Assembly (NCBI GenBank): GCA_900314865.1
Contig: OMWW01000001.1
Location: forward strand, 251,457 to 315,456
Direction of reading: 5' to 3'
DNA from: an uncultured Erysipelotrichaceae bacterium
GTDB taxonomy: Bacteria > Bacillota_I > Bacilli_A > RFN20 > CAG-826
DNA length: 64,000 bases
Positions 1 to 64,000 of this stretch are shown here, one piece after another. The translations under genes and the position numbers were made by a program. The stretch's first letter is position 1; each line of letters opens with the position of its first letter. A model generated the notes under the pieces. It saw only the letters and a program-made list of their open reading frames with translations. It did no database searches and had not been told where the DNA came from.

Positions 1-782
1 AAAAACGGAAAAGAAGAAGACTAGTGGCGATAGTTGCGGCAGTTTCTACTGTGGTCGTTACAACTTTTTGCATAGTCGCATTCTTAGGCCGATTCGTTGG
101 GACATTTACGGTATCGCTAGAAACCAGAAATGTCGATTTAACGCTTCTAGAGAAGCTCGATTCTAAGGAACATAGTTCATTTTTAAGGATCAACGACATG
201 CCGGCGTTCCAAGAATACACATATAGTTACTTTGATCGTGACTTTAGTGATGAAGAGATCGATAACGAAGATTCGGTTCCATTTATGGGAGCGAACTACG
301 AAGGCGACGCTCTTAAATCAATTAATTTCTTCAAGTACACATATTATGTGAAAAACGTTGGAGCAAATCCGGCTATATACGATTGGTCTATAAACATCCT
401 TGATGATGTACTTTCTGATGATGGAAGATCACTTTTAAGCACATTACGAGTGATGATTTACGTTGATGGAGAAAAAAGTGTTTACGGTTTACGTGACTCT
501 GTTCCTCATGTAGATGAGCACGGTAACCCTAGTTACAGCGCTCCAATTTCTGTTAGTGAGGAACAAGCAAGCACAGAATTCCCATTTATGGGCTATGCCA
601 AAGAATTTAATTCCTCCGAAGTGGTCACGACATTTCGTGGTCAAAAATTAAACGTAGGTGAAGCGAAAAGGTACACAATTGTTACTTGGCTCGAAGGTTT
701 TCGTTCTAGTAACAATGAATTCGCACCTAGAGGTGCAAAAATTAAATTAGGAGTTGAAATAAACGCTTATGAAAATGAATAA
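1..782 (+). CDS. Exported surface protein 1, SipW-cognate type (5' end outside window)
   Basis: The reading frame is open from base 3 and encodes a basic stretch (KRKRRRLV) directly before a hydrophobic segment (AIVAAVSTVVVTTFCIVAFLG). That is the n-region and core of a signal peptide, so the true start almost certainly lies upstream and the gene is cut by the window edge. A GTG at 24 could also start it, but would discard the basic n-region. The C-terminal part contains TWLEGF followed by a final beta-strand-like LGVEI, a pattern shared with the next three genes. It overlaps the next gene by 14 bases. The function is unknown; it is inferred to be a secreted TasA/camelysin-like beta-sandwich protein handled by the SipW peptidase at 7218. 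Confidence 0.7.
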   Translation, partial: KRKRRRLVAIVAAVSTVVVTTFCIVAFLGRFVGTFTVSLETRNVDLTLLEKLDSKEHSSFLRINDMPAFQEYTYSYFDRDFSDEEIDNEDSVPFMGANYEGDALKSINFFKYTYYVKNVGANPAIYDWSINILDDVLSDDGRSLLSTLRVMIYVDGEKSVYGLRDSVPHVDEHGNPSYSAPISVSEEQASTEFPFMGYAKEFNSSEVVTTFRGQKLNVGEAKRYTIVTWLEGFRSSNNEFAPRGAKIKLGVEINAYENE

Positions 783-1857
783 AAAATTAGTCGTTCCATT
801 TCTAGCTACTATCATTGGCTTATCCGTTGCTGGTGGCTTAGGTGGAGCATTTGCGTGGTATCAATTCAATAGTGAAGTCAGAACAGGTTTCATTGGTAGT
901 TCAGTAGCAGATACTGGCCTCCTCCAAATGGGATATAATGATGGTTCATGGCATTGGGGAAGTAGCAGATACTTACCTAATTCCGATTTAAAACCAGTTA
1001 CCTTTGGTAAAATGGGCACAGGAAATGCTTTACCATATGACGCTGGTGGAGATCCATTATGTTATGGTTATCCAGAAGCTGGCGCACAAACCGGTGAAGA
1101 TTACACTAAAGGATGGAAAAGAATGGCCGTCGGTGATGGTTATTACCAATATGAGATTTATCTCAGAGCGATAAAAGCTAATTCTGCTGTTACTACAAGA
1201 GACGAAGCTAACGACATTAATGCAGGTTATGAACTTTCTGCACAAAACGTTTACATTTCTTCTGTCACTCTTGAAGACGCAAACAATAGTGGTAATAAAA
1301 CCGTTTCTGATGCATTAAGAGTCCACGTTGACGTTGATGGCGGTAAAAAATGGCTCATTTCTAAAAATGAACACAGCGTTACAAAAGCAACCGCTTTAGA
1401 TGTTCACGGCTATTTGGATCTTGATGGTGATGGTCACCCCGACAAATATGATGCCGATCCATGGAATACCACATTCTATAACCAAGATTGTAAATATGGT
1501 ATTTGGGGTGACAAACAAGAAACCACACAAGCTTATGATTATACCGATAACGAACATCCAGAAAATAATATTACCGGTATCGTTCAACCTCGTGACACTG
1601 ATGGTTTAATGCCTGCTTCAACAGATCCAGCATTAGATCCAGATGGTGCAAATCCAAAATGTATTTGTAAAACAAAATCTACAGGTAATATGGCTGACAT
1701 GGTCAAAGTTACCATTACAGTTTGGCTTGAAGGTTGGGAAGCTTTAAAAGTTGATAATACCACAAACAAGAGTGTTATCTGGAATCCTGCAATGAATGCT
1801 GGAGTCAACGTTAACGTTGGTTTAGTGTTCGATGTCGGTAGAAATATTCTTGGTTAA
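769..1857 (+). CDS. Exported surface protein 2, SipW-cognate signal peptide
   Basis: This is a 362-residue protein. Residues 5-31 form a signal sequence ending in the Gly-rich GGLGGAFAWY, typical of substrates of SipW-type signal peptidases (TasA, camelysin). After it comes FIGSSVA at 41-47, shared with the next gene (FIGTSVA), marking them as paralogs. D217, D219, D221 and D225 form a DxDxDGxxxD loop resembling a calcium-binding EF-hand/dockerin loop. Near the C terminus VWLEGWEAL precedes a final strand (GLVFDV). The start ATG lies inside the end of the preceding gene, with a GGAG about 15 bases upstream. The role is unknown; a matrix-fibre or surface-layer subunit is an inference from the signal type and the adjacent SipW gene. 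Confidence 0.72.
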   Translation: MKMNKKLVVPFLATIIGLSVAGGLGGAFAWYQFNSEVRTGFIGSSVADTGLLQMGYNDGSWHWGSSRYLPNSDLKPVTFGKMGTGNALPYDAGGDPLCYGYPEAGAQTGEDYTKGWKRMAVGDGYYQYEIYLRAIKANSAVTTRDEANDINAGYELSAQNVYISSVTLEDANNSGNKTVSDALRVHVDVDGGKKWLISKNEHSVTKATALDVHGYLDLDGDGHPDKYDADPWNTTFYNQDCKYGIWGDKQETTQAYDYTDNEHPENNITGIVQPRDTDGLMPASTDPALDPDGANPKCICKTKSTGNMADMVKVTITVWLEGWEALKVDNTTNKSVIWNPAMNAGVNVNVGLVFDVGRNILG

Positions 1858-1884
1858 TTAAAAATTAATTAGGGAAGAGCAATT

Positions 1885-3039
1885 GTGAAAAAACATAACA
1901 AGATTACGATTGGTTTGAGCCTAGGTTTCGCTATGACTACGCTAGGTATTATTGGCTCCACAGCCGGTACTTTAGCATGGTACGCGTATTCTCGTTCAAC
2001 TAGAGTTAACTTTATTGGTACCTCTGTTGCTAAGAGTGCGCTTCTTAACGTCGGTATTGTTGATGGTGTCGCTGGCGATCCAACGACATTCACCATTAGC
2101 GATGACTTTAGGACTGCATATGAACTCTCTAGAGAGGAATTCGATGGTAAATCGATCGTTTTCACACACAAAACTGATGGTATTGATTATCGTGTTATAC
2201 ACGAATATCTTTTCCATAGTGGTTATGCAGTTAATTTGCTCTTCCCTGTTACTACTCAGTCTAGGAATTTATTAAATCAAGGCGATTTAGCTTTGTATGA
2301 ATCTCCTACTCATGGAGTAACAAACATTACAGCGCATGATGCCGAAATCACTCACTATGTGAAACTTCCTCTCGCTTTCCGTATGACGGACACAAATAAC
2401 GAGAACATTCCAGGTAAGTCTGTTTGGCTCACAAGCGCTAACGCGAAAGCGTCCGGTGGTAAAGATATCGAACAATCATTAAGACTTTTCATCGAAAATA
2501 GCCAACGAAAATTCCTTGTGAAGCCTTCTGATAAAGGTACTAATGTCGGACGTACATATGTAGGAGGTCTCCTCGATTTAGATGGAGATGGTACCTATGA
2601 CTATAACACCAGTTCTGGAAGAGAACTCTATTATGGTCAAAAAACTGGTGAAGAACATTATTCAGATACTCGCTATGGAACAAAGAAAGAATTTGCTCCA
2701 TACGATAATGTAAATCATGTTAGTAACACCATTGAATCAACTTTCTATTCTAAGCATAACGAGAACGCTTATTGCTTGGATATGAGTTATATTTCTCCTG
2801 CTTATGTTGAACATTATCCATTTGGCTTAGTTATGCCTGATGTCGATGGTGATGGAAATTATTTTGAAAATACCGAAAACGGCCACGGTATGATGATGTG
2901 TAGCACTGACAGTGCCGACGCAGTCGGTTATGTCACATTTACCATCTTTATTGAAGGCTGGGATCATGTTGTTATTGATCAAGCCGCGAACTATTCCTTC
3001 AACCTTAGTTTGAAGTTTGAAGTTAATAAAGAATCTTAA
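1885..3039 (+). CDS. Exported surface protein 3, SipW-cognate signal peptide
   Basis: This 384-residue paralog of the preceding gene starts with GTG after an AGGGAAGAG ribosome-binding site; no ATG fits better. The signal sequence ends GSTAGTLAWY, and FIGTSVAKSALL follows as in protein 2. D231, D233, D235 and D239 make a DxDxDGxxxD loop, and a second DVDGDG loop lies near residue 320. TIFIEGWDHV and a terminal strand (LSLKFEV) close the protein. The two metal-loop-like motifs suggest calcium may stabilise folding or assembly outside the cell. It sits 27 bases after protein 2 and 12 bases before protein 4, so it is co-transcribed. No enzymatic motif is visible. Confidence 0.72.
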   Translation: MKKHNKITIGLSLGFAMTTLGIIGSTAGTLAWYAYSRSTRVNFIGTSVAKSALLNVGIVDGVAGDPTTFTISDDFRTAYELSREEFDGKSIVFTHKTDGIDYRVIHEYLFHSGYAVNLLFPVTTQSRNLLNQGDLALYESPTHGVTNITAHDAEITHYVKLPLAFRMTDTNNENIPGKSVWLTSANAKASGGKDIEQSLRLFIENSQRKFLVKPSDKGTNVGRTYVGGLLDLDGDGTYDYNTSSGRELYYGQKTGEEHYSDTRYGTKKEFAPYDNVNHVSNTIESTFYSKHNENAYCLDMSYISPAYVEHYPFGLVMPDVDGDGNYFENTENGHGMMMCSTDSADAVGYVTFTIFIEGWDHVVIDQAANYSFNLSLKFEVNKES

Positions 3040-3051
3040 AAATATTTTTAA

Positions 3052-4134
3052 ATGAAAAGAAGCAGAATCATTTTGTCACTATATATTGGTGCGATTTCTT
3101 TAAGTGTCGCAACTTTATCTATGTCTCTCGCATGGTATGCTTCCTCTAACCATTTAAGAATAGAAAGTATCTCTATTACGGTCGATTGTGATCGTCAACT
3201 TGCAATTTCAACTAATCCAAACGAAGGATATGTAAATAGTCTAGATAAAAAAGATTTAATCGACCCAGGTCTATTTACTCCTGTTTCTTCCGCGCACAGC
3301 GATTCTTGGTTAAACGAGAAAAAAGATATGCCCGTCTTCTATGACGATACGATTTATTCGGATGCTGAAAACGCAAACACAAGTCAAGAAATAATCTATG
3401 GTTATTTCTCTCAAAAGTTGTATCTCAAAGCGGATGATGATGTATATGTCACAGTTAAAGCGGATGACACATATATCAAACCTAATTATGAATTTAACAA
3501 ATCTTACGCGGAATCATTATATCTTTCTTATCAAATAGGCGATGATGAAGCTAAGAAAAATTTAAGTGTTGATGAAATCAAGGCTCGCCTTGATCACCTC
3601 GTCAATTCGATGCGTTTTTCTATCTTAATCACCGACCCAACTTATTATGACTATATTATTCTTGACCCAAATAAAACTGAAGAAACCTTCTATGGAGGAA
3701 TCTTAGATAATAATGTCGACTATTATTATGACTATTTCACTAACACAAGTGATGGAAAAAATTATGAAAGACTTTACGGGTCATATAAAAACGCTGAAAG
3801 CATCCAATATGATGAACCATTAGATAATGATTCTGATTATGATGATGCAAGTGAAGAACCAAATGCCTTTAACGCCAAACACAAAAAAGGCATAAAGAGA
3901 ATTAATTTAGCGAATTCTTTACAAAAGGGATTAGAAATCGAAAAGGAAAAATCTTACACAACTGAAGATTTTGAAGCTGAAAAAAAACCATTCCGTATTC
4001 CAGTATATAAAAATAGTCCTCGGGAAATCGTCTTATCTATTTATATTGAGGGATGGGATTTGGATAGCGTCAACTACACGATGGGAGCGACATTCATCGC
4101 TAACCTCGGACTATATATCGAAGGGGAAATGTAA
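3052..4134 (+). CDS. Exported surface protein 4, SipW-cognate signal peptide
   Basis: This is a 360-residue protein with a basic start (MKRSR), a hydrophobic core and a SLAWYAS end, matching the SipW-cognate signals of its neighbours. It lacks the FIG-SVA block and the acidic metal loops, so it is the more divergent member. It keeps the C-terminal SIYIEGWDLD and a final strand (LGLYIEG). The middle is rich in Asp, Glu and Tyr, consistent with an extracellular protein. It follows protein 3 by 12 bases and ends 3 bases before the ATPase gene. The function is unknown; it may be an accessory or capping subunit, as small partners are in tapA-sipW-tasA operons, but that is inference. Confidence 0.68.
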   Translation: MKRSRIILSLYIGAISLSVATLSMSLAWYASSNHLRIESISITVDCDRQLAISTNPNEGYVNSLDKKDLIDPGLFTPVSSAHSDSWLNEKKDMPVFYDDTIYSDAENANTSQEIIYGYFSQKLYLKADDDVYVTVKADDTYIKPNYEFNKSYAESLYLSYQIGDDEAKKNLSVDEIKARLDHLVNSMRFSILITDPTYYDYIILDPNKTEETFYGGILDNNVDYYYDYFTNTSDGKNYERLYGSYKNAESIQYDEPLDNDSDYDDASEEPNAFNAKHKKGIKRINLANSLQKGLEIEKEKSYTTEDFEAEKKPFRIPVYKNSPREIVLSIYIEGWDLDSVNYTMGATFIANLGLYIEGEM

Positions 4135-4137
4135 TTT

Positions 4138-5652
4138 ATGAGTGCATACTTTGAATATTTGAGGCAGATATTAATAGCCTTCTTTACTGACTTAGGCCAC
4201 TGGTTTTATCAATTTATAGTTTCGCCATGGGTCGATGTCGGCAACAATTTTAATAATTACAATTCCATTTTCGGCAAATTCCACAATGAATTCGGTTTCT
4301 GGGGCTGGTTCTTTTATGTCATCTTCCTTATCTTCTTCGTTGCGCTTCTCGCTGCGATTGGATATGGCTTATTCTTATTAATTAGAAGATATGTACGCTT
4401 CGTTAAAAAAGAAATTGATAAAGATGAACTTAGAAGACAAGTTGAAAGACTTAATTATGAATTATATACCGCTACTGAAGAAAAGAATAAGATTCTTAAT
4501 CTTAAGACCGCGTATATGGGCTTAAAACCATCAGAAGCAGCCGCCCAACAAGAAGAAATTGCAGAAGTTATGTCTCGTTTCCCAAAACTTACTTCTGTTG
4601 ATAATAACTACAAAGAACGTGATACCTCCATCATGTTTAAAGAAGGCTTGTCCTTAGAAGAATTATGTAATTCCTTTAGAAATTATGCAGCTTCTAAACT
4701 TGGATTCTATTATACGATTGATGTGGTTAGACAACTCTTTGCGGGTATCGCTACAAGTAAACTTATTATCTTAGAAGGTATCTCTGGTACAGGTAAAACT
4801 TCTCTTGCCTACGCCTTAGGTAAATTCTTCTGTTTTGATTCTTCAATTATTCCAGTACAACCATCTTGGAAAGATCGTTCTGAACTTCTTGGTTACTACA
4901 ATGAATTTACAAAGAAATTTAATGAAACAGAATTCTTAAAATCTTTATATATCACTACATATCGTAAAGATATTAACGTTATCGTTCTTGATGAAATGAA
5001 CTTAGCGAGAATTGAATACTACTTCGCTGAATTCTTATCTGTCATGGAAATGAAAGAAAAAGAAAACTGGGTTATCGACTTAATTCCTTCTCAAGAGAAG
5101 GGTGATCCAATTCATTTAGTAGAAGGTAAACTCTATATTCCTCAAAACGTTCTCTTTATTGGAACCGCGAATAATGACGATTCTACTTTCACAATTTCTG
5201 ATAAGGTCTATGACCGTGCTATTTCATTGTTCTTTGATGACAAAGGTCGTCCATTTGAAGCCCAAGAACAAGAACCATTATCTATTCCTTACGCTCAACT
5301 TGAAGCCTTATTCTCTGAAGCTAAGAAACAATACGCTATTTCTCAAGCTATGCTTGATAAGTTTGATGAACTCGACAACTTTGTTATTAAGAAATTCAAA
5401 CTCGCATTTGGTAACCGTATCTTGAAACAATTAGAAACATTCGTTCCTAACTATATCGCTTGTGGTGGTTCTGAAACTGATGCGTTTGACTTTATCTTCA
5501 CCAATAAGATTTTAAAGAAATTTGAATCCTTAAATATCTCCTTCCTCAAGGAAGAATTACAAGAACTCTACAATTACTTAGATAAACTCTACGGTAAAGG
5601 CAAGTTCCCAAAAGCTCAAGCTTATATTGAGAGCATGATTAAAAATAACTAA
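4138..5652 (+). CDS. Membrane-anchored McrB-type AAA+ ATPase
   Basis: This is a 504-residue protein. An N-terminal region with a transmembrane helix at about 55-82 is followed by a charged, coiled-coil-like stretch (about 90-130) and an AAA+ domain. The Walker A motif GISGTGKT lies at about 214-221, Walker B (VIVLDEMNLAR) near 285, and a sensor-1-like GTANNDD follows with a DRA arginine. The DEMNLAR plus YYFAEFLS signature is that of the McrB/AAA_5 group, but no McrC nuclease is next to it. Its position between the exported proteins and the signal peptidase, and its membrane anchor, suggest ATP-driven remodelling at the membrane rather than DNA restriction. The partner is probably the next gene, 3 bases away. 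Confidence 0.8.
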   Translation: MSAYFEYLRQILIAFFTDLGHWFYQFIVSPWVDVGNNFNNYNSIFGKFHNEFGFWGWFFYVIFLIFFVALLAAIGYGLFLLIRRYVRFVKKEIDKDELRRQVERLNYELYTATEEKNKILNLKTAYMGLKPSEAAAQQEEIAEVMSRFPKLTSVDNNYKERDTSIMFKEGLSLEELCNSFRNYAASKLGFYYTIDVVRQLFAGIATSKLIILEGISGTGKTSLAYALGKFFCFDSSIIPVQPSWKDRSELLGYYNEFTKKFNETEFLKSLYITTYRKDINVIVLDEMNLARIEYYFAEFLSVMEMKEKENWVIDLIPSQEKGDPIHLVEGKLYIPQNVLFIGTANNDDSTFTISDKVYDRAISLFFDDKGRPFEAQEQEPLSIPYAQLEALFSEAKKQYAISQAMLDKFDELDNFVIKKFKLAFGNRILKQLETFVPNYIACGGSETDAFDFIFTNKILKKFESLNISFLKEELQELYNYLDKLYGKGKFPKAQAYIESMIKNN

Positions 5653-5655
5653 TCA

Positions 5656-7218
5656 ATGACTGATAAAGAACTCTTTAAACAATATCTAGAAAAATATGAT
5701 TCTTTACAGGATCAACGTTTTTCTTTGTTGAATAAAGACATTCATAATGGTGAATTTAACTATTTAAGAATGAAGTTCAAAGGATCTTCAATCTTCAACC
5801 CAGAATGGATTTTCCGCATCGAAGATTGTATGTATGAACTCGACCGAATTGTTAATAATCCTAGAGAAGTAACAACTTCTGAAGGCTCAATTGTTCCAAT
5901 TGAACTTGCTAAAAAGATTAACTATGAATCCGTCCAACATTTAGCGAGCCATTCTCAATACGTTAAAGAAGTTACTGATGAAGGTGATGTCATACCCGCT
6001 AAAATATTAGGTTTATATAATAAAGAAGAATTACATACGTATGAAAATAGATTCATTGCTACTTTCATTCGTCACCTCGTTTTATTTATTGATAAACGTT
6101 ATGAATACATCAAAAAGACCATTAGTCTTGATGAAAAAGAAATCATGTACGTCAAAAACAAATCTTTAGTGGATGGTCAAGAAGTAGAAATTGAAACTAA
6201 AATCACTGTTACACGTGCTTTAGAAGATGATTTAAGTGTTGCTGCTAGAGATTACATTGAACGTATTAAGAAATTAAAAGAATATGTTGGTTATTATTAT
6301 GGCTCTCGTTTTATGAAAGAGTTTAAAACCGAAAAAGATGTTAGAAGACCAATTATTATGACTAACATCTTAAGAAAGAACCCATTATATAGAAAGTGCT
6401 ATGAAACTTTCCTTTTCATTGAAAGGTTTGATTCTCTTGGTGTCGCTTTCAAAGTTGATAGAGACTTCCAAGAATTTAATGAAAAAGAAAGAGATAGATT
6501 AACTAAGGTTCTTTTACCAAACCTTTTATTCTTAGAGAACACTGACAATAGTAAAATCTATAAATCCTCTAATAAAGTTTATAAACCAAAGCTTCTTCCT
6601 TCTATTGATGATGAATCTTTCTTATACGATGATTTAGTGAAAGGCCCAATCGAGTTTGTTAGAACTGATGAGGCTTACATTAAATATTTGAAAGACCGTT
6701 CTCCTATTAACTTACCAACTAATCCAAATAAGAGTGAGAAGTTATACTTTAAAGAAGAGTTTGATTTAAAAAGAGATCTCGCTAAAGAAAATGAGAGTAT
6801 TGACGCTCTTTTAGCGAGGGTTAGAAGAGAAATCGAAAAGTATGAAAAGAAGGTTGAAAAGCTCATTGAAAAACGTGAAGTTGAAGAAGCCAAAATGTAT
6901 GAGGAATACCTCAAAAAACTTCATGAATATGAGCAAGATATTTTAGACAAAAAACGTGCTGAAATTATCGCTGCCGCTAAAGAACACGCTAACGATATTG
7001 AAGACGAAGAATATCGCAAAAGTTTAGAAAAAGAGGCAGAATTACAGGAAAATTCCGAAAAAATCGACGAAAAAGTGGTTACTGTCTCTAATGAAGATGA
7101 TCCTGAAGTTGAGCACGTAAATGCTGCTAGTGAAGACCTCTGGTTTGAGGTCAATGAAGCCGATCTTTCTAACTATGCTCCTGTTGATAACGACACTAAA
7201 GAGGAGGCTAAGAAATAA
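5656..7218 (+). CDS. Coiled-coil partner protein of the AAA+ ATPase (DUF2357-like N-terminal half)
   Basis: This is a 520-residue soluble-looking protein with no signal or membrane segment. The N-terminal half holds an HTYENRFI block (ENRF at 130-133), reminiscent of DUF2357-family proteins encoded beside McrB-like ATPases. I base that on recall of the motif, not on a search. Residues about 385-480 are a long Glu/Lys-rich predicted coiled coil, and the C terminus is acidic. I see no PD-(D/E)xK nuclease signature. The start has only a weak ribosome-binding site, suggesting coupling to the ATPase gene. The stop overlaps the start of sipW (TAATG). It is inferred to be an adaptor or structural partner of the ATPase. 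Confidence 0.6.
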   Translation: MTDKELFKQYLEKYDSLQDQRFSLLNKDIHNGEFNYLRMKFKGSSIFNPEWIFRIEDCMYELDRIVNNPREVTTSEGSIVPIELAKKINYESVQHLASHSQYVKEVTDEGDVIPAKILGLYNKEELHTYENRFIATFIRHLVLFIDKRYEYIKKTISLDEKEIMYVKNKSLVDGQEVEIETKITVTRALEDDLSVAARDYIERIKKLKEYVGYYYGSRFMKEFKTEKDVRRPIIMTNILRKNPLYRKCYETFLFIERFDSLGVAFKVDRDFQEFNEKERDRLTKVLLPNLLFLENTDNSKIYKSSNKVYKPKLLPSIDDESFLYDDLVKGPIEFVRTDEAYIKYLKDRSPINLPTNPNKSEKLYFKEEFDLKRDLAKENESIDALLARVRREIEKYEKKVEKLIEKREVEEAKMYEEYLKKLHEYEQDILDKKRAEIIAAAKEHANDIEDEEYRKSLEKEAELQENSEKIDEKVVTVSNEDDPEVEHVNAASEDLWFEVNEADLSNYAPVDNDTKEEAKK

Positions 7219-8069
7219 TGAACGAAGAAGTCATTAAAGAAGTAGTCTCTGTCGAGCCAAAAAAGAAAAGAGAAAAGAAGAAAAAGAGTCTCGCTCGTAA
7301 GATTATTGAGTGGGTCCTCTTTGGTATTTTTGGTGCCTTCTTTGTCTTTGTTGTTGCCGGAAATATTGATGGCGAAATTCATAAAGAGCAAAACTATGGT
7401 CAATCCATTAGATTTGGTATTGGTAGCTTTATCGTTTTAACCAATTCTATGGAACCAGAAATTAAACAAGACAGCGCGATTGTTACTTATAAACAAAATT
7501 TAGATTCATTAGTCGCTGATTTCTACGCTGGACAAGCTGTCGATATCACATTTGCAAATATCAACTGTGGAGTGAACTATGTTCCTACAGATCCAAAATA
7601 TAATAACTTGGTTATTGCTAACCGTGTCATGACCCATAGACTTGTGGAAGTTAAAGTTAACGAAGATGTTAGTGAAGGCAATGGAAGATATATCTTTGTT
7701 ACTGCTGGTATCAACGCTGGTGGTGATCATTCTAAAGAAGGACAATACCAACTCTTTACTGAAAAACAATATTTAGGAAGAGTTAAAGTCACTAATGCTT
7801 TCTTAGGAAAAGTATTCAACTTTGTTGTCTCTCCTATAGGATTAATTGTTTTACTTCTTCTTCCTGCCGCATACTTAATTATTGTTTCTACAATCGATAT
7901 TTTTAGAACAATGAAGGAATCAGAAGAAAGCAATGAAGCAATCGCTTCCGGTGATAAGTTGAAGGGTTTGAGTGAAGAACAACGCGCTCAACTAAAAAAA
8001 CAACTTTTAGATGAGATGATAGAACAAAAACGAAAGGAGAAAGCTAAAGAGAATGAATCTAAAGATTAG
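7218..8069 (+). CDS. sipW: Signal peptidase I, SipW (ER) type
   Basis: This 283-residue protein is an S26 signal peptidase of the Ser/His type. A basic N terminus and one transmembrane helix (about 33-50) precede NSMEP with nucleophile S77. The general base is H140 in MTHRLVEV, replacing the lysine of ordinary bacterial signal peptidase I, and D170 lies in the GINAGGDH box. A second helix (about 205-230) is near the C terminus. This class matures TasA-like substrates, which fits the four upstream exported proteins. The ribosome-binding site GAGGAGG sits inside the end of the preceding gene. The charged tail (LSEEQRAQLKKQLL) resembles that of the small membrane protein encoded at 13524. Confidence 0.93.
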   Translation: MNEEVIKEVVSVEPKKKREKKKKSLARKIIEWVLFGIFGAFFVFVVAGNIDGEIHKEQNYGQSIRFGIGSFIVLTNSMEPEIKQDSAIVTYKQNLDSLVADFYAGQAVDITFANINCGVNYVPTDPKYNNLVIANRVMTHRLVEVKVNEDVSEGNGRYIFVTAGINAGGDHSKEGQYQLFTEKQYLGRVKVTNAFLGKVFNFVVSPIGLIVLLLLPAAYLIIVSTIDIFRTMKESEESNEAIASGDKLKGLSEEQRAQLKKQLLDEMIEQKRKEKAKENESKD

Positions 8070-9612
8070 ACCATTAACTTTATACCGCTTACTCATGTGG
8101 GTGAGTTTAGGAATAATGATTATGTTCCTTGCTTTCGTCGTCGTTGCTGCAACTAGTCCGCAAATTTTTAAAGACAAGCAAGTAGTCTTCATCTTTATTT
8201 TCGCTGTCTTTGCCGCCGGCTTTGGTATTAACTTTGCTTTTTATGGATTTAGAGTTAATCATGAAAAGGCGTTTATTAATCAATTAATGATTGAAAATAC
8301 CTACATGCTTGGTGAACCAACTCTTTTCTTTAACCTTGACGCCTTTAAAATTAGATTTAACCAACTAGCAAAACGTCGTACCTACGCTAAAAAAGCGAGA
8401 TATGTTGTTGCCTTTACTCCTACCGCTTTAGATGTTTCTTCTAATAGAGGTAGAGATAAACTCTTAACTTCTTTAAACTTAAAACTTACTAAATTCTTAG
8501 AGACTTTCTTTGAAAGAAATACTGACACTGCTTTTGATGTTCGTAACACTGTGTTTGCTTTCTCTCGTGGAACATTCTTCTTCTGTTTGTTCTCTAATGA
8601 TTCATCTTTAGTTAATAAATTAATTGCTGAAATATCTAACGAATGTTTCCGCATGGTTAACGAAGATAAGATTAAGATTTGGGTTCAACCATTCTTTGGT
8701 GTTAAACCAATGGAAAAAGACGAATCCATCGTTTCCGCGATTGAAGACGCTTTAATTGCTCGTAACCATTCTGAGAAGAACTATGAATCATTCACCTTCT
8801 TCAAGGATTCTTTCCGTGACATAGATAGTAGTGCTTCTAATAGAATTATTGAAGCTTTGGAAAAAGATGAATTCATCCCATTCTATCAACCTAAATATTC
8901 TTTAAAGGAGCATCGCTTTATTTCTTGTGAGGCTTTAGCGAGATGGAAAGCTCCTGAATATGGTTTGGTTGGTCCTGCTAAATTTATTCCTCTTGCGGAA
9001 AAGGCTGGTCTTCTTAACGCGATTGACGTTCGTATTTTCGAATTAGCGGTTAAAGATATGGGCGAAGCTCTTAAAAGAGGTAGAACTGTTTTGCCAGTTT
9101 CCGTTAACTTCTCCTTGTATGAATTCTTCTCTCGTAAATTTATTGATACGATTATGGGTACTTTAAAGAAATATGATGTCCCACCTCACTTACTTGAAAT
9201 TGAAATTACTGAGACTACATCTCAAGCAAATAAATTCTTATCACTTTCTGTGATTAAGAGACTTAAATCCTACGGTATTCGTGTTTTAATGGATGACTTC
9301 GGTGTTGGTTATTCTCAAATTGAGAACATTCGTCAAATTCCTTTTGATGCGATGAAGATTGACAAATCTTTCACTGACCGCATTTTAACTGACACGAAGA
9401 CTGCCTCTATTGTTAAATACCTTGTTGAACTTGCTCATATCAACAATATGGAAGCAATTATTGAAGGTGTTGAAACCAAGGAACAAGTCGATTTGTTACG
9501 TAAATATCATATCGACACGATTCAAGGTTTTTACTATTCTAAACCTCTACCAGTAGAAGAATATAACACCCTTCTTAAGGATGAAGCTGATGCGAAAGGA
9601 GTTAGAAAATGA
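8053..9612 (+). CDS. Membrane c-di-GMP phosphodiesterase (degenerate GGDEF + EAL)
   Basis: This is a 519-residue protein. Two transmembrane helices (about 8-30 and 38-62) precede a degenerate GGDEF-like domain in which FSRGTFFF stands where GGDEF would be, then an EAL domain from about 270. The EAL domain keeps the residues expected of an active enzyme: CEALARW, the Asn in SVNFS, EITE, the DD pair in MDDFGVGYS, KIDKSF, EGVET and the Gln in QGFYYSKP. It should hydrolyse c-di-GMP to pGpG at the membrane. The gene overlaps sipW by 17 bases with AAGGAG upstream of its ATG, so phosphodiesterase and signal peptidase are translationally linked. Confidence 0.9.
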   Translation: MNLKIRPLTLYRLLMWVSLGIMIMFLAFVVVAATSPQIFKDKQVVFIFIFAVFAAGFGINFAFYGFRVNHEKAFINQLMIENTYMLGEPTLFFNLDAFKIRFNQLAKRRTYAKKARYVVAFTPTALDVSSNRGRDKLLTSLNLKLTKFLETFFERNTDTAFDVRNTVFAFSRGTFFFCLFSNDSSLVNKLIAEISNECFRMVNEDKIKIWVQPFFGVKPMEKDESIVSAIEDALIARNHSEKNYESFTFFKDSFRDIDSSASNRIIEALEKDEFIPFYQPKYSLKEHRFISCEALARWKAPEYGLVGPAKFIPLAEKAGLLNAIDVRIFELAVKDMGEALKRGRTVLPVSVNFSLYEFFSRKFIDTIMGTLKKYDVPPHLLEIEITETTSQANKFLSLSVIKRLKSYGIRVLMDDFGVGYSQIENIRQIPFDAMKIDKSFTDRILTDTKTASIVKYLVELAHINNMEAIIEGVETKEQVDLLRKYHIDTIQGFYYSKPLPVEEYNTLLKDEADAKGVRK

Positions 9613-10343
9613 TTGTAATTGTTGGCGAAACCCATGATGACGTTCTTTACTTTGACTCTGTTTTAGCAAATCGAAGAGAAGAAACAATTTTAGGCAAATA
9701 CAAAGTATCCATTGGGACCATTTTCTCTCAAGACGCTTTAATTGCTTATAACTTATATACTTCTTCTTTAGCGAGCGCTTTCCTAATGAATATCATTGAT
9801 AACTATATTGTTGATTTAGTCATTTCAGTTGGCCGCTGCATGAGTGTTTCTGACAAGATCAAAAACGGCGATATTGTCGTGTCCACTAAAGTGATAGACG
9901 CAAATGTTGATTTAACAATGTTTGGTGATGTTGCTATGGCCCAGGTCCCAGGATTTGATCGCACTTTCCACGTTCAAGATGACATCTTAGGTTACATTGA
10001 AAAAGGTTTACAAAGACGTATCTCAATTAACTACCATAACGCAGTATTTTTATCCACTAATAATATGTCGAAAGAGATGTGTGATTTCCTCGTAGACAGG
10101 AAGGAAGTCTACTCAATTACCAAAGATTTGATTGTTATTGATCAAAATTCTGCTGGTGTTGCTTTAACCTCAATGCTTAAAGAAGTTCCTTTCATTGTTG
10201 TTAAAGTTGCCGAGAATAATCTTGCTGTCGCGAATAACTTAGATTCATATTCTGATGTTCTTTCAAAATATATCGATTTAGGAAAGGCTGTCGTTTCTAC
10301 GATTAACGATATTAGTAGAAGCGACATCTTAGAAGGAGAATAA
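9609..10343 (+). CDS. MTA/SAH nucleosidase-like protein, catalytic residues lost
   Basis: This 244-residue protein aligns by eye along its length with 5'-methylthioadenosine/S-adenosylhomocysteine nucleosidases. NGDIVVSTKV followed by VDLTMFG and QVPGF corresponds to the [20 protein letters not shown]...QLPG region of the E. coli enzyme, and VPFIVVKVAEN to VPFVVVRAISD. Three catalytic positions are not kept: the N-terminal AMEEE is THDD-like, the MEATA box reads DQNSAG (Glu lost), and the Asp of ISD is Asn in AEN. It probably binds a nucleotide-like ligand without cleaving it. It overlaps the EAL gene by ATGA and lies 1 base before another EAL-like gene, suggesting a sensing or scaffold role in c-di-GMP control (inference). 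Confidence 0.65.
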   Translation: MIVIVGETHDDVLYFDSVLANRREETILGKYKVSIGTIFSQDALIAYNLYTSSLASAFLMNIIDNYIVDLVISVGRCMSVSDKIKNGDIVVSTKVIDANVDLTMFGDVAMAQVPGFDRTFHVQDDILGYIEKGLQRRISINYHNAVFLSTNNMSKEMCDFLVDRKEVYSITKDLIVIDQNSAGVALTSMLKEVPFIVVKVAENNLAVANNLDSYSDVLSKYIDLGKAVVSTINDISRSDILEGE

Positions 10344-10344
10344 T

Positions 10345-13300
10345 ATGGCGAATAGAAAAAAGGGTCTTCTTCAATCTTATAAGAGATATATTCTTGTTCC
10401 AGCGATTACTGTGGCGTTTGTCGTTACTGCAACGATTGTTTTACTTACCTTATACGCCTACACTCAATCTACCCCATTAATTATTATTTTTAGTGTCATC
10501 GCCGCCTTAACATTAGGCTTATATATTGTTTTCTATGTCCATCTTTCTAGAAAATTAAGAGCGACATTTTATAAACAACTATATGAAACTACTTATACAA
10601 ATATTAATAAGATTAAGAATAATGACGTTAACCTTGTTGATTATGGCGAAAGTGATATCAAAGAAATTCAAATGCTTAATAAAGCAACCTCTGATATTAG
10701 AACTAAACTTCAATCATCTTATTTAGTACTTAAAACACCTGATTACTCTAATATCAATCTTGTTTATGTTGATAAAGAAAAGTCTTTAATTACTTACCGT
10801 AGCTTTAAAGATAATATCTCTAACATTATTTTCGTATCTCAATCCTTCAGAAACGTCATCTTAGAAGTCTATTTTGATTTCCCTGAAGGAGCATGTATTT
10901 CTGAAAAAGACCGTGTTAGATTGCTCGATTTATATCGCGAAGCCTTTAAAGAACATGAAAGAGTGTTATATATGTTCGCGGAAGATTATAAGTCATTTAT
11001 TATTTATATTCCGGTTATCGATTCCTTTGCAGAAATCAAAGAGAAACTCAACTTTGTAGTCACTAATTCATCTTTAATGGTTAGAGATGAGCGTGGTATT
11101 AAAAACATCCTCGCTAAATACGCGATGGTGGCCTATCCATACTCCAATGAAGATATGATTTTAGGCGACTTAAAAGACGCAAAACGTCAAAATAAACCAT
11201 TCAATTTATATTTACCAGCTCGTTATAAATCAAATGTTGGCACTAGTTTGATGACTAACACCTCCATGAATCTTAATTACACCTCAAAGATTGTTAACGC
11301 TTTGAGCGGGCTTGATTATTCTGCCGTCAATAATGAGAAAAACTTCGCTCTTCTTAAAATGGTGTTTGAAGCCATCTCTAATTTTATCGATGCTGATGAA
11401 GTCGGGGTTATTGCTTATAATGATTCCTTAGATTCTTATTATCCATATGTCTCTATTAGTAAGACCGGTTTATTTAGTGAACACGAAATCAAAAAAGATT
11501 TCGTTGAAAAGCTTGGCAACTTTGTTGATGCAGATGATGTTTATTATTTCTCTTGTAGAAAACACGCGAATATTGGCTTACAACAAACTCTAGGTTTATA
11601 TGGTATTCAAAGTGGCATTTATTACGTTATTAGAAACCTCGAAAATAACAAAGTTGAAGCGATTGTCTATACCTTTAATCGTGACCGTGACTTAGAACTC
11701 AATACTTATTTAAGAGAGACTTTCCTTGTTATCTCCTTAAGAATTGAAAACTATTTTGAAAAACGTGAAATCGCAGATTACGCAGACGCGAAAGAAACTG
11801 AGAATGAAAGCATCCTCGCTTTAGCGAATATGTTTGTCTATCACGTTGACGATGACTATAACATCACTTACTTGTCTAAAAACGTGAAGAATATTTTCCC
11901 ACGTATTCACGTTGGACAAAAGTGTTACGCTGCGATGTTTGGTATTGATCGACGTTGTAAAGATTGTCCATTTGCTACTAAGAAGAAGAAATATTTTGAA
12001 ATTGGAAATAACAAATATGAAGCTTCCATGACTCTATCCGATCGAAAAGATGATGATAATGTTTTATTAATCAAACATTTCAAACAAGATGAACTTTTAG
12101 GTGATTTATATCAAGAAGACTTCTTAATTTACTCATATAAATCATTATTTAATGCGATTAAGAATGAATACGTGAGCAGTGCGCATGGATATGTGTTACT
12201 TCTTTCTATTGATAACTATGAAGAAATCTTAAAGAAACTTGGTAGTGAAGGATATAGTTATCTCATTAGAGATTATGTTCGTAATATTAAGAATTATCTC
12301 CAAACTGATGATATCTATTATTACAATCCTTCCACTTTAGCGGTCCATCTCCCATCTATTGGACATAAAGACATCATTACTAAGATTGAAAATATTTATC
12401 CTTTAAGTAAGGCTAATTATTATGACAATAAAGATTTAGCGAAGATGAATATTACTTATCTTCCTATCGGTTATCCTCGTGGATACGCGCAGGCAGAAGA
12501 CTATTTTAGACATATGTCTGATTTCTATAGAGGTAAACACGAAAAGAATAAAGACTTTATCTATTTCGCAGATTACCCAATTGAAAGAAGTGCTTCTAAA
12601 CGCGAATTCATGATTAGCACCCTTGAAAAAGAATTCTCTGGTCATAATTCTACATCTATGAACCTTCAACCAATCGTTAGAGCAAAAGATGGCCATATCT
12701 TTGGTGCTGAAATTCTCTTACGTATCGCTGACGCTCATAGAAATGTCTTCTTCAACGCTCAAGAGATTTCCCATATTGCTGAACAAGAAAAGAAGACTGG
12801 TATGATCACCGAATCCATCATCAACTTCATTGGTACGATGTATAAAGAATATGGTAATAACATCTTTAAGATTAATAAGTTCAACCGTATTGCGATTAAC
12901 ATTGACCAAACTTATCTTGATGATAAAGAACTTCTCGCTAAGCTTGTCGCTCTTTGTGAAGAGAACAACCTTCCAAATGGATTCGTATCTCTTGAAATTC
13001 CTGAAGATCTCATTCCTGAAAACAAAGAAAAGATCAAAATTCTTGCTTCTCAACTTGAGAAATATAAGATTCTCTTCTCTTGCGATAGGTATATTGGCCA
13101 ATACGTTGATATTGAAGAATTATCATATCTCGGCTTTAAAGAAGTTAAGATTGCTAGAGACATCATCCTAGCGATTGACACCGACCAAGTTAAATATGGT
13201 GCGCTTAAAGAAATCGTTAACGCTGCTAAACAACTTGGCATTAGCTTAGCCGCTGTTGGTGTGGAAAACGAAACACAACTCAAAATGCTGAGAGAATTAG

Positions 13301-13389
13301 ACGAAGAAATGATGGTACAAGGTTACTACCTCTACAAGCCTCTTACTAGAGCAGACCTCATTACAGCCCTCATCTCTTACACCAAATAA
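10345..13389 (+). CDS. Membrane multidomain sensor with PAS-like cysteine motif and degenerate EAL
   Basis: This is a 1014-residue protein with two N-terminal transmembrane helices (about 15-60), a long unassigned and partly GAF-like region, then a PAS-like segment near 490-560. That segment carries C527 and a CKDCP motif (C538, C541), an arrangement seen in some PAS domains that could bind metal or respond to redox. A GGDEF-like fold without the signature follows (about 590-740), then an EAL domain. The EAL glutamate is kept (GAEILLR), but the essential DDFG reads SCDRYIG, so phosphodiesterase activity is unlikely and c-di-GMP binding or signalling is more plausible. It is the last gene of the operon, with a hairpin terminator 9 bases after the stop. 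Confidence 0.78.
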   Translation: MANRKKGLLQSYKRYILVPAITVAFVVTATIVLLTLYAYTQSTPLIIIFSVIAALTLGLYIVFYVHLSRKLRATFYKQLYETTYTNINKIKNNDVNLVDYGESDIKEIQMLNKATSDIRTKLQSSYLVLKTPDYSNINLVYVDKEKSLITYRSFKDNISNIIFVSQSFRNVILEVYFDFPEGACISEKDRVRLLDLYREAFKEHERVLYMFAEDYKSFIIYIPVIDSFAEIKEKLNFVVTNSSLMVRDERGIKNILAKYAMVAYPYSNEDMILGDLKDAKRQNKPFNLYLPARYKSNVGTSLMTNTSMNLNYTSKIVNALSGLDYSAVNNEKNFALLKMVFEAISNFIDADEVGVIAYNDSLDSYYPYVSISKTGLFSEHEIKKDFVEKLGNFVDADDVYYFSCRKHANIGLQQTLGLYGIQSGIYYVIRNLENNKVEAIVYTFNRDRDLELNTYLRETFLVISLRIENYFEKREIADYADAKETENESILALANMFVYHVDDDYNITYLSKNVKNIFPRIHVGQKCYAAMFGIDRRCKDCPFATKKKKYFEIGNNKYEASMTLSDRKDDDNVLLIKHFKQDELLGDLYQEDFLIYSYKSLFNAIKNEYVSSAHGYVLLLSIDNYEEILKKLGSEGYSYLIRDYVRNIKNYLQTDDIYYYNPSTLAVHLPSIGHKDIITKIENIYPLSKANYYDNKDLAKMNITYLPIGYPRGYAQAEDYFRHMSDFYRGKHEKNKDFIYFADYPIERSASKREFMISTLEKEFSGHNSTSMNLQPIVRAKDGHIFGAEILLRIADAHRNVFFNAQEISHIAEQEKKTGMITESIINFIGTMYKEYGNNIFKINKFNRIAINIDQTYLDDKELLAKLVALCEENNLPNGFVSLEIPEDLIPENKEKIKILASQLEKYKILFSCDRYIGQYVDIEELSYLGFKEVKIARDIILAIDTDQVKYGALKEIVNAAKQLGISLAAVGVENETQLKMLRELDEEMMVQGYYLYKPLTRADLITALISYTK

Positions 13390-13397
13390 AGATTATT

Positions 13398-13421
13398 GGA
13401 GGATAACAAATCCTCCTTTCT
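13398..13421 (+). terminator. Rho-independent terminator of the surface-protein/c-di-GMP operon
   Basis: GGAGGAT at 13398-13404 pairs with ATCCTCC at 13410-13416 around a 5-base loop, followed by a T-rich run. It lies just after the stop of the degenerate EAL gene. Confidence 0.85.
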
Positions 13422-13482
13422 TTTGCTTCTTAAAACGAAAGAAGCCATTTATATTTATTTTTCTGAATATATAAAGAAGGAT

Positions 13483-13506
13483 AAAAAAAGCAGCGTTCTC
13501 GCTGCT
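13483..13506 (-). terminator. Terminator of the small membrane protein gene (minus strand)
   Basis: AGCAGCG (13489-13495) pairs with CGCTGCT (13500-13506) around a 4-base loop. The A-run at 13483-13489 becomes the U-tract on the minus strand. It lies 17 bases beyond the stop of the gene at 13524. Confidence 0.85.
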
Positions 13507-13523
13507 CTAATAACTTTGAATTA

Positions 13524-13874
13524 TTATTTTTCCAAATCTTTGAGAAGTTCTTTTTTGAGGGCTTCTTTTTCTTCTTCGGAAAGATCGTTGACTGTGATTG
13601 CTTGTCTCTTGGTTGATTTCTTAATGTAGATAACAAGTCCAATAATGTTAGCTGCTAAGACAACGAATAGTGGGATGACAAATGCATAACCATAAACGTT
13701 GATGTGTGCTGCTAGATATGGGAACAAGCCTTCACCTTTTGCGTAGACAGCAATTTGTTCCGGAGTCTTACCCATAATATGTGAGAGCATCACGATATGG
13801 ACAACAAATAGGAATGTAACGACAGCAAAATCAAGAACGCCGATAGCAATCCAAAGTATTTTCTTCTTATTCAT
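13524..13874 (-). CDS. Small two-helix membrane protein, unknown function
   Basis: This 116-residue protein has two clear transmembrane segments (about 7-30 and 60-83) joined by a loop, then a basic stretch and a charged amphipathic tail, LSEEEKEALKKELLKDLEK. The tail resembles the C terminus of the SipW peptidase encoded at 7218 (LSEEQRAQLKKQLL), a pattern often seen in short low-GC membrane proteins. No enzymatic motif is visible. It is encoded downstream of the diguanylate cyclase on the same strand, with a 39-base gap containing a TATAAT (13900-13905, minus). It has no convincing Shine-Dalgarno at proper spacing. The role is unknown. Confidence 0.7.
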   Translation of the reverse strand: MNKKKILWIAIGVLDFAVVTFLFVVHIVMLSHIMGKTPEQIAVYAKGEGLFPYLAAHINVYGYAFVIPLFVVLAANIIGLVIYIKKSTKRQAITVNDLSEEEKEALKKELLKDLEK

Positions 13875-13913
13875 AACTGTTATTTTATTCTAACTCCCAA
13901 TTATAATCAATAA

Positions 13914-15134
13914 TTAGTTCATTATTGAACCATTGTAGCAAACTGCGTCTTTACCGTTCGCTTTCGCTTTATATAGATATTCATCAACCATTTTCATCTC
14001 TTCTTCAAAGACAAATGTTTTGATATTTCTCATTAATAACCCACCTACAGAAATGGTGACATTGTTTTTTGGCGCACCTTCAGGAGCGGTGATATCAAGT
14101 GAAGAAATTGATTTATGGACTTTCTGTAAATAAATAGGGGCTTTCGAAGGATCATCAAGCTCAAAGAAGAGTAAAAACTCTTCTCCACCATAACGGAAAA
14201 AGTCTAGATTAGGTGAGACAAACTCTCTTCTAATCGCATCACAAATAGATTTCAAACAATAGTCGCCACCTAAATGGGAAAATTGATTGTTGTATAGACG
14301 GAAATCATCGATGTCAAATAGGACGATTAAAAGGTTAACATTTTCCTTATTTTCCCATCTTGATTTGTTATCCCTCAAAAACTCATTTAAGGCGTGACGA
14401 TTTTTACAGTGTGTTAAGGCATCGTAGTACGCTCTATTGTGAAGTCTTTCGTTTTCTAAAGTTTCTCTATATTTTTGACTTTCAGCATAGAAAAGTAGAG
14501 CGATAATCGCATAACACCCAAATGGGAAAATAGACGCGAACATGATGTAGTAATGTATTGCTTTCATACTGTGTATTTGCATACAGTAGATGGCTATAAC
14601 GATCATGATAATCGATGTGCTGATATCAAGTAGAGCAGCGTCTAACCAATACATTGGTTGGATAAGCAAAAGCACAGCAATAAAAATGATTGACGCTGAT
14701 AGAGTGTCTGTGACAGTGGTGAAACCCATTTGAGCGTCAGAGTACATCGCCATCAACATGTAGTTTGCACAAGCAAAGAATAAGATATCGGCGGCGATTC
14801 TTATTAAAACAATTGCTTTCTTATCACTTTTGACAAATCTAGAAGTGATAATTAAGACTGATGAAATGAATGTCCCTATTAATAAGGACAATAATCCCCC
14901 AAAAGCGTAAGCGCCGTATTTAGCGACGAAATGGCCTTCGGAAGAAATGTGCATGAAAACAAATAACGCCGTCATCAAAACAAGTAAGACTAAACTGGTT
15001 ATCAAGTAAATTGTTGATAGAGATATCGCTAAATTATCTTTGATGTTCTTAATGTCTTTTTTTGTATAATGCTTTGTTTTGATAAGACGAGATAGTAATA
15101 AAAAAGATAAAGAGTCTTTGTTTCTGAGTTCCAT
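13914..15134 (-). CDS. Membrane diguanylate cyclase (GGEEF)
   Basis: This is a 406-residue protein with about six transmembrane helices in the first 215 residues and a C-terminal GGDEF domain. DALTHCKNRHAL is the usual domain entry motif, FDIDDF is the metal-binding strand, and FRYGGEEF is the active-site signature in an accepted form. The product should be c-di-GMP made from two GTP. I see no RxxD inhibitory site in the expected place before GGEEF, so product feedback may be absent. The start ATG has no Shine-Dalgarno and lies about 6 bases from the predicted transcription start. It is divergent from the large GGDEF-EAL gene. Confidence 0.92.
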   Translation of the reverse strand: MELRNKDSLSFLLLSRLIKTKHYTKKDIKNIKDNLAISLSTIYLITSLVLLVLMTALFVFMHISSEGHFVAKYGAYAFGGLLSLLIGTFISSVLIITSRFVKSDKKAIVLIRIAADILFFACANYMLMAMYSDAQMGFTTVTDTLSASIIFIAVLLLIQPMYWLDAALLDISTSIIMIVIAIYCMQIHSMKAIHYYIMFASIFPFGCYAIIALLFYAESQKYRETLENERLHNRAYYDALTHCKNRHALNEFLRDNKSRWENKENVNLLIVLFDIDDFRLYNNQFSHLGGDYCLKSICDAIRREFVSPNLDFFRYGGEEFLLFFELDDPSKAPIYLQKVHKSISSLDITAPEGAPKNNVTISVGGLLMRNIKTFVFEEEMKMVDEYLYKAKANGKDAVCYNGSIMN

Positions 15135-15146
15135 AATTTATAAATC

Positions 15147-15176
15147 ATTATAAATGCTTTCATTCAAATAAAGCAA
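15147..15176 (-). promoter_or_regulatory. Promoter of the diguanylate cyclase gene
   Basis: On the minus strand TTGCTT (15176-15171) and TATAAT (15152-15147) are 18 bases apart. The predicted start near 15140 leaves only about 6 bases before the ATG at 15134, so the transcript would be nearly leaderless. Confidence 0.55.
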
Positions 15177-15188
15177 ATCACGATAATT

Positions 15189-15208
15189 TTAATATACTAG
15201 TATATTAA
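15189..15208. promoter_or_regulatory. Perfect 20-base palindrome in divergent promoter region
   Basis: TTAATATACTAGTATATTAA is a perfect inverted repeat with 10-base arms and no spacer. It lies between the promoters of the divergent diguanylate cyclase and GGDEF-EAL genes and upstream of both -35 boxes. It could be an operator for a shared regulator. AT-rich palindromes do occur by chance, so the assignment is tentative. Confidence 0.4.
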
Positions 15209-15220
15209 TTTATGACAATG

Positions 15221-15249
15221 TTGAATACATAACTTTTATTTCTTAGAAT
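15221..15249 (+). promoter_or_regulatory. Promoter of the large GGDEF-PAS-EAL gene
   Basis: TTGAAT (15221-15226) and TAGAAT (15244-15249) are separated by 17 bases. The predicted transcription start is near 15256, giving a leader of about 38 bases without a strong ribosome-binding site. Confidence 0.55.
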
Positions 15250-15293
15250 AAGAGAAATAAATAATTATTCTTTTTACAACATCAGGTATTTTT

Positions 15294-18200
15294 ATGTATT
15301 CGTTAGTATCAGTTCTTTCGTTAGTTATATTGCTAGTCTTAAACTTCGATGTCCTTTTTAATAAGGATTTTCGTGCTAATAACACAAGAGCATTAAAGGC
15401 ATATAGATTCTTCTTGATATCATTATCTTTATTTTACGTGTGCGATTTGTTGTGGGGTTATTTAGATCCTTTAGAAAACAAGATTTATGTAACAATTGAC
15501 ACCGCAGTCTTCTTTATACTTATGTCGCTCACACTTTTCGCCTTTACAAACTTTGTTGTGAAGTTTGTTTCTGGCGGTAAGATTTTCACAAATATTTTAT
15601 TCTATTTCGGCTTAGCCTTCTTTGTGATGGGTACAATCGTAGTTATTGTTAATTTCTTCCATCCAATCTTGTTCACATACGAATCATCTACTTATGCTGT
15701 TAATGCTGGAAGATATATATTCTATGGAATTCAAAACATTGCCTTCTTCCTTGTTACAATTTTTGCTTTGGTTCGTGCCTTACAAACAAAAGGATACAAA
15801 AGAGGCCAGTTCTTTACGCTTTTCTTTGTCGGTATTGTTATGACTGTTACCATTGCCGCACAGATATATTTCCCACTTTTTCCATGTTACGCAATCGGTT
15901 GTTCGTTGGGTACTGTTCTTATTTATTCTTTCATCGTCGTTTCAACAAAAACGCAACTTGCTGAAGAGTTATATGAAAGTAAATCAAGAGAAGAAGCTCA
16001 ACAAAAAGTTATTTCTGCGACAAGAGAACTTGCCTATGTTGACCCTCTTACTGGAGTAAAGAACAAGCACGCCTATGTCGAAGTTGAAATTGGCTTTGAT
16101 GGATTAATTCATGACAAAAAAATTAGCAATTTCGCCCTTCTCCTTTTCGACCTTAACGATTTAAAGAAAATCAATGACTTATATGGCCATGACAAAGGTG
16201 ACATATATATCAAGAAATCTTGTGAAATGATTAAACAATATTTCCCAAATACAATCATCTACCGTTATGGTGGTGATGAATTTGTGGTTATTCTTCAAGG
16301 CAAAATTTACGACCAAAGATTCAAACTTATACAAGAATTTAATCACGCTGTGGAAAACAACATCGGTAAAGACGAACCAGTTATTGCAGTGGGATTCTCT
16401 GATTTCTTAAAAGACAAAGATAATACTTTGAGAACGGTTTTCTTACGTGCTGATGAAAGAATGTATGGAAGAAAGAGAAGATTAAAGGATCTTCAAAATA
16501 ATAATAACCAAGGTGAAGAAGTTGTTAATAAATCCACTGGTGGTGTCTCTTTAATGACTTTACGTCATGAACTCTATGAAATGTTCTACCATAGTAGTGC
16601 GGTTTCTCTTGTTGATATGCTTAACGGCTCATCTTGTGATGAAATAGTTGAATTTGATATTAAGCACGACACCTTCAAACAGTTCTATCACGTTGAAGGA
16701 AAATACTTCGTTCCTGCTGTGGATTTATCATATAGAGATTTATTAGATTTCACTTATAAATACATCATTCATCCAGATGATCGCGGAACATATATGGGAT
16801 TGATGCAAATCGAAGGATTCTTTGAAAGATTGCAAAACGCCAGAATCCCTAACTTTGATTTTGCGCACTTCCGTTATAAGCTCCAAGACGGTACGTATCG
16901 TTGGGTTGAACAAGTAGTTATCGCGGGTGATGAATTTGGTATTCCTGAAGGAATGTTTAGAATGTATGTCTTTGACATTCATAACATCAAATCACGTCAG
17001 CTTGGGAACATCAGTGATGTGAATAATGCTGTCTCAATTGGTAGAGACCCACTCACCTCTTTAAGAACTAGTAAAGAGTTCATCAAAGCGTCCGAAAAAA
17101 AGGTTTCTTCTAACCCTGATAAGACATATTGCTTACTCGCGATTGATATTGAACACTTCAAATTATTTGATGAGTGGTTTGGTAGAGAAAAGGGTAATCT
17201 TTTACTCGCTAATATGGGTGCGGAATTAGGTGAGTTTGAGAAGAACAACGACGCAGTATGCGGCTATTTTGGTGCTGATGACTTCACTATCTTAATGGAA
17301 TATGACGCTGATAAGATTCAATATTTGTATGATAGAATTCATGAGCTCATTAACTCCTTCGGTTTATCTACAGGCTTCTTACCTGCATTAGGTGTTTCTA
17401 TCATTGATAAAGATATGTCGGTTGTTGACGCTTTTGACCGCGCAACCATCGCTGTTAATAAAGCTAAACAAGATATTAAGAATAGAATTGTTACCTATAA
17501 TATTGAAATGCAATTCTTAGTGGAACACGAACACTTAGTTCTTACTAATTTCATTCACGCTCTTCAAAATGATCAAATTACATTCTACTTACAACCACAA
17601 TGTAATATCAAAGATGGTAAGATTGTTGGTGCTGAGGCTCTTGCTCGTTGGTGTAAACCAGATGGCACGATTATCGCTCCAGGTGAATTTGTTCCAGTAT
17701 TAGAAAAATACGGATTTATTACTGACCTTGACAAAGTCATTTGGGAAAGAGTTATTAAATGGACCAAAGAATTTATTGACGCTGGTCATAAAGTTGTTCC
17801 TATTTCTTTAAATGTTTCTCAAATTGATGTTCTTAATATTGATATTGATAAGTTCTTGAAAGAACTTTGTCAAAAATATGGACTTCCAACTAAATATATC
17901 AAAGTTGAGATTACCGAATCTGCATACGCGAAAAACACAAATAACGTTGATAAATTAGTAAAACAATTGAAGGCTGATGGATTTATGATCCTTCTTGATG
18001 ATTTTGGAAGTGGTTATTCCTCTCTCAACATGCTTTCTGCTCTAACTATTGATGCAATTAAGTTAGATGCGAAGTTCTTACAAATCAAAGACGAAACATA
18101 TAAACGTAGTATTCATATCTTAGAGTCCGCAATTAATATGGCTAAGACTATGGCGTTACCGATGATTGTTGAAGGTGCTGAAAAGAAAGAACAAATCGAT

Positions 18201-19109
18201 TTCTTAAGAGAATTAGGTGTTGATTTCATTCAAGGCTATTATTTCTATAAACCAATGCCTATTAAAGATTTTGAAGCACTTATTTCTAAAGAAAATATCA
18301 TTGACACTAAAGGTTTAACCGTTAAACTTAACGACCAATTTAGAATCAGAGAGTTCTTGGATAAGAATATCTATTCTGACTCCATGCTTAATAACATTAT
18401 AGGCGCGGTTGCTATCTATTCCTTAAGAAAGAATCATGTTGATATCGTTAGATACAATCAACAATTTTATGAAACTGTCAACGTCCCTGATTTTGTTGAA
18501 AAATTAGAAAATATTGAAATTACGATGCCAGAAGAAGATAGTCCACTTCTTATAGAGGCCCTTAAAGAGGCCAAAGCAAATAAACTCACCGGCGCTTCTA
18601 AAGTATTAAGATTTTACCGCGCTAATGGAGAACTAACATCGTTTGATATGCATTTCTATTACATCGGAATTAAAGAAGGAACTGATCGTTTCTATGGTGC
18701 TTGTGTAGATGTAAGTGAACTAGTTGATCATGAAGAAGGAAGAGATTTAATCAGAAAATATTCCTCTGACAATATTATCTTTATTAAGAGAATTGATAAT
18801 AAGTGGTCATATTTAGTAGTTAGCCATGCCTTAAGTGACTTAGTTGGATTAAGTCCTCTTGAGCTTCAAGAAGAACTCAATAATGGCAAGTTTGTTCATC
18901 GTATCACACCTCAAAAAGACATTAAAGACTTCATGAAAATGGTGGAAGAAACGGTTGATGAACATCCTAACTACAATAAAGTGTTCACTGTTCTTAATAA
19001 TGAACGCAAGAAACTTAAGATAGAAGTTGAAATCAAATATGTCGGCAATGAGAGTAATAACATCAAGTACTTGTTAAGAACTCGCTTGGTCGAAAAAGAG
19101 CATGATTAA
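15294..19109 (+). CDS. Large membrane GGDEF-PAS-GGDEF-like-EAL-PAS signalling protein
   Basis: This is a 1271-residue protein. About seven transmembrane helices (1-220) are followed by GGDEF domain 1 with an intact YRYGGDEF at about 326-330. A PAS domain (about 405-560) precedes a second GGDEF-like domain whose signature is degraded to GADDF (about 660). The EAL domain (about 740-1000) keeps GAEALARW, the Asn of SLNVS, EITE, LDDFGSGYSS, KLD, EGAE and QGYYFYKP. About 230 C-terminal residues look like two further PAS-type domains. Both making and breaking c-di-GMP are plausible, with the PAS and membrane parts setting the balance. PAS domains after the EAL are less usual. It is a single-gene unit with its own promoter and terminator. 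Confidence 0.9.
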   Translation: MYSLVSVLSLVILLVLNFDVLFNKDFRANNTRALKAYRFFLISLSLFYVCDLLWGYLDPLENKIYVTIDTAVFFILMSLTLFAFTNFVVKFVSGGKIFTNILFYFGLAFFVMGTIVVIVNFFHPILFTYESSTYAVNAGRYIFYGIQNIAFFLVTIFALVRALQTKGYKRGQFFTLFFVGIVMTVTIAAQIYFPLFPCYAIGCSLGTVLIYSFIVVSTKTQLAEELYESKSREEAQQKVISATRELAYVDPLTGVKNKHAYVEVEIGFDGLIHDKKISNFALLLFDLNDLKKINDLYGHDKGDIYIKKSCEMIKQYFPNTIIYRYGGDEFVVILQGKIYDQRFKLIQEFNHAVENNIGKDEPVIAVGFSDFLKDKDNTLRTVFLRADERMYGRKRRLKDLQNNNNQGEEVVNKSTGGVSLMTLRHELYEMFYHSSAVSLVDMLNGSSCDEIVEFDIKHDTFKQFYHVEGKYFVPAVDLSYRDLLDFTYKYIIHPDDRGTYMGLMQIEGFFERLQNARIPNFDFAHFRYKLQDGTYRWVEQVVIAGDEFGIPEGMFRMYVFDIHNIKSRQLGNISDVNNAVSIGRDPLTSLRTSKEFIKASEKKVSSNPDKTYCLLAIDIEHFKLFDEWFGREKGNLLLANMGAELGEFEKNNDAVCGYFGADDFTILMEYDADKIQYLYDRIHELINSFGLSTGFLPALGVSIIDKDMSVVDAFDRATIAVNKAKQDIKNRIVTYNIEMQFLVEHEHLVLTNFIHALQNDQITFYLQPQCNIKDGKIVGAEALARWCKPDGTIIAPGEFVPVLEKYGFITDLDKVIWERVIKWTKEFIDAGHKVVPISLNVSQIDVLNIDIDKFLKELCQKYGLPTKYIKVEITESAYAKNTNNVDKLVKQLKADGFMILLDDFGSGYSSLNMLSALTIDAIKLDAKFLQIKDETYKRSIHILESAINMAKTMALPMIVEGAEKKEQIDFLRELGVDFIQGYYFYKPMPIKDFEALISKENIIDTKGLTVKLNDQFRIREFLDKNIYSDSMLNNIIGAVAIYSLRKNHVDIVRYNQQFYETVNVPDFVEKLENIEITMPEEDSPLLIEALKEAKANKLTGASKVLRFYRANGELTSFDMHFYYIGIKEGTDRFYGACVDVSELVDHEEGRDLIRKYSSDNIIFIKRIDNKWSYLVVSHALSDLVGLSPLELQEELNNGKFVHRITPQKDIKDFMKMVEETVDEHPNYNKVFTVLNNERKKLKIEVEIKYVGNESNNIKYLLRTRLVEKEHD

Positions 19110-19123
19110 GTTCATGCTTTTTT
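19099..19123 (+). terminator. Terminator overlapping the end of the GGDEF-EAL gene
   Basis: AGCATGA (19099-19105) pairs with TCATGCT (19112-19118), followed by a T-run. The 5' arm includes the last sense codons and the loop contains the stop codon. Confidence 0.8.
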
Positions 19124-19259
19124 CTTCTATAAATGATATTTATTGAAAATCAATTAAAAAGTGTTAAAGTAAATGTGTTGATGAAACTTATATATAGAAT
19201 TCACATATAAACGTTTTTTGTTGCGACAAAATCCTTTTTTGTGTGTTTAGGAGGAAAAA

Positions 19260-20606
19260 ATGTATAAGAGTGAATATTTAAACAGACTTCTTAAAGAAGT
19301 TAAAGAGAAATACGGTAACGAAAAAGAATTCGTCGCCGCGGTTGAAGAGTTTTTTGATTCTATGGATTTCTTAGTGGAAAAAGATCCAAAGATTGAACAA
19401 TACTCAATTCTTGAAAGATTAATTGTCCCTGAAAGAGTAATCCAAATGAGAGTACCATGGGTTGATGATTCTGGAAAGATTAGAGTTAATACAGGTTATC
19501 GTGTTCAATTCAATTCGGCTATTGGCCCATATAAAGGTGGTATGAGATTCCATCCATCGGTTAACCTTTCAATTTTAAAGTTCTTGGGTTTTGAACAAAC
19601 CTTCAAGAACAGTTTAACTGGTCTCCCTATGGGAGGTGGTAAAGGTGGTGCGGACTTCGATCCACGTGGAAAAAGTGACGCGGAAGTGATGAGATTCTGC
19701 CAATCCTTCATGAGTGAATTATATCGCCATATTGGACCAGACACTGATGTTCCTGCTGGTGACCTTGGTTTTGGTGCTCGTGAAGTTGGTTATATGTTTG
19801 GCTACTACAAGAAACTCCGTGATGAATGGAGTGGTGTCTTTACTGGTAAAGGCATCTCTTATGGTGGTTCCTTGGCTAGACCAGAAGCAACAGGTTATGG
19901 CTTACTTTATTACGCTAGAGAAATGTTAAAGACCTATTACAACACTGATTTCAAAGGTAAGAAAGTCATTATTTCTGGCTGCGGTAAAGTCGGTGGCATG
20001 GCAGCCGAAAAAGCCAATCAATTAGGCGCTATCCTAGTAGGTATGAGCGATATTGATGGCTATGTATGTGATCCAAACGGATTAGATGTTCCATACATTG
20101 TTGAACTTTCCAAACAAAAAGGTATGTTCTCAAAAGAATATGCTTCCACCCATAAAGGCGTTAAATTCGTTGAAGGACCTAGAGGTTTATGGTCCGTTCC
20201 ATGTGATATTGCTTTACCATGCGCTACACAAGGTGAAATCGCTCTTAAAGAAGCTGAAGAACTTAAAAAGAATGGCTGCTTCATGTTAGTGGAAGGCGCA
20301 AATATGCCTACAGACGTTGAAGCAATTAGATATTTCAATACACATGATGTTTTATTTGCTCCTGGCAAAGCCAGTAACGCGGGTGGAGTCGCTGTCAGTG
20401 GTCTTGAAATGAGTCAAAACGCAATGCACTTAAGCTGGACATTTGAAGAAGTTGATCAAAAGTTAGAAGAGATTATGAAGAAAATCTTTAAAGCGTGTCA
20501 TGATACAGCGGTTAAATTTGGTCAACCTCGTAACCTCGCTTTAGGGGCAAATATCGCAGGCTTCTTAAAAGTCTATGACGCGATGCTTGCTCAAGGAGTG
20601 TGTTAA
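19260..20606 (+). CDS. gdhA: NADP-type glutamate dehydrogenase
   Basis: This 448-residue hexameric-type glutamate dehydrogenase interconverts 2-oxoglutarate plus ammonia and glutamate. The substrate lysine motif PMGGGKGGADFDP, the catalytic PAGDLGFGAREVG and a Rossmann motif (ISGCGKVGGMAAEK) are all present. Length is normal for the bacterial family. A strong AGGAGG precedes the ATG. The 150-base upstream gap holds the previous terminator and AT-rich sequence with no single convincing promoter, though TTGAAA at 19143 with TAAAGT 16 bases later is possible. It heads an operon with a DUF1015 gene, serC and serA. Ammonia released by the purine locus further downstream could be captured here (inference). 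Confidence 0.96.
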   Translation: MYKSEYLNRLLKEVKEKYGNEKEFVAAVEEFFDSMDFLVEKDPKIEQYSILERLIVPERVIQMRVPWVDDSGKIRVNTGYRVQFNSAIGPYKGGMRFHPSVNLSILKFLGFEQTFKNSLTGLPMGGGKGGADFDPRGKSDAEVMRFCQSFMSELYRHIGPDTDVPAGDLGFGAREVGYMFGYYKKLRDEWSGVFTGKGISYGGSLARPEATGYGLLYYAREMLKTYYNTDFKGKKVIISGCGKVGGMAAEKANQLGAILVGMSDIDGYVCDPNGLDVPYIVELSKQKGMFSKEYASTHKGVKFVEGPRGLWSVPCDIALPCATQGEIALKEAEELKKNGCFMLVEGANMPTDVEAIRYFNTHDVLFAPGKASNAGGVAVSGLEMSQNAMHLSWTFEEVDQKLEEIMKKIFKACHDTAVKFGQPRNLALGANIAGFLKVYDAMLAQGVC

Positions 20607-21823
20607 TGATTAAAACAATTAAGAGCCCCCATATTTATCTTCCTAAACAAAGTGTAGATATGTCTAAGTATGCGGTTATCGCATGCGATCAATACACCTC
20701 TAATTTAGTATATTGGGATTCTTTAAGCGAATATGTTGGTGATAATGTTTCTACGCTTCATATGATTTATCCTGAGGCGTATTTAGAAACCACTAATAAC
20801 GATGAATATATCGCTAACATCAATAAGAACATTGCCCATTATTTAGATAATGGTGACCTTGTTGATATTGGAGAATGTTTCATTTTAGTGGAACGTGTCA
20901 CTTCCTTTAATGTCCGTCGTCTTGGCTTGGTCTTAGCGGTGGACTTAGAAGATTATTCTTTTGAAAAAGGAAATAAAGCAAGAATTAAGGCTAGTGAAGC
21001 GACAATTGTAGAACGCATACCTCCTAGATTAAAAATCAGGAAGAACGCTCCTATTGAATTACCTCATATCCTTGTCTTATTTGATGACAAAGAAAAGAGT
21101 ATCGTTGAAGAACTTTACGCGAATAGAGATAACTTAGAAAAAGTCTATGACTTTGAACTAAATAAGGATGGTGGTCATATCCGCGGCTACAAAGTGAGTA
21201 ACACTAACGAAGTAATCGCGAAATTTGACGCTCTATTCAACAAAAACGGTAATGGACTACTATTTATCGTTGGAGATGGAAATCACTCCTTAGCGACCGC
21301 AAAAGCGCATTGGGATTTAATTAAAAAAGATCTTAACGAAGAAGAGAAAGTAAATCACCCTGCTAGATACGCTCTAGTGGAAGCTAATAACTTATATGAT
21401 GAGGGTATTATTTTTGAACCTATTCATCGTGTCTTATTTAATGTTGATGATTCCTTTATTGATGAACTTTCTAAGATTAGTGAAGGAGAGTTTGAAACAT
21501 ACATTTATTCAGCTAAAACTGGAAAGAAAGCCTTTAAAATGACTAAAAACGCTCCTCAAGCGTATAAGCGTATTCAATCATTTTTAGATGAATATATGTC
21601 CAAACATAAAGAAGTTAAAATCGACTTCATTCATGATGAGGACGAATTACTTTCTGTGACTGATAAAAATACTAATTCAGTCGCGATTAAAATGCCGGCG
21701 TTGACTAAAGATGATCTCTTTGATTACATCGCTGGTGATATGGTGCTCCCAAGAAAATCTTTCTCGATGGGGCACGCTAATGAAAAAAGATATTATTTAG
21801 AAGCCAAAAAGATAACGAAATAA
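20606..21823 (+). CDS. DUF1015 family protein
   Basis: This is a protein of 405 residues from the ATG at 20606, which overlaps the gdhA stop (TAATG) and has AAGGAG 7 bases upstream; a GTG at 20600 is less likely. It begins IKSPHIYLPK and contains YAVIACDQYTSN and LFIVGDGNHSLATAKAHW, the conserved blocks of DUF1015. The molecular function of this family is not established. It commonly lies beside serC and serA in Firmicutes, as here, which points to serine metabolism or disposal of a by-product. There is no signal peptide or membrane segment. It is placed between gdhA and serC with an 11-base gap to the latter. Confidence 0.85.
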   Translation: MIKTIKSPHIYLPKQSVDMSKYAVIACDQYTSNLVYWDSLSEYVGDNVSTLHMIYPEAYLETTNNDEYIANINKNIAHYLDNGDLVDIGECFILVERVTSFNVRRLGLVLAVDLEDYSFEKGNKARIKASEATIVERIPPRLKIRKNAPIELPHILVLFDDKEKSIVEELYANRDNLEKVYDFELNKDGGHIRGYKVSNTNEVIAKFDALFNKNGNGLLFIVGDGNHSLATAKAHWDLIKKDLNEEEKVNHPARYALVEANNLYDEGIIFEPIHRVLFNVDDSFIDELSKISEGEFETYIYSAKTGKKAFKMTKNAPQAYKRIQSFLDEYMSKHKEVKIDFIHDEDELLSVTDKNTNSVAIKMPALTKDDLFDYIAGDMVLPRKSFSMGHANEKRYYLEAKKITK

Positions 21824-21834
21824 GGAGAATATTT

Positions 21835-22920
21835 ATGGCAAGAATTTATAACTTTTCCGCTGGTCCAGCAATGCTTCCTGAAGAAGTATTAAAAGAAGCC
21901 GCTGAAGAAATGCTTGATTACCGTGGATGTGGTATGTCCGTCATGGAGATGAGCCATCGTTCAAAAGTCTATCAACAAATCATTGATGAAGCAGAAGCTG
22001 ATTTACGCGAATTAATTGGTATTCCTGAAAATTACAAAGTGCTCTTCCTTCAAGGTGGTGCCACTCTTCAATTTGGAATGATCCCAATGAATTTGATGAC
22101 CGTTAATAAGAAAGCGGACTACATCAACACTGGTGTTTGGACTAAAAAGGCGATTCAAGACGCCAAATTATTTGGCGAAGTAAGAGTCATCGCTAGTAGT
22201 GAAGACAAACAATTTAGTTACATTCCTTCAATGAAGGATTTGAAAATTAATGAAGACGCTGATTACGTCTATATGTGTGATAACAACACCATCTATGGAA
22301 CTAAATTCAAGGAATATCCAAATACTGGTAAAATTCCACTCATTTGTGACATGAGCTCATGTTTTTTAAGCGAGCCTATCGATGTTCGTAAATTTGGCAT
22401 GATTTACGCCGGAGCACAAAAGAACGTTGGTCCTGCAGGTGTTACCATCATTATTATCCGTGATGATTTAGTGGAAAGAAGCAAAGAACTTCCTCTTCCA
22501 GTGTATTTAAGATACGCTCCACATGTGGAAAATGGTTCTATGTATAACACCCCACCAACCTATGGTATCTATATTTGTGGCAAAGTCTTCAAATGGTTAC
22601 TCAAAAATGGTGGCCTTGAAAAACGTAGACAAGTTAACGAAGAAAAAGCCAAGATTTTATATGACTATTTAGACAATTCTAAATTCTATAAAACCACAGT
22701 TCAAAAAGATTCTCGTTCATTAATGAACGTTACCTTTAGAACTCCAAGCGATGAACTTGACGCTGAATTCTTAGAAGGCGCAAAGAAATATAAATTCACC
22801 AACTTAAAAGGTCATAGATCCACTGGTGGCTTAAGAGCGTCTATTTATAACGCTATGCCTATTGATGGTGTTAAAGCCCTTGTTAAATATTTGAAAGAAT
22901 TTGAAGAGGCTCATAAATAA
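21835..22920 (+). CDS. serC: Phosphoserine aminotransferase
   Basis: This is a 361-residue fold-type I PLP enzyme that converts 3-phosphohydroxypyruvate and glutamate to phosphoserine and 2-oxoglutarate. It starts with the family hallmark YNFSAGPAMLP. MEMSHRS and LFLQGGATLQF are the substrate- and phosphate-binding blocks, and AGAQKNVGPAG contains the PLP lysine. HRSTGGLRASIYNAM near the C terminus is also diagnostic. Length is normal. AAGGAG precedes the ATG. The stop overlaps the serA start (TAATG), so the second and first steps of serine synthesis are translationally coupled, with gdhA supplying glutamate. Confidence 0.97.
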   Translation: MARIYNFSAGPAMLPEEVLKEAAEEMLDYRGCGMSVMEMSHRSKVYQQIIDEAEADLRELIGIPENYKVLFLQGGATLQFGMIPMNLMTVNKKADYINTGVWTKKAIQDAKLFGEVRVIASSEDKQFSYIPSMKDLKINEDADYVYMCDNNTIYGTKFKEYPNTGKIPLICDMSSCFLSEPIDVRKFGMIYAGAQKNVGPAGVTIIIIRDDLVERSKELPLPVYLRYAPHVENGSMYNTPPTYGIYICGKVFKWLLKNGGLEKRRQVNEEKAKILYDYLDNSKFYKTTVQKDSRSLMNVTFRTPSDELDAEFLEGAKKYKFTNLKGHRSTGGLRASIYNAMPIDGVKALVKYLKEFEEAHK

Positions 22921-24056
22921 TGGAAAGAAATGTTTATTGTTTAAATAAAATATCTCCTGTTGGCCTAAAAACAATGTCTAAAAACTACAAAGTAGTTGAT
23001 GCTTTAGATGATAAAGTTTCTGCTATTTTAGTTAGAAGTGCGGCAATGCATGAAATGGAACTTCCAGAAAGTGTTTTATGTGTTGCTAGAGCGGGTGCTG
23101 GAGTTAACAATATCCCATTAGACAAATTTGCGGAAAAAGGTATCGTTGTTTTTAACACTCCTGGTGCTAACGCTAATGCTGTTAAGGAATTAACTATCGC
23201 AATGATGCTTTTAGCAGCAAGAGACCTTAGAGGCTCAATGGAATGGGTAAAAGCTAATAAAGAAGATCCTGATATTAATAAAACCATGGAAAAGGCTAAA
23301 GCTGCTTATGCTGGAACTGAAATCATGGGTAAGACTTTAGGTGTTATTGGTTGCGGTGCGATTGGTGCTTTAGTAGCAGACGCTGCTAGTAAACTTGGTA
23401 TGAAAGTTATTGCTGTCGAACCAAGTAATGCAACAAGAGAAAGAAATGCATCTTTATTAGAAAACGTTAAATTCGTTGAATATGATGAATTATATCGTGA
23501 CAGTGATTATATCACTGTACATGTCCCACTTTTAGACGCAACAAGAGGCATGCTTAATGCTGCTGCTTTTAGCAAAATGAAAGATGGTGTCATTATTATT
23601 AATGCAGCTAGAGACGCTCTAGTTAATGATTCCGATTTAGAAGAAGCGATTAAATCTGGAAAAGTAAGAAAATATGTTACTGATTTCCCAAACGCCAAGA
23701 CCGCTAATATGGAAGGCGTTGTCGCTATTTCTCATTTAGGTGCTTCTACTGAAGAAGCAGAAGACAACTGTGCCAAAATGGCGGTTTCACAAATTGAAAA
23801 TTATTTAGAAAACGGTAATCTAATCAATTCTGTGAACTTCCCAAGTTTATCTTTAGGTGCTAAGCATGGCATGAGAGCGGTTGTTTTACATAAAAACGAT
23901 CCAGAAATATCTGCAAAGATCTTAAAAGAACTTAATTCATCAAATTATGTTTCTGGTGTTAAAGGTAATTTTGGCGCTATTGTTGCTGATGTAGCAAAAG
24001 AACCAGGTGATTTATTAAAGATTCCTGGAGTTATTAAAGTTTATTTAGCTAAATAG
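22920..24056 (+). CDS. serA: D-3-phosphoglycerate dehydrogenase, short form
   Basis: This 378-residue NAD-dependent 2-hydroxyacid dehydrogenase catalyses the first step of serine synthesis. ARAGAGVNNIPLDKF and NTPGANANAVKELT are family blocks; GVIGCGAIGALVAD is the nucleotide-binding motif; and the catalytic His lies in AISHLGASTEEAEDNC. About 65 C-terminal residues form a short ACT-like regulatory segment, in contrast to the 530-residue forms with an extra intervening domain. Feedback by serine through this segment is possible but not shown. It is the last gene of the gdhA operon; a strong bidirectional terminator follows. Confidence 0.95.
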   Translation: MERNVYCLNKISPVGLKTMSKNYKVVDALDDKVSAILVRSAAMHEMELPESVLCVARAGAGVNNIPLDKFAEKGIVVFNTPGANANAVKELTIAMMLLAARDLRGSMEWVKANKEDPDINKTMEKAKAAYAGTEIMGKTLGVIGCGAIGALVADAASKLGMKVIAVEPSNATRERNASLLENVKFVEYDELYRDSDYITVHVPLLDATRGMLNAAAFSKMKDGVIIINAARDALVNDSDLEEAIKSGKVRKYVTDFPNAKTANMEGVVAISHLGASTEEAEDNCAKMAVSQIENYLENGNLINSVNFPSLSLGAKHGMRAVVLHKNDPEISAKILKELNSSNYVSGVKGNFGAIVADVAKEPGDLLKIPGVIKVYLAK

Positions 24057-24070
24057 TTATTAAACAAACT

Positions 24071-24099
24071 AAAAGAGGTTCACATCGAACCTCTTTTTT
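24071..24099. terminator. Bidirectional terminator between serA and arcC
   Basis: AAAAGAGGTTC (24071-24081) pairs with GAACCTCTTTT (24087-24097) around a 5-base loop. A-rich and T-rich flanks allow it to serve both convergent genes. Confidence 0.9.
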
Positions 24100-24110
24100 A
24101 ATACATAGTA

Positions 24111-25025
24111 TTAACGGATAATAGTGCCGCTTTTCTCTTCAAACGCTAATGCAGCATTTTCTAACGCTGCAATGATTGCGGTTTTACCTGGACAGCGAGT
24201 TAAGAATTTAACGCAAGCATTAACTTTTGGATACATACTTCCTTTTGCGAAGTAATCTCCTTTTAAGTATTCTTTGATTTCGCTTAATTCAACTTTACCA
24301 AGTTTTTTCTCATCTGGCTGTTTGTAATTAATGCAAACATTATCAATAGCAGTAAGAATTACCAAGTAATCTGTACCCACTAATTCTGCGACTAATGCTG
24401 AAGCATAATCTTTATCAATAACAGCTGCAACACCTTCTAATTTGTTTCCTTCTTTAATTACTGGGATACCGCCTCCGCCAGCGCATATTACAACATCGCC
24501 ATTTTTAACTAATGTTGTAATGATTTCTTTTTCTTCGATGTCGATTGGAAGTGGTGAAGGAACTACTCTTCTATATCCTCTTCCTGCATCTTCTTTCATT
24601 GTGTAACCTTTTTCCTTAGCAACAATTTCGGCTTCTTCTTTTGACATGAAAGAGCCTACTGGTTTTGTTGGATTTTGGAAAAGCGGGTCGTTTTTGTCGA
24701 CTAAAACCTGACTAACAATGGTTGCAACGTTTCTTTTAATACCTTGTGATCTTAATTCATTTTGCAAGGCATTTTGAAGGTGAAAACCAATATATCCTTG
24801 GCTCATTGCTCCACATTCTGGGAAAGGCATATCTGGAACACCTTTAGCTTCTGTGAAAGCGTTATTGATCATACCAACTTGTGGTCCATTTCCGTGGACA
24901 ATAACAACTTCATGACCATCTTTCATTAATTTAACAATGTATTTAGCAACATTGCTTACTAGCAATCTTTGTTCTTCAGCATTATTACCTAAAGCATTGC
25001 CACCTAAACTGACGACATATCTCAT
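24111..25025 (-). CDS. arcC: Carbamate kinase
   Basis: This 304-residue enzyme makes ATP, ammonia and CO2 from carbamoyl phosphate and ADP. SLGGNALG at the N terminus, VVIVHGNGPQVG, the VICAGGGGIPV loop and VIDKDYASALVA are family signatures. There is no arginine deiminase pathway here. The gene is divergent from the purine-type operon whose last gene, ygeW, is a carbamoyltransferase. E. coli has the equivalent kinase (yqeA) beside ygeW. It therefore most likely recovers energy at the end of that pathway. It has its own promoter and a good ribosome-binding site (CAGGAG, 9 bases before the ATG). Confidence 0.96.
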   Translation of the reverse strand: MRYVVSLGGNALGNNAEEQRLLVSNVAKYIVKLMKDGHEVVIVHGNGPQVGMINNAFTEAKGVPDMPFPECGAMSQGYIGFHLQNALQNELRSQGIKRNVATIVSQVLVDKNDPLFQNPTKPVGSFMSKEEAEIVAKEKGYTMKEDAGRGYRRVVPSPLPIDIEEKEIITTLVKNGDVVICAGGGGIPVIKEGNKLEGVAAVIDKDYASALVAELVGTDYLVILTAIDNVCINYKQPDEKKLGKVELSEIKEYLKGDYFAKGSMYPKVNACVKFLTRCPGKTAIIAALENAALAFEEKSGTIIR

Positions 25026-25051
25026 ACTATCAATCTCCTGTTTCCAAAATA

Positions 25052-25079
25052 ACTATATCATTTTTGAATTATTAGACAA
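25052..25079 (-). promoter_or_regulatory. Promoter of arcC
   Basis: On the minus strand TTGTCT (25079-25074) and TATAGT (25057-25052) are 16 bases apart. The predicted start is near 25045, with a 20-base leader that contains the ribosome-binding site. Confidence 0.6.
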
Positions 25080-25108
25080 CAATTATTCTCTAAAAGAGAT
25101 TAATAATA

Positions 25109-25114
25109 TACAAT
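25109..25114 (+). promoter_or_regulatory. Possible -10 box of the Lgt-like gene
   Basis: TACAAT lies 8 bases before the ATG at 25123, which has no Shine-Dalgarno. A start near 25121 would give a practically leaderless transcript. TTCTCT at 25086-25091 is a poor -35, and a small inverted repeat (TCTCT-AAA-AGAGA, 25087-25099) overlaps it. Confidence 0.35.
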
Positions 25115-25122
25115 AATAGTGC

Positions 25123-25890
25123 ATGTATCCTAATTTATTTGGTATTAATGGGTTTTCAATGGTAGTAATGATCTTTATTGGGGTCATTGCTGCTACAGTT
25201 TTATTATTCTTTTTTCTAAAAAAACAAGGAGTTCCGAAATCTTCTTTCTTAGATATGCTCATAGTTATTGTTGGAACGATGCTAATGGGTATAATTGGAA
25301 CCATTTTATTTGAAAATATGTATGAAGCAATCAAGGCCGCAATTTACCATACAATTCCAAAATGGACATGGGGTATGACATTCTATGGTGGACTCATATT
25401 TGGAGTTCCAACATTCATTTTAATATATAAGTTTTATTATTTGAGACATAACGATCCTGTTATGAAACATGTTTTAGTCATTGCTCCAGCATGTATCTCT
25501 TTGGGTCATGCTTTTGGAAGAATCGGATGTTTCTTATCTGGGTGTTGTTATGGCATAGAAACCGATAGCAACATTGGTGTTTTGTTCCCTGGACACACTC
25601 ACAAAGTTTTACCAACTCAACTTATTGAATGTGTGTTCTTGTTCCTTCTTGCAGCATTACTAATTTTCACTGCATTTAAGTGGAATTTTCTTTATAATTT
25701 CATAATTTATCTCAGTTTTTACGGGATATTTAGATTTATTATTGAATTTTTCCGAGGTGATGAAAGAGGACAACTAAGAGGACTATCTCCTTCACAATAT
25801 ATATGTATAATTGCTGTTTTAATTACAGTTCCTCTTTACTTCTATTTGAAGAAATATTTCGCCACGAGATTGGAGAGTGAAGCACAATGA
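25123..25890 (+). CDS. Lgt-family membrane protein (prolipoprotein diacylglyceryl transferase-like)
   Basis: This 255-residue protein has about seven transmembrane helices. It carries the Lgt signature in a variant form, HAFGRIGCFLSGCCYG, with cysteines where the classical enzyme has GRIGNFINGE. FYGGLIFG, the P-TQLIE block and FIIEFFRGDERG match Lgt. True Lgt transfers diacylglycerol from phosphatidylglycerol to lipobox cysteines, and the window does contain three lipoproteins. The Cys-rich subfamily is less certain in function and may be a second paralog. It overlaps the following protease gene by ATGA. There is no Shine-Dalgarno. Confidence 0.75.
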   Translation: MYPNLFGINGFSMVVMIFIGVIAATVLLFFFLKKQGVPKSSFLDMLIVIVGTMLMGIIGTILFENMYEAIKAAIYHTIPKWTWGMTFYGGLIFGVPTFILIYKFYYLRHNDPVMKHVLVIAPACISLGHAFGRIGCFLSGCCYGIETDSNIGVLFPGHTHKVLPTQLIECVFLFLLAALLIFTAFKWNFLYNFIIYLSFYGIFRFIIEFFRGDERGQLRGLSPSQYICIIAVLITVPLYFYLKKYFATRLESEAQ

Positions 25891-26639
25891 AATTTAGATT
25901 CTTAGACATTCTCTTGTTCGCACTTTTATTTATCTTTATTAACTCATTTCCTGTTGATTTATTTAATATTAGCTATCTTTATCAACTAATAATTAAGATT
26001 GGACTAAGATTTTTACTAGTTTTATACTACATTTACATATTATGGTCTAATAGAATTAATATTTTTAAGTTTGCAAATTATAGGAGAGGTTTGCTTTTTC
26101 TTCCATTTATTGTAATTTGCTTTTCTAACTTAATTGCGTGTGGAATTAGCGGTTCTAAATTAGGTGTTGGATCATCTTCAACTATCATCATTTTAATTAC
26201 TATTTATCATCTATTTGGAGTGATGTGCGAGGAGTTTCTTTTTAGACTATTTATTCAAAATTCATTGGTAAATTCCTCTAGTTTAAAAAGAATTTTTGGT
26301 TCTGCCGCTATCTTTGCGCTCTTCCATTTATTGAACATGGTTAACGTTTCTTCGGTTGACGCTCTTGTAAATGTTCTCATCCAGGTTGTGTATGCTTTTG
26401 GTCTTGGACTAGTTCTTGCTTTCATTTACGAATACACTTATTCAATCCCTCTATGTATTGGATTCCATTTCATCTTTAATTTCTTCAATCTTGTATTTGT
26501 AGAAAACATTTATTCTGTTTATATGACTGATCAAGCTAAATATCTTACGGCGATTGTTGTTGGAGTCGCTGCAGCAATATATGGCGTGATCCTATATTTC
26601 TTTATATTGAATAGAAACGAAAAATATTTTAGCGAGTAG
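25887..26639 (+). CDS. CPBP-family intramembrane metalloprotease
   Basis: This is a 250-residue protein with about seven transmembrane helices. CEEFLFRLF (the Glu-Glu-x3-Arg motif), ALFHLLN and the HFIFNFFN segment are the three conserved blocks of the CAAX/Abi (CPBP) protease superfamily; the glutamates and histidines bind the catalytic metal. The substrate is unknown. Roles in this family range from prenyl-protein processing to bacteriocin self-immunity. Pairing with an Lgt-like gene by a 4-base overlap suggests a common membrane-lipid or lipoprotein role. A separate promoter follows for mocA. Confidence 0.82.
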   Translation: MKFRFLDILLFALLFIFINSFPVDLFNISYLYQLIIKIGLRFLLVLYYIYILWSNRINIFKFANYRRGLLFLPFIVICFSNLIACGISGSKLGVGSSSTIIILITIYHLFGVMCEEFLFRLFIQNSLVNSSSLKRIFGSAAIFALFHLLNMVNVSSVDALVNVLIQVVYAFGLGLVLAFIYEYTYSIPLCIGFHFIFNFFNLVFVENIYSVYMTDQAKYLTAIVVGVAAAIYGVILYFFILNRNEKYFSE

Positions 26640-26661
26640 TCATCATACTATATTTTGGTTT

Positions 26662-26677
26662 TGTTGATTTATCAACA
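26662..26677. promoter_or_regulatory. Inverted repeat overlapping the mocA promoter (candidate operator)
   Basis: TGTTGAT-TT-ATCAACA has two perfect 7-base arms. It covers the -35 box and part of the spacer of the promoter driving the Mo-hydroxylase operon, a position where a bound repressor would block RNA polymerase. No regulator gene is visible nearby. Confidence 0.45.
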
Positions 26678-26692
26678 CTTTCAAAATATAAT
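26664..26692 (+). promoter_or_regulatory. Promoter of the mocA-ygeW purine-type operon
   Basis: TTGATT (26664-26669) and a consensus TATAAT (26687-26692) are separated by exactly 17 bases. The predicted start (about 26699) coincides with the ATG at 26697/26700, implying a leaderless mRNA. No ribosome-binding site is present to contradict this. Confidence 0.7.
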
Positions 26693-26699
26693 TTTAATG

Positions 26700-27260
26700 A
26701 TGGTCGACGGAATAATTCTTGCTGGAGGAAAATCCACCAGAATGAACACCAATAAGATGTTATTAGAAATTAATGGACATCCTCTTTTATGGCACACAAT
26801 TCAGAGTATGAAACCATTTGTGAATCGTATTGTAGTTGTTACTGGAAGATATGACAAAGAGATTCGAGATGCTTTAAAAGACGAAGGTGTCTATTTCGTT
26901 TTCAACCCTGACTATGAGAAAGGAATGTTTTCTAGTGTTCTTACTGGAGTGAGTTCTGTTTCTAATGATTTTTTATTGATTCCTGGCGATTGCCCATTCG
27001 TAAAGGAGAGTACTTATAGAAAAATTCTTAATGGTACTGGTGATATTAGAGTGGTTTCTTATAATGGTAAAGATGGGCACCCTATTTATATATCTAAAAG
27101 ATATATTTCTGAACTCTTAAACTGCGGATTAGATAATAATCTAAAAATGTTTCGTGATAGCAAAAACTATGAGATAATAAATGTGGAAGACGAAAATATC
27201 TTAATAAACATTAACAATGTTTTTGATGTTGAAGACATAAGTATTAAAGAAAGGAAATGA
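26700..27260 (+). CDS. mocA: Molybdenum cofactor cytidylyltransferase-like protein
   Basis: This is a protein of about 186 residues from the ATG at 26700. An ATG at 26697 is equally possible; a TTG at 26655 would lie upstream of the promoter. GIILAGGKSTRMNTNKMLL is the nucleotide-binding loop of MobA/MocA-type transferases, and LLIPGDCPFV is the metal-binding strand. MocA converts Mo-molybdopterin and CTP to the cytosine dinucleotide form used by xanthine-dehydrogenase-type hydroxylases. As first gene of an operon with two such enzymes, it should furnish their cofactor. The E. coli ygeW region has the equivalent (ygfJ). Confidence 0.85.
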   Translation: MVDGIILAGGKSTRMNTNKMLLEINGHPLLWHTIQSMKPFVNRIVVVTGRYDKEIRDALKDEGVYFVFNPDYEKGMFSSVLTGVSSVSNDFLLIPGDCPFVKESTYRKILNGTGDIRVVSYNGKDGHPIYISKRYISELLNCGLDNNLKMFRDSKNYEIINVEDENILININNVFDVEDISIKERK

Positions 27261-27264
27261 TAGT

Positions 27265-28050
27265 ATGAAAGTTAATGAATACTACCGTCCATCTTCTTTA
27301 GAAGATGCGTATAAGAAACTTCAAGAAGACCCTCGAAACATGCTTCTTGCTGGTGGCCTATGGATTAAGAAAATGGGATTAGCCACCAATTGTTTAATTG
27401 ATTTATCTTCACTCAGTTTAAATAGGATTGAAGACAAGCCAAATGAAGTAATAGTAGGAAGTATGGTTACTCAAAGAGATTTTGAAAATTCACCTATTAT
27501 TAAATCTTTATATAATGGCTCTATTGCCTTTGCGGTTAGAGAAGTTATGGGAGTTAATTTCCGCAATTTAGCTACTGTGGGTGGATCAATCATGGGTAGA
27601 TATACCTTCTCAGATGTTATTTGTGGACTTCTTCCATATGACGTTAAATTAGAATTCTATCCAAAACAGGAAATGTCTTTAGAAGACTATTTAAACTATA
27701 AAGGTAAGCTAAACGCTATCTTGGTTAATATTCACATCAAGAAAGGAATGGGCAAAGGTTACTTTAAAAAAGTAAAGACTACTGCTCTTGATTTCCCAAT
27801 CATTAATTTTGCAATTAGTAAAGTTGATGGAAAATATTCTATCGCTGTTGGATCTAGACCTATGGTGGCCTCTTTAGCGCATTCCGCAATGGATTATATT
27901 AATAAATCATCAAATCCAGATTTTGCTAAAGTAGCAGAGATGGTAAGTGAAGAATTGTCATATCTAGATAACAAAGATGCAAGCAAAGAATACCGTAAAG
28001 ACCTCACAAAGGTTTATGTAAGACGTGCTCTTGAGGAGGTCAATAAATAA
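27265..28050 (+). CDS. FAD-binding subunit of Mo-hydroxylase 1
   Basis: This 261-residue protein is of the molybdopterin dehydrogenase FAD-binding family (YgfM/XdhB type). MLLAGGLWIKKM is the first FAD-contacting loop, and FRNLATVGGSIMGRYTFSD is the second, where most relatives read IRN-A-GGN. It carries electrons between the iron-sulfur subunit and a nucleotide or other carrier. It is somewhat shorter than the second copy at 37084 (283 residues). It is preceded by AAAGGAAAT and stops inside the start of the next gene (TAATG), matching the order FAD, 2Fe-2S, molybdopterin subunit of a heterotrimer. Confidence 0.87.
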   Translation: MKVNEYYRPSSLEDAYKKLQEDPRNMLLAGGLWIKKMGLATNCLIDLSSLSLNRIEDKPNEVIVGSMVTQRDFENSPIIKSLYNGSIAFAVREVMGVNFRNLATVGGSIMGRYTFSDVICGLLPYDVKLEFYPKQEMSLEDYLNYKGKLNAILVNIHIKKGMGKGYFKKVKTTALDFPIINFAISKVDGKYSIAVGSRPMVASLAHSAMDYINKSSNPDFAKVAEMVSEELSYLDNKDASKEYRKDLTKVYVRRALEEVNK

Positions 28051-28499
28051 TGTTAGTTAAATTCTTTTTAAATGATGTTGAAGTTAGCTATGATGTCGCC
28101 CCAAATGAATATCTTGCTAACACACTAAGAAATCATGGAATTAAAAGTATCAAAGTTGGTTGCAATGAAAGTTCTTGTGGCAGCTGTACACTTTTGATTG
28201 ATGGAAAACCTGTCATGAGTTGTTCTGTTTTATCTGCTTCAATTGGTGGTAAACACATCACTACAGTTGAAGGAATTCAAGAAGAAGCAGCGAAAATTGC
28301 CCATTATTTTGCAGAAGAAGGCGCTGATCAATGTGGCTTCTGTAATGTTGGGTATGCCTTAACAGTTTATGCTTTAAAACGTGAATTAAAGAACCCTACC
28401 GATGAAGAAATCAATAACTATGTTGTTGGTAACCTCTGCCGCTGCTCTGGTCTTCAATCTCAAATCAAAGCCATCAAGGCTTATTTAAAGGAGGAATAG
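28050..28499 (+). CDS. 2Fe-2S subunit of Mo-hydroxylase 1
   Basis: This 149-residue protein has two [2Fe-2S] clusters. The plant-ferredoxin-like N-terminal half has GCNESSCGSC plus a fourth Cys in MSCSV. The C-terminal helical half has CGFC and LCRCSG. This is the XdhC/small-subunit pattern, passing electrons from the molybdenum centre to FAD. GAGGAGG precedes the ATG inside the end of the FAD-subunit gene. In place of the usual CGFCTPG it reads CGFCNVG, a mild variation from the second copy at 36620. It is followed after 4 bases by the catalytic subunit. Confidence 0.92.
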   Translation: MLVKFFLNDVEVSYDVAPNEYLANTLRNHGIKSIKVGCNESSCGSCTLLIDGKPVMSCSVLSASIGGKHITTVEGIQEEAAKIAHYFAEEGADQCGFCNVGYALTVYALKRELKNPTDEEINNYVVGNLCRCSGLQSQIKAIKAYLKEE

Positions 28500-28503
28500 G
28501 TAT

Positions 28504-30828
28504 ATGGTTGACAAGAAAAAGATGCGTGTCGTTAACAATAAAACCCATTCCGTTGATGGCCAAGGTTTAATGCAAGGTCGTAGTTTTTACACGGATGACC
28601 TTGCGGCACAAAACAGTTTAGTAATCAAAATTTTGCGTTCCCCACATGCTTTTGCACATATTAAAAATATTGATGTTAGCGAAGCACAAAAACTTAATGG
28701 TGTAGCCCTTGTTTTAACTTATAAAGATGTCCCTCATGTTTCTATGAGTAGAGCAGGACAAGGCTTCCCAGAGCCATCTCCACACGATAAATTCATCTTA
28801 GATGAATATGTTCGTTATGTCGGTGATGAAGTTGCTATGGTTGCAGCTATTAATGAAGAGATTGCTGAAGACGCTCTTAAGTTAATAAAAGTAGAATACG
28901 AGGTCTTAGAACCAGTACTTGATTTTGAGACTGCATATGATAATAAATCTGTTATCCATCCAGAAGATGGAATCTGTGAAATGTTCCCAATTGGATTTGA
29001 GCCAAAGAAGAATGTTGCAGCAGCTTATGAGATGGAAGTTGGTGATGTTGAGAAAGAACTCGCTAAGAGTGATGTCGTTGTTGATGAGACTTTCTATTCG
29101 CAAGCTCAAGCTCATGCAATGCTCGAGACTCATAGTAGTAACGCTAGACTTGATGAACATAATAGATTAGTCATTTATTCTTCTACCCAAACTCCATTCC
29201 ATATGAGAAGAATTATGTCGACCACCTTAGGTATACCATTACATCAAATTCGTTTTATTAAGCCGAGAGTTGGCGGTGGTTTTGGTGGAAAACAAGCTTT
29301 CCACGGCGAATTCTTCTGTGCCTTGACTACATTGCGTACAGGTAAACCTAGTCGAATGGTCTACACTCGTGAAGAAGTCTTTGGTGCTTCTTATACTCGT
29401 CATCCAATGAAAATCCAAATGAAAATTGGAGCAATGAAGGATGGAAGGATTAACGCAATTGATTGTCGTTCTTTAAGCGATACTGGTGCTTATGGAGAAC
29501 ACTCCTTAACAGTCTTTATGATCGTTGGTAGTAAAGTTCTACCTTTATATAACAAGGTTGATGCCGTTCGTTATGGCGGACGCGTTGTGTACACTAACCA
29601 TGTACCTGCGGGTGCCTATAGAGGATATGGTGCTATTCAAGGTAATTATGCCTTAGAAGCAACAATAGATATACTCGCTGAGAAACTCGGTATGGATCCT
29701 AAAAAGATTCGTGAGATTAACTCCATGAGAGAAAAAGAAACATCTCCAATCTTTGAAATTATGGGTGAAGGTACCAAAGGTACGGCAATGATAATGGAAT
29801 CTTGTAAATTGCCTTATTGTATTAAACGCGGCGCTGAACTAATTGATTGGGAACATAATTGGCCAAGAAAGAAAGTTAGTGAAACAAAAGTTCGTGGATA
29901 TGGTATGGCTATCGCAATGCAAGGTAGTGGTATTCCATTCATGGATATGGGTAGTTGTTCTATCAAATTAAATGATGGTGGTACCTATATGGTTACTGTT
30001 GGTGCAACTGATATTGGTCAAGGAAGTGACACAATCATTTCTCAAATTGTTGCTGAAGAATTAGAGACAACAGTTGATAAAGTCATCATCTATTCTTCTG
30101 ATACTGACTTAACTCCTTTTGACTGTGGCGCCTATGCTTCTAGTACTACTTATGTTTCCGGTAACGCCGCTTGGAAAGCTGCTCAAAAGATGAGAAAGCG
30201 TTTAATTAAAGAAGCGGCTGTCTTCCTAGAAGAAAAAGAGGAAAATGTAGAATTTGACGGCAAAATGTTTGTTTCTGGTAAGAAATCAATTTCTTTAAAT
30301 GATCTTTCTATCAAGCTTTTATATAACAAATATCAGCAACAAGTCCAAGTAACCGAATCCTATTATGGACACGTTTCTCCACCTCCATTTATGGCGGCTT
30401 ATGCAGAAGTTGAAGTTGATATCGAAACAGGTGAATATGAAATCTGTAACTATGTTACAGTTACTGACTGTGGAACAACAATTAATCCAATGCTAGCTAG
30501 AGGCCAAGTCGAAGGCGGTATTGTCCAAGGATTAGGTATGGCCTGTTTTGAAGACGTGAAGTATGACAAGAAAGGAACTCTATTATCTAATAATTTCCTT
30601 AACTATCACATACCTACACATAAAGAAATTCATAAATTAACTACGGAATTTGCAGATTCTTATGAACCAACTGGTCCATTTGGAGCTAAGTCCGTTGGTG
30701 AGATTGGTATTGATACACCTCCAGCTGTTATTTGCAACGCAATCTATAATGCAACTGGTGTTCGTGTACATAGTTTGCCAATTACACCTGAAAAAATTCT
30801 TAAAGGTTTGAAAGAATTACGTAAATAA
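28504..30828 (+). CDS. Molybdopterin-binding catalytic subunit of Mo-hydroxylase 1 (XdhD-like)
   Basis: This is a 774-residue xanthine-dehydrogenase-family large subunit. RVGGGFGGK is the first molybdopterin motif, AGAYRGYGAIQ holds the substrate-pocket arginine region, and GATDIGQGSDT is a cofactor loop. GAKSVGEIGID provides the catalytic glutamate near the C terminus. It hydroxylates (or in reverse reduces) a heterocycle; a purine is inferred from hydA, ssnA, ygeY and ygeW in the same operon. E. coli XdhD is the probable counterpart, but the YqeB/YqeC selenium-maturation genes usually beside it are not seen. No in-frame TGA is present, so there is no selenocysteine. AAGGAGG precedes the start. 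Confidence 0.88.
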   Translation: MVDKKKMRVVNNKTHSVDGQGLMQGRSFYTDDLAAQNSLVIKILRSPHAFAHIKNIDVSEAQKLNGVALVLTYKDVPHVSMSRAGQGFPEPSPHDKFILDEYVRYVGDEVAMVAAINEEIAEDALKLIKVEYEVLEPVLDFETAYDNKSVIHPEDGICEMFPIGFEPKKNVAAAYEMEVGDVEKELAKSDVVVDETFYSQAQAHAMLETHSSNARLDEHNRLVIYSSTQTPFHMRRIMSTTLGIPLHQIRFIKPRVGGGFGGKQAFHGEFFCALTTLRTGKPSRMVYTREEVFGASYTRHPMKIQMKIGAMKDGRINAIDCRSLSDTGAYGEHSLTVFMIVGSKVLPLYNKVDAVRYGGRVVYTNHVPAGAYRGYGAIQGNYALEATIDILAEKLGMDPKKIREINSMREKETSPIFEIMGEGTKGTAMIMESCKLPYCIKRGAELIDWEHNWPRKKVSETKVRGYGMAIAMQGSGIPFMDMGSCSIKLNDGGTYMVTVGATDIGQGSDTIISQIVAEELETTVDKVIIYSSDTDLTPFDCGAYASSTTYVSGNAAWKAAQKMRKRLIKEAAVFLEEKEENVEFDGKMFVSGKKSISLNDLSIKLLYNKYQQQVQVTESYYGHVSPPPFMAAYAEVEVDIETGEYEICNYVTVTDCGTTINPMLARGQVEGGIVQGLGMACFEDVKYDKKGTLLSNNFLNYHIPTHKEIHKLTTEFADSYEPTGPFGAKSVGEIGIDTPPAVICNAIYNATGVRVHSLPITPEKILKGLKELRK

Positions 30829-30829
30829 T

Positions 30830-32140
30830 ATGTACGACTTATTTATTAAGAACGGCTTTGTTTATTACGATGGACGCTTCCAACATCTAAATATAGGTAT
30901 TAGGGGAAGCAAGATTGCTTATTTAGGCAAGACTGTTTTTAAATCGAAAGAAACAATAGACGCAATAAATAAGAAAGTAATGCCTGGACTGATAGATCCT
31001 CATGTTCATTTCGATTTATTCTGTGGAACCATCCCTAGTAGAGATGATTTCTATTATGGCTCTAAGTCTGCTATTTATGGGGGAGTTACCACAATTGTAG
31101 ATTTCTTGGATCCTTCTCATAATGCTAAAGAATTAAAAAAGACTTTCTTTGAAAGACTAGCCAAGGCTAAGAAATGTAACTGTGATTATCACTTCCATGC
31201 ATGTATTTGTGAACCTGATGGAGATTTAGAAGAATATGTCTTGATGATGAAGAATTTAGGAATTAACACCATAAAGTTGTTTACTACTTATTCAGAAACT
31301 CATCGAAGAACTTACGATAAAGACATCAAAAAGCTTTTAAAATTATCAAAAAAGTATAATTTCCTCGTTTGTGCTCATATTGAAAATGACGATGCAATTA
31401 GTCGTAAAAAAGGACTTACTTATAGGGAATTAGCAGAAGCTAGGAGTTCATACTGTGAAACATCTGAAGCACTTAAAATTTGTAAATTCGCAAAGCAAAC
31501 TGGTGGCTATTTATATATGGTTCACTGTTCTAGTGGTAATACAATTCAAAAGATATATGATCAATTTGGCGAAAACCTTGGTGTTAATATTTTTGTAGAG
31601 TCTTGCCCACAATATTTCGTATATAACAATGATGTATTGAAGGGTAAAAATGGTTATTTATTTACATTTGCTCCTCCACTTCGTTCTGAAGAGGAGAGAA
31701 AACTCTTGGTAAAAGACATTGATTACATCCAAACAATTGGTACAGACCACTGCGCATTTAATGTAGAAGACAAAAAGAACCATTTATACTTAGAAGGCAT
31801 GCCTTTAGGTGTTGGTGGAATTGAAAATAGTTTCGTAATAATGCATAGAATTTTTGGTGATAAGATTATCGATAAGATGAGCAAAAATGTTGCAAAATTA
31901 GAGAGATTTGCCGGTAAAGGCGAAATAAAAGTTGGCAATTTTGCGGATTTAGTGATTTTTTCAGGTCATAACCAAAGGCTTGGAAAACCTCATGGTGCAG
32001 TTGACCATTCTATCTATGAAGGAATCCTTGTTGACACCACAATTGAAAGCACAATAATAAGAGGAAAATTTGCGTTAAGAGATGGAAAATTCATCGAACA
32101 CAAAGGTTATCTTATTAACTGTGAGGAAGGTAAATTATGA
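30830..32140 (+). CDS. hydA: Dihydropyrimidinase/hydantoinase-type cyclic amidohydrolase
   Basis: This 436-residue amidohydrolase is the HyuA/HydA member of ygeW-type clusters. Metal ligands are visible in order: DPHVHFD, the lysine to be carbamylated in INTIKLFTTY, CAHIEND, YMVHCSSG and the catalytic Asp in IGTDHCAF. It opens cyclic ureides or imides by hydrolysis; here the substrate is inferred to be an intermediate of purine-ring breakdown. It starts 1 base after the catalytic subunit's stop with little ribosome-binding site, suggesting coupling, and overlaps ssnA by 4 bases. Confidence 0.9.
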   Translation: MYDLFIKNGFVYYDGRFQHLNIGIRGSKIAYLGKTVFKSKETIDAINKKVMPGLIDPHVHFDLFCGTIPSRDDFYYGSKSAIYGGVTTIVDFLDPSHNAKELKKTFFERLAKAKKCNCDYHFHACICEPDGDLEEYVLMMKNLGINTIKLFTTYSETHRRTYDKDIKKLLKLSKKYNFLVCAHIENDDAISRKKGLTYRELAEARSSYCETSEALKICKFAKQTGGYLYMVHCSSGNTIQKIYDQFGENLGVNIFVESCPQYFVYNNDVLKGKNGYLFTFAPPLRSEEERKLLVKDIDYIQTIGTDHCAFNVEDKKNHLYLEGMPLGVGGIENSFVIMHRIFGDKIIDKMSKNVAKLERFAGKGEIKVGNFADLVIFSGHNQRLGKPHGAVDHSIYEGILVDTTIESTIIRGKFALRDGKFIEHKGYLINCEEGKL

Positions 32141-33438
32141 TGAAAGCTTTAATTAATGTTCGTATTTATGATTACGATAAATATATCGAAAACGGATATG
32201 TTATTTTTGATAAGACAATTCAAAATGTAGGTCAAATGTCTGAATTCAAAAATAATGGCTATCAAATAATTGATTGCAAGGGAAAAATGCTCCTTCCTAA
32301 CTTTGTTTGTGCTCATTCTCATATATATTCAATCTTTGCTAGAGGATTAGCGCTTCCTTTTAATCCAAAGAATTTTCAAGAGATTCTAGATCAGATGTGG
32401 TGGAAGCTTGATAAGGAAATTGATAACCCAATTACTTACTATTCTGGTATTGCTGCTGGTAGTGAATTTTTACTTAATGGCGTGACTACCATTATTGATC
32501 ATCATGCTAGTGGTACAGATATCCTCGGTTCTCTCTCAGAATTGAAAAAATCACTTGTAAATGTCGCTCATTTACGTGCAATTTTATGTTTTGAAAGCAG
32601 TGACCGATTCCCTATTAAAGAGTGTATTAAAGAGAACATTTCTTTTGCAAACCGTAACCACAATGATCATATTGGTGGCCTTTTTGGTATGCATGCTTCG
32701 ATGTCGCTCAGCAACGATTCTTATAAATTGATATCTAAAAAAATAAAGGATATCCCAATTCATATCCATGTGGCGGAAAGTGAAATGGATGAAGAAGATA
32801 GTGAGAAAAAATATGGTGAGACAATTATCTCTCGATTAGATAAATATCATCTTATTAATAAAGATTCTTTGATTGTTCATGGTGTTCATATTAAAGACGA
32901 AGAACTTGATATTGTTAAAGCGAGAGGCGCATATATGGTTGTAAACACAACTAGTAACTTAAATAATGCGGTTGGTGTCCCTGATATTAATAAGTATTTA
33001 AGCAAAAATATACCTGTCATGATTGGTAATGATGGCTTAAGTAGCTCAATGGCAACTGAATACTTAAATGCTTATTATTTGACCCATCTTAAAAATTTTA
33101 GTCCTACTGCTATGAATTTAGGCGCCATTATTGATATAATTAATAATGCTTATAAATATGTTGGAAATAGATTAGGTATTAAGATAGGCAAGATTAGAGA
33201 ATCCTTTGTTAGTGATTTTATGCTTGTCAATTACACACCATTTACAAAAATGGATGAAAGTAATGCCTTTGGTCATCTTTTCTTCGGTTTATTCCCAAAT
33301 TTCAAACCGGTAGACGTATATGTTGACGGAATGAGACTTGTTCATAATCAAGAATTGACATCTAAGAAGCTTAAAGAAGAACTAATTACTTCTAGAAAAT
33401 ATAGTGAAAAACTTTGGAATAAAGTTAAGGAGAAATAA
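32137..33438 (+). CDS. ssnA: Amidohydrolase SsnA (putative aminohydrolase)
   Basis: This 433-residue metal-dependent deaminase/amidohydrolase is of the SsnA family. AHSHIYSIFARGLALPF is the characteristic HxH block of SsnA; HASMSL and IHIHVAES give further histidines, and IGNDGLS gives the aspartate. It should deaminate or hydrolyse an amidine-like group on a purine breakdown product; the precise substrate of SsnA is not settled. Two ATGs in tandem (32137, 32140) follow GAGGAAGG. Its position after hydA is the same grouping as in the E. coli locus, where ssnA lies with ygfK, ygfM and xdhD. Confidence 0.88.
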   Translation: MMKALINVRIYDYDKYIENGYVIFDKTIQNVGQMSEFKNNGYQIIDCKGKMLLPNFVCAHSHIYSIFARGLALPFNPKNFQEILDQMWWKLDKEIDNPITYYSGIAAGSEFLLNGVTTIIDHHASGTDILGSLSELKKSLVNVAHLRAILCFESSDRFPIKECIKENISFANRNHNDHIGGLFGMHASMSLSNDSYKLISKKIKDIPIHIHVAESEMDEEDSEKKYGETIISRLDKYHLINKDSLIVHGVHIKDEELDIVKARGAYMVVNTTSNLNNAVGVPDINKYLSKNIPVMIGNDGLSSSMATEYLNAYYLTHLKNFSPTAMNLGAIIDIINNAYKYVGNRLGIKIGKIRESFVSDFMLVNYTPFTKMDESNAFGHLFFGLFPNFKPVDVYVDGMRLVHNQELTSKKLKEELITSRKYSEKLWNKVKEK

Positions 33439-33441
33439 TTA

Positions 33442-34530
33442 ATGGATTTAAGTACAAAATTTGACGGTTTAGTCCTCAAGAATCCCCTTATGCCTGCAGC
33501 TGGCCCTTTAGTGGGTGATGCAGAAAAAATGTTATGGCTCAAAGATCAAGGTTTAGGCGCCTTGGTTGCTAAAACTATTTCTACTAAAGACGCTCACATT
33601 CCTCATCCATGTATTATCGGTGAAGGAATGGATAAGATTTTTAACTGTGAGCTCTGGACAGAATATCCAAAAGAAAAATGGATTAATGAATTCCTCCCAG
33701 AACTTAAAGCTAAAAAGGGAGATACTCCTTTAATTATCTCTGTTGGTTATACCAAAGAAGATATGGAAGAGTTAATTCCTCTTCTTGATGAATTTGCAGA
33801 TGCCTTTGAAGTCAGTTGCCACTATGTTGGAACTGATCATGAAAAAATGGCAGAGACAGTTCGCACAATTAGAAAACATACTAACAAACCTTTCTACATG
33901 AAGATTTCACCACATATTCCTGATCCTGCAGGCTTTGCTCACGTCATTAAAGAAAATGGCGCCAATGGTGTTGTCGCCATCAACTCTTTAGGACCAAGCA
34001 TGGTTGTTGATATTGAAAACCGTAAAATGCTTTGCTCTAATGACAAAGGCTTTGTGTGGATGAGTGGACCAGTTGTTAAACCATTAGCTTTAGCTACTGT
34101 CTATACAATTAAACAAGCCGAACCATCTCTCACCGTCATTGGTGTTGGTGGGTGCGCTTCTGCTAAAGATGTCATTGAATTCCTTCTTGCTGGCGCGAGT
34201 GCTGTCGGCATGCTTTCTGCACCTATGTTAAGAGGTAAAGAATTATATGCGAAAGTCATCGCAGACCTTCCAAAAGAACTTGAAAAATATGGTTTCTCTT
34301 CAGTTCAAGAAGTAATTGATACTCAATTAACTAACAAAGTTAGTTATGAACATGAAATGCCAAGCGTTGACGCTTCAAAATGTTCTCACTGTGGAATGTG
34401 TGAAAGAAATTGTCCATATTTCGCAATTAAACTAAACGGAAATAGAGTACCTGAATTTGATTCAAGCAAATGCTTCAGATGTGGTTTGTGTGCTTCAAAA
34501 TGTCCTACCAAAGCAATTAAGTTTTTCTAA
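33442..34530 (+). CDS. PreA-like flavoprotein with two [4Fe-4S] clusters
   Basis: This is a 362-residue protein. A dihydroorotate-dehydrogenase-type FMN barrel (LVLKNPLMPAAGPL, FYMKISPHI, IGVGGCASAKDVIEFLLAGA) is followed at about 310-360 by a ferredoxin domain with CSHCGMCERNCPY and CFRCGLCASKCPT. This resembles PreA, the catalytic part of dihydropyrimidine dehydrogenase, but no PreT partner is present. In ygeW-type clusters the large iron-sulfur oxidoreductase YgfK usually occupies this role, so this compact protein may replace it (inference). It may reduce a purine-derived ring using low-potential electrons. AAGGAG precedes the ATG. Confidence 0.83.
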   Translation: MDLSTKFDGLVLKNPLMPAAGPLVGDAEKMLWLKDQGLGALVAKTISTKDAHIPHPCIIGEGMDKIFNCELWTEYPKEKWINEFLPELKAKKGDTPLIISVGYTKEDMEELIPLLDEFADAFEVSCHYVGTDHEKMAETVRTIRKHTNKPFYMKISPHIPDPAGFAHVIKENGANGVVAINSLGPSMVVDIENRKMLCSNDKGFVWMSGPVVKPLALATVYTIKQAEPSLTVIGVGGCASAKDVIEFLLAGASAVGMLSAPMLRGKELYAKVIADLPKELEKYGFSSVQEVIDTQLTNKVSYEHEMPSVDASKCSHCGMCERNCPYFAIKLNGNRVPEFDSSKCFRCGLCASKCPTKAIKFF

Positions 34531-34533
34531 ATT

Positions 34534-36630
34534 ATGATTCAAGAATATAAAACGTCAGTAAAAAAAGTAGACAATGAAGAAAAGATGTCAGGTATGGCAA
34601 TCTTTACTGGTGACATCCAAATGGATGAAGCCTATTTTGCTATCCCTGTAAGATCTACAGTTTCTTATGGAAAATTATTGAAAATCGACGTTCCTGATTT
34701 ACCAAAGAATTATTTTTTCATCTCTGCTAAAGACATTGTTAAAGAAAATGTCTGCAATATTATCGCTTCCGATTGGCCAGTTTTCGCCGATAAAGAAGTT
34801 CACTATAAAGGTGAAACGATTGGTTTGATTGTTGGCCCTAATAAAGAGAAGTGCTTAGAATTAGTCTCTCTAGTTAGAGGTGAATATGTTGAATATGAAC
34901 CAGTTTATGAAATGAAGAATTCATATGTTCATAAAGAATTCAAAAAAGGAAATCCTGATGAAGTATTTGCTAAAGCAAAAAGATCCTTCTCTGAAACTTT
35001 TACAACTGGTTATCAAGAACAAGTTTATTTAGAACCACAAGGCATGCTTATGTATCTTGATGGTGATAAGATTACCATTAAAGCTTCCATGCAATGTCCT
35101 TTCTATATTCAGAAAGCAGTTGTTAGAACTTTAGGATGCTCTGAAGATAAAGTAAGAGTAATTCAACCTGCAGTTGGTGGCGCTTTCGGTGGCAAGGAGC
35201 ATTATCCTTCATTAATGGCCGCTCAACTTGCAACTGCAATAGTAAAAATTAAAAAACCTTTAAAGATGATCTTTGATAGAAAAGAAGATATTACTTTTAC
35301 TACCAAAAGACATCCAAGCAAAACTAAAATCACTGCCTACTTAGATGATAAAGATAACATCTTAGGAGTTAACATCCATGTTGGCATTGATGGAGGAGCA
35401 TATATTGGCTGCTCTATGGTCGTTTTATCCCGTGCTCTTATTGCATGTAACAATACTTATACATTTGATAATGTTATTGTTAGTGGTGATGCCTATTGCA
35501 CAAACAAGGTTCCAAGCGCTGCATTTAGGGGATTTGGCTCTCCTCAATCTATCTTTGCTATGGAGCTATTTATAAACCATTTAGCGGACTTCCTACATGT
35601 AAACCAATTAGATCTAAGAAATAAATATCTCGTTAAAACTGGTGATATAACTCCTACTAATGGCATTTATCGTGACCCAATTATTCTTAAAAAACTCATA
35701 GATAAAGCTATGGAGATGAGTGACTATAAACGCAAAGTAATAGAGTATGCTAAACCAGGAAGCAATTGTGGTATTGGTATGTCAACATTCCTTCACGGCT
35801 GTGGATTTACTGGTAGTGGCGAAAGCACGATTATAAATGCTCAACTTAAAATGAAGAAAGACAAGAACGGCGTTGTAACTTTCTATACATCTCAAGTTGA
35901 TTTTGGACAAGGTAACAGAACTACTTTAAAACGTATTGTTGTTGATACCTTAGGTATTCCTGAAGACAAAGTCATTTATGACGCCCCAGATACAGATGTA
36001 ACATTATCTACTGGTCCAACTGCTGCTTCTAGAACCATTATCATAGTTGGCGGTTTAGTTGCTAAGGCCGCTAAACACCTTAAAGAAATTTGGAAAGATG
36101 GCGAGGATCAAGAAATTGTTGAACCATATGTTGGTCCTAGTTATATCAAATGGGATGAAGACACAATGCAAGGTGATGCTTATCCTGGATATGCTTGGGG
36201 TGTAAACATTGTTGAAGTTTCGTTTGATCCTATTACATATGAAGTAAATATTGAAGGCTGCTGGTCTGCTTATGATGTTGGCCACGCTATCGATGAAAGA
36301 ATCCTTGTTGGTCAAGCCGATGGAGGACTTGCTCAAGCTTTGGGTTGGGCATATTTAGAAAAAGAAGTTGCTGAGAATGGTGAATTCAAACAAAAGACAT
36401 TATCTGACTATGTCATTCCAACAATGATGGATTTACCAAATATGGAAACAGCTATAATTGATAATCCGTTCCCATATGGCGCTTTTGGAGCCAAAGGAGC
36501 TGGTGAATTAACCTTTGCTGGTGGCGCACCTGCTTTTGCAATTGCCCTTGAACAAGCAATCAAACATAAAATACACGATATCCCAGCTACACCTGAATAC
36601 ATCATGGAGGTTTTAAAAGATGAAGATTAA
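34534..36630 (+). CDS. Molybdopterin-binding catalytic subunit of Mo-hydroxylase 2
   Basis: This is a 698-residue xanthine-dehydrogenase-type large subunit, distinct from the first copy and about 75 residues shorter. QPAVGGAFGGKEHYP, PSAAFRGFGSPQS, TSQVDFGQGNRT and GAFGAKGAGELTFAGG are the molybdopterin and active-site blocks, with the catalytic Glu in AGEL. AFRGFGSPQ is closer to classical xanthine dehydrogenases (AFRGFGGPQ) than the AYRGYGAIQ of copy 1, so this is the better candidate for a true xanthine or hypoxanthine enzyme. That is an inference from motifs only. It has almost no ribosome-binding site and starts 3 bases after the preceding stop; it overlaps the next gene by 11 bases. Confidence 0.88.
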   Translation: MIQEYKTSVKKVDNEEKMSGMAIFTGDIQMDEAYFAIPVRSTVSYGKLLKIDVPDLPKNYFFISAKDIVKENVCNIIASDWPVFADKEVHYKGETIGLIVGPNKEKCLELVSLVRGEYVEYEPVYEMKNSYVHKEFKKGNPDEVFAKAKRSFSETFTTGYQEQVYLEPQGMLMYLDGDKITIKASMQCPFYIQKAVVRTLGCSEDKVRVIQPAVGGAFGGKEHYPSLMAAQLATAIVKIKKPLKMIFDRKEDITFTTKRHPSKTKITAYLDDKDNILGVNIHVGIDGGAYIGCSMVVLSRALIACNNTYTFDNVIVSGDAYCTNKVPSAAFRGFGSPQSIFAMELFINHLADFLHVNQLDLRNKYLVKTGDITPTNGIYRDPIILKKLIDKAMEMSDYKRKVIEYAKPGSNCGIGMSTFLHGCGFTGSGESTIINAQLKMKKDKNGVVTFYTSQVDFGQGNRTTLKRIVVDTLGIPEDKVIYDAPDTDVTLSTGPTAASRTIIIVGGLVAKAAKHLKEIWKDGEDQEIVEPYVGPSYIKWDEDTMQGDAYPGYAWGVNIVEVSFDPITYEVNIEGCWSAYDVGHAIDERILVGQADGGLAQALGWAYLEKEVAENGEFKQKTLSDYVIPTMMDLPNMETAIIDNPFPYGAFGAKGAGELTFAGGAPAFAIALEQAIKHKIHDIPATPEYIMEVLKDED

Positions 36631-37087
36631 TTTTATCTTAAACGGAAAGAAAACCGAAGTTGATGTTTCCCCATCAATGAGACTTTTGGATGTTCTAAGA
36701 AACGCCTGCCATCTCACCGGTGTTAAAGAAGGTTGTGGAGAAGGTGAATGTGGTGCGTGTACTGTTTTAGTTAATGATGAACCATATAACTCATGTCTAA
36801 CCCCTGTTATTAATGTTTCTGATAAAGAGGTTTTGACCATTGAAGGATTCAGAAATTCCAAAGAATATCGTGTAATTGCTGATGCTTTTGCCTCTCAAGG
36901 CGGTAGTCAATGTGGTTTCTGTACCCCTGGAATGATTTTAGCAAGCTACGCTGTTTTGAAGAAAAATCCTCATCCAAGTGAAGAAGAAGTTAGAAATGCT
37001 TTGAGTGGCAACCTTTGTCGTTGCACTGGTTATCAAGCAATCGTTAACGCGGTAATGCTCGCTAGCAAGAAAGGAATAGAATTATGA
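36620..37087 (+). CDS. 2Fe-2S subunit of Mo-hydroxylase 2
   Basis: This is a 155-residue iron-sulfur subunit of standard form: EGCGEGECGACTV plus a following Cys (YNSC) for the first cluster, then CGFCTPGM and LCRCTGYQ for the second. It moves electrons from molybdenum to FAD. GGAGG lies within the end of the catalytic-subunit gene and the start overlaps it by 11 bases; its own stop overlaps the FAD-subunit start by ATGA. The gene order (catalytic, Fe-S, FAD) is the reverse of trimer 1, so the two sets are not a simple recent tandem duplication. Confidence 0.94.
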   Translation: MKINFILNGKKTEVDVSPSMRLLDVLRNACHLTGVKEGCGEGECGACTVLVNDEPYNSCLTPVINVSDKEVLTIEGFRNSKEYRVIADAFASQGGSQCGFCTPGMILASYAVLKKNPHPSEEEVRNALSGNLCRCTGYQAIVNAVMLASKKGIEL

Positions 37088-37935
37088 TCAATCATTTTGT
37101 TCCTAAAAACCTAAAAGAAGCACTTGCCATTTTAAATGAACATGATTGTTACATTATGAATGGTGGTACTGATTTAATGGTGCAAAAACATGTGAGCACA
37201 AACGTTCTTCCTCGTTTTGATAAAGATGTTCTTTATATTAATAATATAAAGGAACTTGATTATATTAAGAAAGATGAAGAAGGAATCCATATTGGTGGTT
37301 CCACAAGGTATATTGAAATTGAGAACTCTCTTATTATTCCTTATATATATAAAAGAGTAATAAGCGAGATTGCTTCTCCTAACATCAGAAATATGGCCAC
37401 TTTAGCGGGTAACATTGGTAATGCTTCTCCTGCTGGAGATAGCCTTGTTCCTCTTGTCCTAAATGATGATGAAGTCGTCTTAACAAGCGTCAATGGAAGT
37501 AGAAGAATGCTTGTTAGTGAGTTCATCTATGGAGTTAGAAAAATTCATCGTGAAACTAACGAATTAATTACAGAAATCATTATAAAACCGACAAATTTAA
37601 GTTATTTTTATCGAAAAGTCGGTTCTAGAAAGTCTGAAAGTATTACTAAAGTTAGCTTCCTTGGTGGAGTGAAAGTTGAGAAAAATATCATCAAAGATTT
37701 TCGTGTCGCTTTTGGTTCGGTTGCCATTAAGACAGTGAGAAATCGTGATATCGAAAATAAATATATCGGTAAGAAAGTTGATGAGCTTGATGTTAATGAA
37801 ATCGTTAATGACTACGCTCCTCTAGTTACACCTATTACCGATCAAAGAAGTAATAAAGAGTATCGTCATAAAGTGGCGATGAATCTCTTGAAGAAATTTA
37901 TTAATGACATAAAAGAAGGAGGTAATAATGAGTAA
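37084..37935 (+). CDS. FAD-binding subunit of Mo-hydroxylase 2
   Basis: This 283-residue XdhB-type flavoprotein has MNGGTDLMV as the first FAD loop, and IRNMATLAGNIGNASPAGDS as the canonical second block. RKVGSRKSESITKV matches the family's C-terminal region. It completes the second heterotrimer and passes electrons to NAD or a ferredoxin-like acceptor. The start overlaps the Fe-S gene (ATGA), preceded by AAGGAA. The end overlaps the PLP-enzyme gene by 8 bases, so hydroxylase 2 and the PLP enzyme are coupled in translation. Confidence 0.9.
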   Translation: MINHFVPKNLKEALAILNEHDCYIMNGGTDLMVQKHVSTNVLPRFDKDVLYINNIKELDYIKKDEEGIHIGGSTRYIEIENSLIIPYIYKRVISEIASPNIRNMATLAGNIGNASPAGDSLVPLVLNDDEVVLTSVNGSRRMLVSEFIYGVRKIHRETNELITEIIIKPTNLSYFYRKVGSRKSESITKVSFLGGVKVEKNIIKDFRVAFGSVAIKTVRNRDIENKYIGKKVDELDVNEIVNDYAPLVTPITDQRSNKEYRHKVAMNLLKKFINDIKEGGNNE

Positions 37936-39175
37936 TTACATACGTGGATATAGGTGCACTGTATGTGGCAAATTCTTCCCAACACAAGAGGCAATGATGA
38001 CTTGCCCTGATTGTGGAGAAAAAGGAATCTTGGATGTCGAATTTGATTATGAGGCTTTGAAAAAAGTTCTCACCAAAGAGTATTTCCAAAACAACAAGAA
38101 TTATTCGATGTGGAGATACGCTCCATTGACGGGAATTAAAGAAGATCATATCAATGAGATGCTAAGAATTGGCTGGACTCCATTAAACAAAAGTCATAAC
38201 CTCGCTAAAGAATTAGGATTAAAAGATTTATATATTAAAGATGATGGTCTTAATCCTAGTGGAAGTAGCAAAGACAGGGCTAGTGGAGTAGCGGTACTTA
38301 AAGCTATTGAAAGCGGAGCGAAGGTAATTGCCTGTAGTTCTACAGGCAACGCTGCAAGTAGTTGTGCGTGTCACGCTGCTCATATGGGTTTACCAGCAGT
38401 AATCTTTGTTCCTAAAAGAGCACCGATAGGAAAACTCACTCAGATCTCCTTATATGGAGCAACTCTTGTGATAGTTGATGGCGATTATAAAGCTGCCTTC
38501 AAATTATCAAAAGAGGCAATCAACAAATACGGTTGGTATAACCGAAATGCTGCAATCAATCCGTTCATGGTTGAAGGAAAGAAAACTGTTTCCTTAGAGA
38601 TTGCAGAACAACTTAATTTTAAACCCACTGATTGGGTAGTTGTCTCAGTTGGAGATGGCTGCACAGTTGGCGGCGTTTATAAAGGCTTCTTAGAATTACA
38701 TAAGTTGGGCCTAATTGAAAAGGTTCCAAGAATTCTAGGGGTGCAATCAGAAGGATGTGAACCATTCGTTATCGCTAGTAGGAATCATAAACCTCTAGAA
38801 GAATGTGAAGAAAACACCTTAGCTGATTCAATTGCGGTCGGCATTCCTCGTAATCCACTTAAAGCTCTCAGAGCGATTGAAAACTCTCATGGAGCGTGGA
38901 TGAGTGTCCCAGATGAAGATATCTTAAAAGCATTGTCTTTATTAGGAAGAACAGAAGGAATATTTGGAGAGCCCGCCGCGGTAACTTCAGTAGCAGGTCT
39001 TAAAAAAGCCCTTGAACTAGGTGTGATTAGTAAAGACGAAAGTGTTACTGTGATTATCACTGGAAATGGTTTAAAAGATCCAAATAATGCACAAAACGCG
39101 ATTAAAAAACCAGAAATCATGGAACCAAACATGACAAAACTAGACATTTATTTAAAAGAAAAAGGAGTAATTTAA
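37928..39175 (+). CDS. Threonine-synthase-like PLP enzyme with N-terminal zinc ribbon
   Basis: This is a 415-residue fold-type II PLP enzyme. The N terminus has CTVC and CPDC pairs (C10, C13, C26, C29) forming a rubredoxin-like zinc ribbon as in some threonine synthases. The PLP lysine is K115 in NPSGSSKDRAS. CSSTGNAASS is the phosphate/substrate loop and VSVGDGCTVGGVYKG the PLP-phosphate loop. No other threonine-pathway gene is here, so it probably acts on an amino acid made in this catabolic route, such as a beta-substituted alanine, rather than making threonine (inference). AAGGAGG precedes the start. The next gene encodes a second enzyme of the same fold. Confidence 0.82.
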   Translation: MSNYIRGYRCTVCGKFFPTQEAMMTCPDCGEKGILDVEFDYEALKKVLTKEYFQNNKNYSMWRYAPLTGIKEDHINEMLRIGWTPLNKSHNLAKELGLKDLYIKDDGLNPSGSSKDRASGVAVLKAIESGAKVIACSSTGNAASSCACHAAHMGLPAVIFVPKRAPIGKLTQISLYGATLVIVDGDYKAAFKLSKEAINKYGWYNRNAAINPFMVEGKKTVSLEIAEQLNFKPTDWVVVSVGDGCTVGGVYKGFLELHKLGLIEKVPRILGVQSEGCEPFVIASRNHKPLEECEENTLADSIAVGIPRNPLKALRAIENSHGAWMSVPDEDILKALSLLGRTEGIFGEPAAVTSVAGLKKALELGVISKDESVTVIITGNGLKDPNNAQNAIKKPEIMEPNMTKLDIYLKEKGVI

Positions 39176-39178
39176 AGC

Positions 39179-40546
39179 ATGTCAAAAATCCCATTTGGTC
39201 CAACATATGACGAAATGTTGAACCCATCACATCAAGATCCAGAAGTAAGAAAAGCTGCCTTAAAAGCAAAAGAAGAAAATGAACTTGATCCAATTAACTT
39301 GTTCAATATCACTTGGAAAAATGAAAAGAATGAAGTTAATAAAATCGTCTTACCAAAAGAATTAACCGGTGTTGATGCAAACATCGTTGTTCTTCTCGGC
39401 AAATATTTCCCAAGCGGATCCCATAAAGTTGGTCCAGCATACTCAACCTTAATCGAAGGCTGTGTTGATAAAGAAATTATTCCAGGCAAACACACTATTT
39501 TAGGCCCAAGTACCGGAAACTTTGGTATTGGTGTTTCCTATATTACTAATTTAATGAAATATGACGCGATTGTTATTATGCCTGATAACATGTCAAAAGA
39601 AAGATATCAAAGAATTCAAAAATATGGTGCTAAACTCGATTTAACTCCAGGTAGTGAAAGTGATGTCATTCTTACTCTTGAAAGAACATATGAACTCAAG
39701 AAAGATCCAAAGAACAGAACTTTAGCCCAATTTGAACTCTTACCAAACTATAGATTCCATCGTCACGTTACCGGTAATAGCTGTATCGAAGCTGTTAAAG
39801 GTATTGGTAATGGAAGAATCGCGGCATTCTGCTCTGCTCCAGGTAGTGCTGGAACATTAGCCGCTGGTGATCAAATTAAAGTTGCCTTCCCAGAATGTAA
39901 AATCGTCGCCTTAGAACCACATGAATGTTCAACCCTCACTAATGGTGGCCGTGGACAACATAGAATTGAAGGTATTGGCGATAAGATGTGTACCTTAATT
40001 CATAACGTCTTAACCACAGATTTCATTACTCAAATCGTTGATGATGACTGTGTTAGAGGTCTTGAAGTTATTCATGAAGGTAGTGAAATACTCGCTAACC
40101 ATGGTGTGAATAAGAAAGTTGCAGAATCCATGGTCAACCTCTTTGGTGTTTCCGGTATTTGTAACATCTTAGGCTCTATTAAGATGGCGAAATACCTTAA
40201 ACTCGGACCAGACGATAACGTCGTGACTATCGCTACTGATAGCTTTGATAGATACGATTCTGTTATTGAAAACCTCAAAGAAAGAGAACTTGAAGTTACT
40301 CCAAACGTTTTAGAGAGATGGTTTGAAGACGTCTTCCTTGGAGCAGATACAAGAGGTATCTTAGATACACGTGGTAAGGAAGCCAAAGAAAAACTTTTTG
40401 CTCAAAAAGAAAAAGACTGGTTACCATTTGGATATTCTAAAGAATATCTCGATAGTATGAAAGTTATGTCTTTCTGGGAAAAAGAATACAATAAGATCCA
40501 TGAATATGATGAAAAGATAAAGGCTCTTAGAGGAAAGGAGATTTAA
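39179..40546 (+). CDS. Fold-type II PLP-dependent lyase (candidate functional replacement for YgeX)
   Basis: This 455-residue enzyme is related to cysteine synthase/threonine dehydratase-type lyases. The PLP lysine is K83 in [26 protein letters not shown] is the substrate loop, and [13 protein letters not shown] is the phosphate-binding glycine loop. About 60 extra C-terminal residues are helical and charged. In ygeW-type clusters YgeX (diaminopropionate ammonia-lyase, also fold II) lies next to ygeY and ygeW, exactly where this gene sits; it could therefore release ammonia and pyruvate from a diaminopropionate-like intermediate. It is not an obvious YgeX ortholog by motif. Confidence 0.8.
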
Positions 40547-40548
40547 TA

Positions 40549-41763
40549 ATGAAAGTCCCATTTGAACAAGTATTAGAAAAAGCCCAGTCCTATAAAAAGG
40601 ATATGGTTAAATTCCTCAGAGATATGGTTAAGATTCCTTCTGAATCTTGTCAAGAAAGAGAAGTCGTCTTACGTATTAAAGAGGAAATGGAAAAAGTTGG
40701 ATTTGATAAGATTGTTATCGATCCAATGGGAAACATTTTAGGTTATGTTGGACACGGCAAACACCTCATTGGTATGGACGCTCATATCGACACAGTCGGT
40801 ATTGGAGAAATCAAAAACTGGACATTTGATCCATATGAAGGTTTTGAAGATGACGTTCATATCGGTGGTCGTGGAACATCTGATCAAGAAGGTGGTATGG
40901 CCTCAATGGTCTACGCCGCTAAAATTATTAAAGATTTACATTTAGAAGATGATTATACCTTAGTCATCACTGGTACTGTCCAAGAAGAAGACTGTGATGG
41001 TCTATGCTGGCAATACATCATTGAAGAAGACAAAGTTAGACCAGAATTTGTTGTTTCCACTGAACCAACAAGCTGCAGAATCTATCGTGGACATCGTGGA
41101 AGAATGGAAATCAAAGTCTCTGTTAGAGGTATTTCTTGTCACGGTTCCGCTCCTGAAAGAGGAGATAACGCTATCTACAAGATGGCACCAATCATTGAAC
41201 AAGTTAAAGAACTCAATGAACATGGTTTGGCCTATGATCCATTCTTAGGAAAAGGTACAGTCACTATCAGTGAAATCTTCCATAAATCACCAAGTAGATG
41301 CGCAGTCGCGGATGGCTGCTGGATTAGCTTAGATAGAAGACTTACAGTTGGAGAAAACGACAAGACTTCTATTGCGGAAATTGAAGCTCTTCCAGGTGTT
41401 AAAGCCGCAAATGCGAAAGTTGAGATGTATCGTTATGAAAGAGCGAGCTATACTGGTTTACTTTATCCAACTGAATGCTACTTCCCAACTTGGGTCATCC
41501 CAGAAGAAAGCGTCTTCGTTCAATCCATGAAACAAGGCTATGAAGGCTTATTTAAGAAAGCCCCAGTTATCGATAAATGGACATTCTCCACTAATGGAGT
41601 TTCCATTATGGGTAGATACGGCATTCCTTGCTTAGGCTTTGGACCAGGGGATGAAAAAGAAGCTCACGCACCAAATGAAAAGACAAGAAAAGAAGACCTT
41701 GTCATCTGTGCAGCGTTATACGCTGTCATGCCATTACTATATTTAGAAAACTTAAAGAAATAA
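40549..41763 (+). CDS. ygeY: YgeY-family M20 metallohydrolase
   Basis: This 404-residue M20-type peptidase/deacylase is of the YgeY group. [13 protein letters not shown] gives the first metal histidine and aspartate, [12 protein letters not shown] the bridging Asp, and [11 protein letters not shown] the catalytic glutamate pair. [15 protein letters not shown] near the end supplies the last histidine. YgeY is always found with ygeW and the Mo-hydroxylases, and presumably hydrolyses an N-acyl or N-carbamoyl amino acid intermediate. GAAAGGAG precedes the ATG; spacing to both neighbours is short, consistent with one mRNA. Confidence 0.92.
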
Positions 41764-41783
41764 GTTAGGAGAAAATAAATAAT

Positions 41784-42794
41784 ATGGAAAAAATCGCACC
41801 TCGTTTTGCAGGTAGACACTTAATTACTCTTGAAGATTTCACCAAAGAAGAAATCGATTACATGCTCAAAGTTAGCCGTGAACTCAAAGATGCTTTCTAC
41901 GCTAACGAACCAACCGAATGGTTAACAAACAAAACTGGATTCTTAATGTTCTTTGAACAATCCACTAGAACCAGAAACTCCTTTGAAAGTGGTATGGCCC
42001 AACTTGGCGGTCACGCTACATTCTTAGACACCTCTATGATGCAAATCGCTCATGGTGAAAGCGCAAAGGATACCGCTGTTATTCTTTCTAGCTTTGGCCA
42101 CATGATTGCTTGTAGATATTGTAACTGGGGTTTAGGCAACAAATATATTCGTGAAATGGCGAAATATTCCACAGTCCCAATCATCAACTTACAATGTGAC
42201 TTATATCACCCAATGCAAGCTCTTGCAGACTTAATGACCATCGAAGATGAATTCGGACACACCGAACACTTAAAAGTTTCTGTTATTTGGGCAATGGCTA
42301 CAACTCACAAGAAACCAATCTCTGTTCCAGTTTCTCAAGTTCTTCTCTTCCCAAGATATGGTATCGATGTCACATTAGCCTATCCTGAAGGATATGATTT
42401 ACCAGATTGGGTTATTGAAAAAGCCAGAAAGAACGCAGCTGAACATGGTGGTAGCTTAACCATTACTCATGATATGGACGCTGCTTATAAAGACGCTGAT
42501 GTCGTCTTCCCAAAGAACTGGGGCAGCTGGGTTACAAACCAATCCACAACCGTTGTTGATGATGCATTATTAGCGTTAAAAGCTTGGAAATGTACACCAG
42601 ACAAGATGAAGTTAGCAAAACCAACATGTAGATACATGCACGCTCTACCAGCCGACAGAGTTAACGAAGTCGTTGATGAAGTTATCGACGGACCACAATC
42701 AGTCGTTTATCAAGAAGCTGAAAACAGAATCCACACTGCTAAAGCAGTTATGGCCTTATTCGTTCACGATAAGCTTCCAAGCGATAGAAGATAA
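41784..42794 (+). CDS. ygeW: Knotted carbamoyltransferase YgeW
   Basis: This 336-residue aspartate/ornithine-carbamoyltransferase homolog has the carbamoyl-phosphate motif in FFEQSTRTRNSFESG and LYHPMQALADL as the second phosphate/carbamoyl contact. YMHALPADR is where OTCases have HCLP. YgeW forms the knotted subgroup whose natural substrate is not firmly known. In a degradative cluster it should run backwards, phosphorolysing a carbamoyl amino acid to carbamoyl phosphate for the carbamate kinase at 24111. It is shorter than E. coli YgeW (about 396 residues). It is the last gene of the operon; a terminator follows 16 bases on. Confidence 0.93.
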   Translation: MEKIAPRFAGRHLITLEDFTKEEIDYMLKVSRELKDAFYANEPTEWLTNKTGFLMFFEQSTRTRNSFESGMAQLGGHATFLDTSMMQIAHGESAKDTAVILSSFGHMIACRYCNWGLGNKYIREMAKYSTVPIINLQCDLYHPMQALADLMTIEDEFGHTEHLKVSVIWAMATTHKKPISVPVSQVLLFPRYGIDVTLAYPEGYDLPDWVIEKARKNAAEHGGSLTITHDMDAAYKDADVVFPKNWGSWVTNQSTTVVDDALLALKAWKCTPDKMKLAKPTCRYMHALPADRVNEVVDEVIDGPQSVVYQEAENRIHTAKAVMALFVHDKLPSDRR

Positions 42795-42810
42795 TTAAAA
42801 CTTAAACATT

Positions 42811-42835
42811 AAGGCGGATTCAAATCCGCTTTTTG
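42811..42835 (+). terminator. Terminator of the mocA-ygeW operon
   Basis: GCGGAT (42814-42819) pairs with ATCCGC (42824-42829) around TCAA, extended by flanking A-T/G-T pairs, and followed by a T-run. It closes the roughly 16-kb operon. Confidence 0.88.
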
Positions 42836-42852
42836 TTTAGATTACATCATGA

Positions 42853-42858
42853 TATAAT
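42853..42858 (+). promoter_or_regulatory. -10 box of the collagen-like lipoprotein genes
   Basis: A consensus TATAAT lies 24 bases before the ATG at 42883. The -35 region (TTTTGT, 42831-42836, 16-base spacer) is weak and merges with the preceding terminator tail. AAGGAT serves as ribosome-binding site. Confidence 0.5.
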
Positions 42859-42882
42859 GAAATATCATAAGGATATTTAGAT

Positions 42883-44922
42883 ATGAAAAGAAAAGCTTTT
42901 AAAGTTTTGATGCTGTCATCTCTTTTGGCTTTGGGTGTTTCTAGTTGTGGGGGCATCATCCAAAAAGAAGACAATCAAAACATTCAAGAAGTTAGCCTTT
43001 CTTTATACTCTAAAGCTCAAGAAGCAGGATATGAAGGATCCTATGAAGATTGGGTTGAGGCTCTAAACGGTCTCAGCGGTTTTGCTCTACTTAGTGGAAG
43101 TGAAGATCCTACTAGTGAAGTTGGCAAAGATGGAGACATGTATATCAATATTTCTTCATGGGATGTTTTCTCTAGGAGTAATGGGGAATGGGTTAAATTG
43201 GGTAACATCATTGGTGAGACTGGTCCTATTGGTCCACAAGGCCCAACAGGTCCAGCAGGTCCGATCGGTCCAATTGGTCCTCAAGGTCCAGATGGTCAAG
43301 ACGGAGAAGACGCAGAAGCAGCCTATAGCAATATCATTCTCTACTCAGAACACGGCTATGTTTCCGTCGATAAAGGTAGTGCGCTAGTGGGAGAAGATGT
43401 GACATTTACTATCTATCCAGACGAAGATTATGTAGTATCGTCGTTCAAACTTAATGATGTTGAATATCTTGAATCGCTTGATCTTGATACAAATTCATTA
43501 ACTGTTCCGATGGTTAAAAATGGATATGTAGCGTCTGCAGAATTCTTCTATGTGGAACCACCTCTAATTGGTTCAAATGTAACCATTCGAGTTGATACTT
43601 GTTATGGTGGCACAATGCAATCCGTTATGAATTACTGGGCCACTGAGTTTAGCAAGATTTATCCTGAAATAAACGTTGAAATCAATAAAAAATCTGGACC
43701 TATCAGTGATGTTGTAAAGTACGAATTGGCTGATATTGACGTTGGTTACGGTGACTGGGGCGACTTAGTTCTTTGCTACCCTGATGATGTAATTAAATAT
43801 ATTCATAGAGGCAAGGCAGTTAATTTTGATATGTATATCAATAGTCAAAAAGAAGAAGTTGCTTTTGACACTGAAGATTTAACTAATACCGCCAAAGAAA
43901 TAATGAATATTGAATATCCTTTAATAGGAACATATGCAATGCCATTTGCATCATCCAATGAAGTGATGTTGTATAACAAAGATCTTCTTCAATGTACAAT
44001 TCCTGGCATCAATAATGGTGAACGTATCACCGAAGAGTACATTAATAGTCTTACTTGGGAAGAATTGTTCGATAATTTCTGTCCTAGAATTTTAGAATTA
44101 AATAAAACACTTCCAGAAAATGAAAAGATTTTAGACACATCTGGCGACTATTCAGTTTTTTGCTACGATAATGACGCGAACGCCTTCATTACCTTATTAG
44201 AACAATACGGATACCCATACACAAGTATTGGCGATTTGGGTCCATCAATTGATTTTAATAACGAAGGAGCACGTAACTTGACAAAGGTTTGGAATTCGTA
44301 TTATCAAAATCATTATGTTACTACTAGAGGCACTTCAAACTTTTATAGTTATGATTTACTTGGTAATAAAAGAACGTTATTCACGGTTTGTAGTAATGCT
44401 GCTTTCAGTTATAACTACTCTTATGCGGAACATAACAATATTGAGTTAGGATGTGCATCAATTCCTCAAGCATCGGGCAAATTGAATAAAGTTATTTCTA
44501 ACGAGCAATGTTTTTGCATCCTCGAGCATCGTGAAGATAGCCAATATGAAGATAGAAAAATGGCGTCTTGGTTATTCTATAAATATATTACCGAGCAAGA
44601 GAACGCGCTTACGTGGGCAATGAATTCTTCATATCTTCCAATTAGAGAATCAGTGTATGAAATGGAAGAGTGGCAAGAGTTAATTGATACCGAGGAAAAA
44701 GAAGGAATAGAGGCTTTATATGCACAAACTCTTGGTTACGCTCAACAAAATGAAAAATATACATTTATACCACCTGTATTTGAAGGATCAGCGTTGTGTA
44801 GGAGCGAAGTAGATAAATTATTCCCAAAAATACTTACTAAGAATAGAGATGACTGTACTGATGAATACATTCTTCAAGAATTCACAAAAGCAGTCGAAAC
44901 AATAGAAAAGAGTGTTTACTAG
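42883..44922 (+). CDS. Lipoprotein with collagen-like stretch fused to an extracellular solute-binding domain
   Basis: This is a 679-residue protein. The signal peptide ends in a lipobox (LGVSSC). Next is AGYEGSYEDWVEALNG, a short block typical before bacterial collagen-like repeats, then GDMYINISSWDVFS. Eleven Gly-X-Y triplets rich in Pro follow (about 111-143), then a small beta domain (SEHGYVSV...) and, from about 225, a type-1 solute-binding fold (YWATEFSKIYPEINVEI, WGDLVLCYPDDV, ending with helical segments). A trimeric collagen-like stalk lifting a ligand-binding head off the membrane is a reasonable inference. No ABC permease or ATPase is nearby, so uptake may use a shared transporter, or the protein may act as a binding or adhesion factor. 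Confidence 0.82.
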   Translation: MKRKAFKVLMLSSLLALGVSSCGGIIQKEDNQNIQEVSLSLYSKAQEAGYEGSYEDWVEALNGLSGFALLSGSEDPTSEVGKDGDMYINISSWDVFSRSNGEWVKLGNIIGETGPIGPQGPTGPAGPIGPIGPQGPDGQDGEDAEAAYSNIILYSEHGYVSVDKGSALVGEDVTFTIYPDEDYVVSSFKLNDVEYLESLDLDTNSLTVPMVKNGYVASAEFFYVEPPLIGSNVTIRVDTCYGGTMQSVMNYWATEFSKIYPEINVEINKKSGPISDVVKYELADIDVGYGDWGDLVLCYPDDVIKYIHRGKAVNFDMYINSQKEEVAFDTEDLTNTAKEIMNIEYPLIGTYAMPFASSNEVMLYNKDLLQCTIPGINNGERITEEYINSLTWEELFDNFCPRILELNKTLPENEKILDTSGDYSVFCYDNDANAFITLLEQYGYPYTSIGDLGPSIDFNNEGARNLTKVWNSYYQNHYVTTRGTSNFYSYDLLGNKRTLFTVCSNAAFSYNYSYAEHNNIELGCASIPQASGKLNKVISNEQCFCILEHREDSQYEDRKMASWLFYKYITEQENALTWAMNSSYLPIRESVYEMEEWQELIDTEEKEGIEALYAQTLGYAQQNEKYTFIPPVFEGSALCRSEVDKLFPKILTKNRDDCTDEYILQEFTKAVETIEKSVY

Positions 44923-44937
44923 AAAGGAGTTAAAAAC

Positions 44938-47900
44938 ATGAATAAAAAACTATTGAAGTTAATGACAGTTACTGCAGCGTTTGCATTAGGTTTAACTAGT
45001 TGTGGAGGCACAGTAAAAGACAAACCAACTACAGACGGTGACCAAGAACAAACCGAAACTGTAGAAGAACAAAAATATACGATTTACTTAATGGCGAAGG
45101 CCGCTGGATATGAAGGTTCATATCAAGAATGGCTTGATTCTATTAAAGGATTAGACGGATTCTCTCTCCTTCATGGTGTTACTGATCCAACCTCAAACAC
45201 TGGTTCTGATGGTGACATGTACATCAACACTACAACTTGGGATGTTTTTGCTAGAGCGTTAGGTGTTTGGACAAAAGTTGGAAACATCATGGGTAGCCAA
45301 GGTCCTCAAGGACCAGTTGGTCCAACTGGTCCAGAAGGCCCTGGAGGTCCTCAAGGTCCTGCAGGTCCACAAGGTGATCCTGGTGAAGACGGAAAAACTG
45401 CATGGAGTAACACAATTATCCCATCAGAACACGGCTATATTACTGTAAACGTTGGTAGTGCTTTTGAAGGTGAAGATGTGACATTTACCGCGCATCCTGA
45501 AGATAAAGCAGAATTAATGGCGTTATATTTAAATGACGTCGATCGTATTGAAGATGTTGATAAAGAAACATTATCAATAACAGTTCCAATGGTGAAAAAC
45601 GGTTATGTTGTTAGAGGTGTCTTTGCCTTACCTGGTGAATTTATCACAGCTAATTATTACAACTATGATGGAACATTCCTCGACAGTGAAAAATTCTCCG
45701 CTGATGTTGGACCGTCACTTTATTACACATTAAGACCAACAAGACCTGAAGATGATGAATATACTTACACATTTGAAGCTTGGTCTGTTGAACAAGTTGG
45801 TTTATACGAATTCAACTTGACCGCTACATATACAGCAACTCCAAAACCAGAGGAAAAACAACTTGTTCCTGTTACTAATCCAGTTGAAGAAAAAGATTAT
45901 TATCTTGCTCACGATAACGCTAGCGGTGATGGAAGTTTAGTCTTCTGTAGAAGTTCTGTAACTAACAATTACTATTTAGGTTTTGAATTTGATGTTCAAT
46001 ACGCTCCGATCGCTAGAGTGGAAATCGATGAAAAAACTGAAAGCGAATATAAATACAGCATTTATTTCTTAGTTGAAGGCGAAAGATATTATGTTGGTGT
46101 TTGTTGTACTTCAGCTGGCAAATTTGCAACCGGTATTGCTGGTGAATCAAGCTCCGCGTACACTCAAATTCCTCAAGTCGCAAAATTAAAACTTAATGAA
46201 GACTATAGCCTTACTACATTAGTATATGATCCTTTTAACGTTGAAACCGTTGAATTAAAGTTAGGTACCTATAGTACTTATCAAACTTTTGGTTTCAATA
46301 CACTTACAAGAATCACCAATCCTGCTAGATTATTTGAATACTCAAGCGAGAAGATTCCTGCCGTTGAAGTTATCTTAGATGAAAATAGTGTGACACTTGA
46401 AGAAGGTAAAACCGCTCAAATCGGTTATTCCTTAAACCCACTTAACTCAACTGATAAAGTATCATTCATGAGCTATGATGAGAAAGTTGCTACTGTTGAT
46501 GAAAAAGGTCTCATCACCGCGGTTAAGGCTGGTCAAACAAGTATCATTGTTAAAGCTAATGACGAAGCATACGCATATGTCGGTGTTTCTGTTACTGAAA
46601 AAGAATACATCTATGGCACATTAGAAAACCCAATCTCTGTAGATAGAGCAATTGAATTATTAGATGAACTTGGCGCTAGTAAAGTCACCCCTGAACCAAT
46701 GTATGTTCAAGGCGAAGTCTATTCCGCTACTTATAATTCATCATACTCTAACTCTGAAATTTGGTTAAAAGATTCTAACGGAAGCAAAGCATTCCAATTA
46801 TATAGAGCTGTTAGTGGTACTGGTGTTGATGTTTCTTCTATTGCCGCTGGTGATAGTGTTATTGCCTATGGCTATGGAACATATTACCAAGGAACAAAAT
46901 ATGAATTAACTACATACTCCGTCCAACCAATGAATCCAACCATCTTAGTTCACGAAGCTATTGAACATCCAGTTATCCCAGAACCAGCTCTTGTTAAAGG
47001 AAAAACAATCGCTGAATTCTTAGCAGACACATCTGGAGAACTCAAACAATTATATGAATTAACTGGTACGGTTATATATTTCAAAACTGAAGATTCTGAA
47101 CCCGATTCATATGGAAATCTTCATATCGTTGATGATGAAGGCACAGAATTATTCATTTATGGTTCGACCGAATATGAGAGCGCTTTAACTTGGAACGTTA
47201 GATCAGGAATGTACGAATTTTCTAATCCTAGAAATTTCATTGACACTCCTTTAACTTCTCAAGTTAGAATTGGCTCAAGAATTACTGTTAAGGCCACTCT
47301 TACAAGCTATCAAGGTAATCCACAAGCATATGCGATTGTTACTGATGTTGTTAATCCAACATTAGCGGGTCTTGGTATAAGTGAAACATCTGTTGAAATG
47401 TATGAAGGCAGAACACATCAATTAACAGCCTCCGCAATTCCTGTTGGAGCAGCAATGTATGGTTATTATTGGACTAGTAGTAACCCAGAAGTTGCCACTG
47501 TTGATGGAAACGGATTAGTAACTGCTCTTTCTGTTGGCTATGCCAAAATCTCAATTATCTGTGGTAATTTTGAAGCCACTTGTGAGGTTATGGTTTGTGA
47601 ATTGAATATGTTCCCAGAAGACGCAACTCCAGAACAAATGATTGAATTATTAACCGGATTAGAATTTGATTTACCAGAATTTGATTCTGAAACAGTGGAG
47701 TATGGCGTACATTCACAAGGAAAAGATTCCATTGCATTCACAATTATGGATCAAGACCATACAACTAATTTATTTGAAGATGGTAAATTTGAACAAGCTC
47801 TCATTAATGCTGGATTTGTCTATTATGAAGATGGATATCTTCCTGGCATCACTATATATATGTTGTTAGATGAGACAGAGGAACCTCTTGTTGTAGTATT

Positions 47901-48006
47901 CTTTGCTCATTCAGATACAGATGGAAACGCGATTCAATTCACGATGCTTGTTGATGAAGACATTCTTGAACGCATTCCTGATAGTTGGTACGATAGTGAA
48001 GAATAA
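44938..48006 (+). CDS. Collagen-like lipoprotein with Ig-like (BIG2) and OB-like domains
   Basis: This is a 1022-residue protein. The lipobox LGLTSC ends the signal peptide. The next 220 residues repeat the architecture of the previous gene: AGYEGSYQEWLDSIKG, GDMYINTTTWDVF, twelve Gly-X-Y triplets (about 119-154) and SEHGYITV. Then come a segment with TYTFEAWS (InlB-repeat-like), a BIG2 domain (about 480-555; EVATVDEKGLITAVKAG), two OB-fold-like modules (about 570-660 and 695-800), a second BIG2 (about 810-890; EVATVDGNGLVTAL) and a C-terminal domain. These are features of cell-surface adhesive or carbohydrate-associated proteins. GAAAGGAG precedes the start, 15 bases after the first lipoprotein. 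Confidence 0.82.
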   Translation: MNKKLLKLMTVTAAFALGLTSCGGTVKDKPTTDGDQEQTETVEEQKYTIYLMAKAAGYEGSYQEWLDSIKGLDGFSLLHGVTDPTSNTGSDGDMYINTTTWDVFARALGVWTKVGNIMGSQGPQGPVGPTGPEGPGGPQGPAGPQGDPGEDGKTAWSNTIIPSEHGYITVNVGSAFEGEDVTFTAHPEDKAELMALYLNDVDRIEDVDKETLSITVPMVKNGYVVRGVFALPGEFITANYYNYDGTFLDSEKFSADVGPSLYYTLRPTRPEDDEYTYTFEAWSVEQVGLYEFNLTATYTATPKPEEKQLVPVTNPVEEKDYYLAHDNASGDGSLVFCRSSVTNNYYLGFEFDVQYAPIARVEIDEKTESEYKYSIYFLVEGERYYVGVCCTSAGKFATGIAGESSSAYTQIPQVAKLKLNEDYSLTTLVYDPFNVETVELKLGTYSTYQTFGFNTLTRITNPARLFEYSSEKIPAVEVILDENSVTLEEGKTAQIGYSLNPLNSTDKVSFMSYDEKVATVDEKGLITAVKAGQTSIIVKANDEAYAYVGVSVTEKEYIYGTLENPISVDRAIELLDELGASKVTPEPMYVQGEVYSATYNSSYSNSEIWLKDSNGSKAFQLYRAVSGTGVDVSSIAAGDSVIAYGYGTYYQGTKYELTTYSVQPMNPTILVHEAIEHPVIPEPALVKGKTIAEFLADTSGELKQLYELTGTVIYFKTEDSEPDSYGNLHIVDDEGTELFIYGSTEYESALTWNVRSGMYEFSNPRNFIDTPLTSQVRIGSRITVKATLTSYQGNPQAYAIVTDVVNPTLAGLGISETSVEMYEGRTHQLTASAIPVGAAMYGYYWTSSNPEVATVDGNGLVTALSVGYAKISIICGNFEATCEVMVCELNMFPEDATPEQMIELLTGLEFDLPEFDSETVEYGVHSQGKDSIAFTIMDQDHTTNLFEDGKFEQALINAGFVYYEDGYLPGITIYMLLDETEEPLVVVFFAHSDTDGNAIQFTMLVDEDILERIPDSWYDSEE

Positions 48007-48023
48007 TTATTAATCAACAAAAT

Positions 48024-48051
48024 AAGCAGAGCTTTAAAACTCTGCTTTTTT
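48024..48051 (+). terminator. Terminator of the collagen-like lipoprotein genes
   Basis: AAGCAGAG (48024-48031) pairs with CTCTGCTT (48040-48047) and is followed by a T-run. Confidence 0.88.
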
Positions 48052-48083
48052 AGTGGACTTTCTACATGTAAAGAGTGTTTAAA

Positions 48084-49103
48084 TTATTTAATGATTTTCA
48101 ATAATCCTGTTTCTTCGTCAATTGATGGGTCTATACCAAATAGCTCTTCAGGGTTACTTGGCAAATTTTCATATGATATGTTGATGGCGGTGTGATAACA
48201 ATTTTCTTCAGGATACATTTGTTCTCCAAAATGTTCATAATATGTTGAAAAATATACAGGAAGTCTATTTTCAAAAACAAAATGGTTTGTGACATTTGAT
48301 AAATCTTTTCCAACGCATCTATCATAAGCAGTGCCAAATGTGTGGCTTTTATGGTTCATAATCTTATATTTAAAATCTATACACTCAGTATCTTTGACTA
48401 AGGAACCTTTTGATGTTCTTAATAGATACCTATATGTTTCATTTACTTTTCCTCCAGCAGGAGTTGTAAAATTAAACGACTCAGGTATTTCTGGATTATT
48501 AATCAAATAAAAATAATAATCTTGATAATCAGTTAAAAGCAAATGACCGTTATAGTAATGAGCATATTCAGCTGTAAATGATTCATTAACTTGTTCTTTG
48601 TGTTTTTCTATTTGCTGAACGTAATGCGGATTAACATATTGGTAATTCTCTAATAAATTAATAATATTAAATAATACATAATAATCTTCATTAGAGACTG
48701 AATCCTGATATTCTTTTTCATTAGACCTATAATAGTGCTCAAAATAATCGCTTGACTCGTCGATAAGATAATACTCCTCTATAAATTCGTCGCTATTTTT
48801 AGATATGTTAGAGTGATAAACGTAATTGTTTTTAGATGAATACCTATATGTTTCTATCGATTGACCATGATAATAACTATTAAAAGTAATTGATACATCA
48901 TATTTGTCTAAAAACTCTAAGTATTTTTTTTCCTTTGAGTCATCACTATTTGTAGGGATGTTTGCAGTAGAAGGAAAATCTCCATTATCAAAAGCATCTA
49001 AAAACGCATCATAACTATCATCGCGTTCTTCGACATTTTGTTTGCCACATCCAGTTGTAACAACTAAAACTAAAAACATGAGAGTAGAGAGTTGTTTTTT
49101 CAT
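48084..49103 (-). CDS. Lipoprotein of unknown function
   Basis: This 339-residue protein has a lipoprotein signal ending VTTGC. An Asp/Ser/Asn-rich linker (about 25-60) is followed by a Tyr-rich domain with alternating strands (YHGQSIETYRYSS, YYNGHLLLTDYQDYYFYL). Two cysteines in the C-terminal half (ECIDF, DRCVG) and one near ENCYH might form a disulfide. I do not recognise the family. It has its own promoter facing the toxin-antitoxin promoter and a GGAG ribosome-binding site. It shares no visible domain with the collagen-like lipoproteins next door. Confidence 0.72.
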   Translation of the reverse strand: MKKQLSTLMFLVLVVTTGCGKQNVEERDDSYDAFLDAFDNGDFPSTANIPTNSDDSKEKKYLEFLDKYDVSITFNSYYHGQSIETYRYSSKNNYVYHSNISKNSDEFIEEYYLIDESSDYFEHYYRSNEKEYQDSVSNEDYYVLFNIINLLENYQYVNPHYVQQIEKHKEQVNESFTAEYAHYYNGHLLLTDYQDYYFYLINNPEIPESFNFTTPAGGKVNETYRYLLRTSKGSLVKDTECIDFKYKIMNHKSHTFGTAYDRCVGKDLSNVTNHFVFENRLPVYFSTYYEHFGEQMYPEENCYHTAINISYENLPSNPEELFGIDPSIDEETGLLKIIK

Positions 49104-49121
49104 AACTTTTCTCCATATTTA

Positions 49122-49154
49122 TTGATATTATACATAATTTATTATATTATTCAA
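49122..49154. promoter_or_regulatory. Fully overlapping divergent promoters (lipoprotein / yefM-yoeB)
   Basis: Plus strand: TTGATA (49122-49127), 17 bases, TATTAT (49145-49150), reading into yefM. Minus strand: TTGAAT (49154-49149), 17 bases, TATAAT (49131-49126), reading into the lipoprotein at 48084. Each -35 overlaps or abuts the other promoter's -10, so polymerase binding should be mutually exclusive. Confidence 0.65.
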
Positions 49155-49157
49155 ATG

Positions 49158-49175
49158 CGTACAGAAAATTGTACA
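49158..49175. promoter_or_regulatory. YefM-YoeB operator: two TGTACA-type hexamers
   Basis: CGTACA (49158-49163) and TGTACA (49170-49175) are 12 bases apart centre to centre, and GTACA-6-TGTAC forms an inverted repeat. E. coli YefM-YoeB binds TGTACA core motifs in its own operator. The site begins at the predicted transcription start and abuts the AGGAGG ribosome-binding site. Confidence 0.65.
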
Positions 49176-49185
49176 GGAGGTCATT

Positions 49186-49455
49186 ATGATTGCTGCCAAT
49201 TACACAAACGTCCGAGCAAACTTAAAATCCTACATGGATAAGGCTAAAAATGATTATGAGACAGTAGTCATTACCACAAAGGATGGAAATGTTGTTATGC
49301 TTTCCGAAGAAGAATATAACAATATGAAAGAAAATCTATTTATTGTGTCTAATCCTACTATGGTTAAAAGATTAAATGAAAGTATTGAACAATTTATTAA
49401 AGGAGACGTTGTTGTTATGTCTCTTGATGAATTGCTTGAAAGAAACAACAAATAG
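49186..49455 (+). CDS. yefM: Antitoxin, YefM/Phd family
   Basis: This is an 89-residue protein. The N-terminal half (NYTNVRANLKSYMDKAKND, then VVITTKDGNVVMLSEEEYN) is the Phd/YefM DNA-binding and dimerisation domain. The rest (TMVKRLNESIEQF onwards) is the flexible tail that wraps and blocks the toxin. It should repress its own promoter through the TGTACA-type sites just upstream and neutralise the next gene's product. AGGAGG precedes the ATG. The stop overlaps the toxin's GTG start (TAGTG), the usual arrangement that ensures antitoxin is made first. Confidence 0.94.
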   Translation: MIAANYTNVRANLKSYMDKAKNDYETVVITTKDGNVVMLSEEEYNNMKENLFIVSNPTMVKRLNESIEQFIKGDVVVMSLDELLERNNK

Positions 49456-49718
49456 TGAAAATTGCATTTACATCTGACGGATTTGAAGATTATAAATATT
49501 GGGAATCCGAAAACAAAAAAACAATTACTCGTATTAATCATTTAATTGAAGACATAGCACGAAATGGCAATACTGGTATTGGAAAGCCAGAATTACTAAA
49601 AGGCAATTATTCTGGACTATGGTCACGAAGAATAGATGACAAAAATAGATTAATCTACAAGATTGAAAATGACCTTATCATAATCTTTGCGTGTAAAACT
49701 CATTACTCGGACAAATAG
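49455..49718 (+). CDS. yoeB: Toxin, YoeB-type mRNA endoribonuclease
   Basis: This 87-residue RelE-superfamily toxin cleaves mRNA on the ribosome. The residues known to matter in E. coli YoeB sit at the same numbers here: E46 (GKPELL), R65 (NRLIY), H83 and Y84 (KTHY). WSRRID is also conserved. The protein has three extra residues after Tyr84, where the E. coli protein ends. It should be active. The GTG start overlaps the antitoxin stop by one base. A bidirectional terminator follows at once, so the pair forms a closed two-gene unit. Confidence 0.95.
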   Translation: MKIAFTSDGFEDYKYWESENKKTITRINHLIEDIARNGNTGIGKPELLKGNYSGLWSRRIDDKNRLIYKIENDLIIIFACKTHYSDK

Positions 49719-49724
49719 TAATCG

Positions 49725-49757
49725 AAAATAAAAGACCTTAGAGGTCTTTTATTTTTT
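49725..49757. terminator. Bidirectional terminator between yoeB and the lipid operon
   Basis: ATAAAAGACCT (49728-49738) pairs with AGGTCTTTTAT (49742-49752) around a 3-base loop, with A-run and T-run flanks. Its right arm includes the stop codon of the acyltransferase gene on the minus strand. Confidence 0.9.
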
Positions 49758-51074
49758 CTCATCTATCCCAAGTTCTTTACCTTCATACATGTAATCGAAC
49801 CACGGGAAGTTTTTGAATCTATTCACGTGATATCGGTGCATCTCTTCAGTTAACATGATGATTTTGCCAACACATCGATAATCTGGATAGAAGTCATAAT
49901 ATTCATCATCTAAGTAATAAGAGAAGACGGATAAGTCCACTGTCATTGGATATGTCCAAATGGTTTTATAGTCCATATCGAATTTAAATGCCTCTCCATT
50001 TTTCACCCCATTGAAGTGAACACCTTTATGATCAATCGTATAAATGCCTTCACCTACAATTTCACTGGTCACTTCTTTACTGACGTAGTGGTCATGAGGA
50101 AGCATGCCAAGTTTCACATGTACTGAGAATGAATAGTTAGGATCTTTTCTAATCTCATTAATGATGTCTTGTCTTTCTTGATGTGCCCATTTAGATGGGG
50201 TTTCAGGAATGACACATGTTTCATCAAATGGGTGGAAATCATAATAATCATCCATAGTCGCTCCATTACCGCAGCTAGTGCATTGAATAAAGTTGTTTTT
50301 AGCGACCATTTGGAACTCTTTTCCACATCTTGGGCATTTATACCCAATATCTTCTAAATTCGTGCAGATCGTTCCATTTGACTTATATTTGATATGATGT
50401 TTCTTATTCCATTCATAGTCATCATGATGAAATTCATTATTAATGATATCTTCAATCTCTTCTGCGGACTTATTTTTCAAATCTTCAGGAGTGAAAAGAA
50501 GTTTTAGTTCTCCATATACTTCGCCAAGGCGGTCATCCGCACAAATCTTGTTGTTTGTGAGATAACTTCCTTGTAACGCCATTGAGTAGACAGGAATGTT
50601 AAAAGCTTTTAAGAATCTTCCGGTTCCTGGAACAATTGGTTGATTGTCACCAAAAATAGAACTTGTTCCTTCAGGAGAGAAAGCAACACATCCATTTTGT
50701 TTAATGATGTCGCGTATAGCTCTAATACCCGCCATATCATTAACAAAGACTTTCTTTGGAAGAACTCTATTCATTTTGAACGGCCAATGTAAATGTTCAC
50801 GGAAGAAGGAATTGTACTCACAAACAATTGAAAGTCTTCTTGGCCAAGCAGCAGTGGTTAAAAATGTATGGTCTCTTCTTGATTGGTGATTCCATATCAA
50901 AAAGCATGGGCCTTTGCATTTTGAGATTTTATCTTTGACCACTAAATGTGGATGGTACTTCGCACCTAAAAGGTGGGTTCTTCCAACCACATAGTAGATA
51001 AAATAAATAAATGGATTTGGTTTCTTATATTTTCTATGAAGAAGTTCTTGCTGTAAATCTCTAGGTTTTTTCAT
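49749..51074 (-). CDS. PlsC-type acyltransferase with zinc ribbon and C-terminal extension
   Basis: This is a 441-residue protein. The first half is a glycerol-phosphate/lysophosphatidate acyltransferase-type domain with the HX4D motif (H63 to D68 in NHQSRRDH), FSPEGTSS as the second block and PVYSMAL as the third. A zinc ribbon follows at about 235-260 (CPRCGKEF, CTSCGN), then a 170-residue unassigned C-terminal domain. Ordinary PlsC is about 200-250 residues, so half this protein is extra. It should acylate position 2 of lysophosphatidate (inferred from the operon), ending the fakA-plsX pathway. Its start overlaps the DegV gene stop (TAATG). Confidence 0.8.
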   Translation of the reverse strand: MKKPRDLQQELLHRKYKKPNPFIYFIYYVVGRTHLLGAKYHPHLVVKDKISKCKGPCFLIWNHQSRRDHTFLTTAAWPRRLSIVCEYNSFFREHLHWPFKMNRVLPKKVFVNDMAGIRAIRDIIKQNGCVAFSPEGTSSIFGDNQPIVPGTGRFLKAFNIPVYSMALQGSYLTNNKICADDRLGEVYGELKLLFTPEDLKNKSAEEIEDIINNEFHHDDYEWNKKHHIKYKSNGTICTNLEDIGYKCPRCGKEFQMVAKNNFIQCTSCGNGATMDDYYDFHPFDETCVIPETPSKWAHQERQDIINEIRKDPNYSFSVHVKLGMLPHDHYVSKEVTSEIVGEGIYTIDHKGVHFNGVKNGEAFKFDMDYKTIWTYPMTVDLSVFSYYLDDEYYDFYPDYRCVGKIIMLTEEMHRYHVNRFKNFPWFDYMYEGKELGIDEKK

Positions 51075-51946
51075 TATCTTTCTTTAGCGTGGAAGCCAAC
51101 ACCGATAACATCTGGTCCGCAGTGGCATCCAGCAGTTGGGTTAACATCGATAACTTCAATCTTGAGATCTCTACCAAATTGTTTGAACATCATTTCTTTG
51201 AACTCTTCCACAAGTGGCATTGCATCTGCGTGAGCGATTAAGATTGGGTAATCCTTGAGGTGATCTTCTTTTTTGATGACATAACTTAAGAGCTTATCTA
51301 AGACTTTCTTTCTACCGACAGCCTTATCAATAGAGACCATCTTACCTTCGTTAGAGATATAAATAACTGGTTTGATACCAATCATTCCACCCATAAAGGC
51401 AGAGAAGCCACTGACACGGCCACTTCTTGCAAAGAACTTTAAGTTATCCGCAAAGAAATAAGTCGCGTTATGGTAAATAATATCATCTTTAACCGCTAAA
51501 ATTTCATCAATGGTTTTTCCTTGTTTAGCCATTTCACCAAATTGGATACAACTTAAGAAGGAACACATGGTGATACCACGGGTATCGATTAATTCGATTC
51601 TTCTTTCAGGATATTTCTTTTTAAGTTCTGCTATAGCAGCGTCACAACTATTGAATGTGGCAGACATTTCTCTAGAGAAGTGAACATAAAGAATATCTTT
51701 TCCTTCTTTAAGAACTGGTTCGAAATATTCAATATATTCTTGAGCAGAAAGAGCACTGGTGGTTGGATTAGCATTACCCGCTCTTAATGTGTCATAGAAC
51801 TTTTTGGAATCAAATTTTTCCCAGTCTTTATATGGGAAAACTTCTTCGCCATTAATGGCGTAAGGCATAGAAATAAGAATAGCGTTATATTTTCTCGCCC
51901 ACTCTAAAGTGACATCTTCATCGGTGTCAAAAAATAATTGATACAT
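51074..51946 (-). CDS. fakB: DegV-family fatty-acid-binding protein (FakB-type)
   Basis: This 290-residue protein is of the DegV fold. PTTSALS is the fatty-acid carboxylate-binding loop, VHFSREMSATFNS a core block, and FARSGRVSG with GIKPVIYI the central signature. The C-terminal PTAGCHCGPDVIG holds the conserved His-x-Gly-Pro equivalent. FakB proteins present a bound fatty acid to the kinase FakA, encoded three genes upstream in the same operon, which makes this role more likely than for an isolated DegV. It is 10 bases after the acyl carrier protein gene. Confidence 0.88.
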   Translation of the reverse strand: MYQLFFDTDEDVTLEWARKYNAILISMPYAINGEEVFPYKDWEKFDSKKFYDTLRAGNANPTTSALSAQEYIEYFEPVLKEGKDILYVHFSREMSATFNSCDAAIAELKKKYPERRIELIDTRGITMCSFLSCIQFGEMAKQGKTIDEILAVKDDIIYHNATYFFADNLKFFARSGRVSGFSAFMGGMIGIKPVIYISNEGKMVSIDKAVGRKKVLDKLLSYVIKKEDHLKDYPILIAHADAMPLVEEFKEMMFKQFGRDLKIEVIDVNPTAGCHCGPDVIGVGFHAKER

Positions 51947-51956
51947 ATTATTCTCC

Positions 51957-52184
51957 TTATTTGGTGGCGTGTTCGTTTAAATAATCAAGCACGTCTTTTA
52001 CGGTTTTGAAGGCCACTGGAGCGTCAAAGACCACACCAAATTCGTCTTCAATTGACATTGATAACATCATCATGCCGATGCTATCCATACCCAAATCTTC
52101 GATTAAACGGGAATCTTCACTAACTCCACTTAAATCCTTGTCTGGGAGATTTTCTTTGATAAGTTTTAATAATCTTTCAAACAT
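51957..52184 (-). CDS. acpP: Acyl carrier protein
   Basis: This is a 75-residue acidic four-helix protein. The phosphopantetheine serine is S35 in LGMDSIGMMM; most ACPs read DSL, and DSI is an accepted variation. It accepts acyl groups from PlsX (reverse reaction) or supplies them to PlsX and PlsC. It is encoded between plsX and fakB in a lipid operon, with AGGTAAAAAT upstream. No fatty-acid synthase genes are in the window, so it may mainly serve in handling exogenous acyl chains. Confidence 0.93.
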   Translation of the reverse strand: MFERLLKLIKENLPDKDLSGVSEDSRLIEDLGMDSIGMMMLSMSIEDEFGVVFDAPVAFKTVKDVLDYLNEHATK

Positions 52185-52195
52185 AATTTTTACCT

Positions 52196-53158
52196 CTATT
52201 CATAGAATGTTTTATCATTCATAATGTTAACTAAAATTTTTACTGCACTTTTAATTGCGGCTGGACCACTTGATCCACGGCATTTAAGAACATACTTTTT
52301 CGCACCTAACATAATGCCAGCGCCTAAAGACTCAAAGTCATATGTTTTCATTAAATAACCAGCAATCATTTTGCACATATCTTCGTTACCGGTTTTCTTA
52401 CCAAATTTCATGATTTCTGTAATAAGAGTAATCGCGGTACCCTCAGTGTTCTTAAGAACTTGGTTACCCGCAAAACCTTCCGCCACTAAAACATCACAGT
52501 CACCCGCTAAAGCGCGGCTTCCTTCGATGTTACCAACAAAGTTGATGCCTTCTTCTTTAGCAAGTAAAGGATAAGTTTCTTTTACTAAATGGTTACCCTT
52601 GGTAGGTTCGCTTCCATTTGAGAGAAGACCCACTCTTGGATTTTCAATTTTGTATAACTTCTTCATGAAGTCAGTACCTAAATGAGCGAATTCTACTAGT
52701 TGAGACGGACCAGCGTCAATAGAAGCACCGGTGTCCACTAAACAGGTATAGCCTTTTTGGATGTGAGGAATAATCGCCGCTAAAGCTGGTCTAGTTCTCT
52801 TTTCGTTAAGTAAATAACGGAGAGTGCTGACATATAAAGCGCCTGTACTTCCAGAAGCAATCATACCAATTGCTTTTTCATCTTTAGCACATGCTTCACT
52901 GGCTTTGAAACAAGAAGCGTTTGGTTTCTTGTAGAAAGCTTCGATTGGATTATCTAAATTGGTAACTGTTTCTTTAGCGTCGATGATATTGATTCTTTCT
53001 TCTGGAAGACCAAAAGCTTTAATAATATTTTCATCACCCACTAAGGTGAGATTAACTTCAGGGAATTCTTCAAGAACTAAACGCGCACCTTCTAAGATGG
53101 CTTCAGGTCCTTTATCACTTCCTAAAGTATCAATAACAATTGTGTATTTGTTTTCCAT
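52196..53158 (-). CDS. plsX: Phosphate acyltransferase PlsX
   Basis: This 320-residue enzyme interconverts acyl-ACP and acyl-phosphate; the acyl-phosphate feeds PlsY. DTLGSDKGPEAILEGA is the N-terminal block (usual D-MGGD-P), SGSTGALYVS and LVDTGASIDAGPSQL follow, and GFAGNQVLKNTEG is the family signature. The usual MGGD is changed to LGSD, a modest variation. AGGAGG lies just before the ATG, 9 bases after fakA. Pairing with FakA/FakB allows activated external fatty acids to enter phospholipid directly. Confidence 0.95.
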   Translation of the reverse strand: MENKYTIVIDTLGSDKGPEAILEGARLVLEEFPEVNLTLVGDENIIKAFGLPEERINIIDAKETVTNLDNPIEAFYKKPNASCFKASEACAKDEKAIGMIASGSTGALYVSTLRYLLNEKRTRPALAAIIPHIQKGYTCLVDTGASIDAGPSQLVEFAHLGTDFMKKLYKIENPRVGLLSNGSEPTKGNHLVKETYPLLAKEEGINFVGNIEGSRALAGDCDVLVAEGFAGNQVLKNTEGTAITLITEIMKFGKKTGNEDMCKMIAGYLMKTYDFESLGAGIMLGAKKYVLKCRGSSGPAAIKSAVKILVNIMNDKTFYE

Positions 53159-53167
53159 TTTGTCCTC

Positions 53168-54835
53168 CTAGTAAAGTCCGATTAATAAATCGTAGACATC
53201 TTGTTGACCTTTGATGAGACCGACTTCCATATTTGGGAAGTTCTTGTTAATGGCTTCCACAACGGTTTTAGCGTCACCATCAGACATCATTTGTCCATAG
53301 ATTACAAATAAGACATCATGTTCTTCGATATTTTCGACACTCTTGAGTAAATCAATAGTGGCTTTAACTCTGGTTCTCGCATAGTTATTGAGTTTTCTTC
53401 CTTTGGAAGCAACATAGCTACCTTTAGGAGCGATGTCGCTACCAATCTTGGCTTCTTTACCAGACTTAAACACTGTAAGTGGGGTAATAGCCTCAACACC
53501 TGCGCATAAAGCTTCATAGACTTCTTGTCCGTTTTCCTCATCACCGAGATGCATATTTAACGCTGCATAGCCTTCTTGTAAGTTTCTAGACTTAACAACG
53601 TAGACCTTGCTGTCTTTATATAATGAGGCAGCTTGTTCAGCGGCTTTAATCATATTGGTTTCGTTTGGAAGAAGGATAATTTCATCTGCGTTCACGTATT
53701 TGAAGGCTTCAATCATTTCACTGACGGAAGTGTTCATAGTGGTGCCACCATTGATGACCATATCCGCTCTTAATTGGTTGGCGAATAAGTCGATGATGCC
53801 ATCACCTTGGGCAATAGCGATAACAGCGTATTTCTTTCTTTCTCTCTTTTTGGCCTCTTCTTCTTTGATGAGGTTATTATGTTGAAGCGCCATATTTTCC
53901 ATTTTGAAGGTTGCGAATTCACCAAATCTTTGAGCGTATTCGATAACTTCATATGGTTTCTTGGTGTGAATATGGACTTTAACGATGGATCCAGTTTGGA
54001 AACAGACAAGGCTATTACCGTGTTCTTGCATCCAAGAGATGAATTCATTGATATTGAAATCTTCAATCTTAATCTTACTGACTAAGAGTTGGAGTAAGAA
54101 TTCAGTGCAGTAACCATATTCTAAAGTGGAATTTTCATTGAAGGCTGAGAAATCAATACTTGATTCTTTAGAATGTTCTTTCTTTTCTTGTTCTAAAAGT
54201 TCTTCTTCTAAATCAATTTCTTTACCACTTATGAAAGCTAGGAAACCTTCAAAGATGGTAAGTAAACCTTTTCCTCCAGAGTCAACCACTCCATTTTCTT
54301 TAAGAATTGGGAGTAAGTTAGGAGTGTTGTCCAATGAGATTTTCATCATATTGACAACTTTGGCGAGGAAAGATTCAAAGGTATCTTCTTCTCTAACAGA
54401 TGGAAGAGCGTTTTCAATTGATTCACGGGCAACGGTAAGAATGGTGCCTTCGGCAACATCCGCGCATGCCTTATAAGCGTTTTTATAAGCACCGACCATG
54501 GCCTTAGCAAAATCCTTAACAGTGATTTCTTCTAAACCTTTTAATTCATCAGCAAAGCCTCTGAAGTATTGGGAAGTTAAAACACCGGAATTACCACGTG
54601 CACCAAAAAGCATACCGCGAGCGAACTCATCGGTGATTTGACATACTGGTCCATCATCGTCACTAATAGTCTTGAGACCATTTTGGTACGTGAGTTTCAT
54701 GTTAGTGCCAGTGTCACCATCTGGAACTGGGAAGACATTCAAATCATTAATGATTTGTAAATGTGCTAATAAGTTTTTATATCCGGACTGAAGCATTAAC
54801 GCTAGAGTCGAACCATTCATTTTAATGGGATTCAT
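53168..54835 (-). CDS. fakA: Fatty acid kinase FakA (DAK2/YloV)
   Basis: This 555-residue kinase phosphorylates fatty acid held by a FakB/DegV protein. The N-terminal DhaL/DAK2 domain (1-200) has FPVPDGDTGTNM, whose aspartates bind Mg-ATP, and GARGNSGVL. The central region contains DSGGKGLLTIFEGFLAF. The C-terminal DegV-like half ends VGLIKGQQDVYDLLIGLY. Length matches YloV/FakA. It is the first gene of the operon fakA-plsX-acpP-fakB-plsC-like, with AAGGAG 10 bases upstream. The terminator of the preceding gene lies between, so a promoter in the short gap is expected but I cannot point to a strong one. Confidence 0.94.
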   Translation of the reverse strand: MNPIKMNGSTLALMLQSGYKNLLAHLQIINDLNVFPVPDGDTGTNMKLTYQNGLKTISDDDGPVCQITDEFARGMLFGARGNSGVLTSQYFRGFADELKGLEEITVKDFAKAMVGAYKNAYKACADVAEGTILTVARESIENALPSVREEDTFESFLAKVVNMMKISLDNTPNLLPILKENGVVDSGGKGLLTIFEGFLAFISGKEIDLEEELLEQEKKEHSKESSIDFSAFNENSTLEYGYCTEFLLQLLVSKIKIEDFNINEFISWMQEHGNSLVCFQTGSIVKVHIHTKKPYEVIEYAQRFGEFATFKMENMALQHNNLIKEEEAKKRERKKYAVIAIAQGDGIIDLFANQLRADMVINGGTTMNTSVSEMIEAFKYVNADEIILLPNETNMIKAAEQAASLYKDSKVYVVKSRNLQEGYAALNMHLGDEENGQEVYEALCAGVEAITPLTVFKSGKEAKIGSDIAPKGSYVASKGRKLNNYARTRVKATIDLLKSVENIEEHDVLFVIYGQMMSDGDAKTVVEAINKNFPNMEVGLIKGQQDVYDLLIGLY

Positions 54836-54869
54836 ATATATTTATCTCCTTATGGAAGTTAATAACAAA

Positions 54870-54916
54870 TTAAAAATAGTTTCTTTGCATGCTAAAAGAA
54901 TGCTTTAAAAACTATT
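54870..54916 (-). terminator. Probable terminator of the membrane-protein gene
   Basis: AATAGTTT (54875-54882) pairs with AAACTATT (54909-54916), enclosing a smaller GCAT/ATGC repeat. On the minus strand it is followed by a short T-run. The long loop makes it weaker than the other terminators, so readthrough into fakA is possible. Confidence 0.5.
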
Positions 54917-55577
54917 CAAGTTTTTGGATTGCTTTATGTGAGAATAACCAAATAGAGATAGTTAATACCGCTAAAACGATAAGAACGACCACTAATGGTA
55001 AAGCGCTTTTGAAATTTAAGACAATACAAGATAAAGCCGCGATAGTGGTTACTTGAGCGACAAATGCAGTGTATTTAACTGCTCTTTCTTTTTCTTGTCT
55101 TGCCCAGATAACGGTTACAAAGATTAAGATGAGCCCTAAGAAGATAACAGGAACGTTTCTAGTTAATCCACTTAAGAAGCCATCATTTGTAAACCATTCA
55201 TTGGATGGGAATAAGGCGAATAAGATACGAGCGACCGCTAAAGCGATAACACTGATATCAATAAGCACTGTATTGTGTTTATTAAATTTGAGTTTGAAGA
55301 ACCAATAAAATAAAACAAACAAAACAGTGGAAGTGATGCTAATAACAGAACTACCAAGATTGAAGAAAGAGATCATGTCTAATGCTTCATTATTGAAAGT
55401 CAAATTAAAGAAACTTGGGATGATATACAAGGAGTCAGAGGCGATTGTGGTTAAGCCAATCACACCTGCAACAAGCCAAGCAATTCTTTTATTTGCCTTT
55501 ATAAGAACATACAAGGAAACTATAAGTCCGATAGCCAAGTATGCGATTTGTAATGTGGGTTCGTTAATAAGAATCAT
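54912..55577 (-). CDS. Polytopic membrane protein, unknown function
   Basis: This is a protein of 221 residues from the ATG at 55577 (MILINEPTLQ), chosen because an upstream ATG at 55625 adds a short, odd hydrophobic-basic leader and has no ribosome-binding site. About six transmembrane helices fill nearly the whole length; loops are short and include KANKRI and FPSNEWFTND. I recognise no family or catalytic motif. It lies upstream of fakA on the same strand, separated by a weak terminator, so it may be partly co-transcribed with the lipid operon. Confidence 0.65.
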   Translation of the reverse strand: MILINEPTLQIAYLAIGLIVSLYVLIKANKRIAWLVAGVIGLTTIASDSLYIIPSFFNLTFNNEALDMISFFNLGSSVISITSTVLFVLFYWFFKLKFNKHNTVLIDISVIALAVARILFALFPSNEWFTNDGFLSGLTRNVPVIFLGLILIFVTVIWARQEKERAVKYTAFVAQVTTIAALSCIVLNFKSALPLVVVLIVLAVLTISIWLFSHKAIQKLE

Positions 55578-55698
55578 CTTTCGTTTTCCCGTAATTACTT
55601 TACTGATTATTAGAAAAATAATCAATAATATATATTAATATATTCGGGCTAGACATAATAAAATGAAGATAAATCTAACACTTTTAACAAAGTTAAAG

Positions 55699-55704
55699 TA
55701 TAAT
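55699..55704 (+). promoter_or_regulatory. -10 box of the small membrane protein gene at 55729
   Basis: A consensus TATAAT lies 24 bases before the ATG, with AAGGAG as ribosome-binding site between. The -35 region (TAACAC, 17-base spacer) is poor. Confidence 0.5.
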
Positions 55705-55728
55705 AAAATCTAACTTAAGGAGAATAAT

Positions 55729-55962
55729 ATGAATTTTGATAAATGGTTTGAGGAACAAGAAAGATTAGTTAAAATTATCTTTCTTTTCATTCCGATTGTA
55801 GGATGGGTTATTGAAGTCCTAGTTAGACTTAGTGCGATGATTAGAAATAGCAGCACGATGAACATCCTAGGATTTGTCATTTTTCTTATTGGCGGATACT
55901 TCTTCCAATTCGTTGATTTAATTTATCTTTGTATAACTGACGAACTCCTCATCATTGAATAA
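55729..55962 (+). CDS. Small membrane protein, unknown
   Basis: This 77-residue protein begins with a charged amphipathic helix (FDKWFEEQERLVK), then has two hydrophobic segments (about 15-33 and 44-70) separated by a short loop. There is a strong AAGGAG ribosome-binding site, a TATAAT upstream and a hairpin terminator directly after the stop, so it is a self-contained single gene. I recognise no family; the size and topology recall short accessory or stress membrane peptides, but nothing assigns a role. Confidence 0.7.
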   Translation: MNFDKWFEEQERLVKIIFLFIPIVGWVIEVLVRLSAMIRNSSTMNILGFVIFLIGGYFFQFVDLIYLCITDELLIIE

Positions 55963-55966
55963 GAAA

Positions 55967-55996
55967 ACCCAGCCTTAACGCTGGGTGTCTTTTTTA
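55967..55996. terminator. Terminator between two small convergent genes
   Basis: ACCCAGC (55967-55973) pairs with GCTGGGT (55980-55986) around a 6-base loop, followed by T-rich sequence; an A-rich left flank may allow use from the minus strand as well. Confidence 0.85.
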
Positions 55997-55997
55997 C

Positions 55998-56225
55998 TTA
56001 GGCGATAACGCGGTCAATTCTGAATCTGTTGTTATAATCACAAACATATTCAATATTGTGCTTATCATTATTTATGCAAAACTCGTCTTCAACTTGGATG
56101 TTTTTTAATTCGTGTCTATTGTAATAGGCGAAGATATAATCGAGCGCCGCATTTCTAGATTTGAACATGTGGTTGAATCGAACGGTTTTACCATCGATTA
56201 TCGCTGTAAGAATGTAGTTTTTCAT
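55998..56225 (-). CDS. Small soluble protein of unknown function
   Basis: This is a 75-residue protein starting MKNYILTAIIDGK from the ATG at 56225, which has a perfect AAGGAGG 7 bases upstream; a longer start at 56270 would ignore it and run through the leader hairpins. It contains strand-helix-strand-like segments (TVRFNHMFKSRNAALDYIFAYYNRH) and many Asn, Tyr and Asp residues. The family is unknown. Its short leader can fold so that the ribosome-binding site is paired, suggesting translation is controlled. It has its own promoter and lies downstream of the ribokinase terminator. Confidence 0.68.
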   Translation of the reverse strand: MKNYILTAIIDGKTVRFNHMFKSRNAALDYIFAYYNRHELKNIQVEDEFCINNDKHNIEYVCDYNNRFRIDRVIA

Positions 56226-56291
56226 TGATATACCTCCTTCTTTGCCTTTTATGGTCGTGCTTGGGACCAAGGAGGTCTTTTCTTAAAGCAA
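56226..56291 (-). promoter_or_regulatory. 5' leader with ribosome-binding site / anti-RBS pairing
   Basis: On the minus-strand RNA, ACCTCCTT (56276-56269) is perfectly complementary over 8 bases to the AAGGAGGT ribosome-binding region (56239-56232). Two alternative 4-base helices compete: GACC (56277-56274) with GGTC (56268-56265), and that GGTC with GACC (56256-56253). Such mutually exclusive pairings are typical of a translational switch. No known riboswitch class is recognised. Confidence 0.5.
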
Positions 56292-56297
56292 CACATA

Positions 56298-56325
56298 ATC
56301 ATAGTCCTATTTTTTACATAGTCAA
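56298..56325 (-). promoter_or_regulatory. Promoter of the 75-residue protein gene
   Basis: On the minus strand TTGACT (56325-56320) and TATGAT (56303-56298) are 16 bases apart. The predicted start is near 56291, giving a 66-base leader. Confidence 0.6.
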
Positions 56326-56326
56326 C

Positions 56327-56349
56327 AAAAAAAGAAGAAATTTTTCTTC
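56327..56349 (-). terminator. Terminator of the dCMP deaminase-ribokinase operon
   Basis: On the minus strand GAAGAA pairs with TTCTTC around AAAT, followed by seven T residues (56333-56327). It lies 26 bases after the ribokinase stop. Confidence 0.7.
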
Positions 56350-56374
56350 CTTTTTGATTTTTGTGATCTTTAGA

Positions 56375-57253
56375 CTATAAATCTTCTAAGTGAGGTAAGG
56401 CCACAATCGCGCCTTTACGAGTCACGGTGATACTTGAACATTTTGAGGCAAACGCCATCGCTTCAAGAATTGGTGTATCTTTCGCTAATTTTGAGACCAA
56501 AGCACCTAGATATGAATCACCAGCAGCAGTCGTGTCAATTGCTTTGACTTTATGAGGTTCCACTAAGTGATGACCTTCTGAATTTACTAACATAGAACCC
56601 TTTTCACCTAAGGTAACAATGATGTTTTTTGCGCCTTTAACAAGTAGGGAGTTCGCTCCTTTTATAACATCACTTGTTCCACTTAATGCTTCTAGTTCGT
56701 GTTCATTAGGAACGAGGTAGTCAACATATTGATATATTTCATCATTAACTTTTTTAATTGGGGCTGGGTTAACAACCACAGTCATGCCTCTAGTTTTGGC
56801 AAGTTTAATCGTGTATTCAATAGTAGGAACTGGTCCTTCAAATTGGGTTAGTAAAATGTCGCCTTCTTTAAATAGATCAATATTCTTTTCAATATCTTCA
56901 ATTAAGACGTCATTATTCGCTCCTTGGATGATGAGAATGCGGTTTTCAGCAGTCTTCTCTTCAAGCATGATAAAGGCCACTCCGGTTGGATAAGAAGAAT
57001 CTTTGATTCTTGTTTTTAAACCATTCTCTTTTAAAAACCTTTTAACAGTCTCGCCATTATTGTCTTTACCGACCGCTCCAATAAAGGTTACATCAGCACC
57101 TAAAAATAGAGCTGCACTTGCTTGGTTGGCGCCTTTACCTCCAATGTTTTGGAAATAGCTATCAGCAATCGTGGTGGTGCCTGCTCCTGGGAGTTCTTGT
57201 GTAAAAATGGTGTTATCGATGGCAATTGATCCTACAACAACAATTTTTCTCAT
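56375..57253 (-). CDS. rbsK: Ribokinase
   Basis: This is a PfkB-family sugar kinase of 292 residues from the ATG at 57253, with AGGAGG 8 bases upstream (a GTG three codons earlier is less likely). VVVGSIAIDNTI, NIGGKGANQASAA (substrate-binding Gly-Gly-Lys-Gly) and DTTAAGDSYLGAL (catalytic Asp and anion hole; usual form DTTGAGD) are diagnostic. It makes ribose 5-phosphate. It directly follows the nucleoside hydrolase (TAATG overlap) whose reaction releases free ribose, so the two form a nucleoside salvage pair; no ribose transporter is present. Confidence 0.92.
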   Translation of the reverse strand: MRKIVVVGSIAIDNTIFTQELPGAGTTTIADSYFQNIGGKGANQASAALFLGADVTFIGAVGKDNNGETVKRFLKENGLKTRIKDSSYPTGVAFIMLEEKTAENRILIIQGANNDVLIEDIEKNIDLFKEGDILLTQFEGPVPTIEYTIKLAKTRGMTVVVNPAPIKKVNDEIYQYVDYLVPNEHELEALSGTSDVIKGANSLLVKGAKNIIVTLGEKGSMLVNSEGHHLVEPHKVKAIDTTAAGDSYLGALVSKLAKDTPILEAMAFASKCSSITVTRKGAIVALPHLEDL

Positions 57254-58173
57254 TATTTGCACCTCCTAAGAGCAGAGTAGATATTTTCCCAGTATTTATC
57301 TAGATTAACTTCTATCGCAACTTTTGTGTTATGTGGTTTATCTAGTAAACAATATGTTTTACCAACTAAATCAGTATTTGATATATCTATTTTAACTTGC
57401 ATATCCTTAAAAGTGAAAACTTCGTCATCAATTAAGGAAATAACAGTAGCGGGATCATGAAGTGGTCCGGCAGTAAGACCAAAGAATTTTCTTTGGTTTT
57501 CATTGAAGACCTTCATCAACTTAACGAATAAATCCCCACCTCTAGTTTTTATTTTACTGGCTTCTAACATGACTTTGTCATCCACCAAGATTTTTCTTGT
57601 GACGTTTAGACCTAGCATTCTTAAAGGAACGCCTGAAGAGAAACAGATATCAGCGGCTTCAGGGTCCACTAAGATGTTAAATTCTGCAGCTTTTGTTATA
57701 TTCCCTTCAGTGGTGGAGCCACCCATCAAGACTATCTCTTTGATTCTACTAGTTATATTTGGTTCAGCTTTAATTGCTTTGGCAAGATTAGTCATTGGAC
57801 CTGTGGTGATAACTGTAACATCATCATTTTCTTTTATTGTATCGATGATGAGTTGATATCCTTCTCTTTTGTCATAGTGTTCCTCATAAAGAGGAAAATC
57901 AAAACCATCGAGACCACTTTCTCCATGTATTTCTGGACAGGTTTGTATTGGTCTCACTAATGGAGAAGAAGCACCCATCGCTAGAGGGATATTTTGACTA
58001 TTAAAAAAATGCAAAAGATTATTCGCATTTCTTGTGGTTTTTTCTATGGTTTGATTACCTGCAGCGGTTGTCACTGCGAGTAAGTTGAGTTTATCAGAAT
58101 AGCAACAAAGAAGAAGGGCAATTGCATCATCATGCCCTGGATCACAATCTAAAATGATGTTTCTTCTTTTCAT
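57253..58173 (-). CDS. Inosine/uridine-type nucleoside hydrolase
   Basis: This 306-residue hydrolase cleaves the N-glycosidic bond of nucleosides to base and ribose. ILDCDPGHDDAIALLL is the calcium-binding DxDPGxDD signature, VITTGPMTNLAKAI the substrate loop, and LMGGSTTEGNITKAAEFNI the family block that includes the sugar-contacting Asn. PLHDPATV near the C terminus supplies the last calcium ligand. Bases released here could enter the purine-type catabolic operon at 26.7 kb (inference). It overlaps folD by ATGA and ribokinase by one base. Confidence 0.94.
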   Translation of the reverse strand: MKRRNIILDCDPGHDDAIALLLCCYSDKLNLLAVTTAAGNQTIEKTTRNANNLLHFFNSQNIPLAMGASSPLVRPIQTCPEIHGESGLDGFDFPLYEEHYDKREGYQLIIDTIKENDDVTVITTGPMTNLAKAIKAEPNITSRIKEIVLMGGSTTEGNITKAAEFNILVDPEAADICFSSGVPLRMLGLNVTRKILVDDKVMLEASKIKTRGGDLFVKLMKVFNENQRKFFGLTAGPLHDPATVISLIDDEVFTFKDMQVKIDISNTDLVGKTYCLLDKPHNTKVAIEVNLDKYWENIYSALRRCK

Positions 58174-58967
58174 TGATGATTTTTGTTATAGATTTTGATT
58201 AAGTTTTCCATGAGAGCAAGTCTAGTTAATAAACCAACTCCTCCAGGAACTGGAGTTTGTAATTTTACTGGTAAATTTGGAAGTGCGTCTCCATGTAAAC
58301 CAGTTTCGTCTCTTGAGATACCAACATCGATGATAACCGCACTGTCTTTATAAGTGTATTTATTATCTAAGAACGCTTGTCTTCCAATAGCGATAACGAT
58401 GATATCCGCATTAGCGATATATCTTGCCATATCTTCAAATTTGGTTTTGGAATGAACTATTGTAACGTTACAGTTTTCCTTAAGAAGGAGCTTCGCCATT
58501 GGTTTACCAACGATGTTGCTTCTTCCAATCACGAGAGCGTTAGCACCACACATTTCAATATTTTCGCTATGGAGGTAATTAATGATACCTTGGGGAGTAC
58601 ATGGATTAAGTGGACTAAGTGGATGGAAACCATCTACGTCTTTTAGTGGAGAAACCGCTAATTTAACTTTCTCTTCATTGATTTGTTTTGGTAAAGGCAT
58701 TTGTACGATAAATCCATCAATAGAGCTATCATTATTTAGTTTATCTATCAAAGATAGAAGTTCTTCTTCACTCGTATCTAAAGGAAGTTTGATTAAATCA
58801 GCTTTGATGCCGAGTTCATCGCTATCTTTGAGCTTACCTTTAACGTATGCGTTACTACCCGCGTCTTCATTAACTTGAATAACGACGAAATGAGGCTTAA
58901 GTTCTAAATTTGATACATAAGCCTTAATTTCTTCTTTTCTTGCTTTAACGTATTCTTTAACAGTCAT
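58170..58967 (-). CDS. folD: Methylenetetrahydrofolate dehydrogenase/cyclohydrolase
   Basis: This is a 265-residue bifunctional enzyme of one-carbon metabolism. SNAYVKGKLKDS contains the catalytic Tyr and Lys of the YVxxK type. GFIVQMPLP, PCTPQGIINYL, VIGRSNIVGKPMA (nucleotide-binding) and TPVPGGVGLLTRLALMEN are signatures; the last usually reads GGVGPMT. It interconverts methylene- and formyl-tetrahydrofolate for purine and thymidylate synthesis. It starts 2 bases after the dCMP deaminase stop, linking folate and pyrimidine steps. It is slightly shorter than the usual 280 residues. Confidence 0.95.
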   Translation of the reverse strand: MTVKEYVKARKEEIKAYVSNLELKPHFVVIQVNEDAGSNAYVKGKLKDSDELGIKADLIKLPLDTSEEELLSLIDKLNNDSSIDGFIVQMPLPKQINEEKVKLAVSPLKDVDGFHPLSPLNPCTPQGIINYLHSENIEMCGANALVIGRSNIVGKPMAKLLLKENCNVTIVHSKTKFEDMARYIANADIIVIAIGRQAFLDNKYTYKDSAVIIDVGISRDETGLHGDALPNLPVKLQTPVPGGVGLLTRLALMENLIKIYNKNHQ

Positions 58968-58969
58968 TA

Positions 58970-59443
58970 TTAAATTGAAATGTCAATGTTAGCACCATCA
59001 AATTTTCTGACTTTAATGCCAGCGAGGTCTAACATCTTTTTACTTGCTTGAACACCGGTGGTGTTTTCATACTTATTATCTAAATAAACAACTTCTTTGA
59101 TTCCGGTTTGAATGACTGCTTTTGTACATTCGTTACATGGGAATAAAGTGACATAAAGGGTTGCACCTTTAAGAGTGCCACCGACTTGAGTGTTTAAAAT
59201 CGCATTAAACTCAGCATGACAGACATATAAATATTTTGAATCTAATCCTTCACCTTTATTCCAGGAGAGCTGATCTTCATCTAATTGTCTAGGCATGCCA
59301 TTATAGCCAATAGAAATAACTTTGTTATCTGGACTAACGATAACCGCACCGACTTTGGTGTTTGGGTCCTTACTTCTTAAGGCAGATAAGACTGCCATAC
59401 CCATAAAATATTCGTCCCAGGAAATATTGTCGTATTTTTTCAT
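58970..59443 (-). CDS. comEB: dCMP deaminase (ComEB type)
   Basis: This is a zinc-dependent deaminase of 157 residues from the ATG at 59443 (MKKYDNISWDEYFMGMA); a longer in-frame start would cross the promoter. CHAEFNAIL gives the zinc His and catalytic Glu, and FPCNECTKAVIQTG gives the two zinc cysteines. NTKVGAVIV and GYNGMPRQ are typical. It turns dCMP into dUMP for thymidylate. It is the first gene of a four-gene minus-strand operon. It has no Shine-Dalgarno; an extended -10 (TGCTACAAT) ends 7 bases upstream of the start codon, implying a leaderless message. Confidence 0.92.
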   Translation of the reverse strand: MKKYDNISWDEYFMGMAVLSALRSKDPNTKVGAVIVSPDNKVISIGYNGMPRQLDEDQLSWNKGEGLDSKYLYVCHAEFNAILNTQVGGTLKGATLYVTLFPCNECTKAVIQTGIKEVVYLDNKYENTTGVQASKKMLDLAGIKVRKFDGANIDISI

Positions 59444-59450
59444 GGATACT

Positions 59451-59483
59451 ATTGTAGCAAAATATTTGCACAATAGGTATAAT
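59451..59483. promoter_or_regulatory. Divergent -10 boxes of comEB and nrdG
   Basis: Minus strand: extended -10 TGCTACAAT (59459-59451) reads into comEB. Plus strand: TATAAT (59478-59483) reads into nrdG, whose ATG at 59490 coincides with the predicted transcription start. Neither has a clear -35, and neither gene has a Shine-Dalgarno. Confidence 0.55.
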
Positions 59484-59489
59484 CTTGTT

Positions 59490-60179
59490 ATGGAATTTGT
59501 GTCGATCAATAAATTGTCCTTATTAGATTATCCTGAAAAGGTGAGTTGTATTTTGTATACACCTAGCTGTAATTTTATGTGTCCTTATTGCCATAATTGG
59601 GAGACATTAATTGAAGAAAAGTTAGCCCCTTTATCATTTGAAGATATCTTAGATTTTCTTAAGAAAAGATTAGGTGTTCTTGACGGTGTAGTTATTTCTG
59701 GAGGAGAACCAACTCTGATGGATGACTTACCTGAAAGAATCAAAAAGATTAAAGAACTCGGCTATTTTGTGAAATTAGACACGAATGGTTCTAATCCAGA
59801 CATGCTAAAACAATTGATTGATAATAGGTTAATTGATTACTGCGCAATGGATATCAAACATAGTTTCGATAAGTATTACGACATAATTGTAAACAAAAAT
59901 ATCAACCTTGATGATTTGAAAGAATCGATCGAAATTCTTCAAGAAAACAAGATTGATTATGAGTTTAGAATTACTCTTTTAAAAGAGTATCATGATCTAG
60001 AATCTATTTATCAAATCGGAAAATTAATAGAAGGTTCTCCAAAGTTGTTTTTGCAAAAATTTATGGTCTCTGATGGGGTTAGAGATAAGACCCTTCATGA
60101 AGTTGATGAAGCGACCGCGAATAAATACGCTGAGATTTTATCTCAATATGTCGATAACGTTGAACTTCGAGGATATTAG
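59490..60179 (+). CDS. nrdG: Anaerobic ribonucleotide reductase activating protein
   Basis: This is a radical-SAM protein of 229 residues from the ATG at 59490 (MEFVSINKLSLLDYPEK). An earlier in-frame start would place the promoter and the comEB start inside the gene. CNFMCPYC is the CxxxCxxC motif for the [4Fe-4S] cluster, and VVISGGEPTLMD the SAM-binding GGEP. Length is typical of the YjjW/NrdG group with the LDYPEK opening. It should install the glycyl radical on NrdD. It is encoded convergent to the nrdD-trxB pair instead of in the same operon. Confidence 0.9.
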   Translation: MEFVSINKLSLLDYPEKVSCILYTPSCNFMCPYCHNWETLIEEKLAPLSFEDILDFLKKRLGVLDGVVISGGEPTLMDDLPERIKKIKELGYFVKLDTNGSNPDMLKQLIDNRLIDYCAMDIKHSFDKYYDIIVNKNINLDDLKESIEILQENKIDYEFRITLLKEYHDLESIYQIGKLIEGSPKLFLQKFMVSDGVRDKTLHEVDEATANKYAEILSQYVDNVELRGY

Positions 60180-60180
60180 A

Positions 60181-60208
60181 AAAGAGTGGAAATAATCCAC
60201 TCTTTTTA
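60181..60208. terminator. Bidirectional terminator between nrdG and trxB
   Basis: AAAGAGTGGA (60181-60190) pairs with TCCACTCTTT (60196-60205) around AATAA, followed by T residues. Confidence 0.88.
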
Positions 60209-60209
60209 A

Positions 60210-61124
60210 TTAGAAATTTTTGTTGATGTATTTAACAGCACTCATGGCAGCTGTAGCGCCATCGCTACATGCGGTAATGACTTGTTTGTTTTCTTTTACC
60301 CTTGTATCACCAGCAGCGTATAAGCCTGGAATTTCGGTTTCCATCACTTCATTAGTGACTATAAATCCTTTGTCTAATTTTAATAAATCATTTAAGAATT
60401 CATTTTGTGGAACTTGGCCAATGGCAATGAATAAGTTTTCAGTGTCAAAGTGAACCATTTCATGAGTAATAGTGTCTTCAAAGTCCACTGATTCGAGTTT
60501 ATCTTTTCCGTTGATACTTTTAAGAGAAAGATTATGTCTTATGTCGATGTTTTCCGTTTCCATCACTCGATCGATGAGAATTTGATCTCCAAACAAGCGA
60601 TCGAATAATGTGAGCATATGGACTTTTGGACAATATCCAGAAAGTAGTAAGGCATATTGAAGTGCGGTATTTGCGTCCCCAACTAAATAGATTTCTTTTC
60701 CTTTATAGAATGGACCATCACAAACCGCACAATAGGAGATACCTTTTCCAGTTAATTCTTCCTCGTTTGGTAAACCCATTTTTCTAGGTTTAACCCCATT
60801 AGCGATAATAACAGTTTTGGCTTCATATTCATTGTAGTCAGATTTAACCACAAATACTTTGTCTTTTTTGCTTACTTCTTGAACATCTTCAAGTTCGAAT
60901 TCTGCACCTAAAGAAGTAATTTGCTCAAAGAGTTTATCGGACCATTCACTACCAGAAATAGATTCAATAGTAGGGAAGTTTTCAAGTCGAGGAGAAGTGG
61001 CGATTTGTCCTCCAAATCCTTCCTTCTCTAAAACAAGAACTGATTTATCCGCTCTTAGGGCGTATAAGGCCGCTGTCATTCCAGCTGGGCCACCTCCGAT
61101 AACAACAATATCGTAGTGTTTCAT
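60210..61124 (-). CDS. trxB: Thioredoxin reductase-like flavoprotein with atypical cofactor site
   Basis: This 304-residue protein has the low-molecular-weight thioredoxin reductase fold. GGGPAGMTAALYALR binds FAD, C132-C135 in CAVCDG is the redox disulfide, and YAAGDTRV the second FAD motif. The second Rossmann site reads GDANTALQYAL, and the HRRxxxR segment that grips NADPH phosphate is replaced by TLFDRLFGD. It may therefore use NADH or ferredoxin, like the clostridial enzymes that lack this motif (inference). It begins 1 base after nrdD ends, without much ribosome-binding site, so it is coupled to a reductase that needs a dithiol reductant. Confidence 0.9.
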   Translation of the reverse strand: MKHYDIVVIGGGPAGMTAALYALRADKSVLVLEKEGFGGQIATSPRLENFPTIESISGSEWSDKLFEQITSLGAEFELEDVQEVSKKDKVFVVKSDYNEYEAKTVIIANGVKPRKMGLPNEEELTGKGISYCAVCDGPFYKGKEIYLVGDANTALQYALLLSGYCPKVHMLTLFDRLFGDQILIDRVMETENIDIRHNLSLKSINGKDKLESVDFEDTITHEMVHFDTENLFIAIGQVPQNEFLNDLLKLDKGFIVTNEVMETEIPGLYAAGDTRVKENKQVITACSDGATAAMSAVKYINKNF

Positions 61125-61125
61125 A

Positions 61126-63489
61126 TTATTTTAAGCTTTCAATATAACCTTTAATGTTGGAGGCATTTTCAAATGTGAGAATATTCTCTCCATCTGGCAC
61201 TAAAAGTGTTGGGGCTTTTCTAACGTTGAAGGAATTGGTTAATTCGACATTTTCTTCTGCATCAACCCATTTATATTTGACTCCAGCTTTTTCAAGTAAC
61301 ATTTTTGCCATTTTGCAGTTTGGACAAGTCTTTGTACCAAAGAGTAATGTTTCGTTTAATGTTTTGACAGCTTCGTTACAAGCTTCTTCGCCACCTAATA
61401 CTCCATGAGTGAGTTTTGAGGTTTTGATGTTATATGTTTTACGGTTGAGGAATTCTTCACTCTTACCATCGTTCCAGTTTTGAATTGGACGGTAGTAACC
61501 AGTAATACGGGAATATACTTCGGTACGACTTCCACATTTTGGACAGATGTATTGTTCACCGGTGATATAACCATGTTCTCTACATACCGAGTATGTTGGG
61601 GACATTGTGTAATATGGTAAGTGATAATTTTCTGCAATCTTTCTAACAAGATTCATACAGCTCTTCCAATTTGGAAGTTTTTCACCTAAGAAAGCATGGA
61701 AAACTGTACCAGAGGTGTAAAGAGTTTGTAATTCGTCTTGAATATCTAAAGCGGTGAAAATATCGTCAGTGAAGGACACTGGTAAGTGAGATGAATTGGT
61801 GTAGTAAGGGGTTCTACCTTCTTCACTTGCAGTGATAATGTCTGGATATTTTTCTTTATCGTGTTTTGCTAAACGATACGCAGTGGATTCTGCTGGAGTG
61901 GCTTCAAGGTTATATAAGTCACCATATAATTCTTGGTAATCAGAGAGTTTGTTTCTCATATGATTAAGAACTTCTTTGGTGAATTCTTGAGCTTCTTTGT
62001 TAGTTAAATCTTTTTTGATCCATCTAGCATTTAAGCAAGCTTCGTTCATACCAACTAAGCCGATAGTGGAGAAGTGGTTATTGAAGGTGCCTAAATATCT
62101 CTTGGTGTATGGATATAATCCAGCATCTAAGAGTTTGGTGATGGTGTTTCTTTTAACTTTTAAGCTTCTAGCAGCGATATCCATGATTTTATCGAGTCTA
62201 GAATAGAAGTCTTCTTTATCGACTGCTAAATAAGCAATACGTGGCATATTGATGGTGACAACACCAACAGAACCGGTGGATTCACCGCTTCCGAAGAAAC
62301 CACCAGATTTCTTACGAAGTTCACGTAAATCAAGTCTCAAACGGCAGCACATACTTCTAACATCACTTGGTTCCATATCGGAATTAATGTAGTTTGAGAA
62401 ATATGGAGTACCGTATTTAGCGGTCATTTCAAATAATAATTTATTATTTTCTGTTTCAGACCAGTCAAAAGTTCTGGTAATGGAATAGGTTGGGATTGGA
62501 TATTGGAATCCTCTTCCGTTAGCGTCACCTTCAATCATAACTTCGATGAAGGCTTTGTTAACCATTGCCATTTCTTCAACACAGTCTTTGTATTTGAAGT
62601 CACATTCTTTACCACCGACGATAGCGTTGAGTTCTGCCATATCATTTGGGACAACCCAGTCTAAAGTGATGTTGGTGAATGGTGCTTGTGTTCCCCATCT
62701 AGATGGAGTATTAACTCCATAAATGAATGATTGAATGCATTGTTTAACTTCTTTATAGGTGAGGTGGTCTTTCTTAACAAAAGGAGCTAAGTATGTATCA
62801 AAAGATGAGAAAGCTTGAGCGCCAGCCCATTCATTTTGCATAATACCTAAAAAGTTAACCATTTGGTTACATAAGGTAGATAAATGATTAGCTGGAGCAG
62901 AAGTAATCTTACCAACAACTCCTCCTAAACCTTCTTGAATTAATTGTTTAAGTGACCAACCAGCGCAGTAGCCAGTTAACATTGATAAGTCATGAATATG
63001 AATATCAGCGTTTTTGTGGGCAGCACCAATTTCTTGGTCATATACTTCGCTTAACCAGTAGTTAGCTGTAACAGCTCCGCTGTTAGAAAGAATAAGTCCA
63101 CCAACAGAATAAGTAACTGTAGAGTTTTCTTTAACTCTCCAGTCATTAATCTTTAAGTAGTTATCAACTGTCTTTTTATAGTCGAGATCAGTAGCTCTTT
63201 GTTCTCTTAAGTTTGCTCTTGCTTTTCTATAGAGCATATATGAACGAGCGACATCAACATATCCTGCTTGAATTAATGTAACTTCAACAGAATCTTGGAC
63301 GTCTTCGATATCGATAACATCGTTACGAATCTTTGCGTTCATTGTGGCCGTTACTCTAAGGGATAACATATTGATAATGTCATCGTTATAGAATTTGTGT
63401 TCGGCCATAAAGGCTTTCTCAATCGCCTTAGAAACCTTTTCTAAGTTGAACTCTTCTAGAGCTCCATCTCTTTTTCTTATGCTTAGCAT
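61126..63489 (-). CDS. nrdD: Class III ribonucleoside-triphosphate reductase with fused glutaredoxin-like domain
   Basis: This is a 787-residue protein. An N-terminal ATP-cone (IRKRDGALEEFNLEKVSKAI) senses ATP/dATP. The catalytic barrel follows, then a zinc site (CREHG, CPKCG) and the glycyl-radical motif SRITGYYRP (Gly at about 664). The last 75 residues form a thioredoxin/glutaredoxin-like domain with a CPNC active site (about 722-725) and RKAPTLLV, the usual cis-Pro strand. Fused redoxin plus adjacent trxB suggests dithiol rather than formate as reductant. GAGGGGG precedes the start; the 244-base upstream region has a promoter and palindrome. Confidence 0.95.
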   Translation of the reverse strand: MLSIRKRDGALEEFNLEKVSKAIEKAFMAEHKFYNDDIINMLSLRVTATMNAKIRNDVIDIEDVQDSVEVTLIQAGYVDVARSYMLYRKARANLREQRATDLDYKKTVDNYLKINDWRVKENSTVTYSVGGLILSNSGAVTANYWLSEVYDQEIGAAHKNADIHIHDLSMLTGYCAGWSLKQLIQEGLGGVVGKITSAPANHLSTLCNQMVNFLGIMQNEWAGAQAFSSFDTYLAPFVKKDHLTYKEVKQCIQSFIYGVNTPSRWGTQAPFTNITLDWVVPNDMAELNAIVGGKECDFKYKDCVEEMAMVNKAFIEVMIEGDANGRGFQYPIPTYSITRTFDWSETENNKLLFEMTAKYGTPYFSNYINSDMEPSDVRSMCCRLRLDLRELRKKSGGFFGSGESTGSVGVVTINMPRIAYLAVDKEDFYSRLDKIMDIAARSLKVKRNTITKLLDAGLYPYTKRYLGTFNNHFSTIGLVGMNEACLNARWIKKDLTNKEAQEFTKEVLNHMRNKLSDYQELYGDLYNLEATPAESTAYRLAKHDKEKYPDIITASEEGRTPYYTNSSHLPVSFTDDIFTALDIQDELQTLYTSGTVFHAFLGEKLPNWKSCMNLVRKIAENYHLPYYTMSPTYSVCREHGYITGEQYICPKCGSRTEVYSRITGYYRPIQNWNDGKSEEFLNRKTYNIKTSKLTHGVLGGEEACNEAVKTLNETLLFGTKTCPNCKMAKMLLEKAGVKYKWVDAEENVELTNSFNVRKAPTLLVPDGENILTFENASNIKGYIESLK

Positions 63490-63733
63490 AAAAAATCCCC
63501 CTCAATGATGTTCTATAAGTTTTAAATGTTTAATTTGACGTTAACTCTCAAAATAGTGAGTGAGTAAATAGTATATAAAGTCAATAATACCTGCAACAAA
63601 AAAATATAAATATTTTGATAAGTTTAGACACTGTCCAAATTATTAATATTTATACTTTTATTTGTATATTGAATATGCTTGTAGTATAAAATTTTATACT
63701 TATTTGTTGTATATTTTTCAACTATGTTGAAAC
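63490..63733. other. AT-rich nrdD upstream region
   Basis: This is the longest gene-free stretch in the window (244 bases). It contains a likely nrdD promoter on the minus strand (TTGTTG 63599-63594, 18 bases, TATACT 63575-63570), a perfect palindrome at 63683-63700, and a 7-base hairpin (TTTCAAC/GTTGAAA, 63716-63732) after the pepT stop that lacks a U-tract. I see no RNA gene or open frame here. Confidence 0.5.
63683..63700. promoter_or_regulatory. Perfect 18-base palindrome upstream of nrdD
   Basis: AGTATAAAATTTTATACT has 9-base perfect arms. The half-site TTTATACTT recurs about 45 bases away (near 63649), and both are followed by a TATTTGT-like run. It could bind a regulator such as an NrdR-type or anaerobic factor, although it is over 100 bases from the promoter and does not match an NrdR box I recall. 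Confidence 0.35.
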
Positions 63734-64000
63734 TTATTTAACAATATCAATAACTACATCAATCATCTTCTCAAATTCTTGAACATCGAGGAATTCGAAT
63801 CTTCCGTGATGATTGTAACTTCCCGTACCCAAATTTGGCGTCGCTAAACCATTCTTTGAGAAGGTCGCTCCATCAGTTCCACCTCTAATTGCGCCTAAGC
63901 TTGGTTCTAATCCATTTTTCTTAAGAGCGTTCTTGGCACGGCGGACCGCCATTGGTTTACGATCAACATACTTTTTCATGTTGTAGTATTGGTTTTTAAA
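63734..64000 (-). CDS. pepT: Peptidase T, C-terminal part (cut by window edge)
   Basis: The frame is open on the minus strand from 64000 to the stop at 63734 and gives 88 residues. IRGGTDGATFSKNGLATPNLGTGS followed by NHHGRFEF is the C-terminal metal-binding region of PepT, an M20 tripeptidase, including the final His ligand. Upstream residues (FKNQYYNM) also fit the family, so the internal Met is not the start. The rest of the gene lies beyond the window. It reads toward nrdD, with 244 bases between, and no strong terminator is visible. Confidence 0.88.
   Translation of the reverse strand, partial: FKNQYYNMKKYVDRKPMAVRRAKNALKKNGLEPSLGAIRGGTDGATFSKNGLATPNLGTGSYNHHGRFEFLDVQEFEKMIDVVIDIVK

Follow-up and report, generated by a model that had tools for sequence, protein, structure and literature searches.

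The Locus and Its Leader

The window, a stretch of 64,000 nucleotides from an uncultured Erysipelotrichaceae bacterium, contains on its minus strand a gene coding for a 75-residue protein (positions 55998..56225), to which no function has been assigned and for which a b-b-a-b-b-b fold is predicted. Upstream of the gene, a promoter-like sequence, TTGACT-16-TATGAT, was found by pattern (56325-56298, minus strand), and the 5' end of the leader was placed by this match, which would give a leader of 66 nt (56226..56291, minus strand). On the 3' side of the gene, an intrinsic-terminator-like hairpin of 7 pairs was likewise identified by pattern (55986-55967, minus strand). The initial annotation had assigned the gene its own promoter and terminator, and both are supported by these matches; in addition, a string TTGACW...RGGACTANAAT, resembling the promoter of the window, was recognized by eye upstream of most homologues. 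On the plus strand, at 55729-55962, a 77-residue predicted membrane protein is encoded convergently with the 75-residue gene, and it was found nearby in five loci.

The AUG of the gene is located at 56225, and the Shine-Dalgarno sequence AAGGAGGU (56239-56232, minus strand) ends 6 nt upstream of it. As the initial annotation had stated, the leader contains an exact 8-base complement of this ribosome-binding site, ACCUCCUU (56276-56269, minus strand), and the two stretches form the 3' and the 5' arm of an outer helix. Nested within this helix, an inner motif reads GGUC-C-CAAGCA-C-GACC-AUAAAAGGC. Its parts, all on the minus strand, are the two strands of a stem 1, GGUC (56265..56268) and GACC (56253..56256), a conserved single C as loop 1 (56264), the loop CAAGCA with the conserved RGCA, which would be the 5' strand of a stem 2 (56258..56263), and AUAAAAGGC (56244..56252), which combines an A-rich loop 3 with the 3' strand of stem 2, pairing there being limited to GC/GC.

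For the 75-residue protein, AlphaFold2 with 38 sequences gave the b-b-a-b-b-b model with a mean pLDDT of 90.7, and the structure model from the single sequence was poor. No family was accepted from Pfam, PHROG, or PADLOC, the PHROG matches being weak and scattered; one PADLOC model, which matched one of the 38 members with an E of 0.0044, was not trusted. Solved structures close to the predicted fold were absent at E<=0.001, and the protein matched no known nucleic-acid-binding family or fold. In BFVD, small uncharacterised phage proteins were found, with a best E of 0.0053 and a TM of at most 0.70 among the 50 matches listed. A phage-type fold can be considered a lead from these predicted structures; close relatives of the protein were not found in viral contigs.

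The Outer Helix

In the minimum-energy fold of the leader, the 8-bp outer helix encloses the GGUC/GACC hairpin. For the 66 nt of the leader, a folding energy of -15.5 kcal/mol was obtained (z -2.24; 5 of 200 shuffles equally good), and when 21 coding nt were included it was -15.6 kcal/mol (z -1.44; 17 of 200 shuffles equally good). By itself, the folding energy of the window leader is just mildly unusual, so that it is the homologues which decide whether the structure is real.

A covariance model built on nine leaders was used for an alignment of 40 leaders with 34 distinct rows, from which L032, with a degenerate loop, and L046 were excluded. In this alignment, which was fitted to the structure and is thus biased in its favour, the whole structure was paired in 94.3% of the cells, compared to 81.3% in shuffles (0 of 500 as high) and 26-54% in slid controls. 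The structure surpassed all 500 shuffles in cells paired, in cells changed on both sides, and in covariation score. Across the 34 distinct leaders, the ten outer pairs were paired in 92.5% of the cells, and eight of them had changed on both sides. Compensatory changes are also plainly visible in the raw leaders, for example, GUUACGCCU/AGGCGUAAC versus GAAUACCUC/GAGGUAUUC. Compensatory changes in homologous leaders, which had been proposed as a check of the initial annotation, are therefore present. The covariance model R1 matched the window at 56230-56278 with an E of 1.5e-5.

Two shorter helices competing with the outer one had also been described. One of them, GACC-UCCUU-GGUC, indeed excludes the 8-bp helix, whereas the other, GGUC-CCAAGCAC-GACC, is nested within it and compatible with it, and conservation in the homologues is limited to the latter. 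With respect to the translational switch that had been suggested for this leader, a conserved structure hiding the ribosome-binding site is supported by the compensatory changes, while the switching itself is a step that we infer.

The Gene Family and Its Leader Hairpin

Relatives of the 75-residue protein were identified in 15 of the 19 genomes of the genus, in 44 of 224 of the family, and in 46 of 279 of the order, and some genomes, including that of the window, contain a paralogue. Judging from pattern matches in named records, the gene family belongs to uncultured Bacilli and Erysipelotrichaceae, and animal guts are the source of several of these genomes. Gene neighbours are common only to small groups of genomes, and none is conserved across genera. 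Among 52 homologous genes, from which L051 and L053 were omitted for having no tblastn match, the leaders of 43 contain the inner GUCC...GAC hairpin and those of nine do not.

A 20-letter pattern of the hairpin gave 42 exact matches in the 224 genomes of the family, 40 of which precede a gene of the 75-residue family, and its reversed form gave none in the same genomes. One pattern match, in G220:C55, appears to be antisense to a lipoprotein-like gene. With model R1, 53 matches were obtained in these genomes, 42 of them before a family gene; at E<=5e-4, this holds for 40 of 40, one lying at a contig end. From the 11 matches elsewhere, ten were judged by reading to be chance, and one (G155:C20, L084) is unexplained. 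In this locus (958-1007, minus strand), the hairpin is located before a 31-residue membrane ORF, so that this is the only clear intergenic case in the family in which the hairpin is not tied to the 75-residue gene. In the genome of the window itself, exact pattern matches are present only in the leaders of the two paralogues, and a search for a wider regulon there with up to three mismatches gave 25 matches versus 16 in the control.

In the divergent homologues L044 and L047-L050, TGNAANCGNTTNCA sites, which we take to be a cre-like motif, were seen upstream of the promoter. In this branch, the gene family may be under sugar control.

The Inner Pseudoknot

The consensus of the inner motif is C-GUC-C-YNRGCA-N-GAC-G-WWAAA, followed by CUGC or AGGC and free bases. 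With a 25-letter pattern of this motif, 91 matching stretches were identified in contigs of genomes and at least 120 in those of viruses; the latter figure is a lower bound, and the reversed pattern had no match in viral contigs. In the viral contigs, stem 1 occurs intact with different letters, as CGUC/GACG in at least 120 stretches, as CGAC/GUCG in at least 120, and as GGUC/GACC in 67. The broken combinations, which were counted as stretches and not as unique copies, were found in no stretch for CGAC/GACG and in four for GGUC/GACG.

Covariation was also seen between the loop and the tail of the viral copies. In the three stem-1 classes, the stem-2 pair R8-n1 is formed in 110 of 113, 47 of 48, and 78 of 81 unique copies, each time higher than the best of 1000 shuffles (94, 42, and 70, respectively). 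The next pair, N7-n2, exceeded the shuffles in one class (96 of 113; best shuffle 85) and not in the two others (44 of 48 and 60 of 81, with best shuffles of 44 and 60), and no signal was obtained for a third pair, Y6-n3. This pairing between loop and tail, together with the compensation in stem 1, therefore indicates that the inner motif is a compact H-type pseudoknot. In the 36 family leaders, the stem-2 pairs were present 36 times for G9-C, 27 times for C10-R, 26 times for R8-n1, and eight times for N7-n2. Because R8-n1 and N7-n2 pair weakly in the family and stem 2 of the window copy is limited to 2 bp (GC/GC), the pseudoknot of the family may have decayed towards a hairpin. Distant copies share the C of loop 1, the RGCA, and the AAA in loop 3, none of which is required for pairing; several of these bases are fixed by the search patterns.

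Tandem pseudoknots, only a few bases apart and some differing in their stem-1 letters, were observed in L137, L187, L188, L304, and L265.

The Pseudoknot in Phages and Other Genomes

Phages that carry the pseudoknot infect cyanobacteria, staphylococci, lactobacilli, and other hosts, and it is also found in Saccharibacteria contigs. The 75-residue family is present at 30 of the 91 pseudoknot loci in genomes and at none of the 310 viral loci. Saccharibacteria contigs (L126, L128, L161, L181, L202, and others) account for 13 of the 80 titled rows among the 91 genome matches, and some of them carry several copies.

For positional analyses, viral copies were made unique by their flanks and copies near the end of a piece were dropped, which left 205 for the ORF test and 197 for the distances to stop and start codons. 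ORFs of 100 codons or more contain only 35 of the 205 copies, compared to 3002 of 4100 random positions. Instead, 86 of 197 begin at most 12 nt past the stop codon of an ORF spanning 80 codons or more, a position found for 12 of 197 on the opposite strand, and 35 of 197 are located exactly 5 nt past the upstream stop codon (for example, L219, L252, and L281), none being nearer than 4 nt. A start codon follows within 40 nt for 82 of 197 copies, versus 30 on the opposite strand. This spacing could mean that the pseudoknot has to stay folded while the ribosome ends the preceding gene, packed phage genomes pushing the distance to its limit.

Among the genes downstream are those for scaffold proteins, a single-strand binding protein, GP88, DUF5895, and a uracil-DNA-glycosylase-like protein; a scaffold gene follows in Staphylococcus phage 80 and Lactobacillus phage phiEF-1.1. 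Synechococcus phage S-EIV1 contains seven copies on one strand of the map, in four stem-1 versions (CGUC, GGUC, UGUC, and AGUC), where shuffles gave a mean of 0.1-0.25 matches per strand and piece and the other strand gave two weak, chance-like descriptor matches. Six of the seven begin 48-56 nt upstream of an annotated start codon, and one precedes the gene of a ssDNA-binding protein.

Two further pairings were noticed by eye in these loci. At about 2487-2592 of L337 (Staphylococcus phage 80), two possible partners exist for the ribosome site of the scaffold gene, one in the stretch 5' of the pseudoknot and one in the 3' strand of the pseudoknot itself, and the two folds exclude each other. 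In L132, L149, L214, L292, L341, and other Firmicute phage loci, a U-rich stretch and an AUGC are found 3' of the pseudoknot, and this AUGC could alternatively pair with the GCAU of the loop.

Pairing of the leader with the ribosome site distinguishes the family from other carriers of the pseudoknot. In 24 family leaders, it scored 20.4, compared to 14.9 when the flanks were swapped (0 of 200 swaps as high), whereas 48 other pseudoknot loci with a ribosome-binding site had no excess (11.38 versus 11.54). Locking of the ribosome site as a general feature of the pseudoknot was rejected on these values. In the same 48 loci, the pseudoknot strand against the ribosome site gave 11.65 versus 11.28, with 13 of 200 swaps as high, which was not counted as a result. 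On the evidence of these comparisons, the lock is peculiar to the 75-residue family, and it would therefore have been added by the family around a general phage-type element.

Comparison to Known RNA Classes

No Rfam family, riboswitches included, reached threshold in the window, and in 16 pseudoknot loci the only one to do so was an unrelated FMN riboswitch. In translational riboswitches with a pseudoknot aptamer, for example, preQ1-I, a small pseudoknot is combined with control of the ribosome-binding site, and the window leader would have the same combination, without matching any of the riboswitches in Rfam. In riboswitch terms, the platform-like helix over the ribosome-binding site is supported and the aptamer part is putative.

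The nearest known class is the GP20-b RNA (RF03003), whose layout was compared through the printed consensus only: gGuCagcccgcaGgCgUAAAAgugcgg can be aligned with GCA-N-GNCG-UUAAAC-UGC in the same order of strands. GP20-b has a second hairpin, in place of which the window leader has the outer helix. The scaffold context of GP20-b recurs in Staphylococcus phage 80 and phiEF-1.1, but the context of the window gene is different. The sole sub-threshold match of GP20-b on the pseudoknot lies before the Phage_GP20 scaffold gene of Staphylococcus phage 80, and its 11.0 bits (E of 3.9) are far below the gathering score of 36.2. The window had no GP20-b match, none of 11 records was above the cut-off, and at none of the other loci tried did a match coincide with the pseudoknot. 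On this score, the pseudoknot was not assigned to GP20-b. On reading, the GP20-b matches from two bacterial genomes and from one virus record proved to be different from this pseudoknot.

The nearest worked-out phage pseudoknot upstream of a start codon is the operator of gene 32 in T4 and RB69, described as a pseudoknot of about 28 nt in the phage mRNA, followed by an unstructured stretch (PMC535899). The S-EIV1 copy mentioned above likewise precedes the gene of a ssDNA-binding protein. In contrast to that operator, the pseudoknot described here, with its conserved letters GUCC, RGCA, and UAAA, also precedes many other genes, and the likeness considered is one of layout.

In a list of 104 RNAs from 2010, the GUCCY-hairpin is given as a weak candidate (PMC2864571). 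Its name agrees with the GUCCY conserved in the hairpin, and to judge by this name it may be the same hairpin, which would then have been noticed before. In the same source, the STAXI motif (RF01728) is described as tandem pseudoknots near DNA-handling genes (PMC2864571). Membership in this class was rejected, as RF01728 had no match in nine records at E<=10. A description of the pseudoknot was not found in the open-licence literature, and the class seems not to be properly catalogued.

A Model for the Control of the 75-Residue Gene

The reading that we favour, with modest confidence, is a translational control element of two layers, consisting of a ribosome-site lock and a phage-type pseudoknot as its recognition part. 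It builds on the outer helix with its covariation, stem 1 with its compensation, the covariation of stem 2 in phages, and the tie of the combined element to the gene family, each read from the sequences. The outer helix would pair with the Shine-Dalgarno sequence and thereby keep translation low by default. The inner part would be a compact H-type pseudoknot of the class that phages of many host kinds place between their genes, and it would be bound by a partner present in many bacteria, which might be a protein, a ribosome component, or a metabolite. Binding of this partner would shift the balance of the outer helix, so that the ribosome-binding site is either closed or opened. The default-off state, the existence and identity of the partner, and the direction of the switch are what we infer here.

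Many leader-binding proteins repress their own synthesis by binding the leader of their mRNA. The 75-residue protein might act in the same way by binding its own leader and steadying the lock, which we regard as possible but not probable. Such autogenous repression would agree with the own promoter-like site and terminator of a gene without conserved neighbours across genera, and with a combined element that is found almost only before this family, paralogues within one genome included. Confinement of the RNA element to the gene of its regulator, as expected for autoregulation, was found for the pseudoknot together with the outer helix, but not for the pseudoknot alone, which is without the protein at 310 of 310 viral loci and accompanied by it at just 30 of the 91 loci in genomes. 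A pseudoknot found so often without the protein does not have it as its general partner, and the autoregulation considered in the initial annotation becomes less likely as far as it would act via the pseudoknot. The nine homologues without the hairpin and the lack of a match to any nucleic-acid-binding family or fold also speak against it. An action of the protein on the outer helix, which is confined to this family, is still conceivable.

Somewhat less probable, and in our view unlikely, is a static leader, in which the helix sets a weak level of translation and the pseudoknot is a stabiliser, protecting the 5' end of the mRNA or firming the fold, with no switching. The pseudoknot is very compact and close to the 5' end given by the promoter match, and the phage copies precede unrelated genes, as expected of a generic element. 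A mere stabiliser, however, would not account for the recurrence in distant copies of bases that are independent of pairing, with the reservation that several of them were fixed by the patterns.

An RNA thermometer usually consists of a helix over the ribosome-binding site which melts on warming, and the leader has such a helix. For simple melting, however, neither the outer helices of many relatives, which measure 8 to 14 bp, nor a conserved inner motif would be expected. The temperature response that had been suggested is thus hardly credible, since a plain thermometer leaves the conserved bases of loop and tail unexplained.

It is equally improbable that the phage pseudoknot serves to recode the gene before it, acting by stop-codon readthrough or frameshift and carried into the window leader by chance: the distances to upstream stop codons in the viral copies would fit, but recoding was rejected because TAA, TAG, and TGA are all used and no frame is open past the stop as a rule (median in-frame continuation 16.5 codons), and the copies of the window and the family follow a promoter-like site instead of a gene end.

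Returning to the two-layer element, its partner should exist in many bacteria or come with the phages. A bolder proposal, which we put forward only tentatively, is that the pseudoknots represent an uncatalogued class in phage mRNAs, placed between genes in phages whose hosts differ widely; that their partner is common to most bacteria, perhaps the ribosome itself on account of the favoured distance of 5 nt from upstream stop codons; and that the lock of the window gene might serve as a sensor of infection. A strongly compensated pseudoknot of about 30 nt, recurring in phages of such different hosts and in Saccharibacteria contigs, would point to a shared partner in the bacterial cell on which phages rely. 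With one small gene, one leader, and one lock, the family of the window would be a clean system for its study. If the bolder proposal is true, this bacterial gene contains a phage signal inside a ribosome-site lock, which could be switched when the level of a phage or of the shared partner changes.
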